Positions 1 to 64,000 of a stretch of 64,000 nt of DNA are shown here, one piece after another. The notes beneath the pieces were generated by a model, which was given only the letters and a program-made list of their open reading frames with translations, was not told the origin of the DNA and searched no databases. Position 1 is the first letter of the stretch. Each line of letters starts with the position of its first letter. The position numbers were made by a program, and so were the translations under genes. This stretch comes from Candidatus Planktophila limnetica. Lineage in GTDB: Bacteria; Actinomycetota; Actinomycetes; Nanopelagicales; Nanopelagicaceae. The stretch lies in NCBI RefSeq assembly GCF_002288365.1, contig NZ_CP016782.1:992001-1056000 (forward strand), read 5' to 3'.

Positions 1-471
1 GCAGCGCGCTGTTCCACCATGTGTGGTCACAACTAATAGCTGGTCATCTTTGCCTGCAAGTGCTTCGTTAATTGCTTTTATTGCACGATCAGCCACTTCG
101 CTTCGGCGCTCACCTGTTGTGCCAGCAGGATGATCCTCACCATCGATCCAGCGCACAAAGTTTTCAAAATCATCGGCGCGATTTTGCGCACCTGTTTTGC
201 CTTCCCATTGCCCGCCATTTGTTTCGCGCAACAACTGCGTCGAACTGACTTCAAGGTTTACTAAATCTGCAAGTGCTTTGGCTGTAAAGCGAGCACGTTC
301 TAGATCACTAGAGATGATCAGTGTTGGTTTCATTCCTGCTAATACTTGAGCTGCGTGCTGGGCTTGTGCTTTTCCTACCTCATTAAGTGGGATATCTGAG
401 TGCCCCTGAAAACGGTTTGCAACGTTCCAATCTGTCTGGCCGTGACGCCACAGCAGTACGCGATTACTCAT
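1..471 (-). CDS. Histidine phosphatase family protein (phosphoglycerate-mutase-like), C-terminus cut by window edge
   Basis: Reading leftward from an ATG at 471, 157 codons are visible before the window ends. The N-terminus carries the RHG motif (WRHGQTDWN, residues 8-16) with the phospho-accepting histidine. A second catalytic histidine lies in the motif THGG close to the window edge. Both are hallmarks of the histidine phosphatase superfamily. The start overlaps the rsfS stop by one base (TAATG), so the gene is the last visible member of the nadD-rsfS operon. In Actinobacteria this position is commonly held by a phosphoglycerate-mutase-like phosphatase, but the substrate cannot be read from sequence. 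The family call is secure; the function is open. Confidence 0.9.
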   Translation of the reverse strand, partial: MSNRVLLWRHGQTDWNVANRFQGHSDIPLNEVGKAQAQHAAQVLAGMKPTLIISSDLERARFTAKALADLVNLEVSSTQLLRETNGGQWEGKTGAQNRADDFENFVRWIDGEDHPAGTTGERRSEVADRAIKAINEALAGKDDQLLVVTTHGGTARC

Positions 472-842
472 TACTTAGCAATCTCTTCGCGGACTATGTC
501 TAATTCAATTCGTGGGCAGTCATTCCATAGGCGATCTAGCATGTAGTAATTACGTAATGTGGTGCTTTGAATGTGCACGACTAAATCTGAGTAATCAAGT
601 AATACCCACTCTTCGGTTCCTTCTCGGCGAGCAGGTTTTTCACCAATCTCGCGGAGTTTTTCTTCTACAAAATCTGCGATTGAATCTACTTGGCGAACGT
701 TTCCACCTGTTGCAATTAAAAAGACTTCACTGAGAACCATTTGATCAGAGAGATCTAGTGCAATCATGTCTGTGCCAAGTTTTTCGGCAACAGCTCGCGC
801 AGCTACTTGGGTTAGCGCTGTGACGCTCTTACTTGCTGGCAT
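471..842 (-). CDS. rsfS: Ribosomal silencing factor RsfS
   Basis: This 123-residue protein has the length and features of RsfS (Iojap/DUF143), which binds ribosomal protein L14 (uL14) and blocks subunit joining under starvation. Seen in the sequence are the conserved core around DMIALDLSD (residues 25-33), the segment SIADFVEEKL, and the C-terminal WVLLDYSDLVVHI and YYMLDRLW typical of the family. It overlaps the end of nadD by 14 bases and runs directly into the histidine phosphatase gene. The nadD-rsfS-phosphatase order is a standard actinobacterial arrangement. Nothing is unusual in length or composition. Confidence 0.95.
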   Translation of the reverse strand: MPASKSVTALTQVAARAVAEKLGTDMIALDLSDQMVLSEVFLIATGGNVRQVDSIADFVEEKLREIGEKPARREGTEEWVLLDYSDLVVHIQSTTLRNYYMLDRLWNDCPRIELDIVREEIAK

Positions 843-1383
843 ATAGGCCGCTCTCTTTTATATAGGTTGCAACTGCATCTGGTACTAATTCTGTCTGGCC
901 ACTTCGCACAGCAGTTGCTGAAACGTTTAAGGCACCGATATCAAGAGTTGATGCTCCCGGAAATTCGGGACGATCAATCACCATTATCTCCACTAACTTA
1001 GCCAATTCTTCAGCGCGATGCCATTTATCAAATTGTGCATATGCATCGGTGCCAACAATGAGCACAAGTGCATCATCTGGATGTGCTTTCTTAATTTCTA
1101 GAACAGTATCGATTGTGTATGTAGGCCCTGATCGCTTGATTTCAGAATCACTTACTTCAACGTGTGCACCGATTGAATCTGGTAATTCAGACAGTGCTAA
1201 TTCACACATTGCCAAACGATTTAGACCTGGTGCAAGAGGTGCACTTTCGCGAAGCCATGGCGAACCTGCTGGAATAAGAATTAATTGATCAACGAGAGAG
1301 CGTGTAATTAATTGGGAGATGACGTGCAGATGACCGTTATGGATCGGATCAAAAGTTCCGCCGTAAATGCCAATCCGTCTCAA
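829..1383 (-). CDS. nadD: Nicotinate-nucleotide adenylyltransferase
   Basis: NadD makes deamido-NAD from nicotinate mononucleotide and ATP, and so works in the same pathway as nadE at 46381-48042. The 184-residue product begins with the nucleotidyltransferase signature GGTFDPIHNGHL (residues 8-19) carrying the (H/T)xGH motif, and has the second family motif SATAVRSG near residue 155. The only in-frame start before that motif is a TTG at 1383, one base after the stop of the small membrane-protein ORF upstream. This suggests translational coupling. The 3' end overlaps rsfS by 14 bases. Confidence 0.93.
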   Translation of the reverse strand: MRRIGIYGGTFDPIHNGHLHVISQLITRSLVDQLILIPAGSPWLRESAPLAPGLNRLAMCELALSELPDSIGAHVEVSDSEIKRSGPTYTIDTVLEIKKAHPDDALVLIVGTDAYAQFDKWHRAEELAKLVEIMVIDRPEFPGASTLDIGALNVSATAVRSGQTELVPDAVATYIKESGLYASK

Positions 1384-1384
1384 A

Positions 1385-1507
1385 TTAGTCTCTGTCGAGG
1401 CGTAGTACTAAATAGAGCAACAAGCCAAATACTGTGAATGCAAAAAGTCCAAAGAAAATTGGAGGAGCAGGTAGTTCGCGGAGTACTTCAGATGCACGTG
1501 AAATCAT
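1385..1507 (-). CDS. Small single-pass membrane protein (40 aa) between ligA and nadD
   Basis: A 40-residue open frame starts at ATG 1507, two bases after the ligA stop, and ends one base before the TTG of nadD. The product has a short amphipathic N-terminus (MISRASEVLRELPAPP), one hydrophobic segment from about residue 17 to 35 (IFFGLFAFTVFGLLLYLVL) and a charged tail ending RLDRD. The 'RELP.PP' entry to a membrane helix next to nadD resembles, from memory, small unnamed membrane proteins at this locus in other Actinobacteria. The tight fit on both sides supports translation. Its function is unknown. Confidence 0.75.
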   Translation of the reverse strand: MISRASEVLRELPAPPIFFGLFAFTVFGLLLYLVLRLDRD

Positions 1508-1509
1508 GG

Positions 1510-4600
<3,091 letters not shown>

Positions 4601-4604
<4 letters not shown>

Positions 4605-5746
4605 AGCCCACTGGCCGCTCTGCCGCGGGCAATCACAGATGGCAATACAGCTAGTGCTCCATCGCAATCTGCTTGTGTGGATGTTCGTCCAAATGAAAAA
4701 CGAAGTGATGACATTGCACTTATTTCATCATGGCCCATTGCAAGTAAAACATGGCTCGGTCTGTGTACTCCGGCGCTACACGCTGATCCAGTTGAACACG
4801 AAACGCTTTCGCCATCCATGAGCAATAGCAATGTATCGCTTTGTGTGCCAGGAAAAGTTACGTTAACAATGCCAGGCAGTCGATCTGCATTTAATGCATT
4901 CACAAAAGAACCAGGAACAACTTCTGTCACACGAGCGGCAAAGTTATCTCGAATCTTTGCAATTGCTGCTGCGTCATATGTCTTATCTTGGGCCGCGGTT
5001 GCAAGTGCCACAATTGCAGGTGCATTAAGAGTTCCGCTTCTGATCTCGCGCTCTTGTCCCCCGCCATGTAATAACGCAGGAATCTCAACACCGCGGCGCA
5101 ATACAAGGACACCGATTCCCAGTGGTCCACCGATCTTGTGAGCACTAATGGATAGCGCAATCACACCGAGTGATTTAAATGAAAGCGGCACTTTCTTAAA
5201 ACTCTGCGCAGCATCTGTATGTACTGCGATATCGCCAGCAATCTTTACGATTTCTGCGATCGGTTGAATTGCACCTGTTTCATTATTTGCGTGCATCACA
5301 GAGATCAGCGCAATCTCAGATCCGCGCTTAGAAACTAGTGCACGCAGAAAATCTAGATCTACAACGCCATCGTTGGTCACAGGTGCATAAATGATTTCAG
5401 CGCCTTCGTGTTCGGCTAGCCAGGCCGCAGGATCTAACGTGGCATGGTGCTCGATTGCAGAGATAACAACGACGTTTTTGCCTAAAGCCTTTTGTTGCCA
5501 GTAAATACCTTTAATTGCCGTGTTATTTGCTTCGGTGCCAGATGCGGTAAAGATAATTTCAGATGCTAAACAATCTAACTCTTTTGCTAGCGCTTCACGT
5601 GCATCTTCTACATCTTTGCGAGTATGACGACCTTGTGTATGCAAACTAGATGGATTACCGAGTGTGCGCAGTTGTGCATCCATTGCAGCGATTGCGTTTT
5701 CGAGCATCGGCGTAGTTGCCGCATGGTCGAGATAGATGCCAGACAT
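4601..5746 (-). CDS. Cysteine desulfurase (IscS/NifS family)
   Basis: This is a 381-residue PLP-dependent enzyme that takes sulfur from cysteine. The PLP lysine is K204 in SAHKIGGP, the PLP-stacking histidine lies in IEHHATLD near residue 100, and the persulfide-forming cysteine is C323 in GSACSAG. The SSCSSG-like loop followed by [11 protein letters not shown] is typical of the IscS/NifS group. It overlaps mnmA by four bases, so its main role here is probably tRNA thiolation, possibly also Fe-S assembly. No SUF or ISC scaffold genes are in this window. Whether to call it iscS or nifS cannot be settled, so I leave the symbol empty. Confidence 0.93.
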
Positions 5747-5756
5747 GGGTGTAAGT

Positions 5757-6710
5757 CTAGGACTTACGAGAGTGCACGCCTTGCGTAGCCTGTGGCAGCA
5801 CAGCGAAGAGATCGCCTATGACGCCAAAATCTGCGATTTCAAAGAGTGGGGCTTCTGGATCTTTATTGACCACAACGATTGTCTTACTGGTTTGCATGCC
5901 TGCGCGATGTTGAATCGCTCCGGAAATTCCACATGCAACGTATAGCTGCGGGCTTACAGATTTTCCAGTCTGTCCCACTTGATGTGAATGTGGATACCAA
6001 CCAGCATCCGTTGCAGCCCGTGATGCACCAACGGCTGCGCCGAGTTCATCTGCAAATGCTTCAACTGGTGCAAAGTTTCCATCGGTTCCACGTCCACCTG
6101 AAACAACTATGTCGGCCTCGGTTAACTCTGGTCGCCCGCCCTTAACAGGAGGTTGTGAAGATGTAATCGTCGCACCCTTTGCAAAATCTGCAATTGTTAT
6201 TGCCGCGCTTTCAATTGCAGGAGTTGCAGCAGCGGTGCTTGCTTCAACAGAGTTTGGTCGCACAGTAATAACGGCAGTTGCTGTGTTAACTGCTGAATGA
6301 ACAGTTGTGGAACCACCGAAAACTAATTGCGTGCAGGTGCGATCGGCTGCAACATCTTGGGCATCAGTAATGATTCCGCTATTAGTTGCAACTGCCAGGC
6401 GGCCTGCGATTTCTTTGCCCATCGCATGAGAGGCAATCAGAACAGCCGTTGGTGAATGCGTTGTGGTTAATTGAGCAAGTGCATCAGCCATTGCTGCAAC
6501 ACCATGTGTTGCAAAGTCTGCAGATTCAACAACAATCACAGATGCGATGGGGCCAACATTTACTGTGGCAGCCATTGCTGCGCCTTTGCCGGCAGGTGCC
6601 AGAACAACTGCTGTGACATCACCAATTCGTGCGGCTGCAGTTGCTAGCTCTGCAGTTGTTTTTGTCGCTGCTTCGCCAAAGAAATCAGCCACAATAAATG
6701 TGCGGCTCAT
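5757..6710 (-). CDS. etfA: Electron transfer flavoprotein, alpha subunit
   Basis: EtfA binds FAD and, with EtfB, passes electrons from acyl-CoA and other dehydrogenases to the membrane quinone pool. The 317-residue product has the N-terminal EtfA fold and the C-terminal FAD domain. The ETF alpha signature is recognisable as VSGGRG near residue 203, [24 protein letters not shown] around 247-270, and the closing [22 protein letters not shown]. The start ATG at 6710 overlaps the etfB stop by four bases, consistent with 1:1 synthesis of the heterodimer. The downstream desulfurase starts ten bases after the stop. Confidence 0.96.
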
Positions 6711-7495
6711 ATCAACTTCTTTTCGGCCAGGAAGTTAACGAGGGCATTGCCTGCATCGCCTTCATCAGTAACTTTTATGCCAGCAGCCCGTGGTGGACGA
6801 AGCGCTGAATCAACAACTAATGACCATGGGCTCTGCACCGATGCACCCACAGTTGCAAGATCGCGAGTTTCAATAGTTTTTTTCTTCGCAGCCATAATTC
6901 CTTTAAAGGATGGATAGCGCGGCTCGTTTATCTTTTCTACAACGCTGATAACTGCAGGCATTGAAGCGCTCATCGCATCAACACCGGCTTCAGTCACTCG
7001 AGTAATCAAGACTTTGTTGCCGGCAACATCAACATCTACTTTTCCTGCAAAAGTAAGTTGTGGCCACTGCAAGCGCGCTGCAATCATGGCTGGCACAACG
7101 CTCATGCGAGCATCAGTTGACTCTGTTCCACAAATTACTAAATCAAATCCACCCTTTTTAATTACTTCGGCCAGCACTGAAGATGTTGCAAGCGCATCTG
7201 AGCCGGCGAGTGCCACATCGCTGACCAAAATCGCATCATTTGCACCCATGGATAAAGCTTTGCGAATTGCCTCCGTCGCGCGATCTGGTCCCATTGAAAT
7301 AAGAGTGACAGTGTGTGGGCCACCTTCTTCATTGCCACCATGTGCTTCGACAATGCGCAGTGCTTCTTCGACTGCATATTCATCTAAATCGTTAAGTACT
7401 GCGTCCACGTTTTGGCGATCGAGAAAACCATCTGCGCCCATTTTTTTCTCAGCCCAAGAATCTGGGACCTGTTTGATGCAGACGGCGATCTTCAT
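6707..7495 (-). CDS. etfB: Electron transfer flavoprotein, beta subunit
   Basis: EtfB is the AMP-binding partner of EtfA. The 262-residue product starts [13 protein letters not shown] as the family does, and shows the central segment [14 protein letters not shown] and the AMP-binding region [10 protein letters not shown] with [12 protein letters not shown]. The beta signature region IATRLQWP-like is present as [14 protein letters not shown]. It is the first gene of the leftward operon and faces the divergent glycosyltransferase operon across a 122-base spacer, which probably carries promoters for both directions. Confidence 0.96.
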
Positions 7496-7572
7496 AGGTA
7501 AAAGGTTACCCGTGGGTAGGCGACTTCACGACTTAAATTCAAGCGTTAACTCAGCCTTCGCCAACACGTAAC

Positions 7573-7589
7573 CTCAAGTTCGACTTGAG
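7573..7589. promoter_or_regulatory. Inverted repeat in the etfB / glycosyltransferase divergent spacer
   Basis: CTCAAGTTCGACTTGAG has perfect 7-base arms around a 3-base centre. It lies 28 bases before the chosen ATG of the glycosyltransferase at 7618 and 77 bases before etfB. A weak -10-like GACTAT at 7605-7610, seven bases before that ATG, would put the repeat over the -35 region of a leaderless promoter. It is probably an operator, but the regulator is unknown and a chance palindrome is possible. Confidence 0.4.
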
Positions 7590-7617
7590 AGTTCCTCTGA
7601 GCCTGACTATTGCACCC

Positions 7618-8760
7618 ATGAACGATTCACTACGCGTAGCTGTAGTAACCGAATCCTTCCTCCCCCAAGTAAATGGCGTAACCAATTCAGTTCTTCGAGT
7701 CCTAGAAACTCTTTCAGCTAAAGGCCATGAAGCGATGGTGATCGCACCTGATAGCGAGAACGCACCATCGACATATGCAGGATTTCGAGTCAAGCGCGTA
7801 CCAAGTTTGGCTGTCAAAGGTTTACTGCCAGTTGGTTTCCCACAACGTTCCATGGAGCCGCTGATTGAAGGATTTAACCCAGATGTCATTCACCTTGCAT
7901 CGCCTTTCTTTCTTGGAAAATATGCCACCCGCATTGCTCAACGTTTAAGCATTCCAACTCTTTCGATTTATCAAACCGACGTCGCAGGATTCGCTCGTCA
8001 CTACGGTCTATCAATCGCGCACTCACAACTGACTAACTGGGTGGCAAACATTCACAAACAAACTGACCGCACTCTCGCTCCTTCATCGTGGTCATGTGAG
8101 CAACTGCAATCATCCGGTGTTGACAATGTCGCCTTATGGCAACGTGGTGTTGACAGTGTCAAATTTAATCCAGATAAGCGCTCTGCTGATTTAAGAAATT
8201 CATTCATAGCCAATGACACAGGCAAAATAATTGTGGGATACGTTGGTCGCCTAGCCAATGAAAAACGCATTGAAGATTTAGCCCCGCTTCACGATCGCAG
8301 CGATGTTCAACTTGTAATTGTTGGCGATGGACCAGCACGCCAGAAGTTAGAACGAGCGCTGCCTCGTGCGCTATTCGTTGGTTACAAGTCCAATGAAGAT
8401 CTGGCTGCACATTACGCATCCTTTGATATCTTCGTGCACACAGGCAAACACGAAACTTTCTGCCAATCTATTCAAGAGTCTCTGGCATCCGGTGTTGCCG
8501 TCATTGCTCCGAACTCTGGCGGTCCGCTAGATCTTGTGCAGCATGGTCGAACTGGATTCTTACTAGATACCAGCAACGCATCAGATTTAGTTGCAGCATT
8601 TGAACTCTTAAGTGATTCACATACCCGCGAACTCATGGGAATTACCGCACGCCAATCCGTCATCAACCGCACATGGGAAAAAGTAAATAACCAGCTCATC
8701 GATCACTACCGAGAACTTTCTACCGCTCACAGCACATCACATACGGAGGCTGTCGCATGA
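7618..8760 (+). CDS. Glycosyltransferase family 4 (GDP-mannose-type mannosyltransferase, MgtA/PimB-like)
   Basis: This 380-residue GT-B enzyme opens with the donor/acceptor motif TESFLPQVNGVTNSV (residues 12-26), the signature of the actinobacterial alpha-mannosyltransferase group that extends phosphatidyl-inositol mannosides or glucuronosyl diacylglycerol. The C-terminal half has GYVGRLANEKR, VIVGDGPAR and the donor-binding HTGKHETFCQSIQE with its EX7E-type spacing. The ATG at 7618 was preferred to a TTG at 7585 because family homology starts directly after it and the latter falls in the palindrome. It overlaps the next glycosyltransferase by four bases. The exact acceptor is inferred only. 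Confidence 0.85.
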   Translation: MNDSLRVAVVTESFLPQVNGVTNSVLRVLETLSAKGHEAMVIAPDSENAPSTYAGFRVKRVPSLAVKGLLPVGFPQRSMEPLIEGFNPDVIHLASPFFLGKYATRIAQRLSIPTLSIYQTDVAGFARHYGLSIAHSQLTNWVANIHKQTDRTLAPSSWSCEQLQSSGVDNVALWQRGVDSVKFNPDKRSADLRNSFIANDTGKIIVGYVGRLANEKRIEDLAPLHDRSDVQLVIVGDGPARQKLERALPRALFVGYKSNEDLAAHYASFDIFVHTGKHETFCQSIQESLASGVAVIAPNSGGPLDLVQHGRTGFLLDTSNASDLVAAFELLSDSHTRELMGITARQSVINRTWEKVNNQLIDHYRELSTAHSTSHTEAVA

Positions 8761-9917
8761 GAATTCTTCATATCGCTAATTTCTATGGCGACAAGTCCGG
8801 CGGCATTAGAACAACTATTCATAACCTTGGCCATAGCTACATTCAACGCGGTCACGAATTTACCTTCATTGTTCCTGGAAGCGGCTTTTACTGCGAAGAG
8901 ACTCCAACAGGTCGCATGATTCACCTGCCATCAATTCTGATTCCTTTTAGTGGCGGATACCGAATTATTAGGCGCAACAAAGATGTGAAAAATTTAATTA
9001 CAACGCTAAAGCCAGATGCCATTGAAATCTCAGATCGCTTCACGCTTTCACAAATTGGCACATGGGCCAGAAAGCGCGGCATACCTGCTGTCGTCTTAAG
9101 CCACGAAACACTTTCGGGGCTAGTTAAAACTCATCTGAGGTTTTCTTTGACTCGCTTTGTTAATTGGCACAACAGAAGGCTTGCATCTCGCTTTAAGTAT
9201 GTAATCGCAACAACACAATTTGCAGCCAAAGAATTTAAAGAAATTGGCACCCCAAACCTTGTGACAATTCCACTCGGTGTTGATTTAGTGAACTTTCATC
9301 CACGCAACAGAGATGAATCACTTCGCACAGAATTGCTCAAGGGTGCAGATATTTTGTTGGTTCACTGTGGTCGGCTCTCTCCTGAAAAGAAACCCGAACG
9401 CTCAATGCAAGCACTTGAACTCTTACTCCAACAAGGAATAAACGCACACCTTGTATATGTTGGAATCGGTCCGCTACAGAAAAAACTTATGCAAGCATCT
9501 AAGGATTTGCCAGTGACCTTCCTGGGTTACGTTGCAGGTCGTCAAAAGTTAGCCGCAATTCTTTCTAGCGCCGATATCTCACTGGCACCTGGTCCGATTG
9601 AAACTTTTTGTTTAGCTGCAATGGAATCACTTGCCTCTGGTACCCCTGTGGTTGCATCAAAGACCAGTGCTGTTGGCGAATTTCTATTGCTGGGATCTGA
9701 GCATCCAGTTGGCGCGGTATTTGATAACACAGCCCTTGGTTATGCAGAAGCGATTAAAGATGTCATGCGCCTTCGATCACGCAACTCTGATTTAGCGCGT
9801 CAATGCAACCAGCAAGCAGAGAACTTTCCGTGGAGTGCAACTGTTTCGCAGATGTTGCGTTTACATGATGATTCACAAAAGGTTAAAAAAGCCCAACACA
9901 GGTTGCGAGCGGCCTAA
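8757..9917 (+). CDS. Glycosyltransferase family 4 protein
   Basis: This 386-residue GT-B glycosyltransferase has an N-terminal acceptor domain (FYGDKSGGIRTTIHNLG, where the GGI turn is typical) and a C-terminal donor domain with HCGRLSPEKKPE, YVGIGPLQKKL and GPIETFCLAAMESLASGTPVVAS holding the EX7E motif. The start ATG sits inside an ATGA overlap with the previous glycosyltransferase gene, so the two enzymes are co-translated and probably act in sequence on one glycolipid or polysaccharide. The similarity is to the WcaJ/PimC-like part of GT4. The sugar and acceptor cannot be assigned from sequence. Confidence 0.85.
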   Translation: MRILHIANFYGDKSGGIRTTIHNLGHSYIQRGHEFTFIVPGSGFYCEETPTGRMIHLPSILIPFSGGYRIIRRNKDVKNLITTLKPDAIEISDRFTLSQIGTWARKRGIPAVVLSHETLSGLVKTHLRFSLTRFVNWHNRRLASRFKYVIATTQFAAKEFKEIGTPNLVTIPLGVDLVNFHPRNRDESLRTELLKGADILLVHCGRLSPEKKPERSMQALELLLQQGINAHLVYVGIGPLQKKLMQASKDLPVTFLGYVAGRQKLAAILSSADISLAPGPIETFCLAAMESLASGTPVVASKTSAVGEFLLLGSEHPVGAVFDNTALGYAEAIKDVMRLRSRNSDLARQCNQQAENFPWSATVSQMLRLHDDSQKVKKAQHRLRAA

Positions 9918-10747
9918 TGTCAGCGCCACTTCGCTTTGTGATCATGGGCGATAGTGCGGCAGCTGGTATCGGCGACTCTGACAAATTTGGCAATAACTTT
10001 GGTTGGGGATATTACTTAGCCCGTTGCATTCAATCACCGCTTGTCTATGCAAATGTTTCACGACCAGGTGCACAATCTCAAGAAGTCAGAGATGTTCAGT
10101 TAAAACATGCCCTTGAGCTCAAGCCCGATTTGGCAGCAGTTATTGTTGGTGGAAATGATGTATTGCGAAACGGATTTTCACCACAGCGCTTTCATCAAAA
10201 CCTTCGTGAGATTGTTTCGCAATTAACCGCTCAGAACAGCACCGTGTTACTGCTAGAACTTCACGATCCAAACAAAGTATTGAAATTGCCCAAGACGTTG
10301 GCAGCGATTTTGGATCGCAGAATCACTATGGTCAACGCCCTGACCCAAGCGGTTGCAGAAGAGTTCTCAACAAAGCTTTTGAAAACTCGCGATATCGCAG
10401 ATATCTACACAAAAGATATGTGGCATGTCGATCGCATGCATCCTTCCAAAAAAGGACATCAGCACTTAGCTAAGAACTTTCGAAAGATTCTTATGGATGA
10501 AATCGCAATTGCTCCTATAAGAATTTCACCAGTTCACATTAAAACTCGTAAGGAATCAATGTCGTGGATGCTTCTTAAAGGAACACCGTGGTTTTTTAAG
10601 CGCAGCTTTGATTTACTTCCAGCAGTTCTACTATTGATAACAAAAGAGAAGGTGTTAAACGCATTTAGTGGCTTACGCCCTAAGGAAGATAACGTGCACT
10701 TTGCTAATTTTGCGCAAACTCAATCAACAGAGGCCATTTCTGCTTAA
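9917..10747 (+). CDS. SGNH/GDSL-type hydrolase with C-terminal extension
   Basis: The 276-residue product has the SGNH blocks: GDSAAAGIGD (block I, nucleophile serine 12), a glycine block near SRPGAQS, GGND (block III, residues 75-78) and the catalytic Asp/His pair in DRMHPSKKGH near 170-180. The remaining roughly 90 residues form a C-terminal extension with a short hydrophobic stretch (FDLLPAVLLLI). There is no signal peptide. TAATG overlap with the second glycosyltransferase places it in the same operon, which suggests removal or transfer of an acyl or acetyl group on the glycoconjugate. That role is inferred. Confidence 0.85.
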   Translation: MSAPLRFVIMGDSAAAGIGDSDKFGNNFGWGYYLARCIQSPLVYANVSRPGAQSQEVRDVQLKHALELKPDLAAVIVGGNDVLRNGFSPQRFHQNLREIVSQLTAQNSTVLLLELHDPNKVLKLPKTLAAILDRRITMVNALTQAVAEEFSTKLLKTRDIADIYTKDMWHVDRMHPSKKGHQHLAKNFRKILMDEIAIAPIRISPVHIKTRKESMSWMLLKGTPWFFKRSFDLLPAVLLLITKEKVLNAFSGLRPKEDNVHFANFAQTQSTEAISA

Positions 10748-10785
10748 TACTCGTAAGTACCAAGTACCTACCTTAAACTAACCAC
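10748..10785 (+). promoter_or_regulatory. fabD promoter with TACTCGTAAGTA motif; probable leaderless start
   Basis: The 38-base spacer holds TACTCGTAAGTA at 10748-10759 and a good -10 hexamer TAAACT at 10774-10779, six bases before the fabD ATG. That spacing would give a leaderless mRNA, which is common in Actinobacteria. The same 12-mer occurs 14 bases before a -10-like hexamer upstream of acpP, so it may be a shared operator for fatty-acid genes. Confidence 0.55.
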
Positions 10786-11697
10786 ATGCTCGCAATCATC
10801 GCTGCCGGTCAAGGTGCACAAACCCCCGGGATGCTCAGTGCGTGGCTTAAGGATTCTTCCCTTCGAGATACATGCGCTGGCTGGTCTGATGAAATAGGTA
10901 TTGATCTTCTCACTCTTGGCACAACAGCAGATGCCGATCAGATTAAAGATACGGCGAATGCCCAGCCGTTAATTGTTGCGGCCGGCTTATTAAGTTTTAA
11001 AGCACTGGGCATCACGCCATCTGTTTTTGCAGGTCACTCTGTTGGAGAAATAACGGCTGCAAGCCTTGCAAACATCATCTCTGAAACGGACGCCATGAAA
11101 ATAGTTCATGCTCGCGGATTTGAAATGGCAAAAGCTGCTGCGATTACACCTGCGGGAATGTCAGCGGTCTTAGGTGGCGAAAGGGATGCAGTCGTTGCCG
11201 CAATTACTGCAGCGGGATTAGTTGCGGCAAATGAAAATGGCGGCGGACAAATTGTTGCAGCCGGCTCCCTCGAAGGTTTAGAAAAACTTGCAGCCAACCC
11301 GCCTGAAGGTGCTCGCGTTCGTGCGCTCGCTGTTGCTGGTGCATTTCACACCTCTTATATGCAACCTGCCATCGAGCCACTACGTGCACTCGTTTCCAGC
11401 ACACACTCGCATGATCCGATTGCCACAATTATTTCTAATAAAGAAGGTGGCAAAGTTGCCACTGGGCGCGAATTCATGGATCGCATCGTGGCGCAGATCG
11501 CAAATCCGGTGCGCTGGGACTTGTGTATGAGTACCCTGAAATCTATGGGTGTTACAGGAGTAATTGAGTTAGCACCTGCTGGCACGCTAGTTGGATTACT
11601 CAAGCGAGCAGAACCAGATATCGAAACCTTTGCATTGAAATCACCTGATGATCTAGAGGCTGCGCAAAGTTTTGCAGCCAAGCATGGGAGCAACTAA
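10786..11697 (+). CDS. fabD: Malonyl-CoA:ACP transacylase FabD
   Basis: FabD loads malonyl groups from malonyl-CoA onto the acyl carrier protein. The 303-residue product begins with the family sequence GQGAQTPGML (residues 7-16), and has the nucleophile serine in GHSVGE (about residue 86) and the catalytic histidine in AGAFHTSYM (about residue 187). The arginine that holds the malonyl carboxylate is in ARGFEMAKA. It opens the type II fatty-acid synthesis cluster fabD-fabH-acpP-fabF-accD6, all on the plus strand. A TetR-like FasR gene, often upstream of fabD in actinomycetes, is absent here. Confidence 0.96.
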   Translation: MLAIIAAGQGAQTPGMLSAWLKDSSLRDTCAGWSDEIGIDLLTLGTTADADQIKDTANAQPLIVAAGLLSFKALGITPSVFAGHSVGEITAASLANIISETDAMKIVHARGFEMAKAAAITPAGMSAVLGGERDAVVAAITAAGLVAANENGGGQIVAAGSLEGLEKLAANPPEGARVRALAVAGAFHTSYMQPAIEPLRALVSSTHSHDPIATIISNKEGGKVATGREFMDRIVAQIANPVRWDLCMSTLKSMGVTGVIELAPAGTLVGLLKRAEPDIETFALKSPDDLEAAQSFAAKHGSN

Positions 11698-12723
11698 GTG
11701 GCCACAATAAAAAGTAGCAAAGGCTCTGAAGCACAAATTCTCTCTGTTGGCACGTATCGCCCTGCGCGTTTAGTACCGAATTCTGAAATTGTGGATCGAA
11801 TTGATTCAAGTGATGAGTGGATTCAACAACGCACCGGCATTGAATCGCGACGCTTTGCAGGCCCTGATGAATCAGTCATTGATATGGCCCAAGCTGCTAG
11901 TGAAATGGCGCTTAAGCGAGCCAAACTAAGCATTGCAGATATCGACACTGTCATCGTTGCAACAATTACTTTTCCTTATCAAGCACCGAGTGCGGCAACG
12001 GCACTAATCGAACGCTTAGGAAATCCAAAGGCTGCAGCTTTCGATGTTGGCGCTGCCTGTGCTGGTTTTTGTTATGGAGTTGGAATGGCAAATGATTTAA
12101 TCCGCGGTGGAACATCTAAAAACGTACTTGTCGTCGGTGTTGAAAAGATCTCAGATTTTACTGACCCAGATGATCGCGCTACGGCCTTTATTTTTGCAGA
12201 TGGCGCTGGCGCAGTTGTTGTTAGCGCTGCAGATCATGTTGGTATTGGCCCAACTATTTGGGGATCAGATGCTGCCAACCGCGATGCAATTTTGATGGAG
12301 CCAGCCTGGACTGATTACAAGAAAACTCCACAATCAACTATCGAGCAATTAAAGTGGCCAAACATCGAACAACAAGGACAGACTGTTTTTCGTTGGGCAG
12401 TATTTGAAATGAGCAAAGCTGCAATTCGCACATTAGAAGCAGCTGGTGTCAGCGTTGATCAACTCGGTGCATTTATTCCTCACCAAGCAAACTTTAGAAT
12501 CATCGAAGCAATGGCACGCCAAATGGATATTCCTGATTCTGTGGTGATTGCAGATGACATCAAGACAAATGGAAATACATCTGCAGCATCAATTCCACTT
12601 GCAATGGATGCTCTCCTTGAAAAACATCCTGAGTTGCATGGATCACTTGCATTGCTGATCGGATATGGCGCAGGCCTTGTTTATGCAGGACAAGTAGTCC
12701 AATTGCCACCTGCACCAAAATAA
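11698..12723 (+). CDS. fabH: Beta-ketoacyl-ACP synthase III FabH
   Basis: FabH condenses acyl-CoA primers with malonyl-ACP to start fatty-acid chains. The 341-residue thiolase-fold protein has the catalytic triad Cys121 (GAACAGFCYG), His in FIPHQANFRII and Asn in KTNGNTSAAS, plus the family N-terminus SVGTYRPARLVPN and RTGIESRRF. It starts with GTG at 11698, immediately after the fabD stop. The length is normal for the family. Substrate choice (straight or branched primers) cannot be read here. Confidence 0.96.
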   Translation: MATIKSSKGSEAQILSVGTYRPARLVPNSEIVDRIDSSDEWIQQRTGIESRRFAGPDESVIDMAQAASEMALKRAKLSIADIDTVIVATITFPYQAPSAATALIERLGNPKAAAFDVGAACAGFCYGVGMANDLIRGGTSKNVLVVGVEKISDFTDPDDRATAFIFADGAGAVVVSAADHVGIGPTIWGSDAANRDAILMEPAWTDYKKTPQSTIEQLKWPNIEQQGQTVFRWAVFEMSKAAIRTLEAAGVSVDQLGAFIPHQANFRIIEAMARQMDIPDSVVIADDIKTNGNTSAASIPLAMDALLEKHPELHGSLALLIGYGAGLVYAGQVVQLPPAPK

Positions 12724-12744
12724 TTTCTCGCTTATTGGGGGCAA

Positions 12745-12777
12745 TTACTCGTAAGTAAGGCAAGAATCAGAGAGAAT
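12745..12777 (+). promoter_or_regulatory. acpP upstream motif TACTCGTAAGTA with -10-like hexamer
   Basis: TACTCGTAAGTA at 12746-12757 is identical to the 12-mer in front of fabD and here widens to an inverted repeat TTACT-CGTA-AGTAA (12745-12758). A weak -10-like GAGAAT lies at 12772-12777, with the same 14-base gap as at fabD. The acpP start is 39 bases further on with its own ribosome binding site, so acpP probably has an extra promoter for high expression. Confidence 0.5.
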
Positions 12778-12816
12778 TACCGCCTAGCAACATCTACGGA
12801 AAGAGGATTTACTCAG

Positions 12817-13065
12817 ATGGCACTTTCACAAGCTGATGTATTAGCAGGACTTAAAGAGATCGTTGAAGAAGTTGCCGGTATTCCTGCAGCATCAATTGAA
12901 CTCGACAAGAACTTCACTGATGACCTAGAAGTAGATTCCCTCAGCATGGTTGAAGTTGTTGTCGCTGCTGAAGAGCGCTTTGGAATTAAAATTCCTGATG
13001 AGAAAGTAACTGAGCTCGCAACTGTTGGCGATGCTGTTAACTTCATCGTTAACGCTGCAAAGTAA
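12817..13065 (+). CDS. acpP: Acyl carrier protein
   Basis: This 82-residue acidic protein carries the growing acyl chain on a phosphopantetheine arm attached to serine 41 in the motif EVDSLSMVEVV. The helix-II pattern after the DSL motif (EERFGIKIPDE) is typical of fatty-acid ACPs. An AGAGGA ribosome binding site lies at an ordinary distance upstream of the ATG. It sits between fabH and fabF and has a separate upstream region sharing a motif with fabD, fitting the need for more ACP than enzyme. Confidence 0.97.
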   Translation: MALSQADVLAGLKEIVEEVAGIPAASIELDKNFTDDLEVDSLSMVEVVVAAEERFGIKIPDEKVTELATVGDAVNFIVNAAK

Positions 13066-13083
13066 TTATTTAGTTAGATCCCC

Positions 13084-14313
13084 ATGCGTCGCGTTGTAGT
13101 CACAGGACTCGGTGCCACCACCCCTATAGGTGGAGATGTCGCATCTTCATGGTCGGCTTTACTTGCCGGCACATCTGGTGTGCGCACATTGACTGAAGAG
13201 TGGGCCTCGGGTTTATCTGTTCACTTCGCAGCCCGCGTTGCACAAGAACCAAGTGAAGTAATGGAGCGCGTAGAAATGCGCCGATTGGATCGTTCAGAAC
13301 AATTTGCATTAATTGCTTCCCGCGAAGCTTGGAAAGATGCGGGATCCCCTGTTGTCGATAACGAACGACTCGGTGTTGTTATCGCATCCGGCATCGGTGG
13401 AGTCATAACTCTTCTTGATCAATTCGATGTTTTGAAAGAAAAGGGTTCGCGCCTTGTCAGTCCACACACAGTGCCGATGCTTATGCCAAATGGTCCCGCG
13501 GCCCACGTTGGTATCGAACTCAAAGCACAAGCAGGTGTTCACACACCGGTCAGTGCATGTGCATCAGGTGCTGAAGCAATTGGTTACGCACTCGAAATGA
13601 TTCGCTCTAATCGCGCAGACATCATTGTTTCAGGCGGTGTTGAAGCTGCAATTCACCAATTACCAATGGCTGGCTTTGCTGCGATGAAAGCATTGAGCAC
13701 ACGAAACGATGACCCTGCCCATGCGTCTAGGCCATATGACATTGATCGTGATGGCTTTGTTCTCGGCGAAGGCGGCGGAGTTTTAATTCTTGAAGAGCTA
13801 GGGCATGCACAAGCACGCGGTGCCAAGATTTACTGCGAATTAGTTGGACAAGGTCTTTCATCAGATGGCTATCACATCGCAGCCCCAGACCCAGATGGCT
13901 CTGGTGTGCAGCGCGCAATTAAGTTCGCACTTCGTGATTCTGGGCTAACAACAAAAGATATTATTCATTTAAATGCACACGCAACATCTACCCCTGCCGG
14001 CGATGTTGCAGAAGCCAATGCACTCAGACTTGCACTTGGCGCAGACGCTGACCACGTTGCTGTCTCTGCAACTAAATCATCGACTGGTCACTTACTTGGT
14101 GGAGCTGGAGCTATCGAATCTGTCTTTATTGTGAAAGCGTTGCAAGAACGTTTAGCACCACCGACTATGAATATTGAAAATCTAGATCCTGCAGTAACAA
14201 TCGATGTTGTTCGCGATAAACCACGCGCTCTGCCACAAGGTGATATTGCAGCGCTTAATGATTCATTTGGTTTCGGCGGCCATAACGTCGTACTCGCCTT
14301 TAAGTCCTTCTAA
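13084..14313 (+). CDS. fabF: Beta-ketoacyl-ACP synthase II FabF (KasA/B-like)
   Basis: FabF elongates acyl-ACP with malonyl-ACP. The 409-residue protein has the nucleophile Cys159 in SACASGAEA and the two catalytic histidines in LNAHATSTPAGD (about residue 302) and STKSSTGHLLGGAGA (about residue 338). The C-terminal NDSFGFGGHNVVLAFK is the standard family end. It begins 18 bases after acpP and its TAA overlaps the ATG of the carboxyltransferase gene by one base. One elongating synthase is seen here, not the KasA/KasB pair of mycobacteria. Confidence 0.96.
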   Translation: MRRVVVTGLGATTPIGGDVASSWSALLAGTSGVRTLTEEWASGLSVHFAARVAQEPSEVMERVEMRRLDRSEQFALIASREAWKDAGSPVVDNERLGVVIASGIGGVITLLDQFDVLKEKGSRLVSPHTVPMLMPNGPAAHVGIELKAQAGVHTPVSACASGAEAIGYALEMIRSNRADIIVSGGVEAAIHQLPMAGFAAMKALSTRNDDPAHASRPYDIDRDGFVLGEGGGVLILEELGHAQARGAKIYCELVGQGLSSDGYHIAAPDPDGSGVQRAIKFALRDSGLTTKDIIHLNAHATSTPAGDVAEANALRLALGADADHVAVSATKSSTGHLLGGAGAIESVFIVKALQERLAPPTMNIENLDPAVTIDVVRDKPRALPQGDIAALNDSFGFGGHNVVLAFKSF

Positions 14314-15689
14314 TGGATCAACGCGATCCGATTGCGCGTATAGAGCGTTTAGTTGATAACGGCGCACATGAATTACTTATTCCCCGCACAGATTGCGGAA
14401 TGGTTGCTGCAACCGGTGTTATAAAAGGAAACAAAGTAATCATCTTTGCATCCGATGCCACAAAACAAGGTGGTGCACTAGGAGCCGATGGTGCACACGT
14501 AATTGTCGCCGCATATAAAGCAGCGATGAAAGAAAATTTGCCGATCATTGGTATTTGGCACTCAGGTGGTGCGCGTTTAAGTGATGGAGTTTCATCCCTA
14601 AGTGCATTCGGTGAAGTCTTCTCTGCAATGGTTGCAGCAAGTGGTCGCATTCCACAGTTATCTCTCATCCTTGGACCAGCAGCAGGTGGCGGTGCATACG
14701 GACCAGCACTCACTGACATCGTTGTACTTGCACCTGAAGGTCGCATCTTTGTTACAGGTCCTGGAGTTGTTAAATCTGTGACTGGTGAAAAAATAGATAT
14801 TGCAACACTCGGTGGCCCAGATGCACACCGTAAAAATAGCGGCGTTGCACACGTTATTGCACACACTGAAGAAGAAGCATTTAACACAATTAGAAATGCA
14901 ACATCACTCTTTGCTAATCAGGGCACAATGAACACAAACATCACCGACTCTGATCTTTCTGTTCACGTTCCTGATGCACATAAGCGCAGCTACGACGTAC
15001 ATCCGCTCATCGATGCCATTCTTGATGCAGATAGCGAAAAGTTAGAACTGCTTCCTATGTGGGCAGAAAATATGACCACGGTTCTTGGTCGCCTCGGTGG
15101 CGCAACTGTTGGCGTTATTGCAAATAACCCGGCGCACATCGGCGGTGCACTTGATTCATCCGCTGGAGAAAAAGCTGCGCGCTTTGTTCGCACATGCGAC
15201 GCCTTTGGAATTCCCTTAATTGTTATTGCAGATGTTCCAGGATTTTTGCCTGGCGCAGGTCAAGAGTGGGAAGGCGCTGTTCGTCGCGGTGCAAAATTGC
15301 TTCATGCATTCGCAGAATCTGTAGTCCCCCGCGTAACGCTCACTACTCGCCGCGCTTACGGCGGCGCCTACGTTGCTATGAACTCCAAATCACTCGGTGC
15401 ATCAAAAGTATTTGCATGGCCAACTGCTGAAGTATCAGTCATGGGCGCAGTCGCAGCAGTTCGAGTCTTGAATCGTCGCTTACTTGCAGATTTACCGGAA
15501 GATCAACGTGAAGCAACAGAGTTAACGCTTGCTGCAGAACACGACAAAGTCTCTGGCGGAATTACCCGCGCAGTAGAGATTGGCGCTGTCGATGAAATTA
15601 TCGAACCAAACAAAACTCGCTCTGCCCTAGCAAAAGCAATCAGCGAAGCACCACATCGCCGTGGTTCACACGGCAATATCCCTCTTTAA
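14313..15689 (+). CDS. accD6: Acyl-CoA carboxylase carboxyltransferase (AccD6-like beta subunit)
   Basis: This 458-residue protein contains both carboxyltransferase halves of the actinobacterial AccD/PccB type, moving CO2 from biotin to acetyl- or propionyl-CoA. The oxyanion-hole glycine pairs are visible in HSGGARLSDG and GPAAGGGAYGPAL of the first half, and GAVRRGAKLLHAFAE with TTRRAYGGAYVAMNSK in the second. Its length and its place directly behind fabF match AccD6 of the mycobacterial fabD-acpM-kasA-kasB-accD6 operon, which makes malonyl-CoA. The biotin-carrying alpha subunit is not in the window. It ends one base short of the convergent SIMPL gene. Confidence 0.92.
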   Translation: MDQRDPIARIERLVDNGAHELLIPRTDCGMVAATGVIKGNKVIIFASDATKQGGALGADGAHVIVAAYKAAMKENLPIIGIWHSGGARLSDGVSSLSAFGEVFSAMVAASGRIPQLSLILGPAAGGGAYGPALTDIVVLAPEGRIFVTGPGVVKSVTGEKIDIATLGGPDAHRKNSGVAHVIAHTEEEAFNTIRNATSLFANQGTMNTNITDSDLSVHVPDAHKRSYDVHPLIDAILDADSEKLELLPMWAENMTTVLGRLGGATVGVIANNPAHIGGALDSSAGEKAARFVRTCDAFGIPLIVIADVPGFLPGAGQEWEGAVRRGAKLLHAFAESVVPRVTLTTRRAYGGAYVAMNSKSLGASKVFAWPTAEVSVMGAVAAVRVLNRRLLADLPEDQREATELTLAAEHDKVSGGITRAVEIGAVDEIIEPNKTRSALAKAISEAPHRRGSHGNIPL

Positions 15690-15690
15690 A

Positions 15691-16446
15691 TTACTTAGTT
15701 TTAAAAGTTACTGAAACAGTTGCTGTCACAGTCTTTTGAATTGTGCTTGTGTCATATGCACCGACATCAGCTGTCATTGTTGAATCCGGAGTAGTTACTT
15801 GGATGACACCACTTTTCACGGCTAGAACTTGACCAACTCCACCACCGACTGCATCAGTCATTGCCTTTGCACGAACTTGTGCATCCTTCATCGCTTCTGC
15901 CAATAATTGAGGGCGAAGATCTGGAAGTGTGCTGACGTAATACTGTGGTCCGTAGTTATTAACGTTGACGCCTGTTTGTAAGAGCGCACCGATTCCCTGG
16001 CTCAAGCGTGAGATCAGTTCTACATCTTTTGAGCGAACAGTAAGGTCACGATTAGCAACGTAGTTAAGTATGCGTCCTGTGCTATTTCCGTTGACGTATT
16101 CCTGGTTGGCATAGGTTGAAACAGATCCCAAGGTCAGCGCATCGGCTGCAACGCCACCCTTTGTTAAATAGTTTGTGAGAGCTTCAACATCTGAGCCAAC
16201 TTTGCGAACAGCATCTGCAACATTGGCACTTGTTTGAGAGGCATTGAGTGTCCACACAACATTGTCAGCAACTGCTTCTGTCTTTGCAGAGCCTGTGACT
16301 GTGATGCCGCTATTGGAGCGAGATGCAAAACCTGCGCCTACTTGTACTAATCCACCGCCAACTGCGACTGCCATGATGACAGCAACAACGATAAGTGTGA
16401 TTGCCTTTGTGCGCTCGATTGCGGATTGTGGATTGTTTATGCTCAT
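15691..16446 (-). CDS. SIMPL domain-containing membrane-anchored protein (DUF541)
   Basis: This 251-residue protein has an N-terminal membrane anchor (about residues 15-38, ITLIVVAVIMAVAVGGGLVQVG) followed by a SIMPL/DUF541 domain. Family marks are ITVTGSAKTEAVADNVVWTL, the repeated YVANRDLTVRSKD, LLAEAMKDAQVRAKAMTDAVG and the final TVTATVSVTFK. SIMPL proteins are periplasmic or surface-exposed, with no firm biochemical role; some are linked to oxidative stress or outer-membrane complexes. It faces accD6 tail to tail with one base between the stops. No operon partner is evident. Confidence 0.85.
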   Translation of the reverse strand: MSINNPQSAIERTKAITLIVVAVIMAVAVGGGLVQVGAGFASRSNSGITVTGSAKTEAVADNVVWTLNASQTSANVADAVRKVGSDVEALTNYLTKGGVAADALTLGSVSTYANQEYVNGNSTGRILNYVANRDLTVRSKDVELISRLSQGIGALLQTGVNVNNYGPQYYVSTLPDLRPQLLAEAMKDAQVRAKAMTDAVGGGVGQVLAVKSGVIQVTTPDSTMTADVGAYDTSTIQKTVTATVSVTFKTK

Positions 16447-16487
16447 GTGCCTATTCTAACTCTCTTTTTCTGTGAATTTTCTGTTAA

Positions 16488-16967
16488 TCAGATTGCCTGC
16501 AAGTGCGAGCGCTCTTGCATATCTACTGCCCGCAGCGGCTCGAGTTCGAGTTCCCACTTCATACCCATTGCATCGTGCAATGCGGTGCGAAGTGCTTCCT
16601 CATCAAAACTCTTATCAAGTGCTGCGGTAATTTGGTTTTCATTAATCACAATAGATCCGGCTCCATCAATGCTTGCGCGATGGATACCAAGCTCTGGTGT
16701 GAAGCGGAAGAAATCTCCGCCGTTTTCAGACTCATCGCGTACTTCAAATCGCACGTAATGCCATGAACGAAGAGCTGTTGCTATTTCTGATGCCTTACTT
16801 GTTTTCTCGCGCCAGGAGATTTCGCATCTAAATGTTCCAGCCATCAGCGGTTGTGTGCGCCATGACAGAGAAATCCCATTACCCAGGATGGATTGAAGCG
16901 ACCATTCGACATGGTGTTTTAACGCAGCAGGGCAGGAATGGATATAGAGGGATCCACGAGTAAGCAT
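16488..16967 (-). CDS. DUF3145 family protein
   Basis: The 159-residue product matches the actinobacterial DUF3145 family as I know it: it begins MLTRGSLYIHSCPAALKHHVEWSLQSILG, where 'RG.LY.HS.P.AL..HVEW' is the family signature. It continues with an internal WREKTSKASEIATALRSWHYVRFEV and an ending rich in acidic and aromatic residues. No catalytic motif or signal peptide is visible, so it should be cytosolic. An AGGAG-type ribosome binding site lies just upstream of the ATG. The function is unknown. Its restriction to Actinobacteria supports the taxonomic placement. Confidence 0.85.
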   Translation of the reverse strand: MLTRGSLYIHSCPAALKHHVEWSLQSILGNGISLSWRTQPLMAGTFRCEISWREKTSKASEIATALRSWHYVRFEVRDESENGGDFFRFTPELGIHRASIDGAGSIVINENQITAALDKSFDEEALRTALHDAMGMKWELELEPLRAVDMQERSHLQAI

Positions 16968-17232
16968 TTAAATCTCCTAGCAAGGTGCGCTCTTGATGCG
17001 ACCTTCCCCAGTCCACCAGCGCTTGCAGGAGTAATTACCTAAATTGTGCTCCTCTTACGCGTAACTGTCTAGTCCCGCTTTAGGTGAACCGAGCAGTAGC
17101 AGGTACGCTTTTACCTAGTCGGACGCTTAATCAGTACCCGTTTCATGTTCACATGCTCGGTATCGCTGGCGCAAGAGGAAGACCGTGTTTAAGGATTTCT
17201 TAAACACCCACATATCGAAGGAAAAGTAAAAC
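16968..17232 (+). promoter_or_regulatory. Long cspA 5' leader and divergent promoter region with hairpin
   Basis: No convincing gene lies in these 265 bases between DUF3145 (leftward) and cspA (rightward). The last part carries a hairpin at 17185-17207, GTGTTTAAG / CTTAAACAC with loop GATTT, a perfect nine-base stem ending 25 bases before the cspA ATG and upstream of its ribosome binding site (GAAGGA). A palindrome TTACGCGTAA lies farther upstream. Long structured leaders are known for cold-shock genes; a thermosensor role here is inferred. Confidence 0.5.
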
Positions 17233-17436
17233 ATGGCAACAGGCACAGTTAAGTGGTTCAACTCTGAAAAGGGTTTCGGTTTCATTGCAGTTGACGGTGG
17301 CGGACAAGATGTATTCGTTCACTACTCAGCAATTCAAGGAAACGGTTACAAGTCCCTTGAAGAGGGTCAGGCAGTTTCATTTGAGGTCGTACAGGGTCCA
17401 AAGGGTCCTCAGGCCGATGCAGTAAATCCTGCCTAA
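17233..17436 (+). CDS. cspA: Cold-shock protein CspA family
   Basis: This 67-residue single-domain protein binds single-stranded RNA and DNA and acts as an RNA chaperone. The RNP1 motif KGFGFI (residues 15-20) and RNP2 motif VFVHY (about 29-33) are intact, and the start [18 protein letters not shown] is standard. It has a strong ribosome binding site, a long structured leader and a strong terminator right behind it, so it is a monocistronic and probably highly expressed gene. Confidence 0.97.
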
Positions 17437-17460
17437 TAACACTTACAAGCTTTACTAAAA

Positions 17461-17493
17461 ATCCCCGGTGCCAAAAGCGCCGGGGATTTTTTT
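17461..17493 (+). terminator. Rho-independent terminator of cspA
   Basis: An 11-base stem, ATCCCCGGTGC (17461-17471) pairing with GCGCCGGGGAT (17477-17487) with one G-T pair, closes on a five-base loop. It is followed by a run of T residues through 17493. It lies 25 bases after the cspA stop and just before the end of the convergent M23 peptidase gene. Confidence 0.95.
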
Positions 17494-17497
17494 AATC

Positions 17498-18094
17498 TTA
17501 TTTTTTAGGCTCTGGCGGAATCTCGCCAACTTTTGCTAATTGTTTTGCAACAGCTTTCACAGGTGATAAATCTTTTCCAGCATTCCACGCATCTAAATAC
17601 TTCCACGGCAACACCGCACCGCGTCGCACCCACCACACATTTGCTTGTGTGGGAGTTGGCCAAGAAATTCCAAAGTGAAGATGTGGCGATGTGCCACGTG
17701 CACTGCCGGTGCTGCCAATTGTTCCGATTATTTGTCCGGCCTTAACGGCAACACCTGGCTCAATACTTTTAACAATTGTGCGCAGGTGCGATCCGTAATA
17801 GCGCACACCATCTGTGCCAATAACAGATACGTATAGTCCCCCGCGATCAATACCTAAGTTGGTTTTACCGCTCCACAAATCTGTGCGATTTACTTCATCA
17901 ACAACGCCATCTATAGGTGAAACAAATTTGCACCCTTTTTTTGCCAATATATCTGTGGCTGGATAATCATGATGGGCGCGTGCATAGTTGACCTTGCAAT
18001 CAGCCACCGGAAATACATAGATAGGGGCTGCAACAGCGGGAGTTATGCCCAATAAAAGAATTCCAGTAATAATCACAGATATGCGTCGCAACAT
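17498..18094 (-). CDS. Secreted M23-family metallopeptidase (LytM-like)
   Basis: This 198-residue protein has a signal peptide (MLRRISVIITGILLLGITPAVAA) and an M23 domain, which cuts peptidoglycan cross-bridges or acts as a non-catalytic regulator. The zinc ligands expected for the family are present: H and D in HHDYPATDI (about residues 41-49) and the HxH pair in SPHLHFGISWP (about residue 142). The middle GVVDEVN ... GLYVSVIGTDGVRYYGSHLRT ... GVAVKAGQIIGTIGSTG is the usual beta-strand core. It is compact, without LysM or coiled-coil parts, and is divergent from the lycopene cyclase genes. Confidence 0.9.
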   Translation of the reverse strand: MLRRISVIITGILLLGITPAVAAPIYVFPVADCKVNYARAHHDYPATDILAKKGCKFVSPIDGVVDEVNRTDLWSGKTNLGIDRGGLYVSVIGTDGVRYYGSHLRTIVKSIEPGVAVKAGQIIGTIGSTGSARGTSPHLHFGISWPTPTQANVWWVRRGAVLPWKYLDAWNAGKDLSPVKAVAKQLAKVGEIPPEPKK

Positions 18095-18133
18095 GAACCG
18101 AGGCTATCTCACAATCCTGTGAGAAGATTGGAC

Positions 18134-18466
18134 GTGCTTAAGTTTTCATACATGGCCATGTTGGCCTTTACCGTTGTGGGATCTTTCTGGCTTGAAGTGA
18201 TTTTAAAAGTCGGTGTCTTGCGTCGCATTAAAAGAGCAGCCATCAGCATCATTCCTGTGGCTGCGATGTTTTTGATGTGGGATGCCTATGCAATCAAGCA
18301 AGGACACTGGTTCTTTGATCGCGACAAAATCCTTGGAATCTACGGTCCTTTTAATATTCCACTAGAAGAGTTTCTGTTTTTCCTCATTATTCCCCTTGCT
18401 GCCCTCATGACAATTGAAGCTGTCACAACGGTTAATAAGCATTGGAAGCAGCGCTATGACGTATAG
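18134..18466 (+). CDS. crtYc: Lycopene cyclase subunit, CrtYc type
   Basis: This 110-residue integral membrane protein has three hydrophobic helices and the family patterns GSFWLEV (about residues 17-23), MWDAYAIKQGHWFFD and IPLEEFLFFLIIPLAALMTIEA. These mark one half of the heterodimeric actinobacterial lycopene cyclase, which closes the ends of lycopene rings. I take the GTG at 18134 as start, since AGAAGA lies six bases upstream and homology begins there; an in-frame GTG at 18119 is possible. It overlaps crtYd by 11 bases. No other carotenoid gene is in the window. Related subunits can also act on C50 carotenoids. Confidence 0.85.
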   Translation: MLKFSYMAMLAFTVVGSFWLEVILKVGVLRRIKRAAISIIPVAAMFLMWDAYAIKQGHWFFDRDKILGIYGPFNIPLEEFLFFLIIPLAALMTIEAVTTVNKHWKQRYDV

Positions 18467-18761
18467 CCAGATCGCTATTACTGCAGCCCTCATCGCTATT
18501 GCCGTTGATCTCTTTGCTTATAGCCAACCACTTTTAAAGCGACGCGCATTCTGGACGTCATATGCAATCATCTTGCCTTTTCAATTACTGACTAATTGGT
18601 GGCTGACATCTCGCAATATTGTTATGTATAGCCCTGATGCAATATTTGGACTTCGTATCGCGTCAGCTCCTGCAGAAGATTTACTCTTTGGTTTTGCCTT
18701 AATTCTTGGCGTAATGGGTATTTGGGAATACCTAGGTAGGCGCGGAGTTTCTAGAGATTAA
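18456..18761 (+). CDS. crtYd: Lycopene cyclase subunit, CrtYd type
   Basis: This is the 101-residue partner of CrtYc, again an integral membrane protein with about three helices. Family marks are the polar pair in TNWWLTSRNIVMY, the loop FGLRIASAPAEDLLFGFALIL (about residues 65-85), where APAEDLLF corresponds to the PLEE-type catalytic motif of the other half, and a short charged C-terminus. The ATG at 18456 lies within crtYc and gives an 11-base overlap; an earlier in-frame start would run deep into crtYc. The beta-carotene made by such a pair is a retinal precursor, relevant to the heliorhodopsin at 44237. Confidence 0.85.
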   Translation: MTYSQIAITAALIAIAVDLFAYSQPLLKRRAFWTSYAIILPFQLLTNWWLTSRNIVMYSPDAIFGLRIASAPAEDLLFGFALILGVMGIWEYLGRRGVSRD

Positions 18762-18791
18762 GAATAGAAAGTAAGATTGCCAAGAACGTTA

Positions 18792-18865
18792 GGGGCGGTA
18801 GCTCAGTTGGTTAGAGCCCGGAACTCATAATTCCGTCGTCGTCGGTTCGAGCCCGACCCGCCCCA
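18792..18865 (+). tRNA. tRNA-Met (CAT), elongator type
   Basis: A full cloverleaf is readable: acceptor GGGGCGG / CCGCCCC, D-arm GCTCAGTTGGTTAGAGC, anticodon arm CGGAA-CTCATAA-TTCCG with anticodon CAT, and T-arm GTCGGTTCGAGCCCGAC. The discriminator is A at 18865 and CCA is not encoded. The first acceptor pair G-C and the absence of the three G-C pairs of initiator tRNA in the anticodon stem favour elongator methionine; tRNA-Ile with a lysidine-modified CAT is less likely but not excluded. Confidence 0.93.
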
Positions 18866-18935
18866 CACTACGTAAATTGCACCTATTGACTAGAATTACG
18901 AACAACATTAATTTGAAAATATAAAGGGGTTTGAG

Positions 18936-19963
18936 TTGTCTGAGAGTACAAAAGAAATTCGTGTTGGCCTGCTCGCATACGGTGCAATCGGAGATGAACA
19001 CAACAGAGCAGTCGGTGCCACACAGACAATGCGCCTGACCGCAGTTGCAGACACAAACCCAGAAAGATTAGCTGCAGCAAAAGAGTTAGTGCCAGATGTG
19101 ACGACCTTTAACGATTCAACCCAGATGTTAGATTCTGGATTACTAGATCTTGTTGTTATCTCAACTCCCCCAAACAGCCATTACCAGTGGGCAAAAGAGT
19201 CTCTCAACCGCGGCATCCACGTCATCCTAGAAAAACCAATGGCGCTTTCAGTTGAGCATTGTGATGAATTAATGGCACTGGCTGCATCAAAAAATCTCTT
19301 ACTTGTTGTCTATCAAAACAGGCGCTTTGATGCTGATTTTGTAACGATGAAAAAGTTAATCGATGATGGTGTAATCGGTGAAGTATTTTCATATGAGAGC
19401 TTTGTCGGTGGCTATTCAAAACCCTGCGATTATTGGCACTCAGATGTTGAAGTTTCAGGTGGTGCAATCTTTGATTGGGGTAGCCACTTCATAGATCAAA
19501 TCCTTGCAATCATTCCAGGCAAGGTCGATGCGGTCACAGGAATTAATCAAAAAAGGCTATGGAAGCATGTAACAAATGCAGACCATGCAGATGTTGCACT
19601 CACCTTTTCAAATGGTGCACGTGCAACATTTACTAATTCAGATCTTGCAGCTGCTCGTAAACCAAAATTCTATGTACTTGGCACAACTGGAGCGATCATC
19701 GGTAATTGGGATCCTGCGGCCGGCAGCGCACCTGCTGATTTACCGGCAATTCTTAGCGTGCACCGCTCTGATGGAAAGCATGAAGTAATTGCAAACTCCC
19801 CTGTTATCCCTTACTCCTTTCACAAAAGTGTCGCCGATTTCATCAACAATAAAATCCCGATGTCTGTGACTACAAAACAATCCCGTGATGTTGTTGCGAT
19901 TATGCAGGCCGCAGAGGAATCTGCCAGAGCTAATGGCCGCTCAGTAGAACCGGCGCTTCTTTC

Positions 19964-19967
<4 letters not shown>
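18936..19967 (+). CDS. Gfo/Idh/MocA family oxidoreductase
   Basis: The 343-residue product has an N-terminal Rossmann domain (GLLAYGAIGDEHNRAV, residues about 11-26, then VADTNPERL) and the family motif EKPMALSVEHCDEL near residue 95, whose EKP lysine is catalytic. The C-terminal alpha/beta domain includes GGAIFDWGSHFIDQIL. Such enzymes oxidise sugars, inositols or amino-sugar derivatives with NAD(P). Translation starts at TTG 18936 after an AAAGGGG ribosome binding site. It overlaps the next Gfo/Idh gene by four bases (GTGA), so the pair likely works in one sugar pathway. The substrate is unknown. Confidence 0.9.
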
Positions 19968-23199
<3,232 letters not shown>

Positions 23200-23233
23200 T
23201 CATTGCCAGGTTGAACAAGCCTTACAGTCAAGT

Positions 23234-23476
23234 ATGAACATTTACTCCGCTGATTTTCCGGCGTTAACCCTGAAGCAACGCGAAACTCTTTCGATGCTTG
23301 CACAAGGAATGAGTAACTCAGAAATAGCGCGCATTCACTTTGTCACCGAGAAATCAGTTGAGCAGATGGTGGGCAGAATAGCTCGCACCTTAGCAATTAC
23401 ACCCGATGAGACGAGCAACATGCGAGTTCTCTTAACTCTTGCCTTTCTCACAGGATTAGATGAGGTCTCTGTTTAA
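23234..23476 (+). CDS. Small LuxR-type helix-turn-helix protein (80 aa)
   Basis: This is a stand-alone LuxR/GerE-type DNA-binding domain: FPALTLKQRETLSMLAQGMSNSEIARIHFVTEKSVEQMVGRIARTL (about residues 8-53) has the LT.RE...L..G.SN.EIA pattern and the recognition-helix region before a C-terminal helical tail. There is no receiver or sensor domain, and the length is that of the HTH plus short flanks. It is divergent from katG across a 157-base spacer and followed after 23 bases by the DnaX-tail-like gene. Regulation of katG is possible but not shown. Confidence 0.8.
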   Translation: MNIYSADFPALTLKQRETLSMLAQGMSNSEIARIHFVTEKSVEQMVGRIARTLAITPDETSNMRVLLTLAFLTGLDEVSV

Positions 23477-23499
23477 AGTATTCAGGTATTGTCCGCGAG

Positions 23500-23766
23500 A
23501 TGGACACGGATCTTGCTTCACTTCGCTCAAGATGGAATGACGTATTAGACCTGCTCGAATCTGGCGATCGCATTGCGTGGTTGGTTTTCTTTGATGCTCG
23601 TTTAGCTTCTTTTGAAAATAACACTCTGACTTTAGATTTCTCTGATGCACGCAAATTCGCATCAAGTCATGAATACCAAGCCGTGCGCCCTAAGCACAAA
23701 GAGTCTTTAGCCGCTGCAATCAAGGAAGTCTTCTCAATTGACATTGCGATAGAAGAATTAGTATGA
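23500..23766 (+). CDS. Small protein resembling the C-terminal domain of DNA polymerase III gamma/tau (DnaX)
   Basis: The 88-residue product reads LRSRWNDVLDLLESGDRIAW (residues 7-26), then LVFFDARLASFENNTLTLDFSDARKFAS, ending with IKEVFSIDIAIEEL. This W..VL.....R.AW..L..A.........L.L.F pattern is that of the domain after the AAA+ core in actinobacterial DnaX, as I recall it. Here it stands alone, with no ATPase part in the window. It overlaps the lysozyme gene by four bases (ATGA). It could be a split-off DnaX tail or a paralogous adaptor. The fold similarity is my reading and needs a profile search. Confidence 0.6.
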   Translation: MDTDLASLRSRWNDVLDLLESGDRIAWLVFFDARLASFENNTLTLDFSDARKFASSHEYQAVRPKHKESLAAAIKEVFSIDIAIEELV

Positions 23767-25097
23767 AGAGTAAATTTCTTGTAATAACAATCTCACTCTT
23801 TGCCTTGTTAGCAAGTGGGCTCATGCCAGCACACGCTGATCAAACTCCGGTCATAAATGATGGTGGACCGCTGGCTCCTATTGAATTTAAGGGTCCAGGG
23901 CAACGAATTCACGGAGCAGACATCAGCAGATGGCAACATCCAAATGGAAAATTAATTAACTTTGAAAAGATGCGCGCAGCTGGAATCAACTTTGTCATGA
24001 TTAAAGGATCAGATACTAAAGATGATTCAGATGCACTGGCTCGCAAGTGGTACAAGATTGATAGAGAAGGCGCTCATGCAGCTGGTATCTACACTGGTTA
24101 CTATCACTATGCGATCTTGCCTAACGTTGCAACAAAGACACTTGTCATCAAAGATGCGCAGGCCCAAGCGCAAAAAGTATTGTGGCGAATAGCTTCCATT
24201 GGCGGGCTCACTGAAAAAGACTTACCAATCGCTTTAGATATTGAAAATAAGTGCGTAAAACTTCGTTCTAATAGATCTTGTGAGAAGTATGCATCACGAA
24301 ATACAGTCACTATTTGGTCAGAAACCTTTTTGCGCATCATCAAGGAAAAAACTGGTCGCATGCCTATTCTTTATTCATATTCTAATTTTCTTGAAAGTTC
24401 TATGAAGCGCAGCACTGAATTAGCGCAATACCCACTCTGGCTTGCCCAATATGGGGTGGATCCTGCAGTGCCAACTAATCACCCTGGAATGAAAAATGGT
24501 GGTTGTTACGTGCACTCATGGACTGCAGCAAATTGCAAAGCACAGTGGACGATGTGGCAGTACTCATCGTGTGGAATTGCGCCAAAATATGGCGTGCCTG
24601 GTTCGCGTTTAGATCTCAATGTTTTCAGAGGAACACCGGATGCTTTCGCAGCACTTAGAAAAGGTTCGTGGACACCAGAGCCAGCAGATTTAATGCCGGT
24701 GGGTGAAACAAGTGTGATGACAGTCAAATCTGTGACATTTAGTAATACGAATCGACCTTTGGTTGTCGATGTTGATGTCATGAGGCCAACTCTTGAACCA
24801 GTTGTTACTGGTTCAGTTAAATTCGTGCAAGATCCTGCAAATCCAATGAAGGCTTCCCTCAAGCAAAGCGCTATTCGTGCAACGAGTGGTTCTTGGACGC
24901 TATCTGTTGCTGGAATTCCTGCCGGCGTGTGGAATGGCCAAATTGTTTACTACGACAATTCAGATACTCATGCGACTTCATCGCAACCCATCACAATCAC
25001 TGTTGAGCAAGCGCTGAGCACACCGACTCCAAAGCCAACAAAGAAGCCAGTGGTAAAACCTAAGTCAGATGGATGTAAGAACCAGATTAAGAATTAA
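23763..25097 (+). CDS. Secreted glycoside hydrolase family 25 (lysozyme-like) with C-terminal domain
   Basis: This 444-residue protein has a signal peptide (MKSKFLVITISLFALLASGLMPAHA would be cut near residue 25). Next comes a GH25 domain starting HGADISRWQHPNG (about residue 50), with the catalytic Asp/Glu in PIALDIENKC (about residue 160) and the family end PLWLAQYG and TMWQYSS. After residue 290 comes a beta-rich, Ig-like region and a proline/lysine tail (TPTPKPTKKP). It probably cuts or remodels the cell's own peptidoglycan. Its stop shares the palindrome TTAA with convergent glpD. Confidence 0.88.
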   Translation: MKSKFLVITISLFALLASGLMPAHADQTPVINDGGPLAPIEFKGPGQRIHGADISRWQHPNGKLINFEKMRAAGINFVMIKGSDTKDDSDALARKWYKIDREGAHAAGIYTGYYHYAILPNVATKTLVIKDAQAQAQKVLWRIASIGGLTEKDLPIALDIENKCVKLRSNRSCEKYASRNTVTIWSETFLRIIKEKTGRMPILYSYSNFLESSMKRSTELAQYPLWLAQYGVDPAVPTNHPGMKNGGCYVHSWTAANCKAQWTMWQYSSCGIAPKYGVPGSRLDLNVFRGTPDAFAALRKGSWTPEPADLMPVGETSVMTVKSVTFSNTNRPLVVDVDVMRPTLEPVVTGSVKFVQDPANPMKASLKQSAIRATSGSWTLSVAGIPAGVWNGQIVYYDNSDTHATSSQPITITVEQALSTPTPKPTKKPVVKPKSDGCKNQIKN

Positions 25098-26752
25098 GCG
25101 CTAGCCAATGCTTCTTCGAGCGATTCGATTTCACGCTCTGCAATATCAAAATATGCGTTGATTGAATCTTTCTTCTGCTTTGCCGTCCATCCCAAAACTG
25201 GGGCAATAATTGCTGCAACATCATCTACTAAATCCATTGCACTATTTGGCGCCTCAAATGCCAAACGTGTGCGACGTGAGAGAACATCATCGATGCTGCG
25301 TGCACCTTCGTGACTTGCTGCGTAATAAATCTCTGCTTTGAGATATGGAAGATCTTTAGTTACTGGTTTTGCCAGCTTTGAATCGTGCTTAATGAGTTCA
25401 AGAACTTCACTAATGAGCGAGCCATAGCGATTAAGTAAGTGGCGCACAGATTCTGGGCTCAGACCGCTCTCTTCTGCGATGCGATCTACTTGTTGCACCA
25501 GAGCAAAATAACCATCTGCCCCAACAATCGGCACTTTATTTGTCACGCTATCGGCAACTATTCTGCGAAGTTCAACGCCAGCTAGATCAATAACATCTTT
25601 GCCCATCACGCGATAGGTTGTGTATTTTCCGCCAGCAATACTGACAAAACCCGGAGCGCTGCGATCGACGGTGTGCTCGCGAGATAATTTAGTTGTCTCA
25701 GAATCTTTATTATTAGAAACCAGTGGGCGCAGACCTGCATAGACACCAATGACTTCATTAATTTTTAACTTTGGCTTGAGAACCTTATTAGCCTCATTGA
25801 TGATGTATTCAACATCGCTTCGATCAGCTAGTGGTCTAGAACGATCTTCAGTATATGGAGTATCTGTTGTTCCAACTAGCCATTGATTAGCCCACGGAAT
25901 TAAGAAGAGAACAGATTTTTCAGTTTTTAGAATGATTCCTTCAGTGGACTTAATCGCACTCTTTGGCAAAACAATGTGCACGCCTTTACTCATGGTCACG
26001 TGATAGCCAGGCTTAATGCCAAATGATTCGTGGAGCTGATCACTCCAGATGCCCGCGCACATCACTGTGGCAGTTGCCTTTATGGTTATTAATTTTCCTG
26101 TTTCAACATCTCGAGCCTTAACGCCAGTTACTCGCTTGCCATCTTTAACCAGTGATTCGACTTTGACACCCGTTGCAATAACTGCGCCGTGGCGTGCTGC
26201 GGTGCGAGCAATCATCATTGTGTGGCGGGCATCATCTACTTGTGCATCAAAATACTTAATTGCTCCAGTGACAATATCTGGGCGCAGTGATGGCGCAATC
26301 TCAGCGATCTTTTTCTGGCTGATGTGCTTGTGTCCTGGCAACGCTCGTTTGAATCCACGCAGTGCGTCATAGAGTGCAAGACCTGCACCAACGTATGTGC
26401 GTTCGCGGAATTTTTCATGCAATGGATAGAAGAAAGCGAGTGGTTTAACTAAGTGCGGTGCAAGGGATGAAACCATGAGTTCGCGCTCGTGCAGTGCTTC
26501 ACGGACTAATTTAAAATCATACTGTTCTAAATAACGCAATCCACCATGAATTAACTTGCTGGAGCGACTAGAAGTTCCGGATGCAATATCTGATGCTTCA
26601 ACGAGAGCGACTTTTAATCCACGAGATGCTGCATCAAGGGCGGCGCCAACTCCGGTGACTCCACCGCCAATGACCAAAACATCGAATTGATCTTTAGCCA
26701 GGCAGGCAAGGGCTTCATCTCTTTGCTCGGTATCGAGTGAAGATGAAAACAT
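25094..26752 (-). CDS. glpD: Glycerol-3-phosphate dehydrogenase, FAD-dependent
   Basis: GlpD oxidises glycerol-3-phosphate to dihydroxyacetone phosphate and feeds electrons to quinones at the membrane. The 552-residue product has the FAD dinucleotide motif VIGGGVTGVGAALDAASRG (about residues 26-44), the GlpD signature SSRSSKLIHGGLRYLE (about 61-76), the substrate region TPYTEDRSRPL and the C-terminal cap domain. It is divergent from glpK across about 73 bases, giving a complete glycerol entry route. No glycerol facilitator gene (glpF) is present in the window. Confidence 0.96.
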   Translation of the reverse strand: MFSSSLDTEQRDEALACLAKDQFDVLVIGGGVTGVGAALDAASRGLKVALVEASDIASGTSSRSSKLIHGGLRYLEQYDFKLVREALHERELMVSSLAPHLVKPLAFFYPLHEKFRERTYVGAGLALYDALRGFKRALPGHKHISQKKIAEIAPSLRPDIVTGAIKYFDAQVDDARHTMMIARTAARHGAVIATGVKVESLVKDGKRVTGVKARDVETGKLITIKATATVMCAGIWSDQLHESFGIKPGYHVTMSKGVHIVLPKSAIKSTEGIILKTEKSVLFLIPWANQWLVGTTDTPYTEDRSRPLADRSDVEYIINEANKVLKPKLKINEVIGVYAGLRPLVSNNKDSETTKLSREHTVDRSAPGFVSIAGGKYTTYRVMGKDVIDLAGVELRRIVADSVTNKVPIVGADGYFALVQQVDRIAEESGLSPESVRHLLNRYGSLISEVLELIKHDSKLAKPVTKDLPYLKAEIYYAASHEGARSIDDVLSRRTRLAFEAPNSAMDLVDDVAAIIAPVLGWTAKQKKDSINAYFDIAEREIESLEEALASA

Positions 26753-26825
26753 TGTTCAATCCTTGTCCCTGAAAGTGATGATTAGATAGGCTAAGCGTAA
26801 CGCGAGATTGAACTTTGAGGGAAGT

Positions 26826-28295
26826 ATGACTTTTATAGGCTCACTTGATCAGGGAACAACCAGCACTCGTTTCATGATCTTTGACCACGATGCCCAACTC
26901 ATTGCATCGGATCAACTAGAACATAGACAGATTCTTCCTCAAGCAGGTTGGGTAGAACACGACGGTGCACAAATTTGGGCGAACGCTCAAAAGGTGATGG
27001 CTGGCGCGCTAGAAAAAGCTGGATTAAAAAGAAGCGACCTTGCAGCCATTGGTATTACCAATCAGCGCGAAACAACGCTTGCGTGGGATGTAACAACGGG
27101 TGCTCCCCTGCACAATGCCATCGTCTGGCAAGACACCAGAACCGCTGAATTTATGAATGATCTCAGCGAGTCAGATAAAAAGAGTGTTATTCATAAAACC
27201 GGTCTTGCAATTGCGCCTTATTTTTCTGCAAGCAAGATGAATTGGCTTATCAACAATGTCCACTCAGTAAAAGTGGCGGTTCAAGCCGGTAATGCACGCA
27301 TTGGAACTATTGATAGCTGGATTTTGTGGAATTTATCGGGTGGAACTTTTGCAACAGATGTAACTAATGCCAGCCGCACAGCGCTGATGAATCTAGAGAC
27401 TCTTGATTGGGATCCAGATCTGCTTGCACTCTTTGGCGTTCCACGCTCTGTGCTTGCAGATATTCGTTCTACTTCTGAAGTCTATGCAAAGACATCAGAT
27501 GGTGTTCCGATTGCATCCTTAGTCGGTGACCAACAAGGTGCGATGATCGGACAAGCGTGTTTTGGTATCGGTGATTCGAAAACAACGTATGGGACTGGAA
27601 ACTTTGCTCTGGTGAATACAGGAACAACAATTGTTCGTTCAACTCATGGATTGCTCACAACGCTGTGCTACAAACTCGGGGACGCGCCAGCTGTCTACGC
27701 ACTTGAAGGCTCTGTGGCCGTAACGGGCTCTGCTATTCAGTGGTTGCGCGATCAAATCGGAATTATTTCTTCCTCTAGTGAAGTAGAAGGACTTGCAGCC
27801 AGTGTTGCAGATAGCGGTGGAGTTTATTTCGTTCCCGCATTTTCTGGATTATTTGCACCATATTGGCGAAGTGATGCACGCGGAGTTCTAGTCGGACTCA
27901 CACGCGCCACAACAAAGGCGCATATTGCGCGGGCAGCACTTGAAGCAATTGCCTATCAAACTCGCGATGTCATGGATGCCATGGCTGCAGATAGCAAAGT
28001 AACTCTTACGCAAATGCGCGTAGATGGTGGAGCGACCGCAAATAATTTACTGATGCAAATTCAATCCGATGTCATGGGAATTGAAGTTGTCCGTCCAAAG
28101 GTTATTGAAACAACTGCCCTCGGTGCGGCATACGCTGCTGGCCTTGCAATTGGAATATGGAAATCACCACAAGATTTACGAAATAATTGGCATGAAGATC
28201 AAAGATGGAGTGCAACACAGAGTCCTGTTTTACGCGAGGAAAAATACCTACTATGGAAGAAAGCAGTAGAACGCACGCTTAATTGGATAGAGTAG
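26826..28295 (+). CDS. glpK: Glycerol kinase
   Basis: GlpK phosphorylates glycerol with ATP. From ATG 26826 the protein has 489 residues, starting MTFIGSLDQGTTSTRFMIFD, with the phosphate-binding DQGTTS loop, the glycerol-binding TNQRETT and WQDTRT, the FGGY-family signature region GLFAPYWRSDARGVLVGLTR and DGGATANNLLMQIQSD. I prefer this ATG to the TTG at 26808 because a GAGGGA ribosome binding site lies just before it. The gene is divergent from glpD and is followed after seven bases by galT. Confidence 0.96.
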   Translation: MTFIGSLDQGTTSTRFMIFDHDAQLIASDQLEHRQILPQAGWVEHDGAQIWANAQKVMAGALEKAGLKRSDLAAIGITNQRETTLAWDVTTGAPLHNAIVWQDTRTAEFMNDLSESDKKSVIHKTGLAIAPYFSASKMNWLINNVHSVKVAVQAGNARIGTIDSWILWNLSGGTFATDVTNASRTALMNLETLDWDPDLLALFGVPRSVLADIRSTSEVYAKTSDGVPIASLVGDQQGAMIGQACFGIGDSKTTYGTGNFALVNTGTTIVRSTHGLLTTLCYKLGDAPAVYALEGSVAVTGSAIQWLRDQIGIISSSSEVEGLAASVADSGGVYFVPAFSGLFAPYWRSDARGVLVGLTRATTKAHIARAALEAIAYQTRDVMDAMAADSKVTLTQMRVDGGATANNLLMQIQSDVMGIEVVRPKVIETTALGAAYAAGLAIGIWKSPQDLRNNWHEDQRWSATQSPVLREEKYLLWKKAVERTLNWIE

Positions 28296-28302
28296 ACACA
28301 CT

Positions 28303-29412
28303 ATGAGCTCGAAACTCGGCGCAGGTGTTACGCGCACCGATCGCCTGCTCTCTGATGCTCGCACTATTCGTTATTACGATACGGCCGGACAAGTGCGTGC
28401 AACGGCTGACAAGCGCGAAAAGGGCGAGCAACCAGGTATTGGTGAACTTCGTTTAGATCCACTGGTTAATGAGTGGGTTGCGATGGCCGCGCATCGTCAA
28501 GGTCGAGTCTTCTTGCCACCAAAAGAGTTGTGTCCGCTGTGTCCATCAACTGGTGAGAATCTGACAGAAGTTCCTGAAGATAACTTTGAAGTTGTTGTCT
28601 TTGATAACAAATCACCATCGCTTCGTCCACCACAAGGTGATTGGGCGCTTCCCGATATGGCCGGCCCAGATACAGATACCGGAACTGCCGCTGGCAAGTG
28701 TGAAGTTATTTGTTTTACAGCAGATCACGGCCATGCCTTTAAGGATTTAAGCACTGAGCGCATTCGAGTATTACTAGAAGCGTGGATGGATCGCACACGT
28801 GAATTATCCAAAGAAAAATTCATTCACCACATCACACCTTTTGAAAATCGTGGCGAAGAAGTGGGCGTGACCTTGGCCCATCCACACGGTCAAATTTACG
28901 CGTACTCATATATTCCTCCAAAGGTTTCTCGCATGCTCGAAGTTGCGCGAAAGCACAAAGAGCGCACCGGCAAAGTACTCTTCGATGAAATTGTTGCTCG
29001 CGAAATCAAAGATGAAGAGCGCATCGTTGCGCAAAACAAACACTGGGTTGCCTACGTTCCATATGCCGCACGCTACTCATTTGAAATCCACCTTGCGCCA
29101 AAGGTTTCTGTGGCAGATTTAAGCGAACTCACGACAGAGGTTGCTGATGCATATCCAGCAATTGCTAAAGAAGTTCTGCAACGCCTAGATGGTGTCTTTG
29201 ATATTCCAATGGCATATATAGCCGCGTGGCATCAAGCACCTGTGCGCGAGGGCCGCGATCTTCTTCGTTTGCACTGGCAGATTACAAGTGTGCGCCGAGC
29301 TCCGGGAAAGCTAAAGTATCTAGCAGGATCTGAATCTTCGATGGGCGCATTCATAATGGATCTACGTCCAGAACAATCTGCTGCTCAGTTGCGAGAAGTA
29401 AAGCTGACGTAA
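28303..29412 (+). CDS. galT: Galactose-1-phosphate uridylyltransferase
   Basis: GalT exchanges UMP between UDP-glucose and galactose-1-phosphate in the Leloir pathway. The 369-residue product has the zinc cysteines in ELCPLCPST (about residues 75-83), the catalytic HPH of AHPHGQIYAYSYIPPK (about 190) and the C-terminal EIHLAPK and AAWHQAPV with further histidine ligands. It abuts galE without a gap. galK is not in the window, so galactose use needs a kinase elsewhere, or the pair serves nucleotide-sugar supply. Confidence 0.95.
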   Translation: MSSKLGAGVTRTDRLLSDARTIRYYDTAGQVRATADKREKGEQPGIGELRLDPLVNEWVAMAAHRQGRVFLPPKELCPLCPSTGENLTEVPEDNFEVVVFDNKSPSLRPPQGDWALPDMAGPDTDTGTAAGKCEVICFTADHGHAFKDLSTERIRVLLEAWMDRTRELSKEKFIHHITPFENRGEEVGVTLAHPHGQIYAYSYIPPKVSRMLEVARKHKERTGKVLFDEIVAREIKDEERIVAQNKHWVAYVPYAARYSFEIHLAPKVSVADLSELTTEVADAYPAIAKEVLQRLDGVFDIPMAYIAAWHQAPVREGRDLLRLHWQITSVRRAPGKLKYLAGSESSMGAFIMDLRPEQSAAQLREVKLT

Positions 29413-30363
29413 ATGAAGATCTTGGTCACAGGAGGCGCCGGCTATATCGGCTCTCATGCTGTTGAAATCCTTATGAACAGCGGCCACGAAGTAACAGTGC
29501 TAGATGATTGCAGTACAGGTCACGCAGATTCATTGCCACCAACTGCGCGCTTTGTTCAAGGATCTCTCCTTGATTCCGATTTAGTTATGCGCGCCCTCAA
29601 AGGCTGCGAAGCGGTGATGCACTTTGCTGGTAAATCACTGGTTGGTGAATCAGTTGAAAAGCCAGATCTTTATCGCAAAGTAAATGTTGCCGGCACAAAA
29701 GTATTACTTGGCGAGATGAATACCGCAGGAATTAAGAAAATAGTTTTTTCTTCCTCTGCGGCTACCTACGGTCAACCTGACTCTTCTCCCGTGAGTGAAA
29801 GTGCGCACTGCGCGCCGACTAATCCTTATGGCGAAACAAAGTTGGCAATTGAACGCGAATTATCCACCGCTGCTTTAACTCAGGGTGTGGCTGCTGTTTC
29901 GCTGCGTTATTTCAATGTGGCAGGGGCGCTTGAGACCAATCGTGGCTGGTTATCAGAGCGTCATGATCCCGAAACTCACTTAATTCCTAACGCGCTACGT
30001 GCGACTTCAGAATCTCCGCTGCGTATTTTTGGACGCGATTGGAACACACCGGATGGAACATGCATCCGCGATTACGTTCACATCATTGATTTAATCGACG
30101 CCCATGTCAGAGCTCTTAAATTCTTAGAGGCTTCAACTCATCATGTCTTTAATATCGGATCTGGCACTGGCTATTCTGTGGCACAAGTAGTTGCTGCAGT
30201 CTCGCGTGTGAAAAGTAGCCCGCTTGCAACTATTGATGCGCCAAGGCGCGCGGGCGATCCTGCTGTGTTAGTTGCCAATATTGATAAAGCAGAAATGATT
30301 CTTAACTGGCGGCCTGAACGCACTTTAGATCAGATGGTTGAAGATACTTTCAAAGCTATTTAA
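29413..30363 (+). CDS. galE: UDP-glucose 4-epimerase
   Basis: GalE interconverts UDP-glucose and UDP-galactose. The 316-residue short-chain dehydrogenase has the NAD motif TGGAGYIGSH (residues 5-14), catalytic SSSAATYG and the YxxxK pair in NPYGETK (about residue 146). It also has the GalE-specific DGTCIRDYVHIIDL (about 214-227), which is the epimerase signature. It starts directly after the galT stop and overlaps the convergent ACT-domain gene by eight bases. It is slightly shorter than E. coli GalE but complete. Confidence 0.95.
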   Translation: MKILVTGGAGYIGSHAVEILMNSGHEVTVLDDCSTGHADSLPPTARFVQGSLLDSDLVMRALKGCEAVMHFAGKSLVGESVEKPDLYRKVNVAGTKVLLGEMNTAGIKKIVFSSSAATYGQPDSSPVSESAHCAPTNPYGETKLAIERELSTAALTQGVAAVSLRYFNVAGALETNRGWLSERHDPETHLIPNALRATSESPLRIFGRDWNTPDGTCIRDYVHIIDLIDAHVRALKFLEASTHHVFNIGSGTGYSVAQVVAAVSRVKSSPLATIDAPRRAGDPAVLVANIDKAEMILNWRPERTLDQMVEDTFKAI

Positions 30364-30595
30364 CAGGATTTATTGCAATAACTTCAACGCCACCAATTGA
30401 ACCAAGAATGTTTAATAGATCAGTTGGATCACTGCCAGGAATAGCCACAGTTAAATCGTCATAACCTTTTCCATCTTCAGATTTTGTAACTGTGAGCTCT
30501 TGAATATTTCCACCTGCAAAGCCAATGGCCGATGCCAAAGCGCCAAGGGAGCCTGGCTGATCAGGTAGTGAAATAGATAAACGAAAGAGTGCCAT
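30356..30595 (-). CDS. ACT domain-containing protein (79 aa)
   Basis: The whole 79-residue product is a single ACT fold: RLSISLPDQPGSLGALASAIGFAGGNIQEL (about residues 5-34) holds the DxPGxLxxL ligand-binding signature, followed by two more strands and helix (DDLTVAIPG, LLNILGSIGGVEVIAI). ACT domains bind amino acids to control enzymes; free-standing ones can be regulators. It lies ten bases behind the HtrA-type protease gene on the same strand, but no shared function is obvious. The target is unknown. Confidence 0.85.
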   Translation of the reverse strand: MALFRLSISLPDQPGSLGALASAIGFAGGNIQELTVTKSEDGKGYDDLTVAIPGSDPTDLLNILGSIGGVEVIAINPVK

Positions 30596-30604
30596 GGCTA
30601 CAGA

Positions 30605-31726
30605 TTAACCATTGGAAGGCGCTTTGCCCAATTTAACGGTGAATGTCTTTGTTCCGCCGCCATTTGGTAAATCAACAGTGACAGAAATTGTGGCACCTGG
30701 TGCATATGAACGGATGCGAACAACTGCACTTACTTGATCCGTTACGCGCTGGCCACCAATTGATTTAATTACTGCGCCAACAGGAATTCCGGCGACTTCT
30801 GCGCCTTCACCTGGTGTGAGTCTAAGAATTCTTGCACCAATACCTTCATACGTACTATCGAAATAAACACCGAGTAATGGACGAGTCGAAGTATTAGTTG
30901 GAGAAGTAATAATTTCATCAATCACACGTTTTGCCTCAGTAATGGGAATTGCAAAACCAAGTCCGATGCTTCCGCTTGTGCCGCCGGATGAGAGTGTGGC
31001 AATTGCAGAATTCACACCGATGATCTGTCCTTGAGCATTAATAAGTGCTCCCCCAGAGTTACCTGGGTTAATTGCTGCATCAGTTTGAATCGCATTAACA
31101 AATGATTCTTGACCGACTGTGCCGGCCGATACTGGACGGTTGAGGGCAGAAATAATTCCTGTTGTGACGGTTGAAGCCAAACCAAGTGGTGAACCAATAG
31201 CCATAACAGGTTCTCCAACAACTAACTTGGTTGAATCTCCTACGTTAAGGGCTGCAAGGTTGCCTTTGTTTATCTGCAAAACAGCAATGTCATAAGCCTT
31301 ATCTCGTCCAATAATTTTGGCATCTGCTTGATCGCCATTTGAAAATTCGACTGTGATCGTGCCAGATGTTGAGGCAACAGCATCAATAACGTGATTATTT
31401 GTGATGATGTATGAAGATGAAGCCGATGAATTATAAACCCAACCTGAACCTGTGCCACCACCAGTTGATGTTTCAGCAGCAATTGATACAACAGATGGAG
31501 TAATTGTTGCAGCTAGGTTCTTCACATCAAAAGCGTTTGTGGTCAGTTCTAGCGGTGAACGACCTTTAGCACACTTGCCATCGGCGGATAAAAAGAGCAC
31601 TTTCGTCTTGTTATCCACACACGCTTTAACGCCACCTATGTTATTAATTTCTGCAACTGCGATTCCACCAGCAACGCTGGCTCCGAGTACAAAGGCTAGA
31701 GCAAGATTAATCGTGCTTTTTCTCAT
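30605..31726 (-). CDS. HtrA/DegP-type serine protease with PDZ domain
   Basis: This 373-residue envelope protease has an N-terminal membrane anchor or signal (STINLALAFVLGASVAGGIAVAE) and a trypsin-like domain with the triad His in ITNNHVIDAV, Asp in KAYDIAVLQI and Ser in NPGNSGGALINAQG. A PDZ domain follows (LGVYFDSTYEGIGARI ... GIPVGAVIKSIGGQRV). The ATG at 31726 overlaps the Rieske gene's TAA by one base, so I prefer it to a slightly longer frame. It probably handles misfolded proteins outside the membrane. Coupling to a Rieske protein is unusual. Confidence 0.93.
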   Translation of the reverse strand: MRKSTINLALAFVLGASVAGGIAVAEINNIGGVKACVDNKTKVLFLSADGKCAKGRSPLELTTNAFDVKNLAATITPSVVSIAAETSTGGGTGSGWVYNSSASSSYIITNNHVIDAVASTSGTITVEFSNGDQADAKIIGRDKAYDIAVLQINKGNLAALNVGDSTKLVVGEPVMAIGSPLGLASTVTTGIISALNRPVSAGTVGQESFVNAIQTDAAINPGNSGGALINAQGQIIGVNSAIATLSSGGTSGSIGLGFAIPITEAKRVIDEIITSPTNTSTRPLLGVYFDSTYEGIGARILRLTPGEGAEVAGIPVGAVIKSIGGQRVTDQVSAVVRIRSYAPGATISVTVDLPNGGGTKTFTVKLGKAPSNG

Positions 31727-32112
31727 TATGGCTGCACGATCCAATCACTTTTAATTGATACCGAAATTTTATCCAATGGACGTTCAGGTTCTCCAGAAAC
31801 AACTCTGCCCGATTTAAATGGATCAAAGGAACCAAGGTGACATGGACAAACAAGTTTCTTACCTGCTTTTAAGTATTCAACTGTGCACCCTTGGTGCGTG
31901 CAAATTGCAGAGTATGCAAATACCCCAGCCTTTGTGCGAAAGAGATATGCCGGAGCGCCATTGGCTGCAACGAATTTCTGGGCAGAGCCGACAGGAAATT
32001 TAGAGAGCTTTACTATTTTCTTTGGCGCTGCTGCAATGGCAGATTGCGTGCGCCCAAAAACAAAGGCACCGGCTGAGATTGCTGCGGTGCGTAGAAAGCC
32101 TCTGCGATTCAT
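31726..32112 (-). CDS. Tat-exported Rieske [2Fe-2S] protein
   Basis: This 128-residue protein has a twin-arginine signal (MNRRGFLRTAAISAGAFVFG) followed by a Rieske domain: CTHQGC (about residues 77-82) and CPCHLGSF (about 95-102) give the two Cys and two His ligands of the 2Fe-2S cluster. It is too small to be a dioxygenase or the QcrA subunit with its membrane anchors, so it may be a free exported electron carrier or an accessory Rieske. Its stop overlaps the protease start by one base. The partner is unknown. Confidence 0.9.
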   Translation of the reverse strand: MNRRGFLRTAAISAGAFVFGRTQSAIAAAPKKIVKLSKFPVGSAQKFVAANGAPAYLFRTKAGVFAYSAICTHQGCTVEYLKAGKKLVCPCHLGSFDPFKSGRVVSGEPERPLDKISVSIKSDWIVQP

Positions 32113-32188
32113 TCGTGTATTTTCCTAATCTCTTCCTTGATGCGATCAGTGTAAATAATTAACCTGAGAGAAGCCTGAGAAAATCCTG

Positions 32189-32260
32189 CTCCCTGACTTG
32201 GATTCGAACCAAGAACCTGCCGGTTAACAGCCGGCTGCTCTGCCATTGAGCTATCAGGGA
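32189..32260 (-). tRNA. tRNA-Asn (GTT)
   Basis: Reading the minus strand gives acceptor TCCCTGA / TCAGGGA, D-arm GCTCAATGGCAGAGC, anticodon arm CCGGC-TGTTAAC-CGG-type with anticodon GTT, and T-arm CTTGGTTCGAATCCAAG. The discriminator is G and CCA is not encoded. All arms pair well. It stands alone between the Rieske and dnaG genes. Confidence 0.94.
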
Positions 32261-32335
32261 CTATTCGCTTCTCGCGAAGAGTTACGAGCGCACACTCTAG
32301 CGCACAGCCAAGGGGTGGTCTAAATCGAAGCGGAG

Positions 32336-34183
32336 TTAAAGCCCGCCAAGGGCGAGATCGTGCAGGGTGCGGCGAGTGCTTTCAAGTGCCACAAGTTGGG
32401 CAAAAGCTGTGTTGTATTCGCCTTCATTTTCAACTGGATTAAGTCTTTGCAAACTTGATTTGAGTTCTGCAATTGCGCGAGAGACAGCTACTTCTCGCAA
32501 ACGCGCAATGATGCTGGCAACGTAATGTTCTGTGATCTCGCCATCGGCGCGAATTGGTTCGACGTTTAACTCTGTAAAGAGTGATTTCATATTCTCATTA
32601 GTAATTTTCTCTATTGTCAGCGCGGCATTATCAGGTGCCATGAGATTAATGACTGCCCGAAGTTCTTGATAGGCAGGATGGGTAAATGCGTTTTCTTCTA
32701 ACTCATTAAATGATTGACAGAGTGCAGGTGCCTGAACGCGAGCCTTGAGTACTTCTCGTTCCAGAATTAGACGTGGCTCTTGTGGATCTGGACGCCACTG
32801 CTGCGCCACAACTTCTGGCGCAGTTGGATCCACACTTACCTGTGGAGTCTTCTTCATCGCAGTTGCAACGGCTGAAGATACTTGTTCGACTTCAACGCCG
32901 AGCCAACCAGCTAATGAACGTGAATATTCTGGACGCAAGGACTTATCTCTAATTTGTGCAACAAGGGGCGCTGCGGCATTGAGCGCACCGATGCGACCTT
33001 CAGGTGTTGTGAGATTGTATTTAACTAATTCGGCGCGAATGGCGAACTCAAAAAGTGGCACACGACGAGCAATAAGGTCACGCAGCGCTGCATCTCCTTT
33101 TATTTGGCGTAGATCGCATGGATCTAATCCATCTGGTTCAACGGCGACAAAAGTCTGCGTAACAAATTTTTGATCATCACTAAATGCGCGAAGGGCAGCC
33201 TTTTGTCCCGCTGCATCGCCATCGAATGTGAAGATGACTTCACCGCGAAAAGCATCATCATCCATTAACAATCTGCGCAAGATTCGGATGTGATCTGCTC
33301 CAAATGCTGTGCCACAGGTTGCAACTGCAGTTGTAATTCCAGCAAGGTGGGCCGCCATTACATCTGTATAGCCTTCAACGATGACTGCTTGGCGCTTCTT
33401 TGCAATCTCTTTCTTTGCAACATCTAGACCGTATAGAACCTGACTCTTCTTATAGATCGGAGTCTCAGGTGTATTTAAATACTTTGGACCTTGATCTTCT
33501 TCATCACTTGCTAACTTTCGTGCACCAAAACCAACAACATCTCCTGTGATGTCTTTGATCGGCCAGGTCAGACGATTGCGGAATCGATCTATTGGTCCGC
33601 GCTGACCCATCCTGGAAAGGCCTGCTGTTTCTAACTCATCGATTGTAAAACCTTGTGCGCGTAAGTGTTTAGTCAGGCTATCCCAATCATCGGGTGCAAA
33701 ACCAACTCCAAATAATTGGCACGCCTCTTTTTCAAATCCACGCTTTGTCAGCAACTCTCGGCCATGAGCTGCAGCAGCAGATGTGTTGAGTTGTTCTTGA
33801 TAATAAATAGCAGCGGCAGCATTTGCTGCAATTAAACGAGAGCGCATACCGGATGGCACAGATGGGCCAGATGAGTTCTCGTCATAGCGAAGTGTGTAAC
33901 CAATGCGATCTGCAAGTCTTTCCAGAGTTTCAGTAAATGTCAGGTGATCCATCTTCATGAGAAATGAAATGACATCGCCACTGGCTTGGCAGCCAAAGCA
34001 GTGATAAAAACCTTTACTTGGTGTTACGTGAAACGATGGTGATTTCTCATCGTGAAAAGGACACAGACCTTTTTTCTGTCCGCCACCTGCAGATTTTAGT
34101 TGAACGTAATCTGCAACTACTTCATCAATCGGAACACGTTCGCGAAGATAGGTAACATCTTCTTCTTTTATGCGACCGCTCAT
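32336..34183 (-). CDS. dnaG: DNA primase
   Basis: DnaG lays RNA primers for replication. The 615-residue product has the N-terminal zinc finger (CPFHDEKSPSFHVTPSKGFYHCFGC, about residues 41-65), then the catalytic core with GFGARKLASDEEDQGPKYLNTPET and the TOPRIM residues VEGYTDVMA (about 275) and TFDGDAAGQKA (about 318). A C-terminal helicase-interaction part follows. It is followed upstream by dgt after nine bases, a pairing that is common in Actinobacteria. Length and motifs are normal. Confidence 0.97.
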   Translation of the reverse strand: MSGRIKEEDVTYLRERVPIDEVVADYVQLKSAGGGQKKGLCPFHDEKSPSFHVTPSKGFYHCFGCQASGDVISFLMKMDHLTFTETLERLADRIGYTLRYDENSSGPSVPSGMRSRLIAANAAAAIYYQEQLNTSAAAAHGRELLTKRGFEKEACQLFGVGFAPDDWDSLTKHLRAQGFTIDELETAGLSRMGQRGPIDRFRNRLTWPIKDITGDVVGFGARKLASDEEDQGPKYLNTPETPIYKKSQVLYGLDVAKKEIAKKRQAVIVEGYTDVMAAHLAGITTAVATCGTAFGADHIRILRRLLMDDDAFRGEVIFTFDGDAAGQKAALRAFSDDQKFVTQTFVAVEPDGLDPCDLRQIKGDAALRDLIARRVPLFEFAIRAELVKYNLTTPEGRIGALNAAAPLVAQIRDKSLRPEYSRSLAGWLGVEVEQVSSAVATAMKKTPQVSVDPTAPEVVAQQWRPDPQEPRLILEREVLKARVQAPALCQSFNELEENAFTHPAYQELRAVINLMAPDNAALTIEKITNENMKSLFTELNVEPIRADGEITEHYVASIIARLREVAVSRAIAELKSSLQRLNPVENEGEYNTAFAQLVALESTRRTLHDLALGGL

Positions 34184-34192
34184 AGGCGCACT

Positions 34193-35413
34193 TTAGCGAT
34201 TTTGAGTCAGGCGAGCATGTAAGGCGTATGCACCAGGGTCAGTCAGCGCTGCAATCTGGTCAATTACTACGCGAAGGCGCTGGCCATCATCGGCTGCGCG
34301 GTTCCAGTCATCGATAAAAATTGCATCCAATGCTTTAGGCGCACTCTTATACAAAAGATCCACAAGTTCGATGATGACAATTTTTTGCTTTGCATAACGC
34401 TCTTGTGATTCAGCCGCACGAATTAAATAGTGCCCGGCAACAGCTTTTAAGAAATCGACTTCTACTAAATGCTCACGAGGAATTTCAAGATTGGCGCCAT
34501 ATCTTGCCAGCGGCTCATCTCCATAGATTGCGCGAGTTTTATTCTCAGCAGCTAACACAAAGCGACCAATTAATTGACTCGTTGAATCTTTTAAACGAGC
34601 AAGAGAGCGATGGCTGCCGTCATAGTTAACTGGCCAACATGAAAGATCTTGTAATCTCACCAGCGCTTCGGTTGCTTCAGACTTTGATGCATTGCTTGCA
34701 TAATCTTTTGTCATACTGTCATAAATTGCATCAAAATCATCTTCAAAGGTGCGCACATGGACTTGGTTTGCAACAATCGCATCTTCTAAATCGTGGACTG
34801 AATAAGAAACATCATCTGACCAATCCATGATTTGTGCCTCAATGCAGCGCTTTCCTTCAGGTGCATCGGCGCGCATCCACTTATAGATTTCTACGTCATC
34901 GTCATAAACACCAAATTTGCGTGGATTCGTTGCTCGTTGCCATGGATATTTGGTGGCCGCATCTAGTGACGCACGAGTCAGGTTTAATCCAATTGATCGA
35001 CCATCGGCATCGACTGTCTTTGCTTCAAGGCGTGTGAGTAATCTAAAACTCTGCGCGTTTCCTTCAAAGCCGCCACAACTCTTTGCAATGTCTGCCAACG
35101 CTTCTTCTCCGTTGTGACCAAATGGTGGGTGACCTAAATCGTGTGCCAAACATGCGGTATCTAATAAATCAGGGTCGGCGCCGAGTGATTCACCGAGTTC
35201 GCGACCAATTTGTGCGCACTCAAGTGAGTGAGACAGACGTGTGCGTTGGAAATCATTTTCCCAAGGAACAGCTACTTGAGTCTTTGCAGCCAAGCGACGA
35301 AGGGAAGCGGAGTGAATTACTCGTGCACGATCTCGCATAAATTCTGTGCGGCCCGCGCGCTTTGCCGGTTCATCAAGAAAGCGTTCGTTGTCACGATCAC
35401 TATAAACGCTCAT
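34193..35413 (-). CDS. dgt: Deoxyguanosinetriphosphate triphosphohydrolase-like protein
   Basis: This 406-residue HD-domain enzyme splits dNTPs into nucleoside and tripolyphosphate. The metal-binding HD set is visible: His in RLSHSLECAQIG (about residue 58), the HD pair in CLAHDLGHPPFGHNGEEAL (about 89-107), and Asp in MDWSDDVSYSVHDLEDAI (about 193). Its start overlaps the stop of the DUF218 gene by four bases. Sitting next to dnaG, it fits a dNTP-pool or replication-linked unit. Confidence 0.93.
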   Translation of the reverse strand: MSVYSDRDNERFLDEPAKRAGRTEFMRDRARVIHSASLRRLAAKTQVAVPWENDFQRTRLSHSLECAQIGRELGESLGADPDLLDTACLAHDLGHPPFGHNGEEALADIAKSCGGFEGNAQSFRLLTRLEAKTVDADGRSIGLNLTRASLDAATKYPWQRATNPRKFGVYDDDVEIYKWMRADAPEGKRCIEAQIMDWSDDVSYSVHDLEDAIVANQVHVRTFEDDFDAIYDSMTKDYASNASKSEATEALVRLQDLSCWPVNYDGSHRSLARLKDSTSQLIGRFVLAAENKTRAIYGDEPLARYGANLEIPREHLVEVDFLKAVAGHYLIRAAESQERYAKQKIVIIELVDLLYKSAPKALDAIFIDDWNRAADDGQRLRVVIDQIAALTDPGAYALHARLTQNR

Positions 35414-36063
35414 GAAACAACCTTATCTAGAATTTTGTTGGTATCTAGATGGTCGCTGATGTTTATTCCAAAGTGACCTAACGTGATGTATGCCAAATAG
35501 GCGCCTGATTCACGAATTAAATAGCGCTTTGTGGAGTTCTTTAAAGAATTCGGACCAAATTGCACAGGAGAACAGGTGGCAACTAAACCACGATCATTTG
35601 CCATCGTCATAGAACGCCTGCAGTGATATGGATCAGTTGCGATGATGACATTTTTAATTTCACGTTTTTTCATCTCTTGTACATATGCTTTTGTACTCAC
35701 CAATGTGTCGCGACCTGTTGCCAGCGCAACAATTTTACGTGCCGGAACTCCTGCAGAGATAAGCCATGCTCGACCCGATGCAGCTTCAGTTGTGCGATCT
35801 CCTGGCGCTCGTGATCCCACAGTAATAATTATTGGAGCAAAACCTAGATCAAAAATTCTCTTTGCTTCAGTAAGACGTGCTTCTAAAACATCACCGGGAC
35901 GACCATCGAATTGGGCCGCGCCCATAACAACGATGGCATCTGCGCCTCGCACAACTGGATAGTGCGCTGCGTAATATGTCTTTCCGATGGCATATGTTGG
36001 GATCGCCAAAACAATCAAAAAGATTATTGTGAACACGCGACGGATAAATCTAAAGATAAACAT
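35410..36063 (-). CDS. YdcF-like DUF218 membrane protein
   Basis: This 217-residue protein has one N-terminal membrane helix (FIFRFIRRVFTIIFLIVLAIPTYAIG) and a DUF218/YdcF domain: DAIVVMGAAQFDGRPGDVLEARL (about residues 42-64), IIITVGSRAPGDRTTEA and VIIATDPYHCRRSMTMA. Related proteins (SanA, ElyC) act in envelope integrity or undecaprenyl recycling in other bacteria. The active face would be outside the membrane. It abuts the dihydrouridine synthase gene and overlaps dgt, so it is in the same leftward operon. Confidence 0.85.
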   Translation of the reverse strand: MFIFRFIRRVFTIIFLIVLAIPTYAIGKTYYAAHYPVVRGADAIVVMGAAQFDGRPGDVLEARLTEAKRIFDLGFAPIIITVGSRAPGDRTTEAASGRAWLISAGVPARKIVALATGRDTLVSTKAYVQEMKKREIKNVIIATDPYHCRRSMTMANDRGLVATCSPVQFGPNSLKNSTKRYLIRESGAYLAYITLGHFGINISDHLDTNKILDKVVS

Positions 36064-37229
36064 CAGCCACCTGAAAACGCATCTTCTAATTCAATCGCAG
36101 CCATCTCATCTGGATCTTCCAACCAACGATCTGGCAAGGTAACTGGGCGGCCATGGCTTGTGCGACCGCGTGGTTTTTCACCCACCTCAATCGGATATGG
36201 CTGATCATCTAGTTGATCTAGCAGTGTGCGAAAGTGAGAAAGAGATTCAATTAAGCCAAATTCTCTACGTAATTCGCGGTGCACTCTAAATCCTTTGAGA
36301 TACCACGCCATATGTTTGCGCAAATCACGGCATCCACGATCTTCTGATTCGAAGTAATCAACAATTAATTCTCCGTGTCTAAACATAACTTCGCGCACTT
36401 GATGCAGAGTCGGCAAAGTGCGCTCTGTTCCGCCCTTAAAAGCACTGACTAAATCTGAAAACAACCACGGACGTCCAAGGCATCCACGTCCAACAACAAC
36501 GCCGGCGCACCCTGTTTGGCGAACCATTTCAACTCCGTCGGCGCCTGACCAAATATCGCCGTTACCAAGTACTGGAACACCAGTAGGTTTGAGGTGTTCT
36601 ACAAGTTGGGCAATTGCAGACCAATCTGATTTACCTTCATACATCTGCGCTGCTGTGCGTGCATGCAGCGCAACCCATGCAACACCTAAGTCGGCCGCAG
36701 ACTTTGCAGCCTCTAAATATGTGTGGTGATCACTATCGATTCCGATACGCATTTTTACTGTGACAGGAATGCCAAATGGTTTTGCAGCTTCAACTGCTGC
36801 TCCAACAATTGCACTAAAGAGATTGCGTTTATATGGAAGGGCTGCTCCTCCGCCTTTGCGAGTAACTTTAGGAACAGGGCAACCAAAGTTCATATCGATG
36901 TGATCGACTAAGTTTTCTTTACCAAGCATTGTGACCGCCGCACGCATGGTGTGTGGATCAACGCTATATAACTGCACAGAGCGTGGCCATTCACCTTTAC
37001 CTGGTTCGATCATGCGCAGAGTCTCTGGCCGTCTTTCAATGAGCGCGCGTGCTGTCACCATCTCAGAGACAAATAAACCAGCACCTTGTTCGCGGCAGAG
37101 CATGCGAAATGGGGCGTTGGTTATGCCTGCCATTGGCGCCAATACAACTGGCGGATCAATTACATGATCACCAGTTGCAAGGGCAAGAGTGAGAGGTTTT
37201 AGCAACCGAGTAGTCGTGGCGCTAACCAT
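36063..37229 (-). CDS. dusB: tRNA-dihydrouridine synthase
   Basis: This 388-residue FMN enzyme reduces uridines in the tRNA D-loop. The TIM-barrel motifs are clear: [15 protein letters not shown] (about residues 27-41), the active-site cysteine in [19 protein letters not shown] (about 117-135), KMRIGID and [13 protein letters not shown], plus the C-terminal helical tRNA-binding part. The ATG at 37229 overlaps the glyS end by 31 bases; a TTG at 37205 would cut this to seven and also fits. The DusB subgroup is the usual one in Actinobacteria. Confidence 0.9.
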
Positions 37230-38578
37230 GCTTCAACCTGATCGAGTGCAATGCGCTCTTGTGACATCGTGTCACGATCGCGAATTGTTACTGCGTGATC
37301 TTCAAGTGTTTCAAAGTCCACAGTGATGCAATACGGAGTTCCGATTTCATCTTGGCGACGGTATCGACGACCAATAGCACCAGCATCATCGAAATCGATA
37401 CTCCAGTTCTTGCGCAATTGCGCTGCAAGATCACGTGCTTTAGGAGATAAATCAGCGTTACGTGACAACGGCAAGACCGCCACTTTTATTGGTGCTAAAC
37501 GGTAATCAAGTTTGAGCACCGCACGCTTTTCCATTTCACCTTTGCTATTTGGTGCTTCATCTTCTGTGAATGCATCCATTAAGAATGTAAGAGTTGCGCG
37601 ATCCACACCTGCTGCAGGTTCGATAACAAATGGTGTCCAACGCTCATTTTTTTCTTGATCAAAGTAAGAAAGATCTTTACCGGAGGCCGCTGAGTGCGCC
37701 TTTAAGTCAAAGTCTGTGCGATTAGCAATACCTTCAAGCTCGCCCCATTCGGTTCCGGCGAATTCAAATTTATATTCAATATCTGCTGTGCGCTTTGAAT
37801 AGTGTGACAACTTCTCTTTTGGATGTTCAAAAATACGCAAGCGCTCTGGATTAATTCCAAGGTCCACATACCAAGCCATACGTGTATCAATCCAATATTG
37901 ATGCCAATCTTCGTCCGTTCCTGGAACAACGAAGAACTCCATCTCCATCTGCTCAAATTCGCGAGTTCTGAAAATAAAGTTACCTGGCGTAATTTCATTG
38001 CGGAAAGACTTACCGATCTGGCCAATACCAAATGGTGGTTTTTTGCGTGATGTTGTCATCACTTGATCAAAGTTAATAAAGATTCCTTGAGCAGTCTCTG
38101 GTCGCAAGAAGGCAAGACCTGATTCATCTTCTACAGGTCCAAGGTATGTCTTGAGCATTCCGCTAAATTGTTTTGGTTCGGTGAATTGGCCTTTGTTTCC
38201 ACACGCTGGGCAATTAACTTCTGTCAGCGATGTGGCAGCTTTCTTATGCTTTGCCTCATATGCTTCAAGTAAATGATCTGCGCGATAACGCTTATGACAT
38301 GACGTGCACTCTGTCAGCGGATCAGAAAAAGTTGCAACGTGTCCGGATGCTTCCCAGACTTCTTTTGCCAAGATCACACATGAATCTAGACCGACAACAT
38401 CTTCGCGGCCTGTGACCATGGATTTCCACCATTGGCGCTTTACATTGTTTTTTAACTCAACTCCGAGTGGGCCGTAATCCCACGATGCGCGCAACCCACC
38501 ATAAATTTCTGATGAGGGATAAACAAATCCGCGGCGCTTTGCAAGACCAACAATATTTTCTAAACGATCCGTTGCCAT
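37199..38578 (-). CDS. glyS: Glycyl-tRNA synthetase (homodimeric type)
   Basis: This 459-residue class II synthetase charges tRNA-Gly. Motifs are the N-terminal [26 protein letters not shown], zinc-ligand-like cysteines CTSCHKR and CPACGNKG (about residues 88 and 122), the motif-2 region [25 protein letters not shown] (about 190-214) and motif 3 near [14 protein letters not shown]. The anticodon-binding domain closes the protein. It is the eukaryote-like alpha2 type (also called glyQS) found in Actinobacteria, not the alpha2-beta2 type. Confidence 0.96.
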
Positions 38579-38645
38579 TTCATTTTCTCCATCCGGCTGG
38601 CTGTCGGCGGTAAAAGCAACTCCTGTTGCGATCCGTGTCTAAATT

Positions 38646-38930
38646 TTACTCTGAGTACGGCATTTCATATGCACCGGGCTCATCGATTGCGCGGGCAAGA
38701 GTTGGAATTGCATTCATTTTTACATCGTTATTTCCAAGTGCGCGGCGATATGAGCCTACGTTTTCCCACTGTGTAACCAGTGACCACAACGTCGGGTCAT
38801 CAAGATTTTGACCGTATTGGCCATCTCTAAAACCTGGGCACTTAGAAAATGCATCCAGGGCTGTGGCCAGCAGGGTTTGAAAATGAGCTGCTTCACCCAG
38901 TGGCACGTTAAATCTGGCGACAGCGAGCAT
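38646..38930 (-). CDS. Antibiotic biosynthesis monooxygenase (ABM) domain protein
   Basis: The 94-residue product fits a dimeric alpha-beta-barrel (ABM superfamily) domain: strand MLAVARFNVPLGEAAHFQTLLATALDAFSKCPGFRDGQYGQNLDDPTLWSLVTQWEN-type pattern with the PGF turn near residue 37 and W.L.TQWE near 58. Members act as small monooxygenases, haem degraders or unknowns. Haem-degrading marks such as paired Asn/Trp/His are not evident, so I give no specific activity. It starts 68 bases upstream of the divergent Zn transporter gene, next to the Zur box. Confidence 0.75.
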   Translation of the reverse strand: MLAVARFNVPLGEAAHFQTLLATALDAFSKCPGFRDGQYGQNLDDPTLWSLVTQWENVGSYRRALGNNDVKMNAIPTLARAIDEPGAYEMPYSE

Positions 38931-38961
38931 GGGCTGAGCCTAGACCCTGCCTGAATGGTGA

Positions 38962-38998
38962 AAATGAAAATCATTTTCATTTGTGCTATGGTCGGATT
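38962..38998 (+). promoter_or_regulatory. Zur-type operator overlapping an extended -10 promoter
   Basis: ATGAAAATCATTTTCAT at 38964-38980 is a perfect palindrome, widening to 21 bases at 38962-38982. It closely matches the actinobacterial Zur box TGAAAATGATTTTCA. An extended -10 TGCTATGGT (TATGGT at 38987-38992) follows, six bases before the ATG at 38999. The mRNA may therefore be leaderless, and repressor binding would cover the -35 region. The genes downstream (ZIP transporter, Fur/Zur protein) fit zinc autoregulation. Confidence 0.88.
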
Positions 38999-39745
38999 AT
39001 GAACCTAGCCATTGGACTCGCAGCCCTAACTGCAATTGCAACCACTGCCGGTGGATTCTTAGCTATTCGATCTCGCGATCGTCTGCACCTGATTCTTGGA
39101 TTATCAGCAGGTCTGCTTCTTGGTCTTGTTGCCTTTGATTTACTCCCTGAAATTTTTGAGTTAAATACTCAAACTCTTGGAAATGTTCCAGTTGTTTCAT
39201 TGGCTCTAGTCGTTGGTTTCTTAGCGCTGCACTTTGCTGAGCAAATCTTTGGTGCCCACGAACCTGCTGAATCAGATTACGGCCATGATCACAAGCACTC
39301 TGTCAACGTTGCAGGAACTCTCGGCGCTCTTGCCATGGGAGGTCACGTATTCCTAGATGGTGTTGCACTTGGATTGGCCTTTAAAGTCAGCAACGGATTA
39401 GGTATCGCGGTCTTTGTTGCAATTTTATCTCACGCGTTTTCAGATGGGCTTAACACAGTTTCACTACTTATCAAGAGCGGGCACTGGACCAAGCGTGCGA
39501 TTTCACTACTGGGCCTAGATGCAATCATGAGAATTGCTGGCGCATCACTCGGTACTTATATTTCAATTAGTAATGACATGCTGGGAATTTACTTAGCGGC
39601 GTTCTCCGGATTCGTTATCTACCTGGCAACATCACATATTTTGCCTGAAGCCCACTCCCGCCATCCTTCCCGTCTGACTATGGCAGCCACAATCATTGGC
39701 GTTGTAGCAATGTGGCTCATCGTGGGAAATATTGGCCTTGAATAA
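38999..39745 (+). CDS. ZIP-family metal (zinc) transporter
   Basis: This 248-residue protein has about eight hydrophobic helices. ZIP signatures are in helices IV and V: GGHVFLDGVALGLAF (about residues 116-130) and LSHAFSDGLNTVSLL (about 145-159), with the metal-binding His and Asp residues. A histidine-bearing loop (YGHDHKHS) lies between helices III and IV. The ATG at 38999 is preferred to an earlier TTG because the latter lies within the operator. Together with the Zur box, it is likely a zinc importer induced by zinc shortage. The next gene starts within its last codons. Confidence 0.9.
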   Translation: MNLAIGLAALTAIATTAGGFLAIRSRDRLHLILGLSAGLLLGLVAFDLLPEIFELNTQTLGNVPVVSLALVVGFLALHFAEQIFGAHEPAESDYGHDHKHSVNVAGTLGALAMGGHVFLDGVALGLAFKVSNGLGIAVFVAILSHAFSDGLNTVSLLIKSGHWTKRAISLLGLDAIMRIAGASLGTYISISNDMLGIYLAAFSGFVIYLATSHILPEAHSRHPSRLTMAATIIGVVAMWLIVGNIGLE

Positions 39746-40103
39746 ATCTGAACTTAAAGTGCTCGGCGTCCTAGAACGTGTTGGAGGCTTTGCTAGTGCT
39801 CAAGAGGTGTATCAACTTCTGCAAAGAGGTAACCAATCGATTGGTTTGACCACTGTGTATCGCGCACTGCAATCTTTGCTCGATGACAAAGTTGTAGATA
39901 CGTTGCGCAGAGATGACGGCGAAGCTATTTACCGCTTGTGTGGAGAGAATCATCACCACCACTTAGTGTGCAAGAGTTGTGGCACAACGATAGAAATTCA
40001 GGCAAATGCAATTGAAAAATGGGCGCAGCAGATGGCTAGTGATCACGGTTTTCGAGAAGTAGGACACACAGCTGAAATATTCGGCATCTGCAAGAAGTGC
40101 TAA
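39732..40103 (+). CDS. zur: Fur-family metalloregulator, probably Zur
   Basis: This 123-residue Fur-family repressor has a winged helix (SAQEVYQLLQRGNQSIGLTTVYRALQSLLDDKVVDTL, about residues 22-58) and the metal-binding HHHHLVCKSCG (about 74-84) with a second CxxC at the very end (GICKKC), typical of the structural zinc site. The likely start is TTG at 39732 or 39738, overlapping the transporter gene. Coupling to a ZIP gene behind a Zur-like operator makes zinc the best guess for its ligand. Its stop directly abuts the convergent uppS stop. Confidence 0.87.
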   Translation: MALNKSELKVLGVLERVGGFASAQEVYQLLQRGNQSIGLTTVYRALQSLLDDKVVDTLRRDDGEAIYRLCGENHHHHLVCKSCGTTIEIQANAIEKWAQQMASDHGFREVGHTAEIFGICKKC

Positions 40104-40802
40104 CTACGCTTTTCCAAACCTACGTTCGCGCTTGTTGTACTCCTCAATAGCTTTCCATAAAGTCTTGCGTGTGACATCTGGCCATAAAACATCCATAAAA
40201 ACCATCTCGGCATAGACAGATTGCCATGGCAAGAAATTGCTGGTGCGCTGCTCGCCAGATGATCGCAGAAACAAGTCCACATCTCTCATTGCTGGCGAAT
40301 CTAAATACTTTGCAAATGTCTTTTCTGTAATCGCATCGGCTTTGATTTTGCCCCGCTTCACATCTCGAGCAAGTTCAGTTGCTGCATCAACGATTTCTGA
40401 GCGGCCACCGTAATTAACACACATATTTAACGTCAGGGTTTTATTCTTCTTTGTTAACTCTTCTGCTTCTTCGAGTTCTGAAATAACACTTGCCCACAAC
40501 CGTTTAGGCCTTCCCACCCAACGAATTCGAACACCCATCGCATTCATCTCATCACGGCGGCGCCTAATGACATCGCGATTAAATCCCATTAGAAATTTGA
40601 CTTCTTCCGGTGATCGACGCCAATTCTCTGTTGAAAATGCGTATGCGCTTATTTCTTTAACACCGAATTCGATAGCACCTTGCACAACATCAAAGAGTGC
40701 TGCTTCACCCGCTTCGTGACCTTTTGTTCGTGGTAATCCGCGCTCTTTTGCCCAGCGACCATTGCCATCCATAACGATTGCAACGTGCTCTGGAATATTC
40801 AT
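40104..40802 (-). CDS. uppS: Isoprenyl transferase (undecaprenyl/polyprenyl diphosphate synthase)
   Basis: This 232-residue cis-prenyltransferase makes the lipid carrier for cell-wall synthesis. The catalytic Asp lies in the starting motif [26 protein letters not shown] (about residues 8-33). Further family blocks are [14 protein letters not shown] (about 75-88), [13 protein letters not shown] (about 148) and [27 protein letters not shown] (about 195-220), with the isopentenyl-diphosphate arginines. It overlaps the recO stop by four bases. Product chain length cannot be told from sequence. Confidence 0.95.
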
Positions 40803-41530
40803 ACCCGCTCCACGATTGGCAGTGAACGCAAACCGCGTTCAAGGTGCCATTGTAAATAAGCAGCGATTAATCCACTAGCCTCGCGGCGATTTTTTCCTTC
40901 ACTCTTATTCGCACTCTCCCAGTCGCTACTTAACAGTGCGGCCATTAACTCAAGTGTTTCTGGTTGCGGGGTCGCACACGCAGATGGTCTGCACTCAAGA
41001 CAGACGGATCCACCGCCAACGAGTGAGAAATATCTATGCGGTCCGGTCAGGCCACACCGTGAACAATCTGTCATTGATGGTGCGTAACCACCGAGTGCAA
41101 GGGATCGCAATAAGAATGCATCTAATACAAGTGCTGGGTCATAACGATCATCACAGAGCGCTTTCATCGCACCAACAACTAAATGAAACTCTTGCACCGC
41201 AGGTTCGCGTTCTTGGGCGGTGAAGCGCTCAGAAGTTTCAAGGATCGCTGAAGCAATTGTCCAGCGCTGATAATCATCTGTAATTGCTTCGCCGTAATTT
41301 CTTAAGGCTTCTACTTGTGTGACTGTGTCAAAAGTTTTACCAATATGCATCTGAATATCAACATGGCTACCAGGTTCAAGGCGCGCACCGAATTTAGACA
41401 TTGTGCGACGAACACCTTTTGCCACACCGCGCACACGTCCGTGTTCGCGAGTAAGCATTGTGATGATGCGATCTGCTTCACCTAGTTTTTGCGTGCGCAA
41501 GATGATTGCTTCATCGCGATACAGGCTCAT
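40799..41530 (-). CDS. recO: DNA repair protein RecO
   Basis: RecO helps load RecA in the RecFOR pathway. The 243-residue product has the N-terminal OB fold ([39 protein letters not shown], about residues 4-42), a helical middle and the zinc-type cysteine cluster CSRCG ... CLECRPSAC (about residues 159-190). The recO-uppS pair downstream of leuA is a common order in Actinobacteria. Length is normal. Confidence 0.95.
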
Positions 41531-41553
41531 GCAGGCAAAGGTACTGGTGGCAA

Positions 41554-43343
<1,790 letters not shown>

Positions 43344-43391
43344 TTACTTGGCCCCGCCACGGCAGCGAAGGAGGAGGCTGCGATGTGTCAT
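43344..43391 (-). CDS. leuL: Leucine leader peptide (LeuL), 15 aa
   Basis: The frame from ATG 43391 to TAA 43344 reads MTHRSLLLRCRGGAK, with three consecutive leucine codons (CTC CTC CTT, 43376-43368). It has no visible ribosome binding site, but a -10-like TACCAT at 43403-43398 ends six bases before the ATG, with TTGCTT (43427-43422) 18 bases further up as a -35. This gives a leaderless start. Leucine shortage would stall the ribosome at the leucine codons and change pairing in the following leader. Confidence 0.8.
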   Translation of the reverse strand: MTHRSLLLRCRGGAK

Positions 43392-43397
43392 GTGTAA

Positions 43398-43427
43398 ATG
43401 GTAACCCCACCGCGTGATTTCAAGCAA
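43398..43427 (-). promoter_or_regulatory. Promoter of leuL-leuA
   Basis: TTGCTT (43427-43422) and TACCAT (43403-43398) on the minus strand are separated by 18 bases. Transcription would begin at or next to the leader-peptide ATG at 43391. The promoter lies in the spacer shared with the divergent DinB-like gene at 43450. Confidence 0.55.
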
Positions 43428-43449
43428 GTAAAGTTCTAAACTCACGCGT

Positions 43450-43905
43450 ATGGCCAACTTCGAAACGCAACTAATTGCCCTTATAGATTCTGCCAAAGAA
43501 ATTTGTGACGTCGCAGAAAAATCAGGACGTGGTGATCAATTCAATGGTTCTGATTGGACCCCTGCAATTATTTTGGGACACCTAGTCGATGTTGATAAGC
43601 AAGTATGGATGGCTCGTTTTGATTTGATGCGGCAAGCACAGATATCTGGAGCACCAATCCCGCGATTGCAATGGTGGGAACCAGATGCAGTTGTGACTGC
43701 AGAAAAATACTCAACACAGAGCTTTGCAGAGGCGCGTACTAAATTGCTAGCAAGCAGAGAAAATATGGTTTCTTACTTAAAAAACCTCAGCCTTCAAGAG
43801 CGCGCTGCTGCTGCGCAACACCGCACCTTTGGTTCGATCACAATTGAATCAATGCTCCAAGTGCTTTTAGATCACGATAAAGAGCATCAAGCATCTCTTT
43901 TGTAA
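43450..43905 (+). CDS. DinB-like superfamily protein
   Basis: The 151-residue product reads as a four-helix DinB/YfiT-like fold: WTPAIILGHLVDVDKQVWMARF (about residues 36-57) has the first metal-type histidine, and LLDHDKEHQASLL at the C-terminus carries the paired histidines (DHxxxH). This gives the three-His set common in DinB_2 proteins such as thiol-dependent hydrolases or transferases. The substrate is unknown. It has its own divergent promoter region facing leuL and no operon partner downstream. Confidence 0.75.
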   Translation: MANFETQLIALIDSAKEICDVAEKSGRGDQFNGSDWTPAIILGHLVDVDKQVWMARFDLMRQAQISGAPIPRLQWWEPDAVVTAEKYSTQSFAEARTKLLASRENMVSYLKNLSLQERAAAAQHRTFGSITIESMLQVLLDHDKEHQASLL

Positions 43906-44065
43906 CTCTGAGTAACTTTCAAATGTGCAATACTTCTGCAATCTTCTGATTGGCACTAAACAGGGCATGCCTCACTTCGCGTGTGGGATGTCCTGTTTTA
44001 TTTATCCACAGTATTTTTCTTTTAATTTTTTCGGCCCTGGCACTTAGAGACCATTCCCTCACGAT

Positions 44066-44139
44066 GTTGATGTGGTGTAACGGATAGCACATCCGTTTTT
44101 GCCAATCAGAAGGTGCGGGTTCGCATCCCGTCATCAGCT
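44066..44139 (+). ncRNA. tRNA-like element with defective anticodon arm (tRNA-Gln-like; pseudo-tRNA or structured RNA)
   Basis: The ends pair like a tRNA: GTTGATG (44066-44072) with CATCAGC (44132-44138). The D-arm GTGT / GCAC (44075-44090) is that of actinobacterial tRNA-Gln, and a T-arm GCGGG-TTCGCAT-CCCGT (44115-44131) follows. But the expected anticodon stem TCCGT / AATCA does not pair, the central region is one base too long, and T-loop position 58 is C instead of the near-universal A. Instead ACGGAT (44080-44085) can pair with ATCCGT (44091-44096), followed by four T residues, like a small terminator. It is not a normal tRNA. A strong terminator at 44201 would end its transcript. Confidence 0.5.
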
Positions 44140-44164
44140 TAGTAGTCTCACAATTGCATTCTGG

Positions 44165-44184
44165 TTTTTGGCAAGAACCAAAAA
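44165..44184 (+). other. Hairpin downstream of the tRNA-like element
   Basis: TTTTTGG (44165-44171) pairs with CCAAAAA (44178-44184) across a six-base loop. It lies between the tRNA-like element and the terminator, in a stretch with no plausible gene (43906-44236, 331 bases). It could be a second structural part of a short RNA of roughly 170-190 bases. No function is evident. Confidence 0.4.
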
Positions 44185-44200
44185 GTTATGCAAAATGAGC

Positions 44201-44231
44201 AAGGGCCTTGAGGAAACTCAGGGCCCTTTTT
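44201..44231 (+). terminator. Strong Rho-independent terminator, plus strand
   Basis: A 12-pair stem, AAGGGCCTTGAG (44201-44212) with CTCAGGGCCCTT (44217-44228), one G-T pair, closes on a GAAA tetraloop and runs into further T residues. It ends the transcript that includes the tRNA-like element. The reverse strand has a weaker T-run, so it may partly serve the end of the heliorhodopsin gene as well. Confidence 0.9.
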
Positions 44232-44236
44232 AATGC

Positions 44237-45001
44237 CTACGTAGGAATAAGGGTGTTGGCAAAGATTTGCCATGCAAGTGCTGATTTAGCAATGAGTGAG
44301 AGCGTGATGTAGGTGCGCTCTCCACGCATGTAATCAGACCACTTACCAACTTTTTTATACTGCAAAAATTGCACGAGTGCGAATGAGTTAAAGAACAAGA
44401 AAATTGTAAGAACAATGACATAGACAAATGCAGGCGCCTTCGCATCACTTGGGCCACCGATTGCAAATACGTGAAAGAGCAGTGCAATCCAAGGAACGAT
44501 TCCCGTAATGCAACCAAAGATGAATGGAAGCCATCCGCCGTTGCCTGGTTGCTCGTATTTCTCTTGAAGCCATCCGAATAAAATCATTGACGCGTTAACG
44601 CCAAAGATTGAGATGATCGCTGAAATTTCTGAGACACCAGTTACTTGTGCAATCAAAACAATCATCACTGATGAGCTGATGGAGTACTCAACCCAACGGA
44701 AGTAATTGCGCTTTTGTGCAAGACCGGCTGAATATCGTGGAAAGAACTTTGGGCTAGCAACAATGAAGTGAGCAAGTGCTGAAAGGCCTAAGAAGATACC
44801 GACAGTTAAGCCAATAGGAGTGTCAAAGAGAACAACAGGTTCGGCATAGGTTGATCCTGGAGGACCAGACATATATTTTGCTGTGATTGGTAATGAAAAA
44901 TCACTGCTGAGTGCAAGGACTGCAATCATCTGCAGTAGGTGGAAAATTCCGGCGATGATGTTTGTGCGACGTAAACCTGCTGATGTGATCTCTTTGCTCA
45001 T
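44237..45001 (-). CDS. Heliorhodopsin
   Basis: This 254-residue, seven-helix retinal protein matches heliorhodopsin 48C12 along its length as I recall that sequence. The retinal-binding lysine is K239 in SLIAKSALAWQIF of helix 7 (K241 in 48C12). The counterion is E105 in FRWVEYSISSSVMIVLIAQ (E107 in 48C12). The two conserved histidines near the Schiff-base cavity are H21 and H78 (23 and 80 in 48C12). The block ASMILFGWLQEKYEQP is diagnostic. Heliorhodopsins face inside-out relative to type 1 rhodopsins and do not pump protons. It begins 25 bases after glnA on the same strand. A study of an actinobacterial heliorhodopsin reported binding to glutamine synthetase, which fits this pairing. Confidence 0.97.
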   Translation of the reverse strand: MSKEITSAGLRRTNIIAGIFHLLQMIAVLALSSDFSLPITAKYMSGPPGSTYAEPVVLFDTPIGLTVGIFLGLSALAHFIVASPKFFPRYSAGLAQKRNYFRWVEYSISSSVMIVLIAQVTGVSEISAIISIFGVNASMILFGWLQEKYEQPGNGGWLPFIFGCITGIVPWIALLFHVFAIGGPSDAKAPAFVYVIVLTIFLFFNSFALVQFLQYKKVGKWSDYMRGERTYITLSLIAKSALAWQIFANTLIPT

Positions 45002-45026
45002 GGGGGCAAATTTATCCCACCAACTG

Positions 45027-46337
45027 CTAAAGAACTGGGATATACCTATCTAACTCAAAGGCACTTACCTGGCGGCGATACTCCTGCCACTCAGCACGCT
45101 TATTTCGAAGCACATATTCAAATACATGCGCGCCTAGCGTTTCGCGAACCAGCTCGCTCTTTTCCATGGCAGAAATTGCTTCATCCAAGTTTGTTGGCAG
45201 GGTCTGCAAATCATTAGATGCAGAAAGTTCGTACTTATTTTCTATTCCCTTTAAGCCAGCAGCAATCATGACGGCGTATGCAAGGTATGGATTACACGCA
45301 GAATCTGGTGATCTAAATTCAATGCGTGTGGAGTTTTCTTTTCCTGGTTTATACATCGGCAAACGCACGAGTGCGCCGCGATCACTTGGTCCCCAGTTAA
45401 CTAGTGCTGGTGCTTCTCCGCCACCATGTAGCCGTTTGTATGAATTAACCCATTGATTTGTCACAGCAGTAATTTCAGCGGCGTGAGTCAAGATGCCTGC
45501 AATAAATGAGCGACCAATTTTGGATAAATTAAACTCAGCCTTTGGATCATAAAAAGCGTTCTCTTCGCCTTTAAATAATGAGACGTGCGTGTGCATTCCA
45601 CTGCCCGGATGATCTGTAAATGGCTTTGGCATAAAGGATGCGTAGAAGCCTTGATCTAGGGCAACTTCTTTAATCACGTGACGAAATGTCATGATGTTAT
45701 CTGCAGTGCTTAACGCATCAGCATCGCGCAAATCAATTTCTTGTTGTCCTGGTCCACCTTCGTGGTGGCTAAATTCAACAGATATTCCCATTGCTTCCAG
45801 CAAGGTAATTGCTTGGCGTCTAAAGTCATGGCCAACAACAGATGGGGTGTGATCGAAATATCCGCCTTGATCAACTGGCACTGGTACTTCGCCTTTTTCA
45901 GGACGTGCTTTGAATAAGAAGAATTCAATTTCTGGATGGGTGTAACAGGTGTAACCCATCTGTGCTGCTTTATTGAGTGTGCGACGTAGAACATTTCGTG
46001 GGTCTGCAGGAGATGGAGAACCATCTGGCATCGTGATGTCACAGAACATGCGCGCAGCGCCCGGGGCTTCTGTACGCCATGGCAAGATTGAAAATGTTGC
46101 AGGATCTGGCTTTGCCAACATATCTGATTCAGTAACACGAGCAAATCCTTCGATAGCAGAACCATCAAAGCCAATGCCTTCTGCAAATGCATTTTCTAAT
46201 TCAGCAGGTGCGATTGCAACAGATTTTAGAAAGCCCAAAACATCGGTAAACCACAAACGCACAAATCGGATATTGCGTTCTTCAAGAGTGCGACTAACAA
46301 ACTCTTGCTGCTTGGACATTTCTTGTTCTGGGGCCAT
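45027..46337 (-). CDS. glnA: Glutamine synthetase, GlnA2-like (type I without adenylylation site)
   Basis: This 436-residue enzyme belongs to the GS-I family: NIRFVRLWFTDVLGFLKSVAI (about residues 18-38), GFDGSAIEGFARVTESDM (about 53-70), the metal/substrate block with PEIEFFLF and HHEGGPGQQEIDL (about 192-204), FMPKPFTDHPGSGMHTHVSLF and NSYKRLHGGGEAP. Where adenylylated enzymes have NLYDLP, this one has LQTLPTNLDEAI without the tyrosine, so adenylylation control is unlikely. ATG 46337 is used; MSKQQEF at 46319 is an alternative start. A GlnR-like box lies just upstream. It is followed by the heliorhodopsin gene. Related GlnA2-4 proteins can use other amines, so the activity should be tested. 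Confidence 0.92.
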   Translation of the reverse strand: MAPEQEMSKQQEFVSRTLEERNIRFVRLWFTDVLGFLKSVAIAPAELENAFAEGIGFDGSAIEGFARVTESDMLAKPDPATFSILPWRTEAPGAARMFCDITMPDGSPSPADPRNVLRRTLNKAAQMGYTCYTHPEIEFFLFKARPEKGEVPVPVDQGGYFDHTPSVVGHDFRRQAITLLEAMGISVEFSHHEGGPGQQEIDLRDADALSTADNIMTFRHVIKEVALDQGFYASFMPKPFTDHPGSGMHTHVSLFKGEENAFYDPKAEFNLSKIGRSFIAGILTHAAEITAVTNQWVNSYKRLHGGGEAPALVNWGPSDRGALVRLPMYKPGKENSTRIEFRSPDSACNPYLAYAVMIAAGLKGIENKYELSASNDLQTLPTNLDEAISAMEKSELVRETLGAHVFEYVLRNKRAEWQEYRRQVSAFELDRYIPVL

Positions 46338-46343
46338 GGCCAG

Positions 46344-46375
46344 ATACTGCCAAAGCCGCGTTACGGCTGTGTTAC
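46344..46375 (-). promoter_or_regulatory. GlnR-like box and promoter of glnA-heliorhodopsin
   Basis: On the minus strand GTAAC-ACAGCC-GTAAC (46375-46360) matches the actinobacterial GlnR pattern GTnAC-N6-GnAAC, and the AC-N9-AC core. A weak -10-like CAGTAT (46349-46344) ends six bases before ATG 46337, so a leaderless nitrogen-controlled transcript is possible. The box lies in the 43-base gap behind nadE. Confidence 0.6.
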
Positions 46376-46380
46376 GAAAA

Positions 46381-48042
46381 TTAAGCTTCGCTCCAGCGTG
46401 AAGTCATGGGCAAGCGGCGATCTTTACCGAAGGCACGGACTGAAACCTTGGTGCCAGGTGGATATTGGCGACGTTTGTATTCAGCCTTATCCACCATTGC
46501 AATAACGCGCATTACAAGTGCGCTATCAAAACCGGCGGCAATTAGCGCAGCCGATCCTTGATCACCATCGACGTAACGAGTGAGTAGTTGATCTAATAAC
46601 TCATACTCAGGCAATGAATCAGAGTCTTTTTGATCAGGGCGTAATTCGGCGCTCGGTTCTTTTTCAATCGAGCGCTGCGGAATTGGTGCAACTTCGCCGC
46701 GAGCAGTGGCTTGAGCATTACGCCATGTGGCCAGTGCCCAGACATCAGTTTTATAAATATCTTTAATAGGTGCAAAGCCGCCGACGGCGTCGCCATACAA
46801 AGTGGAGTATCCGACTGCGAGCTCTGATTTATTTCCTGTAGCAAGTACAAGGTGGCCTTCTTGATTTGAAATCCCCATCAGCGTCGTTCCGCGCACGCGG
46901 GCCTGAATGTTTTCAGCAGCCACTGCTTTTAGGGTGATGGATTGCATAAAGGATTGCACCATTGGCTCTATCTCAACGTTTCTAAAGTGAATGCCGGTAT
47001 TGGCTGCAAATGCTGTCGCATCTTCAACTGAGTGATCGGAAGAATACTTACTCGGCATTGCAACACCATTGACGCACTTGGCGCCCAATGCATCAACTGC
47101 AATTGCTGCAACCAGGGCTGAATCAATTCCACCAGATAGGCCAACGACTACGGATCTAAATTTGTTTTTGGCGACATAGTCGCGAAGACCCATGACAAGT
47201 GCGTTCCAGATTTCTTCGTTATCACTCATCCGCGCAGCAACTGCTGGTGGCAGAGAATCAGATGCCTCAACGCCACTTTCTGAAATCACAACATCGGGTG
47301 TGGATGTCTGCGTGGCAGAATCAATATCGACTACCAATAGTTGGTCTTGAAATTGTGCGGCTCTAGAAATAACTACGCCTCTTGCATCAACGACAATGGT
47401 GTCGCCATCGAATACCAAATCATCTTGGCCGCCGGTCATATTCACATATGCCAAAGGCGCACCTATTTCCTTGGCACGCTTTTGAACAAGGGCTAATCGC
47501 ACATCATCTTTATTGCGTTCATACGGAGAACCATTTGGAACAAGGACTAGACCAGGTTTTCTGGCAGCAAGATCTGCCAATGAGTGCCAGATATCTTCAC
47601 AGATTGCGATACCTATATCTACGCCTTTGACTCGAATAACTAGCGTTGAATCCCCTGGCACAAAGTTTCGGAACTCATCAAAGACGCCATAGTTTGGCAA
47701 GTGACGCTTTGTATAAGTAGCTGCGATTTTTGAGCCGTAGATGATGGCCACGTTATTTTGTGGCGCCCCTGTTGTTGATTCATCGAGATAGCCCACCACT
47801 GAGACGATCGATGGATTTAGAGAAGTAACTAGTTGAGCCAGCGCTTTTTTGCTTGCACTTCTAAATGATGCGCGCATTGCAAGGTCTTCAACGGGATAGC
47901 CAGTTAAAACCATCTCTGGAAAAACAATGACATCGGCGGCAGCTTTTTTTGCCTGATCTGTGTATTCGCTTATGAGCGCAGCATTGCCTTCTAGATCACC
48001 AACTGTTGGGTTGATCTGTGCCAGTGCTACGCGCAACTTCAT
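46381..48042 (-). CDS. nadE: Glutamine-dependent NAD+ synthetase
   Basis: This 553-residue two-domain enzyme makes NAD from deamido-NAD with glutamine as nitrogen donor. The N-terminal nitrilase-type glutaminase has its Glu-Lys-Cys triad in VFPEMVLTGYP (about residue 43), KRHLPNYGVFDEF (about 115) and GIAICEDIWH (about 150). The C-terminal synthetase has the PP-loop GLSGGIDSALVAAIA (about residue 300) and GNKSELAVGYSTLYGDAVGG. It uses the product of the glnA gene next door. The protein is the shorter form rather than the roughly 680-residue type of mycobacteria. Confidence 0.95.
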   Translation of the reverse strand: MKLRVALAQINPTVGDLEGNAALISEYTDQAKKAAADVIVFPEMVLTGYPVEDLAMRASFRSASKKALAQLVTSLNPSIVSVVGYLDESTTGAPQNNVAIIYGSKIAATYTKRHLPNYGVFDEFRNFVPGDSTLVIRVKGVDIGIAICEDIWHSLADLAARKPGLVLVPNGSPYERNKDDVRLALVQKRAKEIGAPLAYVNMTGGQDDLVFDGDTIVVDARGVVISRAAQFQDQLLVVDIDSATQTSTPDVVISESGVEASDSLPPAVAARMSDNEEIWNALVMGLRDYVAKNKFRSVVVGLSGGIDSALVAAIAVDALGAKCVNGVAMPSKYSSDHSVEDATAFAANTGIHFRNVEIEPMVQSFMQSITLKAVAAENIQARVRGTTLMGISNQEGHLVLATGNKSELAVGYSTLYGDAVGGFAPIKDIYKTDVWALATWRNAQATARGEVAPIPQRSIEKEPSAELRPDQKDSDSLPEYELLDQLLTRYVDGDQGSAALIAAGFDSALVMRVIAMVDKAEYKRRQYPPGTKVSVRAFGKDRRLPMTSRWSEA

Positions 48043-48119
48043 ACGTTAAGCCTACTTCTAGTACCCTTGGGGATGTACCCAGGGACTTCACTTGAAGCCT
48101 TGAGGCTGGAGGTCTTTAC

Positions 48120-48932
48120 ATGTCATCCCTATATGGCGGAGCTACGCATCGTCGCGTAACCATTGCCGATTTAGCCGATGCTAAAGCGCGCGGTGAAAAA
48201 TGGCCGATGCTCACATCCTATGAAGAGATGACCGCATCCATCTTCGATGAAGCCGGTATCCCTGTTTTATTAGTGGGTGATAGCGCTGGCAATAATTTCT
48301 TAGGTTTAGAAAACACAATCCCTGTGACAGTCGATGAAATGATTCCCTTAGTTCGAGCAGTTGTTCGCGGATCAGAGCGAGCAATGGTTGTTGCTGATTT
48401 GCCATTTGGGTCCTATGAACAATCCCCCGAACAAGCACTTGCCACATCGACTCGATTCTTTAAAGAATCTGGTGCGATGGCGGTCAAGATTGAAGGGGCG
48501 CGAATTTCAACTGTTGAAAAATTAGTTGCCACCGGAATTCCGGTGATGGGCCACCTTGGTTTTACCCCACAATCTCTTCACCAATTAAGTGGATATAAAG
48601 TCCAGGGCAGAACCGATGGTGATTCGATTTTTGAAGCAGCCCTCGCCCTTGAAAAGGCTGGAGTCTTTGCAATCGTCCTTGAATTAGTCCCAGCCGAATT
48701 AGCGGCTCGAATTACTAAGGCTTTGGCTATTCCAACTGTTGGAATCGGAGCCGGCGTTGATTGCGATTCACAAGTTTTGGTCTGGACAGATTTGATGGGC
48801 ATAACAAAGAACCCACCTAAGTTGGCTAAGGCTTATCGCAATCTGCGCACCGAAATGCTCGATGCTACAAAGGAGTGGGCGGTGGATGTGGCGGGATCAC
48901 GTTTTCCTGGCGCCGAACAATCCTTTAAGTAA
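48120..48932 (+). CDS. panB: 3-methyl-2-oxobutanoate hydroxymethyltransferase (ketopantoate hydroxymethyltransferase)
   Basis: PanB adds a hydroxymethyl group to 2-oxoisovalerate on the way to pantothenate and CoA. The 270-residue TIM barrel has LTSYEEMTASIFDEAGIPVLLVGDSAGNNFLG (about residues 32-63, metal-binding Asp in GDS), AVKIEGA, the GHLGFTPQSLHQLSGYKVQGR block (about 143-163) and the C-terminal PTVGIGAGVDCDSQVLVWTDLMG. A good GGAGG ribosome binding site precedes the ATG. It starts a plus-strand unit with the MFS gene nine bases later. panC/panD are not in the window. Confidence 0.95.
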   Translation: MSSLYGGATHRRVTIADLADAKARGEKWPMLTSYEEMTASIFDEAGIPVLLVGDSAGNNFLGLENTIPVTVDEMIPLVRAVVRGSERAMVVADLPFGSYEQSPEQALATSTRFFKESGAMAVKIEGARISTVEKLVATGIPVMGHLGFTPQSLHQLSGYKVQGRTDGDSIFEAALALEKAGVFAIVLELVPAELAARITKALAIPTVGIGAGVDCDSQVLVWTDLMGITKNPPKLAKAYRNLRTEMLDATKEWAVDVAGSRFPGAEQSFK

Positions 48933-48941
48933 TATCGCCTC

Positions 48942-50222
48942 GTGAGTAAATTCGCGATTGATATAACGCCTTTAAAGAAATACCCCGACTTTCGAAACTT
49001 ATGGGCATCAGGGCTGATCTCTTACCTGGGTTCGATGGTCACATATGTCGCAATTCCCTTTCAGATTAAGGAACTGACCAACTCATACGTTGCAGTCGGC
49101 ATCGTTGGCGCCATTGAAATCATTCCGCTGATTGTCTTTGGCCTCTATGGCGGAGTTTTAGCGGACTATGTGGACCGCAAGAAAATGATCTGGGCAACAG
49201 AGGCTGCAGCCCTTGTTATATCGGGGATTCTCTTACTTAATGCGATGAGCTCAGAGCCCAAGGTCTGGGTTATTTATTTGATGGCTGGATTGTTTGCATC
49301 CGTTGATGGATTACAGCGACCAAGTGCTGATGCGATTTTGCCACGCATCGTAGGTCATGCAGATTTACCAGCGGCCAGTGCACTCATGAGTCTTCGTTGG
49401 CAGTTGGGCGTGATCATTGGGCCAACAATTGGTGGCATTGTTATTTCAACTGTCTCTATATCTGCTGGATATGGTTTTGATGTTTTCACTTTTCTTATCT
49501 CATTGATTTTTCTGGCAAAAGTCGGATCTGTGCCTAGCCACCCAGAGGCGCAAAAGCCATCTCTGCGTGGTTTATTAGATGGAATCAAATATGCACGTAG
49601 TCGTCAGGATTTAACTGGCACATACCTCATAGATTTGGCAGCAATGTTTTTTGCCATGCCAACTGCGCTCTATCCGTTCTGGGCTGACCAACTTGGTGCG
49701 CCTTGGGCACTTGGATTTTTATATGCAGCAGTAACTGTGGGTTCAGTTGTCGTCACATTAACTAGTGGATGGATTAAGACGTATCGATTCCATGGTCGCG
49801 CCATCATTTGGGCAGCAATTGGTTGGGGCGCAGCCATCGCAATGGCAGGAATTTCTAACTCCCTGATTCTGGTGCTCTTGTTTTTGGCAATCGCAGGGGG
49901 CGCCGACATGATCAGTGCGCTATTTCGCGGAACGATCTGGAACCAAACCATCCCGGATAATCTTCGGGGCCGATTAGCCGGCATCGAATTGATTTCGTAC
50001 TCCATTGGACCATTGGCCGGACAACTTCGCGCCGCTTCAATGGCTGCAGCTACCAGTCTTACCTTTTCGGTAACTGCTGGAGGTCTCATCTGTGTATTTA
50101 TGGTTGCCTTACTGGCGAGTTTTTTGCCGAAATTGAGAAAATATGACGCCGAAACGAACGAATTCGCAGTTGAAATGCGAAAAATTCGCCAAATGGAGCA
50201 AAAAAAGCGCGATGAAAAGTAA
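48942..50222 (+). CDS. MFS transporter (EntS/MFS_3-like exporter)
   Basis: The 426-residue protein has about twelve hydrophobic helices. MFS marks include LYGGVLADYVDRKKMI (about residues 67-82, motif A between helices 2 and 3) and the EntS/MFS_3 patterns DGLQRPSADAILPRIVGHADLPAASAL and PDNLRGRLAGIELISYSIGPLAGQL. This group exports siderophores, macrolides or unknown small molecules. It starts with GTG nine bases after panB and ends with a charged, glutamine/lysine-rich tail. The AT-rich spacer after it (50223-50420) holds no gene I can see. Confidence 0.88.
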   Translation: MSKFAIDITPLKKYPDFRNLWASGLISYLGSMVTYVAIPFQIKELTNSYVAVGIVGAIEIIPLIVFGLYGGVLADYVDRKKMIWATEAAALVISGILLLNAMSSEPKVWVIYLMAGLFASVDGLQRPSADAILPRIVGHADLPAASALMSLRWQLGVIIGPTIGGIVISTVSISAGYGFDVFTFLISLIFLAKVGSVPSHPEAQKPSLRGLLDGIKYARSRQDLTGTYLIDLAAMFFAMPTALYPFWADQLGAPWALGFLYAAVTVGSVVVTLTSGWIKTYRFHGRAIIWAAIGWGAAIAMAGISNSLILVLLFLAIAGGADMISALFRGTIWNQTIPDNLRGRLAGIELISYSIGPLAGQLRAASMAAATSLTFSVTAGGLICVFMVALLASFLPKLRKYDAETNEFAVEMRKIRQMEQKKRDEK

Positions 50223-50420
50223 TTTCGGCGAAAAATTGGCCGATTTTTTTAATTTCTACATGCATTTTTTTACCGAAATGCACAAAATTATTAAAAAATA
50301 AATTTGCGACACGCACTATCTTTTTTCTCTTATTAACTAGCATTACGGCGCAATTCCCGTCACACTTATCCACGAACAGGTTTGGGTGACGGATCCGAAC
50401 CATTCCGAATGGAGATATAC

Positions 50421-50768
50421 GTGGCTGCAGCTAAGAAATCTGCTCCAAAGCGTCGTCGCAAGAAGGCCGCTGCTAAATCAGCAGCACCAAAGCGTCGTCG
50501 TAAGAAGGCTGCTACATCAGCAGCACCAAAGCGTCGTCGTAAGAAGGCTGCTGCAAAGAAGGCAGCTCCAAAGCGTCGTCGTAAGAAGGCAGCTGCTAAG
50601 AAAGCAGCTCCAAAGCGTCGTCGTAAGAAGGCAGCTGCTAAGAAAGCAGCTCCAAAGCGTCGTCGTAAGAAGGCAGCTGCTAAGAAAGCAGCTCCAAAGC
50701 GTCGTCGTAAGAAGGCAGCTGCTGGTGCAGCTCCAAAGCGCCGCCGTCGCAAGAAGGCAGCAAAGTAA
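50421..50768 (+). CDS. Histone H1-like Lys/Arg/Ala repeat protein
   Basis: The 115-residue product consists of eight tandem copies of a unit close to AAPKRRRKKAAAKK after a short AAAKKS start, and ends RRRRKKAAK. Composition is almost only Lys, Arg, Ala and Pro, with no acidic residues, like the tails of HU-type or H1-like nucleoid proteins but without a folded domain. The GTG at 50421 has GGAG six bases upstream; earlier in-frame ATGs lack one. A perfect terminator follows. It probably binds DNA or RNA nonspecifically. Codon use is uniform within the repeats, showing recent copy gain. Confidence 0.85.
   Translation: MAAAKKSAPKRRRKKAAAKSAAPKRRRKKAATSAAPKRRRKKAAAKKAAPKRRRKKAAAKKAAPKRRRKKAAAKKAAPKRRRKKAAAKKAAPKRRRKKAAAGAAPKRRRRKKAAK
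50442..50764 (+). repeat. Tandem repeat of about 42 bases (14 codons), eight units
   Basis: Units carry CCAAAGCGTCGTCGTAAG at a 39- or 42-base period. The middle units are identical at the DNA level, while the first two and last two units differ by a few bases and by one-codon deletions. The pattern encodes the KRRRKK blocks of the histone-like protein and is probably subject to copy-number change by slippage or recombination. Confidence 0.93.
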
Positions 50769-50782
50769 GCATTTCGCTTATT

Positions 50783-50816
50783 AAAAAAGCCCGCCACGAA
50801 AGTGGCGGGCTTTTTT
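50783..50816. terminator. Bidirectional Rho-independent terminator
   Basis: AAAAAAGCCCGCCAC pairs perfectly with GTGGCGGGCTTTTTT around a GAAA tetraloop. Six A residues on one side and six T on the other let it work in both directions. It serves the histone-like gene and the convergent marR-type gene. Confidence 0.96.
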
Positions 50817-50827
50817 GCTTTTAATAA

Positions 50828-51307
50828 CTAATCTATTTCTTTATCAGATTCCCTAAGGGATTTACTTACCCTTGCAAATATCTCAGCAAGTGCAACTTGA
50901 TCAGCCTTTGTTAGGTGATCTACAAATCGAGTGCGCACACTGACCACATGATCTGGGGCTGCGGCCACAATTGCTTTCAATCCCTTAGGTGTCATTACTG
51001 CAAAATATCCACGTTTATCAATTGGGCAGGATTCACGCTTTACCCACCCAGCTTTTTCCATCACCTTCATTCGATGAGAAAGTCTGGAGCGAGATAACAT
51101 CGCAACATCTGCTAATTCACTCATGCGCATTCTGCGATCTGGGGCGTCACTGAGTTGGGCCAAGATTTCATAATCAGCCATCGACACATCGTGTGGCTCA
51201 AGGTCTGAATCAAGTGCTTCCAGTAATCGCCGGCTGGCAACAATGTATTGGCGCCAAGCCTTCATCTCAGATGGATTGAGCCATTTAGGTGTTGTAGCGT
51301 CTGCCAT
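50828..51307 (-). CDS. MarR family transcriptional regulator
   Basis: The 159-residue product has the MarR winged helix: ADYEILAQLSDAPDRRMRMSELADVAMLSRSRLSHRMKVMEKAGWVKRESCPIDKRG-type block (about residues 44-100), where the recognition helix SRSRLSHRMKVME and the wing with DKRGYFAVMTPKG are standard. It is divergent from the M13 peptidase gene, and a perfect inverted repeat lies between the two starts. Repression of itself and of the peptidase is the simplest idea. The ligand is unknown. Confidence 0.93.
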   Translation of the reverse strand: MADATTPKWLNPSEMKAWRQYIVASRRLLEALDSDLEPHDVSMADYEILAQLSDAPDRRMRMSELADVAMLSRSRLSHRMKVMEKAGWVKRESCPIDKRGYFAVMTPKGLKAIVAAAPDHVVSVRTRFVDHLTKADQVALAEIFARVSKSLRESDKEID

Positions 51308-51327
51308 AGAGGCAATGGTATGCGAGA

Positions 51328-51343
51328 AGTTGAACCTTCAACT
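51328..51343. promoter_or_regulatory. MarR-type operator palindrome
   Basis: AGTTGAA-CC-TTCAACT is a perfect inverted repeat with 7-base arms, of a size and TTGAA/TTCAA content common for MarR-family operators. It lies 21 bases before the marR-type ATG (51307) and 28 bases before the peptidase ATG (51372), so a bound dimer would cover both promoters. Confidence 0.75.
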
Positions 51344-51371
51344 ACTTCAAATAAGCGGGGGAATACAGCCA

Positions 51372-53330
51372 ATGGTTTTAAAAAGCGGCATTGATCTTTC
51401 ACATATCGATCTCACATTCGCCCCAGGCGATGACCTCTATCGCTATCTCAACGGTGGTTGGCTCAAATCCCATCAAATCCCGGCAGATCGAGCATCCGAT
51501 GGCGTTGCATACGCCCTTCACGATGAAGCAGAAGCACAGGTGCGCGAAATCATCGAAGGAGCACATCGCAATAAAGATGGTGGAGCAGAAGCCCAAAAAA
51601 TTGGCGATCTCTATCTCTCATTTATGGACACCGACGCGATTGAAAAACTCGGCACATCTCCCCTGGCTGCAGACCTTGCATCCATCGATGCGATAACAAA
51701 TAAATCAGATTTCATCTCCACGATGTCTCGTCTTGAGATGAAGGGCGTCGGTGGAATATTCGGCGCAGCCATATACACAGATGCCATGGATTCAGAGACG
51801 AACATTATTTATTTAGGACAGGGTGGTTTGTCTTTACCTGATGAGTCCTATTACCGCGAAGAGCAATACGCACCGATTCGCGAAGCCTTCTTAGAACACG
51901 TGGCAAAGATGTTTGCTCTAGCCGGCATCTCAGCAAGCACCGCCGACGTGGCTTGCATCCTGGCACTTGAAACATCCATTGCAGCATGTCATTGGGATCA
52001 AGTTCGCGATCGCGATGCAACTCTTACCTATAACAAACACAGCCGCAGCGAATTAGAAAAATTAGCGCCGGCAATAGATTTCCCACTCTGGATTAAATCA
52101 GGTGAAGTTCCAACCAAAGCATTTGAATCAGTCATTGTTCGCGAACCTGATTTCTTCTCCGGTGTTTCAGCGCTGCTTGAAAAATTTGACCGCAACGCAT
52201 GGGTACTTTGGCTTAAGTGGCAGTTGATTTCTGGCTCTGCGGCCTATCTAAACGATGCACTTGTGCAACAAAACTTTGCTTTCTATGGCACGACTTTGTC
52301 TGGTACTCCACAAATTCGCGAGCGCTGGAAACGTGCAGTTTCATTGGTCGAAGGCTCACTCGGTGAAGCAGTTGGTCGCATCTATGTTGATCGCCATTTT
52401 CCACCTGCTGCAAAAGCTGCCATGAACGAACTCGTTGCAAATCTGATTGAGGCCTATCGCATCAGCATAAGTGAGTTGTCATGGATGAGCGCTGAGACAA
52501 AGGCCAAGGCCTTTGAAAAACTGACTAAGTTCACTCCCAAGATTGGCTATCCAGATAAGTGGCGCGACTACTCATCACTGCAGATTTCAGCAGATGATCT
52601 CTTTGGCAATCTCGGTCGCATCTCAGCATTTGCCCGTGATTACGAATTAGCAAAAATCGGTGCACCCGTGGATCGCAGCGAGTGGTACATGACCCCACAA
52701 ACGGTGAACGCCTATTACAACCCAGGTATGAATGAGATTGTCTTTCCAGCAGCTATTTTGCAGCCGCCTTTTTTTGATATCGATGCCGACCCAGCCGTTA
52801 ATTACGGTGGAATCGGCGCCGTTATTGGCCACGAAATCGGCCACGGCTTTGATGACCAAGGCTCTAAATATGATGGCGATGGAAACATGGTTGATTGGTG
52901 GACCCAATCAGATCGCGATGAATTTGAAGTGCGCGCTAATGCATTAATCGCACAATTTGATGCACTCTCCCCTGAAGAAACCCCTGACATCACCGTTAAT
53001 GGCGCTTTGACAGTGGGAGAAAACATTGGAGACCTCGGTGGTTTAAGCATCGCTTATAAGGCGTATTTGCTGGCTTTAAAGGGTGCACCAGCACCCGTTA
53101 TCGATGGTTTAACAGGTGAGCAACGCTTCTTCCTTGCCTGGGCACAAGCATGGCGCGGCAAGGTGCGCCCTGAAGAACTTCGTCGCCGAATAGCCACAGA
53201 TCCGCACTCACCCTATGAGTTTCGATGCAATGCCATCGTTAGAAATATTGATGAGTTTTATACAGCCTTTGATGTCAATGAAAAGCACACACTCTGGATG
53301 AGAGAGTCAGAGCGCGTTCGTATTTGGTAG
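51372..53330 (+). CDS. M13 family metallopeptidase (neprilysin/PepO-like)
   Basis: This 652-residue zinc endopeptidase has the HEIGHGFDDQG motif (HExxH, about residue 488) and the third ligand in ENIGDLGG (about 548), plus the M13 blocks NAYYNPGMNEIVFPAAILQPPFF and RVRPEELRRRIATDPHSPYEFRCN-like end. There is no signal peptide or membrane helix, so it is probably cytosolic and trims short peptides, matching the peptide importer just downstream on the other strand. ATG 51372 is chosen because earlier frames run through the palindrome and into the marR gene. Expression may be MarR-controlled. Confidence 0.94.
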   Translation: MVLKSGIDLSHIDLTFAPGDDLYRYLNGGWLKSHQIPADRASDGVAYALHDEAEAQVREIIEGAHRNKDGGAEAQKIGDLYLSFMDTDAIEKLGTSPLAADLASIDAITNKSDFISTMSRLEMKGVGGIFGAAIYTDAMDSETNIIYLGQGGLSLPDESYYREEQYAPIREAFLEHVAKMFALAGISASTADVACILALETSIAACHWDQVRDRDATLTYNKHSRSELEKLAPAIDFPLWIKSGEVPTKAFESVIVREPDFFSGVSALLEKFDRNAWVLWLKWQLISGSAAYLNDALVQQNFAFYGTTLSGTPQIRERWKRAVSLVEGSLGEAVGRIYVDRHFPPAAKAAMNELVANLIEAYRISISELSWMSAETKAKAFEKLTKFTPKIGYPDKWRDYSSLQISADDLFGNLGRISAFARDYELAKIGAPVDRSEWYMTPQTVNAYYNPGMNEIVFPAAILQPPFFDIDADPAVNYGGIGAVIGHEIGHGFDDQGSKYDGDGNMVDWWTQSDRDEFEVRANALIAQFDALSPEETPDITVNGALTVGENIGDLGGLSIAYKAYLLALKGAPAPVIDGLTGEQRFFLAWAQAWRGKVRPEELRRRIATDPHSPYEFRCNAIVRNIDEFYTAFDVNEKHTLWMRESERVRIW

Positions 53331-53344
53331 TTATTCAGGCCAGA

Positions 53345-54316
53345 CTATTCGGGAAAGTGACAAGCGACCTGGGTTGCACCGAGTTGTAGTAATTGTGGAA
53401 CTTCAGTGCGGCACTTGTCTTGCGCTTTCCAGCAGCGAGTATTGAAAACACAACCAGTTGGTGGATTAATTGGGCTGGGCAAATCACCAGATAAAATAAT
53501 GCGCTCGCGAGATTTCTCAGAACGTGGATCTGGTTGAGGAACTGCAGAGAGCAACGCCTTTGTATATGGGTGATGTGGCAGCTGATAAAGATCTGCAGTG
53601 GGTCCAATTTCCATTACCTTGCCCAGATACATAACTGCCACGCGATCAGAAATATGTTGCACGACAGATAGATCGTGGGCAATGAAAACAATGCTGATGC
53701 CATCTTCTCGCTGCAAGTCATCGAGTAAATTAATGACCTGTGCCTGAATAGAAACATCGAGTGCACTTACTGGTTCATCGGCGACAATAAAACGTGGCTT
53801 GAGCGCGATAGCGCGGGCAATACCGATGCGCTGGCGCTGTCCGCCAGAGAACTCGTGCGGATAACGGTTGTAGTGCTCAGGGTTTAGGCCCACGCGCTCC
53901 ATAAGAGTTTGCACAGCGTTTTTCACACCGCCTGAGGGATCAACTTTTTGAATCTCAAAGGGTGCAGAAATTATCTTGCCAATAGTTTGGCGGGGGTTAA
54001 GGGCTGAATACGGGTCTTGGAAAATGATCTGCATCTGTGCGCGAAGAGATGTCATTTTATGGTGCTTAAATTTTGTGATGTCTTGGCCTTCAAAGACGAT
54101 GCTGCCTGAAGTTGGCTCTGTTAACTTTAAAATTGTGCGGCCAGCAGTTGTCTTGCCACAACCAGATTCGCCAACTAATCCCAGAGTTTCACCGGCGCGC
54201 AAATCAAATGAGATTCCATCTACTGCTTTGACCACAGATTTCTTGCGATCCTTAGATCTCTTAACAGGAAAGTGTTTAGTCAGGTTAGTGATGCTCAAAA
54301 TGGTCTCATTACTCAT
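53345..54316 (-). CDS. oppF: Peptide ABC transporter, ATP-binding protein (OppF/DppF type)
   Basis: This 323-residue ATPase is the second nucleotide-binding subunit of the peptide importer. Walker A is GESGCGKTT (about residues 52-60), the signature SGGQRQRIGIARAI (about 157-170), Walker B FIVADEPVSALD, and the H-loop IAHDLS. The oligopeptide-type C-terminus with CVFNTRCWKAQDKC holds cysteines that can bind a 4Fe-4S cluster in related proteins. It is the last gene of the importer operon, abutting oppD by one base. Confidence 0.94.
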   Translation of the reverse strand: MSNETILSITNLTKHFPVKRSKDRKKSVVKAVDGISFDLRAGETLGLVGESGCGKTTAGRTILKLTEPTSGSIVFEGQDITKFKHHKMTSLRAQMQIIFQDPYSALNPRQTIGKIISAPFEIQKVDPSGGVKNAVQTLMERVGLNPEHYNRYPHEFSGGQRQRIGIARAIALKPRFIVADEPVSALDVSIQAQVINLLDDLQREDGISIVFIAHDLSVVQHISDRVAVMYLGKVMEIGPTADLYQLPHHPYTKALLSAVPQPDPRSEKSRERIILSGDLPSPINPPTGCVFNTRCWKAQDKCRTEVPQLLQLGATQVACHFPE

Positions 54317-55350
54317 TAGCGCACCTCCTTCATTGCATCGGCAAAGGATGCTTGACGCTTTGACTCATCGATATGACATCGTGAGGTGTGGGAGGCAGAT
54401 GCGCCGACCAAATCTGGCATCACAGTTGCACATGCATGGCTATCTGCAAATTTGATGTATTCACACCGTGGTGCAAAGGCGCACCCTGCCGGCAAACTAA
54501 TAAGAGATGGAGGCTGTCCTGGAATCGCTTTGAGGCGCTCAGATCCAGTTACTGAAATGCGTGGAACTGATTTTAAAAGACCGAGATTATATGGATGCAT
54601 TGGGTTATAGAAAATGTCATCGACTGCGCCTTGTTCCACAATTCTTCCTGCATACATCACATTTACTTTTTCAGAGACTTGAGCAACAACACCTAAGTCG
54701 TGAGTAATGAGCAAAATTCCCATGTTGAACTCTTTTTGAAGTGAAGCAAGAAGAGTCAAAATCTGTGCTTGCACCGTTACATCCAACGCCGTCGTTGGTT
54801 CATCAGCAATAAGCATCTTTGGCGAATTCATTAGCGCCATTGCAATCATCACGCGCTGGCGCATACCGCCAGAGAATTGATGCGGAAACTCTTTTGCACG
54901 TTGCGCGGGTTCTGAAATTCCAACTAGGTCAAGCATTTCAATAGCGCGAGATATCGCTTCCTTTTTCTTGCCAGGGTTATGAACTAAATAGGCTTCTGCC
55001 AGCTGCGCTCCGATTTTGTAATACGGATGAAGAGCCGACATTGGATCTTGAAAAATCATTGCAACGCTTCGACCGCGCATGCTGCGAATCTCTTCTTCAC
55101 TGGCTGAAATAACATCTAAGAAGCCACCTTCATGGGCAACGCTGATGGACCCACTCATCTGGGCAGAACCTTTTTTGTGTAATCCCATTACTGAAAGACT
55201 TGTCACTGTTTTTCCTGAGCCAGATTCGCCCACGATGGCAACTGTTTCTCCTTGAGAAACGCTCAGTGATACCCCATCGACTGCGCGAACTAAACCATCA
55301 TCTGTTGGGAAAGCAACGTGGAGGTCTTTAATTCTTAATAATTCAGACAT
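54316..55350 (-). CDS. oppD: Peptide ABC transporter, ATP-binding protein (OppD/DppD type)
   Basis: This 344-residue ATPase has Walker A GESGSGKT (about residues 40-47), Q-loop [14 protein letters not shown], signature [16 protein letters not shown] (about 161-176), Walker [14 protein letters not shown] and the H-loop [11 protein letters not shown]. The C-terminal oligopeptide-binding region contains [18 protein letters not shown] with cluster-type cysteines. It is sandwiched between oppB and oppF with one-base overlaps on both sides, so the four subunits are made together. Confidence 0.94.
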
Positions 55351-56342
55351 TACATTCTCACCCGCGGATCAAGGACTGCATAGAGCATGTCCACGATTAA
55401 GTTCATGACGATTACAACCACTGCTGCCAAAATTGTGGTGGCAAGTACAACAGGTAAATCAAATTCATAGACTGAACGCAGAGTCAGTCGAGCTAGCCCT
55501 GGCAAATTAAAAATAGTTTCGGTAATGATTGCTCCACCGATAAGTCCGGCAAAGTCCAAGCCAGCCAAGGTGATGATGGGTGCAAGTACTGCGCGCAATG
55601 TGTGCTTGAAAAGAACTGTGCGCTCTTTAACGCCTTTTGCTCGCGCGGTGCGAATGTAATCCTCACCCAGAGTATCTAGCACTGCAGCCCGGGTAAATCG
55701 TGTGTAGAGGGCGGCATATGCAATTGCCAGAGTTATCCACGGCAAGATGAAATACATAAACCATCGCCCCGGGCTATCTAAAACAGAGACATAACCATCG
55801 AGTGACATTGGAACAATCTTCCACTTAATGGAGACCCAAATAAGTAGAGCCAAACCAGTTACGAAGGTGGGAAGAGATGTTCCCAAGAGCACAAATACTG
55901 AGCTAGTTGTGTCAGGCCATCTACTCTTAAACTTTGCCGCAAGAACGCCAAGTGAGATTCCAATAAGTAACCATAAAACTAAAGCGCCGACAGCTAAATT
56001 TAATGTAACTGGTAGAGACTCTTTGATCATGTCTGTAACGCATGCGTTTTCATTAAATGAATAGCCAAAAGCCGGAGCCGGGCAACTAAAGGCGGCTTGG
56101 CCGCTTCCATATGTGCGACCAACAAAAATTCCCGATAGAAAGAGCCAATACTGCTCATAAATTGGTTTATCAAAACCTAGTTTTATTCTGTTGCCCTCAA
56201 TGATTTGAGGTGTGCAACGCTGTCCGCATGTAAGAGCTGCGGGATCAAATGGTAAAACGGAGAAGATCGCAAAAACCACAGCCGAAACTGCCAAGATTGT
56301 CAGGACGGCAAAGAAAAAACGCCGACCAATAAATCTATACAT
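55350..56342 (-). CDS. oppB: Peptide ABC transporter, permease (OppB/DppB type)
   Basis: This 330-residue permease has six predicted helices, beginning MYRFIGRRFFFAVLTILAVSAVVFAIF. The inner-membrane component signature lies in YIRTARAKGVKERTVLFKHTLRAVLAPIITLAGL (about residues 225-258), the EAA loop that contacts the ATPases. A long extracytoplasmic loop after helix 1 holds a CGQRC pair and another Cys pair (FSCPAP ... ACV), which may form disulfides. It follows the substrate-binding gene after 106 bases that include a hairpin. Confidence 0.93.
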   Translation of the reverse strand: MYRFIGRRFFFAVLTILAVSAVVFAIFSVLPFDPAALTCGQRCTPQIIEGNRIKLGFDKPIYEQYWLFLSGIFVGRTYGSGQAAFSCPAPAFGYSFNENACVTDMIKESLPVTLNLAVGALVLWLLIGISLGVLAAKFKSRWPDTTSSVFVLLGTSLPTFVTGLALLIWVSIKWKIVPMSLDGYVSVLDSPGRWFMYFILPWITLAIAYAALYTRFTRAAVLDTLGEDYIRTARAKGVKERTVLFKHTLRAVLAPIITLAGLDFAGLIGGAIITETIFNLPGLARLTLRSVYEFDLPVVLATTILAAVVVIVMNLIVDMLYAVLDPRVRM

Positions 56343-56386
56343 TTTCTAATCCCCTAAAAAAATTAATGAATGAATTTCAAGTAAAT

Positions 56387-56416
56387 GCCCCTGAGGCTTT
56401 TGCAAACCTCAGGGGC
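56387..56416. other. Hairpin between oppA and oppB (partial terminator or mRNA stabiliser)
   Basis: GCCCCTGAGG (56387-56396) pairs perfectly with CCTCAGGGGC (56407-56416) across a ten-base loop. No T-run follows on the minus strand, so it is probably not a full terminator. It lies 33 bases after the substrate-binding protein stop and before oppB, where such hairpins often protect the binding-protein mRNA and let it be made in excess. Confidence 0.65.
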
Positions 56417-56448
56417 ACTGTACTTCAATACGTTCGACTAGATATGGA

Positions 56449-58203
56449 TTACTTCTTTACCCAAATCTTGCCGTATGCAGGGTTACCTTGTGGAACCCAG
56501 AAGAAGACGCCACCGAGGCCTGAACCCCAGACTTCTTGTGCCTTACCAAACACTGTTGGCAATACCCAGAAGTTCTTCATAGCTTCTTTATCTAGTGCTT
56601 TCCACATTACTGCCTGCTTCTTACGATCTGTTGTCTTCATTGCGATGTTTACCTTGTCTTCAAATGCCTTGTATGCAGGATCATTTGAGTTTTGTGACAA
56701 GTTAAATCCACCGAATGAAGCGAAGAGTTCAGGGATAACTGTTGAGGCGTTAGCCCAGTCTGCTCCCCAACCAGAACCTGACATGTCACTCTGCTTTGCA
56801 GGGTTCATGACAGTTGAGTAATAACCAGCGCTGATGATGTTGAACTTCACCTTGATTCCAACACGAGCATAAGCAGCCTCGTTAATTGGAATTGTGTCAT
56901 TCAGTGTTGAAGATTGACGAGCGTCAATCACAATGCCATCTTCAGTTGCCTTCTTGTAATCAGCAGGACACTTAGTCTTTGCTGTTTCAAGAAGTGCCTT
57001 TGCCTTAGGAATGTTTCCTTCTGGCATGAAGTCCGCACTTCCTGGGCCAACGACCTTAGTTGGCTCGTAGTCAGTTGCAACCAATGGGCTAATTACGCCA
57101 GTTGCATATGAACCTGCATAAGTAGGTCCACCTGAATAGTCAAGAAGTGCCTTTGCATTACGTGCGTAATACATAGCTGCACGAACTTCTAGACATGGCA
57201 TCTTGGCTAAGTTAAATGCAACGTAGTTTGCATAAGGATCAGAGTTATTCATACGACGGTTCTTGTATGTGTTATCTGTGAAGAACTTATCCCTGTTTGT
57301 TGGAAGTGGGCCATTGAAGTTAATTGCATTTGGCTGTGAATCTTCAAGGAAGATCTGATCTTGTACTTCTTCATCTAAACCAAACTTGATAACAACCTTG
57401 TCTGGATAAGGAGTACGAACAGGATCTGATGCCTTTGACCAATACTTGTTACGGATTAATACAAGCTCTGTCTTGTTATTACGAGAGATCTTGTATGGAC
57501 CTGTTGCCTGTGGCAGTAGGTCATACGCATCACCTGTATCAAGCTTTGCCTGTACTGGAGAAATTGTTCCGTAAGTTCCCAAGTAGTTAAAGTCAGCTAC
57601 TGACTTATTCAAATTAAACGTAATTGTGCGGTTGTCCTTTGAACAAGAAACAGCCTTCTTAAATGCTGCTAGTCCTGCTGGTGTGTTCTTGTAAGGACCT
57701 GTGAAGATTGAATTTCCATCTGCATCTTTTGGAATATCAAGCCATGAGAGCAAGTAGGCAGGACCATCAGTGATGACATCAGTTGCGAATACGCGTGATG
57801 TTCCGTACTGAACGTGCTCACATGTAATTGCTGTTCCGTCTTCAAACTTAGTACCTGGACGCAGCGTGAACTTCCATGTCTTTGCGCTGTTGCTTGGAAT
57901 ACCAGTATTTGTTGCTAAGTCAGGAACGATGTTCGCACCTGCTTCACCAGGAACTGGAGCGTATGCAACGAGTGTGCGTGTGTGGAAAGAGTTCATAAAC
58001 GCTAAGTCGCGTCCTGTGTAAATACGGCTTGGATCTAAGTGATCAAGACGTGGTTCGTGCTCAAGAAGAACAAGTGTTCCTCCAGTGCGTGGAGTTTCTG
58101 CGGCGTTTGCTACTTGTGATCCTGCAACAAGTGCTGCAGAGATAACTAGTGAGCTAGCGGCAGTTACAACTACGACGCGGCGAAGAGCGGAGATGCTGCT
58201 CAT
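56449..58203 (-). CDS. oppA: Peptide ABC transporter, substrate-binding protein (SBP family 5)
   Basis: This 584-residue exported protein captures peptides for the importer. The signal peptide is about 33 residues (RRVVVVTAASSLVISAALVAGSQVANAAE), then the family-5 fold with GGTLVLLEHEPRLDHLDPSRIYTGRDLAFMN, WKFTLRPGTKFEDGTAITCEHV (about residues 110-131) and the late GWGADWANASTVIPELF. No lipobox cysteine is present, so unlike most Gram-positive binding proteins it seems not to be lipid-anchored; how it stays at the membrane is unclear. The gene lies second in the operon behind oppC. Confidence 0.94.
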   Translation of the reverse strand: MSSISALRRVVVVTAASSLVISAALVAGSQVANAAETPRTGGTLVLLEHEPRLDHLDPSRIYTGRDLAFMNSFHTRTLVAYAPVPGEAGANIVPDLATNTGIPSNSAKTWKFTLRPGTKFEDGTAITCEHVQYGTSRVFATDVITDGPAYLLSWLDIPKDADGNSIFTGPYKNTPAGLAAFKKAVSCSKDNRTITFNLNKSVADFNYLGTYGTISPVQAKLDTGDAYDLLPQATGPYKISRNNKTELVLIRNKYWSKASDPVRTPYPDKVVIKFGLDEEVQDQIFLEDSQPNAINFNGPLPTNRDKFFTDNTYKNRRMNNSDPYANYVAFNLAKMPCLEVRAAMYYARNAKALLDYSGGPTYAGSYATGVISPLVATDYEPTKVVGPGSADFMPEGNIPKAKALLETAKTKCPADYKKATEDGIVIDARQSSTLNDTIPINEAAYARVGIKVKFNIISAGYYSTVMNPAKQSDMSGSGWGADWANASTVIPELFASFGGFNLSQNSNDPAYKAFEDKVNIAMKTTDRKKQAVMWKALDKEAMKNFWVLPTVFGKAQEVWGSGLGGVFFWVPQGNPAYGKIWVKK

Positions 58204-58304
58204 TCATGGTCCTTTCAGTTGGTGGGCGCGGGCTGCCCTGAGCGCACAGTCAAGCAGAAAGTGTCCGAAATGTGAATAAGAGGTGAACTCAGGAAGGGGT
58301 GACG

Positions 58305-59273
58305 TTAGCGGTCTGCGCGTGGATCGAGCGCATCTCGCAGCGCATCGCCCACCAAGTTAAAGGCTAGGACCACAAGGACTAGTGATCCCGCAGTAATTAA
58401 GAAAAAGCTCGGCATCACGGTGACGTAACGGGATGCATTTGAAAGCAAGATTCCCCATGTTGATGCAGGTGGTTGAACACCTAAACCAAGGAATGAAAAT
58501 ACTGCTTCAGCGGCTAAATATCCTGGCAACGAGAGTGAAACAACAACAATGACAGGTGCCCACACATTTGGTAATAACTCTTTAAGAATAACTCGTGATC
58601 GTTTTGCTCCCATTGCTTCGGCGGCGGTGACAAAATCTCTTTCACGCAAACTAAGTATTTGTGAACGAATTAATCTAGAAAATCCTGGCCATCCAAAGAA
58701 GGATAAAAAGAAGACTAGAAATAGAACACGTGCAGAGTTTCCTTGAGCGATTCCGGCGCCTTCGATGCGCTTTACCATTGGCTCACTCAACGCAACAATC
58801 ATAAAAAATGCTGGGAAGGCAAGAATAAAATCTGTAAAGCGACCAAGAGTGCTATCTACACGACCCCTGAAGTATCCCCCGATGATTCCCACAAACAAAC
58901 CAATTGTTAAACTTGTAAAAGTTGTGAGAATTGCAACCATAAATGAAATGCGTGAGCCATAGAGTAATTGCGCAAGCAGGTCGCGCCCTGTGCCAGGAAT
59001 AAGTCCGAGTGGGTGATCAAGGCTGATGCCACCATTGGGCAGATCAGGAATACCGCTTCTATCGAGAACTTCAAGATTTAATGTATTGGGATCAATGCCT
59101 AATATTTTGCAGACAATGGGGGCAAATAATGAGAGTGAGAGCAAAGCGATGCTTACGGCGGCAGCGCTCATTCCCACTTTATTGCGCTTAAAGCGCATCC
59201 ATGCAATTTGGCGCGGACTGCGGCCTTGGATTGAACCATCGCTTTCACGGGTTGTTTCAACGGTGGTTGTCAT
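58305..59273 (-). CDS. oppC: Peptide ABC transporter, permease (OppC/DppC type)
   Basis: This is the 322-residue second permease, with an N-terminal cytosolic part (SPRQIAWMRFKRNKVGMSAAAVSIALLSLSLFAPIV) and six helices. The EAA-type loop is in RDFVTAAEAMGAKRSRVILKELLPNVWAPVIVVVSLSLPGYLAAEAVFSFLGLGVQPPASTWG-like order (about residues 210-270). It is the first gene of the operon, giving the order C-A-B-D-F, and is divergent from the lipoprotein gene. The complete importer fits a peptide-using heterotroph with the M13 peptidase nearby. Confidence 0.94.
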   Translation of the reverse strand: MTTTVETTRESDGSIQGRSPRQIAWMRFKRNKVGMSAAAVSIALLSLSLFAPIVCKILGIDPNTLNLEVLDRSGIPDLPNGGISLDHPLGLIPGTGRDLLAQLLYGSRISFMVAILTTFTSLTIGLFVGIIGGYFRGRVDSTLGRFTDFILAFPAFFMIVALSEPMVKRIEGAGIAQGNSARVLFLVFFLSFFGWPGFSRLIRSQILSLRERDFVTAAEAMGAKRSRVILKELLPNVWAPVIVVVSLSLPGYLAAEAVFSFLGLGVQPPASTWGILLSNASRYVTVMPSFFLITAGSLVLVVLAFNLVGDALRDALDPRADR

Positions 59274-59347
59274 GGCGCTTACTCTATACTTTCAGGCATA
59301 AGAGTTACACCTTGGGTAAGGATTTACTTGCCCCGATGGAGGGTTAC

Positions 59348-59893
59348 ATGTTCACACGCACTAGCCACAAAGTTACTGCTGCACTCACAGCCACACTTCT
59401 TGCCCTTGCCTTGAGCGCATGCGGTGGAGGAACTGAAGCAGATACAACAACAGCAGCCGAAGGCGAAGCACTCGTGAACGCAGTTGAAGAAGAGGCACAA
59501 GCAAAAGGTGCATTTGATACAGCAGTTGTAACTCCAGATAAAAACTCTTTCACCGTGACATCACCTGCAAAATTCACACCAGGAAAATTTGCGGCCGGTC
59601 AGTTGCCAGGACAAATTAATCAACGATTTAACATCACAGTAAGCAATGGATCAGCTGCAGATCTTGATCTTGCAACATTAATTATTAAAGGAACAACTAC
59701 GGCTGGTGCTTGTGTAGACATTTTTGATGGCGATGCCAAAATGGATGGTGCACCACAAACTCCACTTGCAGCCGGTGCATCGATTTCATTTGCATGGGGC
59801 ATTTCTTGTCCAGGAGCCCCAGGAGATGAACTCACTGTTGTGCTGACAAATAACGCAGTCAACGTCGTTGAAGCAACGGGCAAACTCGCTTAA
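59348..59893 (+). CDS. Small secreted lipoprotein
   Basis: The 181-residue product has a lipoprotein signal: FTRTSHKVTAALTATLLALALSACGGG, with lipobox LSAC and the lipid-carrying cysteine at residue 27. The mature part starts with a Thr/Glu/Ala-rich linker and then a beta-rich domain (FNITVSNGSAADLDLATLIIKG ... ISFAWGISCPG ... LTVVLTNN) like a small immunoglobulin-type or DUF4352-like fold; I do not recognise a specific family. The ATG at 59348 has GGAGGG five bases upstream. Its stop shares the palindrome TTAA with the convergent MFS gene. Confidence 0.85.
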   Translation: MFTRTSHKVTAALTATLLALALSACGGGTEADTTTAAEGEALVNAVEEEAQAKGAFDTAVVTPDKNSFTVTSPAKFTPGKFAAGQLPGQINQRFNITVSNGSAADLDLATLIIKGTTTAGACVDIFDGDAKMDGAPQTPLAAGASISFAWGISCPGAPGDELTVVLTNNAVNVVEATGKLA

Positions 59894-61131
59894 TTACTCT
59901 GTTTTGTTGCCATCTTCTTTAATTTAAAGAACAGCGGCAGCGGCAAAAGTGCTCCAATAAGCATTGTAAATATCCACGCGCTTTCAAGGCCCGCACCAAG
60001 CATGGGGCCACTAATTGCTGGTCCAATGACACCCGAGACTCCCCATTGCAATCCAGTCAGTGCGTTAGTGCGCCCGCGAATATGTTCAGGTGATAACTCA
60101 TTGGCAAGTGCTGGAAGCGTTGGCGACCAAATCATTTCACCAAATGCAAAGACCACTTGGCTTATACATAACATTATTGCGCCAGCAATTATTGGTAAGA
60201 GCGGAGATATTCCAACGACGCCCCACGATATTGACCAAATAATTCCAACCGCGATGAGTGCTTTATATTTTGATTCGCGACTGAGTCTGCGCAAAACTGC
60301 TGGCTGGAATAAAACAATAGAGATCGTATTTGCGGCATAAAAAATACCGAGCCACTTAGGTGATAACCCTAAGTACTGCGTTGCATAAATTGGGAGTCCC
60401 GCTTGCAAACTGGCATACCCAAAAATCAAGAGAATCAATCCAGAAATGCTTAGTAGAACTATTTTCTTGTTTTCCCAGACATCTTTATAGCTTCCACCCT
60501 TTGGTTCGTGTGCTTCGGGTATGTACTTTCCAATAAGTGGGGTTCGAATAAGTAAAATGACGACCAAGAAGAGCAGGAATGTAAATGAATCAATGATGTA
60601 CATAATCTGAAATGAACGCAGGGATCCTTCAGTAATTACTAGGGATGCAAATATTCCCCCTAGGCCAATTCCAAGATTGAGCAGCATGAAATTTAGGCCA
60701 AAGATATTCTGCCGATCTTTGACTTCGGTTAATCGCGTCAGCATCACATTTATCGGCGGCCAGATAAATGCTGCGCCAACAGATTGAATACTCATAACCA
60801 CAATGGCATCGCGGTGAGTCTGCACAAATGCCCAACCGCCAGTGCCAATAGATTCGGCAACAATTCCAACGATTATTACCTTCTTTGGCCCGATGCGATC
60901 TATCAAAGCACCGACTGGTCCCCCGATAAGTAGAGATACCGCAGCACCGAAAGAGAGTAAGAACCCACCAAAAGTATTTGTGAAGCCACGCATGTCATGC
61001 AAATAAACCAACAAGAGTGAGAGAGTCATACCGGTTCCGATAGCGCTGAGCAGCACTCCTAAAACCATTTTCTTAGAGTGTGGGTTCAGGATTGCGTAAT
61101 ACTCACGAGCTATTTCTGAGTTTAAAATCAT
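59890..61131 (-). CDS. MFS transporter (multidrug-type)
   Basis: This 413-residue protein has about twelve helices and the MFS loop motif GGPVGALIDRIGPKKVIIVG (about residues 70-90, motif A type). Other parts, such as HIRGRTNALTGLQWGVSGVIGPAISGPMLG in helices 10-11, resemble drug-export MFS proteins of the MdtG/DHA kind. The substrate is unknown. It directly abuts the alpha/beta hydrolase gene upstream, so the two are co-transcribed, perhaps for handling the same compound. Confidence 0.87.
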   Translation of the reverse strand: MILNSEIAREYYAILNPHSKKMVLGVLLSAIGTGMTLSLLLVYLHDMRGFTNTFGGFLLSFGAAVSLLIGGPVGALIDRIGPKKVIIVGIVAESIGTGGWAFVQTHRDAIVVMSIQSVGAAFIWPPINVMLTRLTEVKDRQNIFGLNFMLLNLGIGLGGIFASLVITEGSLRSFQIMYIIDSFTFLLFLVVILLIRTPLIGKYIPEAHEPKGGSYKDVWENKKIVLLSISGLILLIFGYASLQAGLPIYATQYLGLSPKWLGIFYAANTISIVLFQPAVLRRLSRESKYKALIAVGIIWSISWGVVGISPLLPIIAGAIMLCISQVVFAFGEMIWSPTLPALANELSPEHIRGRTNALTGLQWGVSGVIGPAISGPMLGAGLESAWIFTMLIGALLPLPLFFKLKKMATKQSN

Positions 61132-61998
61132 TTAGGCAAGCAGCGCCTTTGCTTGTGCAAATACTTTGTCTGTGTAATCAACAAGCAATGTGACATGGCC
61201 TTGTCCAGGGATAAATGTTAGTTCGGCGGTTGATATATGTTTTTTTAGCCAATGTGAGTGTGCGTGAGGCACCATAAAATCTTGATCGCCTTGCCAGATT
61301 TTTACTGGCTTATTAATTGATGAAAGATCAAATCCCCATGGTTTAGTAAAAGCAACATCATCATCTACCCAACCATCAAAGCTGACTGCAAGTCCTGATC
61401 TAATTGCCGCAGCAATAACATCTGCAAAAGAACCTTCCATTGATTTCTTGTCAGTTTCGCTAATTAGCCCACCAAATGCTTCGCGGATTTCTGCGCCACC
61501 GGCAGATTTAAATGCTGATGCGTTATCAATAAACCACTGCTGAATGACATCTTCACCTTGTAGTGATGCACCGAATTCATCATAGTTTTCTTGTGCCATA
61601 CCCTCTAGAAAATCTAAATCTTCAACGCCGTATGCGCCCACACCAGCTAATGTAATTGCGCCAACATTGCTATCTAATAATGTGTTTGCAAGTGCATGTG
61701 GGCCACCGCCAGACCAACCAATTGCTACGAATTTTTCAATACCTTTAGACTCCAAAACTTCAGATATATCTTTATTGACGCTAACAATGCTGCGGCCATA
61801 ATCGCGATCGCTCGTGCCATATCCCGCACGGCTATATGAAATAGCGCGAATGCCCGCATCTGCTGCATATGTAAACCACTGGCTCCACAGTGATGCACTA
61901 GCCGGTGTTCCATGATGAAAAACGATGGCACGGGTGCTATCAACGCCGTTATCTAGTACTTCAAGTTCTCGGCCAGATCTAAGTTTGAATTGAGGCAT
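61132..61998 (-). CDS. Alpha/beta hydrolase
   Basis: This 288-residue hydrolase of the alpha/beta fold has the oxyanion HHGTPASASLWSQW (about residues 28-41), the nucleophile elbow GWSGGGPHA (Ser about 96), the catalytic Asp in IWQGDQDFMVPHAHSHWL (about 235-252) and the histidine in GQGHVTLL (about 266). It has a lid-like helical insert between strands 6 and 7. No signal peptide is seen. It abuts the MFS gene. The substrate is unknown. Confidence 0.88.
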   Translation of the reverse strand: MPQFKLRSGRELEVLDNGVDSTRAIVFHHGTPASASLWSQWFTYAADAGIRAISYSRAGYGTSDRDYGRSIVSVNKDISEVLESKGIEKFVAIGWSGGGPHALANTLLDSNVGAITLAGVGAYGVEDLDFLEGMAQENYDEFGASLQGEDVIQQWFIDNASAFKSAGGAEIREAFGGLISETDKKSMEGSFADVIAAAIRSGLAVSFDGWVDDDVAFTKPWGFDLSSINKPVKIWQGDQDFMVPHAHSHWLKKHISTAELTFIPGQGHVTLLVDYTDKVFAQAKALLA

Positions 61999-62032
61999 TT
62001 TCTTAGCCTACATCTCTGCCACAATGTGGCGC

Positions 62033-63286
62033 ATGGGCCAAGGAACTAATTTGGGTTTTGGATTTGAAATAAAGGCGCGCGATGAGGGTTCACTCGCTCG
62101 TGTTGGAAGCATTTCTACTCCACATGGTCAGATACAAACTCCAGCATTTATTCCAGTAGGCACAAAAGCCACAGTTAAATCAGTTTTACCTGAATCAATG
62201 CAAGATTTGGGTGCGCAAGCACTCTTAGCAAATGCATATCACCTCTATCTACAACCAGGACCAGAGATTCTCGATGAAGCAGGTGGCTTGGCCAAGTTTA
62301 TGAATTGGCCGGGTCCGACAATTACCGATAGCGGTGGTTTTCAGGTTCTATCCCTTGGAGTCGGTTTCAAAAAAGTATTGGCGATGGATGCAAAGACCTT
62401 TCGATCCGATGAAGTAATTGCAGGAAACAAAGAGCGCTTAGCCCACGTCGATGATGAAGGTGTGACATTTAAATCTCATCTAGATGGATCAATGCACCGA
62501 TTTACTCCAGAGATATCGATGCAAGTGCAACATCAAATCGGTGCTGACATCATGTTTGCATTCGATGAATGCACAACGCTTCATAACACCCGTCGCTATC
62601 AAGAAGTTGCAATGCAGCGCACATATAACTGGGGATTGCGTTGTCTAGATGAGCACAAACGCCTGACTGATTTGCGAGCAGATAAGCCATACCAAGCACT
62701 CTTTGGTGTTATTCAAGGTGCGCAGTACGAAGACTTGCGAAAGAAAGCTGCTACTGATTTTGGTGCCATGTCATCATCTGATATTTCATACGATGGATTT
62801 GGTATCGGCGGAGCACTGGATAAAGATTCACTCGGCACAATTGTGAAGTGGGTTAATGAAGTTTTGCCGCAAGAAAAACCAAAGCACTTGCTCGGTATTG
62901 GCGCCCCTGAAGATCTCTTTGTTGGCGTTGAAAATGGCATAGATACCTTCGATTGCGTACTTGCCTCACGTATCGCTCGCACAAGTGCGGTCTACACAAT
63001 GGAGGGCAGATTTAATCTTTCTAACGCTGTATATAAGCGAGATTTCAACCCGATAGATGACGAGTGTGATTGCTACACCTGCACGCATTACACACGAGCA
63101 TATTTACACCATGTCTTCCGCGGTAAAGAGATTATCGCAGCCACTTTGGCCACAATTCATAATGAGCGTTATATCGTTCGTTTAGTTGATCAGATGCGTC
63201 AAGCGTTACTAGATGGAAATTTTCAAGACATGAAGGCAGATTATTTAGGACGCTACAAACACAAATCGGGACAATCTAACGATTAA
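62033..63286 (+). CDS. tgt: tRNA-guanine transglycosylase (queuine tRNA-ribosyltransferase)
   Basis: Tgt swaps G34 for preQ1 in tRNAs with GUN anticodons; the tRNA-Asn at 32189 is a substrate. The 417-residue TIM barrel has the Asp of ITDSGGFQVLSLG (about residues 100-112), DIMFAFDECT, the nucleophile Asp in GIDTFDCVLASRIARTSAVYT (about 308) and the zinc ligands CDCYTC plus a later His (YTRAYLHHVF, about 345-365). ATG 62033 or the ATG at 62024 could be the start. No queuosine synthesis genes (queA, queC-F) are in the window. Confidence 0.95.
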   Translation: MGQGTNLGFGFEIKARDEGSLARVGSISTPHGQIQTPAFIPVGTKATVKSVLPESMQDLGAQALLANAYHLYLQPGPEILDEAGGLAKFMNWPGPTITDSGGFQVLSLGVGFKKVLAMDAKTFRSDEVIAGNKERLAHVDDEGVTFKSHLDGSMHRFTPEISMQVQHQIGADIMFAFDECTTLHNTRRYQEVAMQRTYNWGLRCLDEHKRLTDLRADKPYQALFGVIQGAQYEDLRKKAATDFGAMSSSDISYDGFGIGGALDKDSLGTIVKWVNEVLPQEKPKHLLGIGAPEDLFVGVENGIDTFDCVLASRIARTSAVYTMEGRFNLSNAVYKRDFNPIDDECDCYTCTHYTRAYLHHVFRGKEIIAATLATIHNERYIVRLVDQMRQALLDGNFQDMKADYLGRYKHKSGQSND

Positions 63287-63827
63287 GAAATTTCTTGCGA
63301 TACGCATCTGCTGACATTTCATAAATACTCTCTGGTCCATCTACTTCATCTATTTGCTCGCCCATGAAATCAAAACCAAATGAATTAATCAGAGCAATTG
63401 ATGCAGTATTTGTTGGGCTAACTGTGTAACGCAAAGTTTTCACTCCAGGCTCTGTTACAACCCATCCCCACATGCCTTGCAGTATTTCTCTGCCAAAACC
63501 TTGGCGTGCATATGCCGCTTCGACTCCTAAGCCAATTTCCATCATTCCATTGGCATCAGGTGCTCCATGAAAACTCGTACTTCCAATAACTTCCTGCGTG
63601 CTTCGCAGAACAGCCCAGCGCACAAACCACTTATTGACTTCAGGATTTTTTTTCACTTGGGGAACTCTCCACGCAAGCGGACCTTGAAAATCAATTAAGA
63701 CTCGAAGTGGATTTGTAAATGCTTTGCCTGAAAGTGCTTGCCTGTCATTGCGATTCTCAAAGAGATTGATTAAATCAGCAGCCTCGATGTGGTGTAGATC
63801 AAGGCGTTCGGTTTGAATCAAATTCAC
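63276..63827 (-). CDS. GNAT family acetyltransferase
   Basis: This 183-residue GNAT protein is of the RimJ/RimL-like branch: it begins LIQTERLDLHHIEAADLINLF, with the acetyl-CoA-binding block MMEIGLGVEAAYARQGFGREILQGMWGWV (about residues 96-124), then LRYTVSPTNTASIALINSFGFDFMGE, the last two strands. It overlaps the convergent tgt gene by 11 bases. The acceptor could be an alpha-amino group or a small molecule; this is not resolved. Confidence 0.9.
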   Translation of the reverse strand: MNLIQTERLDLHHIEAADLINLFENRNDRQALSGKAFTNPLRVLIDFQGPLAWRVPQVKKNPEVNKWFVRWAVLRSTQEVIGSTSFHGAPDANGMMEIGLGVEAAYARQGFGREILQGMWGWVVTEPGVKTLRYTVSPTNTASIALINSFGFDFMGEQIDEVDGPESIYEMSADAYRKKFLNR

Positions 63828-63845
63828 ATGGTAAGTATTTCAGAC

Positions 63846-64000
63846 TTAAATGAGAAAGAGAGATTTCGCTTTCTCAACAGCGCTATGTCGGCCATCGGCT
63901 TCAAGCTTGCGATAAATATTGCGAAGGTGGGTTTTCATGGTGTTCTGGGAAACATGCAGTGAAGAACCAATAGCACTGATCGGTTTACCTGTAGATAAAT
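63846..64000 (-). CDS. LuxR-type HTH regulator, C-terminal end only
   Basis: The last 50 codons of a gene entering from the right edge are visible. They read STGKPISAIGSSLHVSQNT, then MKTHLRNIYRKLEADGRHSAVEKAKSLFLI and a stop. This is the second half of a LuxR/GerE helix-turn-helix, with the recognition helix TMKTHLRNIYRKL and the final helix. The rest of the protein (receiver, ATPase or other sensor part) lies outside the window, so the type of regulator is not known. Confidence 0.85.
   Translation of the reverse strand, partial: LSTGKPISAIGSSLHVSQNTMKTHLRNIYRKLEADGRHSAVEKAKSLFLI

Follow-up and report, generated by a model that had tools for sequence, protein, structure and literature searches.

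The heliorhodopsin (HeR) gene of Candidatus Planktophila limnetica lies directly behind a gene of the glutamine synthetase (GS) family, whose product is, judging from its sequence, close to certainly an orthologue of actinobacterial GlnA2 and not a canonical GS. The HeR gene is preceded by a conserved -10-like element of its own, and its linkage to glnA2 was found in a single genus. Taken as a whole, the explanation considered best here, with a likelihood somewhat short of even, is that HeR activates a GlnA2 polyamine ligase and is expressed from its own promoter with additional read-through. The adjacency of HeR and GS, their joint transcripts, their binding and the mild activation have already been published (PMC9529153; PMC8612252); the GlnA2 identity, the restriction of the linkage found to one genus, the separate -10-like element of HeR and the lack of specificity of K216 and K220 are new.

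The window, i.e., the whole stretch of 64,000 nucleotides that was analyzed (contig NZ_CP016782.1, positions 992,001 to 1,056,000 of the forward strand), belongs to a closed genome of 1,328,793 bases with one HeR match and one type-1 rhodopsin match; the G+C content was about 46%. The initial annotation had placed the HeR gene 25 bases behind a glnA-like gene on the same strand, with nadE upstream; the ORF coordinates and family matches confirmed this arrangement (spacer 45002-45026), with all three genes on one strand. In Pfam searches the GS-family protein matched PF00120 and PF03951, and the nadE product consisted of CN_hydrolase and NAD_synthase domains. The tRNA was the sole Rfam match over 42800-48300, and the hairpin listed below was absent from the pattern-scan matches. 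The features of the locus, by position in the window, are:

41554-43269, minus strand: leuA (putative name), an ORF found downstream of glnA2 or HeR in relatives; conserved flank marker
44066-44139, plus strand: tRNA-Ala (TGC), downstream of HeR on the opposite strand, with the hairpin between
44201-44230, no strand assigned: G+C-rich hairpin between HeR and tRNA-Ala, with a T run on the plus side, from folding of the stretch; terminator-like
44237-45001, minus strand: HeR gene, 254 aa (PF18761, 330 bits, cut-off 26.7; NF038020, 345.8 bits, cut-off 100)
45009-45014, minus strand: TANNNT element (TAAATT) ending 7 nt before the HeR ATG, with a counterpart in 35 of 35 linked HeRs; likely leaderless -10 element
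45027-46337, minus strand: GS-family gene, 436 aa, GlnA2 orthologue by tree, class survey, residues and a score below the TIGR00653 cut-off
46381-48042, minus strand: nadE, glutamine-dependent NAD+ synthase, first gene of the unit (NF010588, 670.3 bits, cut-off 479)
48049-48054, minus strand: TANNNT element (TAGGCT) before the nadE start, seen in the sequence and in 34 of 36 nadE orthologues; likely promoter of the nadE-glnA2 unit
48120-48932, plus strand: panB (TIGR00222, 277.8 bits, cut-off 207.55), at the same place in relatives; conserved flank marker

Three GS-family genes were found in the source genome, namely a canonical GlnA, an amine-ligase-like gene and the gene in the window. The window protein fell narrowly under the GlnA cut-off of TIGR00653 (426.4 vs. 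429.15 bits), and the canonical GlnA encoded elsewhere scored 655.9 bits. In a class-wide draw of 88 genomes, six of them from the window's genus, a GlnA2 orthologue was detected at E ≤ 3.5e-182 in 86; the exceptions, G254 and G317, gave only a match at 6e-45 and a fragment, and the next GS-family members followed at about 1e-60 or weaker. A quick tree of 64 rows, for which the program warned of long branches between families, placed the window gene inside a 40-row GlnA2 clade (SH-aLRT 99) that includes named sequences from Streptomyces, Actinacidiphila, Nonomuraea and Microtetraspora; GlnA1 and the other paralogues lay outside this clade. The neighborhood was partly conserved as well, with nadE near GlnA2 in 15 of 20 class loci (one a weak match of 27% identity) and panB in 11 of 20. 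The partner of HeR had been annotated as a GS, an identification that is replaced here by GlnA2, the canonical GlnA being a separate gene elsewhere in the genome.

At positions 50, 53, 179, 264, 327 and 397, all eight aligned GlnA1 rows carried D, S, Y, N, E and Y. At the sites of GlnA1 Asn264, Ser53 and Tyr397 the window enzyme has Pro, Ala and a gap. Among 68 GlnA2 rows, the Asn264 site was occupied by Pro in 61 and Ala in 7 (Asn in 8/8 GlnA1 rows), and the Ser53 site by Ala in 63 and Ser in 5, whereas D50, Y179 and E327, which are tied to ammonium in true GSs, were kept in 68/68, the window gene included. The nearest solved structures were entries named glutamine synthetase (421 bits), with glutamate-methylamine ligase at 226.6 bits and 4hpp at 91.3; the four best PDB alignments, all named glutamine synthetase and three of them near-identical, have Asn at the Asn264 site. 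The absence of the adenylylation tyrosine, which had been noted for this enzyme, is borne out by the alignment gap, but the tyrosine was missing from every one of the 68 GlnA2 rows. GlnE gave no match in the source genome in a search that matched 3 of 14 controls, C. glutamicum included. The missing tyrosine therefore says little, and loss of adenylylation was rejected as a meaningful trait. The canonical GlnA (L002 1489-2919) retains the adenylylation-site tyrosine motif; the genome has a PII gene, and no GlnE was found in it.

The closest published case is Actinobacteria bacterium IMCC26103, with the gene order nadE-GS-HeR (PMC9529153). AbHeR was reported to bind AbGS with a Kd of 6 μM in vesicles and 100 μM in detergent, binding being lost in the K216Q variant, and to activate AbGS mildly and more so in light, where kcat/Km rose 2.24-fold. 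AbGS was a poor GS, with a Km for Glu of 27 mM and a kcat/Km of 5.4 vs. 900-28,000 M-1 s-1, and partially rescued an E. coli glnA mutant; ammonium was the sole amine tried in the assays that the paper describes. Its authors noted the Pro and allowed for AbGS possibly catalyzing another reaction, and the main text nowhere mentions polyamine, putrescine or GlnA2. Its figure legends add four to the GS group, IMCC25003 and three from Planktophila. Regulation of a GS by a bound HeR, on which the initial annotation drew, is hence in print for close relatives (PMC9529153).

As published, HeR would up-regulate a low-activity GS in light and so boost ammonium assimilation, with nadE, GS and HeR forming one operon under one promoter. 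This account is credible though unlikely. The two Kd values, the light effect and the mutant rescue (PMC9529153) argue for it, as do the retained D50, Y179 and E327, the names of the nearest PDB entries, and strand-specific transcripts, one class of which joins HeR, GS and NAD+ synthetase (PMC8612252). It is weakened by the identity of the partner as a GlnA2 orthologue with the Asn264→Pro change, by very low activity with ammonium (PMC9529153), by the canonical GlnA also encoded in the genome, and by the second conserved -10-like element directly before HeR.

By analogy with characterized enzymes, the substrate of the window GlnA2 may instead be a polyamine, a possibility to which we give an even chance at best. 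This reading is favored by the membership in the GlnA2 clade, the Asn264 change, the separate canonical GlnA, the poor kinetics of AbGS (PMC9529153) and the activity of GlnA2 from S. coelicolor (PMC8998196), and also by the presence of Pot-like and aminobutyraldehyde dehydrogenase genes. The source genome contained two PotA-type matches over the cut-off, one of them beside an aminobutyraldehyde dehydrogenase (NF010000, 701.4 vs. 615 bits) in a group with a PotB-like permease below the cut-off and a DAO-family FAD oxidase. A second group comprised another aminobutyraldehyde dehydrogenase (636.8 vs. 615 bits), a PotA-like ATPase just below the cut-off and a PotD-like protein far below it (148.3 vs. 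582). Counting against the polyamine reading are again the kept D50, Y179 and E327, the nearest PDB entries being named GS, and the partial rescue of the E. coli glnA mutant by AbGS (PMC9529153). The presence of GlnA2 in 205 of the order's 251 genomes and in 16/16 genera would fit a housekeeping role and thus also argues against it, and any work on amines could fall to the second amine-ligase-like gene, which has permease and aldehyde dehydrogenase genes beside it.

That third GS-family gene was located at about 497445-503324 of the source contig (L099 2446-8325), in a group with an amino acid permease, an aldehyde dehydrogenase and an SDR and near a class-I glutamine amidotransferase-like gene. 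The group likely represents a gamma-glutamyl-amine pathway, perhaps of the ethanolamine type.

An HeR match was present in 157 of the 251 genomes of the order. Among at least 100 genomes with both genes, HeR and glnA2 were linked in 38, on the same contig but apart in 6, and on different contigs in 56; locus reading added G199, G136, G148, G169, G192 and G216 to the linked genomes, with gaps of 397 and 190 nt between HeR and a shortened glnA2 ORF in G192 and G216. In total, linkage was found in at least 44 of the 83 HeR-bearing genomes of the window's genus and in none of the 37 HeR loci read from other genera. The recurrence expected from a survey of HeR neighbors was thus observed within the genus and was not seen in the loci read beyond it.

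The HeR loci read numbered 104, from 104 of the 157 genomes with a match, and were not a random draw. In 33 of them glnA2 was the nearest upstream co-directional gene, and in 2 more a 119-aa ORF lay between; these were G089 and G093 (L054 5281-5640 and L055 1228-1587), the ORF in L054 being without a Pfam match. The next commonest upstream family occurred 5 times, on the opposite strand, and other co-directional families at most 3 times. The gap between glnA2 and HeR was 24-61 nt in 29 of the 33 loci. These counts bear on a rather improbable alternative, namely adjacency without function, in which a mobile HeR with its own promoter would have come to lie by chance behind glnA2 in one genus, and the published interaction would be weak and unspecific. 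The finding of linkage in one genus only, with HeR elsewhere in the other loci read, is in its favor, and the effects in print are small (PMC9529153). The predominance of glnA2 upstream of HeR and the narrow range of gaps speak against it, as does the loss of binding in the K216Q control (PMC9529153).

Most of the unlinked relatives read had the order nadE-cysK-cysE-glnA2, mostly followed by leuA; in linked genomes the order was nadE-glnA2-HeR, cysK and cysE were missing, and a Gfo/Idh gene preceded leuA in some. Genome G035 had neither cysK-cysE nor a linked HeR, and was the one case of loss in the tree of the block genes, a rarity that also disfavors chance placement. The cysK-cysE pair lies between nadE and glnA2 in unlinked genomes (e.g., L060 3499-4941). 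In 61 genomes of the genus, uncorrected for kinship, CysE exceeded the cut-off in 0 of 19 HeR-linked genomes, 10 of 12 with HeR read elsewhere and 9 of 30 others. In one other genus (L086, L094, L098), an alanine dehydrogenase gene and a hexapeptide-sized ORF precede glnA2 in place of nadE-cysK-cysE. G035 and G050 (L065, L071) carry a divergent HeR, 43% identical to that of the window, away from glnA2.

The TANNNT motif was read as a leaderless -10 box, an assumption that we take from general knowledge of actinobacterial promoters. It preceded the ATG in all 35 linked HeRs, ending 6 nt (28 loci) or 7 nt (7 loci) upstream, compared with a mean of 5.8 and a maximum of 11 in shuffles; among unlinked HeRs it was found 4-9 nt before the ATG in 46 of 63 (shuffles: mean 8.2, maximum 16). 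Shine-Dalgarno-like cores were rare before HeR (2/35 linked, 4/63 unlinked). Even twenty HeR spacers with a mutual similarity below 75% all had A at -11 and T at -7. Among control genes the motif preceded nadE in 34 of 36, glnA2 in 2 of 41, leuA in 4 of 40 and cysK in 0 of 16, and 36 of the 40 leuA genes had a Shine-Dalgarno sequence. Across all genes of the window, TANNNT occurred before 6 of 28 first and 9 of 27 inner genes and did not separate the two classes, for which we suspect wrong longest-ORF starts; a sigma-70 pattern scan gave 4 matches against an average of 8.3 in shuffles. The orthologue comparison, and not the sigma-70 scan, was the informative promoter test.

Since the element stands before all 35 linked HeRs, as it does before nearly all nadE and rarely before glnA2, HeR probably has its own leaderless promoter, and gene order alone is then no proof of one light-controlled operon. 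Its occurrence before linked and unlinked HeRs alike is also what a mobile HeR with its own promoter would show. Read-through into HeR from the nadE promoter is nevertheless likely, given the published transcripts (PMC8612252). On the choice between separate promoters and co-transcription, both kinds of evidence are thus at hand, the conserved -10-like element directly before HeR and the joint transcripts in print.

All the HeR residues listed in the initial annotation (K239, E105, H21 and H78) were present in the window protein. The retinal lysine K239 and the counterion E105 were conserved in 64 of 64 HeRs compared, a set of 28 linked and 36 labelled unlinked, two of which later proved linked. 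A search for retinal synthesis with PF15461 (BCD) found no match in the source genome and none in the controls either. The window HeR has K216, K217, K220, D223, R226 and E228. K220 was found in 64/64 HeRs and K216 in 60/64, with Arg in the other 4; K216, the residue reported as critical for binding, is accordingly no marker of the linked group in these alignments. K217 (28/28 linked vs. 28/36 unlinked rows) may be a weak marker, and R226 was present in 28/28 vs. 31/36. No position cleanly split linked from unlinked HeRs, so that residues specific for GS were rejected as a candidate; the largest difference was at S124 (25/28 vs. 9/36). The lack of specificity of K216 and K220 counts against a coupling of HeR and GlnA2, and their nearly equal conservation in unlinked HeRs would suit adjacency without function. 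Binding may also take place in trans, because GlnA2 is encoded in almost all of these genomes.

A careful tree of 59 HeRs, 30 of them linked and with five divergent rows left out, rejected the linked HeRs as one clade (p-AU 0.000258, log-likelihood difference 89.6), and the 30 linked HeRs required 4 changes of label. Shared descent as the only cause of linkage was rejected on this basis, and HeRs of different lineages therefore stand at this one position, whether captured repeatedly or exchanged there, which again argues against chance placement. In the nadE+glnA2+leuA tree the linked genomes fell in an open polytomy, and one founding event followed by exchange of HeR in place may account for the pattern. 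A more specific version, in which HeR regulates, depending on light, the gamma-glutamylation of polyamines by GlnA2 and not the assimilation of ammonium, and in which HeRs from different lineages, each with a leaderless promoter of its own, were introduced or exchanged at the site behind glnA2 on more than one occasion, appears doubtful in its entirety.

In the explanation that we prefer, the HeR gene would have been placed directly behind glnA2 in the conserved nadE-glnA2 block of this bacterial group. HeR, a presumed non-pumping retinal photoreceptor, would bind the GlnA2 oligomer at the membrane via cytoplasmic loops and mildly raise its activity, more so in light. GlnA2 would probably be a glutamate-amine ligase and not an ammonium-assimilating GS. 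Its physiological substrate would likely be putrescine, cadaverine or a similar short polyamine, and light would accordingly influence the use of polyamine nitrogen, or detoxification; light control in vivo has, in our estimate, at most an even chance. A leaderless promoter in the spacer between glnA2 and HeR would drive HeR, and some transcripts from the nadE promoter would read through into it as well. The light-controlled nitrogen-assimilation module of the initial annotation keeps, in this form, the adjacency in at least 44 genomes and the published binding, light activation and co-transcripts (PMC9529153; PMC8612252), and is altered by the GlnA2 partner, the genus-limited linkage and the separate HeR promoter element. 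Few heliorhodopsins have a function proposed for them, and AbHeR/AbGS is among these. Should the enzyme partner be GlnA2, the amine in the published assay may have been the wrong one, which would explain the poor kinetics; a separate promoter, together with binding lysines mostly common to unlinked HeRs, would change how gene-neighborhood evidence for HeR function is read.

Inverted topology and absence of ion pumping have been reported for HeR homologues. In the open-licence PMC literature, no paper was found combining heliorhodopsin with glnA2 or with leaderless, and none by title on the HeR-GlnA2 pair and polyamine. A known enzyme close to that of the window, S. coelicolor GlnA2 (SCO2241), is reported to be a gamma-glutamylpolyamine synthetase with Asn264→Pro that is no substitute for GS in vivo, although active with excess ammonium (PMC8998196). 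Its Streptomyces relatives fall in the clade of the window enzyme, and both enzymes share the Asn264→Pro change and lack the adenylylation tyrosine; the match rests on other Streptomyces sequences and on PMC8998196. Ser53→Glu and (Table 1) Tyr179→Asp are given there for S. coelicolor GlnA2, unlike the Streptomyces rows aligned here, which have Ala at 53 and Tyr at 179. HeR was absent beside the Streptomyces genes read, and Trp397, present in other GlnA2, aligns with a gap in the Nanopelagicales-type rows.

The window and IMCC26103 share the order nadE-GS-HeR, and AbHeR and the window HeR are alike in K216, K217, K220, D223, R226 and E228 (PMC9529153). Ala55 and Pro238 of AbGS, which starts 6 codons further in, correspond to Ala61 and Pro244 of the window enzyme. 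Differences were Q151 in the window HeR vs. E151 in AbHeR, and the downstream region, where a Gfo/Idh/MocA oxidoreductase gene follows HeR in IMCC26103, whereas a tRNA, a DinB-like gene and then leuA follow it in the window. In PMC9529153 the enzyme is regarded as a GS and the genes are taken to form a single operon, in contrast to the GlnA2 identity and the separate -10-like element of HeR described here. GS is among ten HeR neighbor groups in PMC11109279, where OcHeR is described as modulating the ABC transporter OmrDE; likened by description and not by sequence comparison, that HeR has a different partner from the one in the window, and it too lies beside the protein that it is said to modulate, with positive residues invoked.
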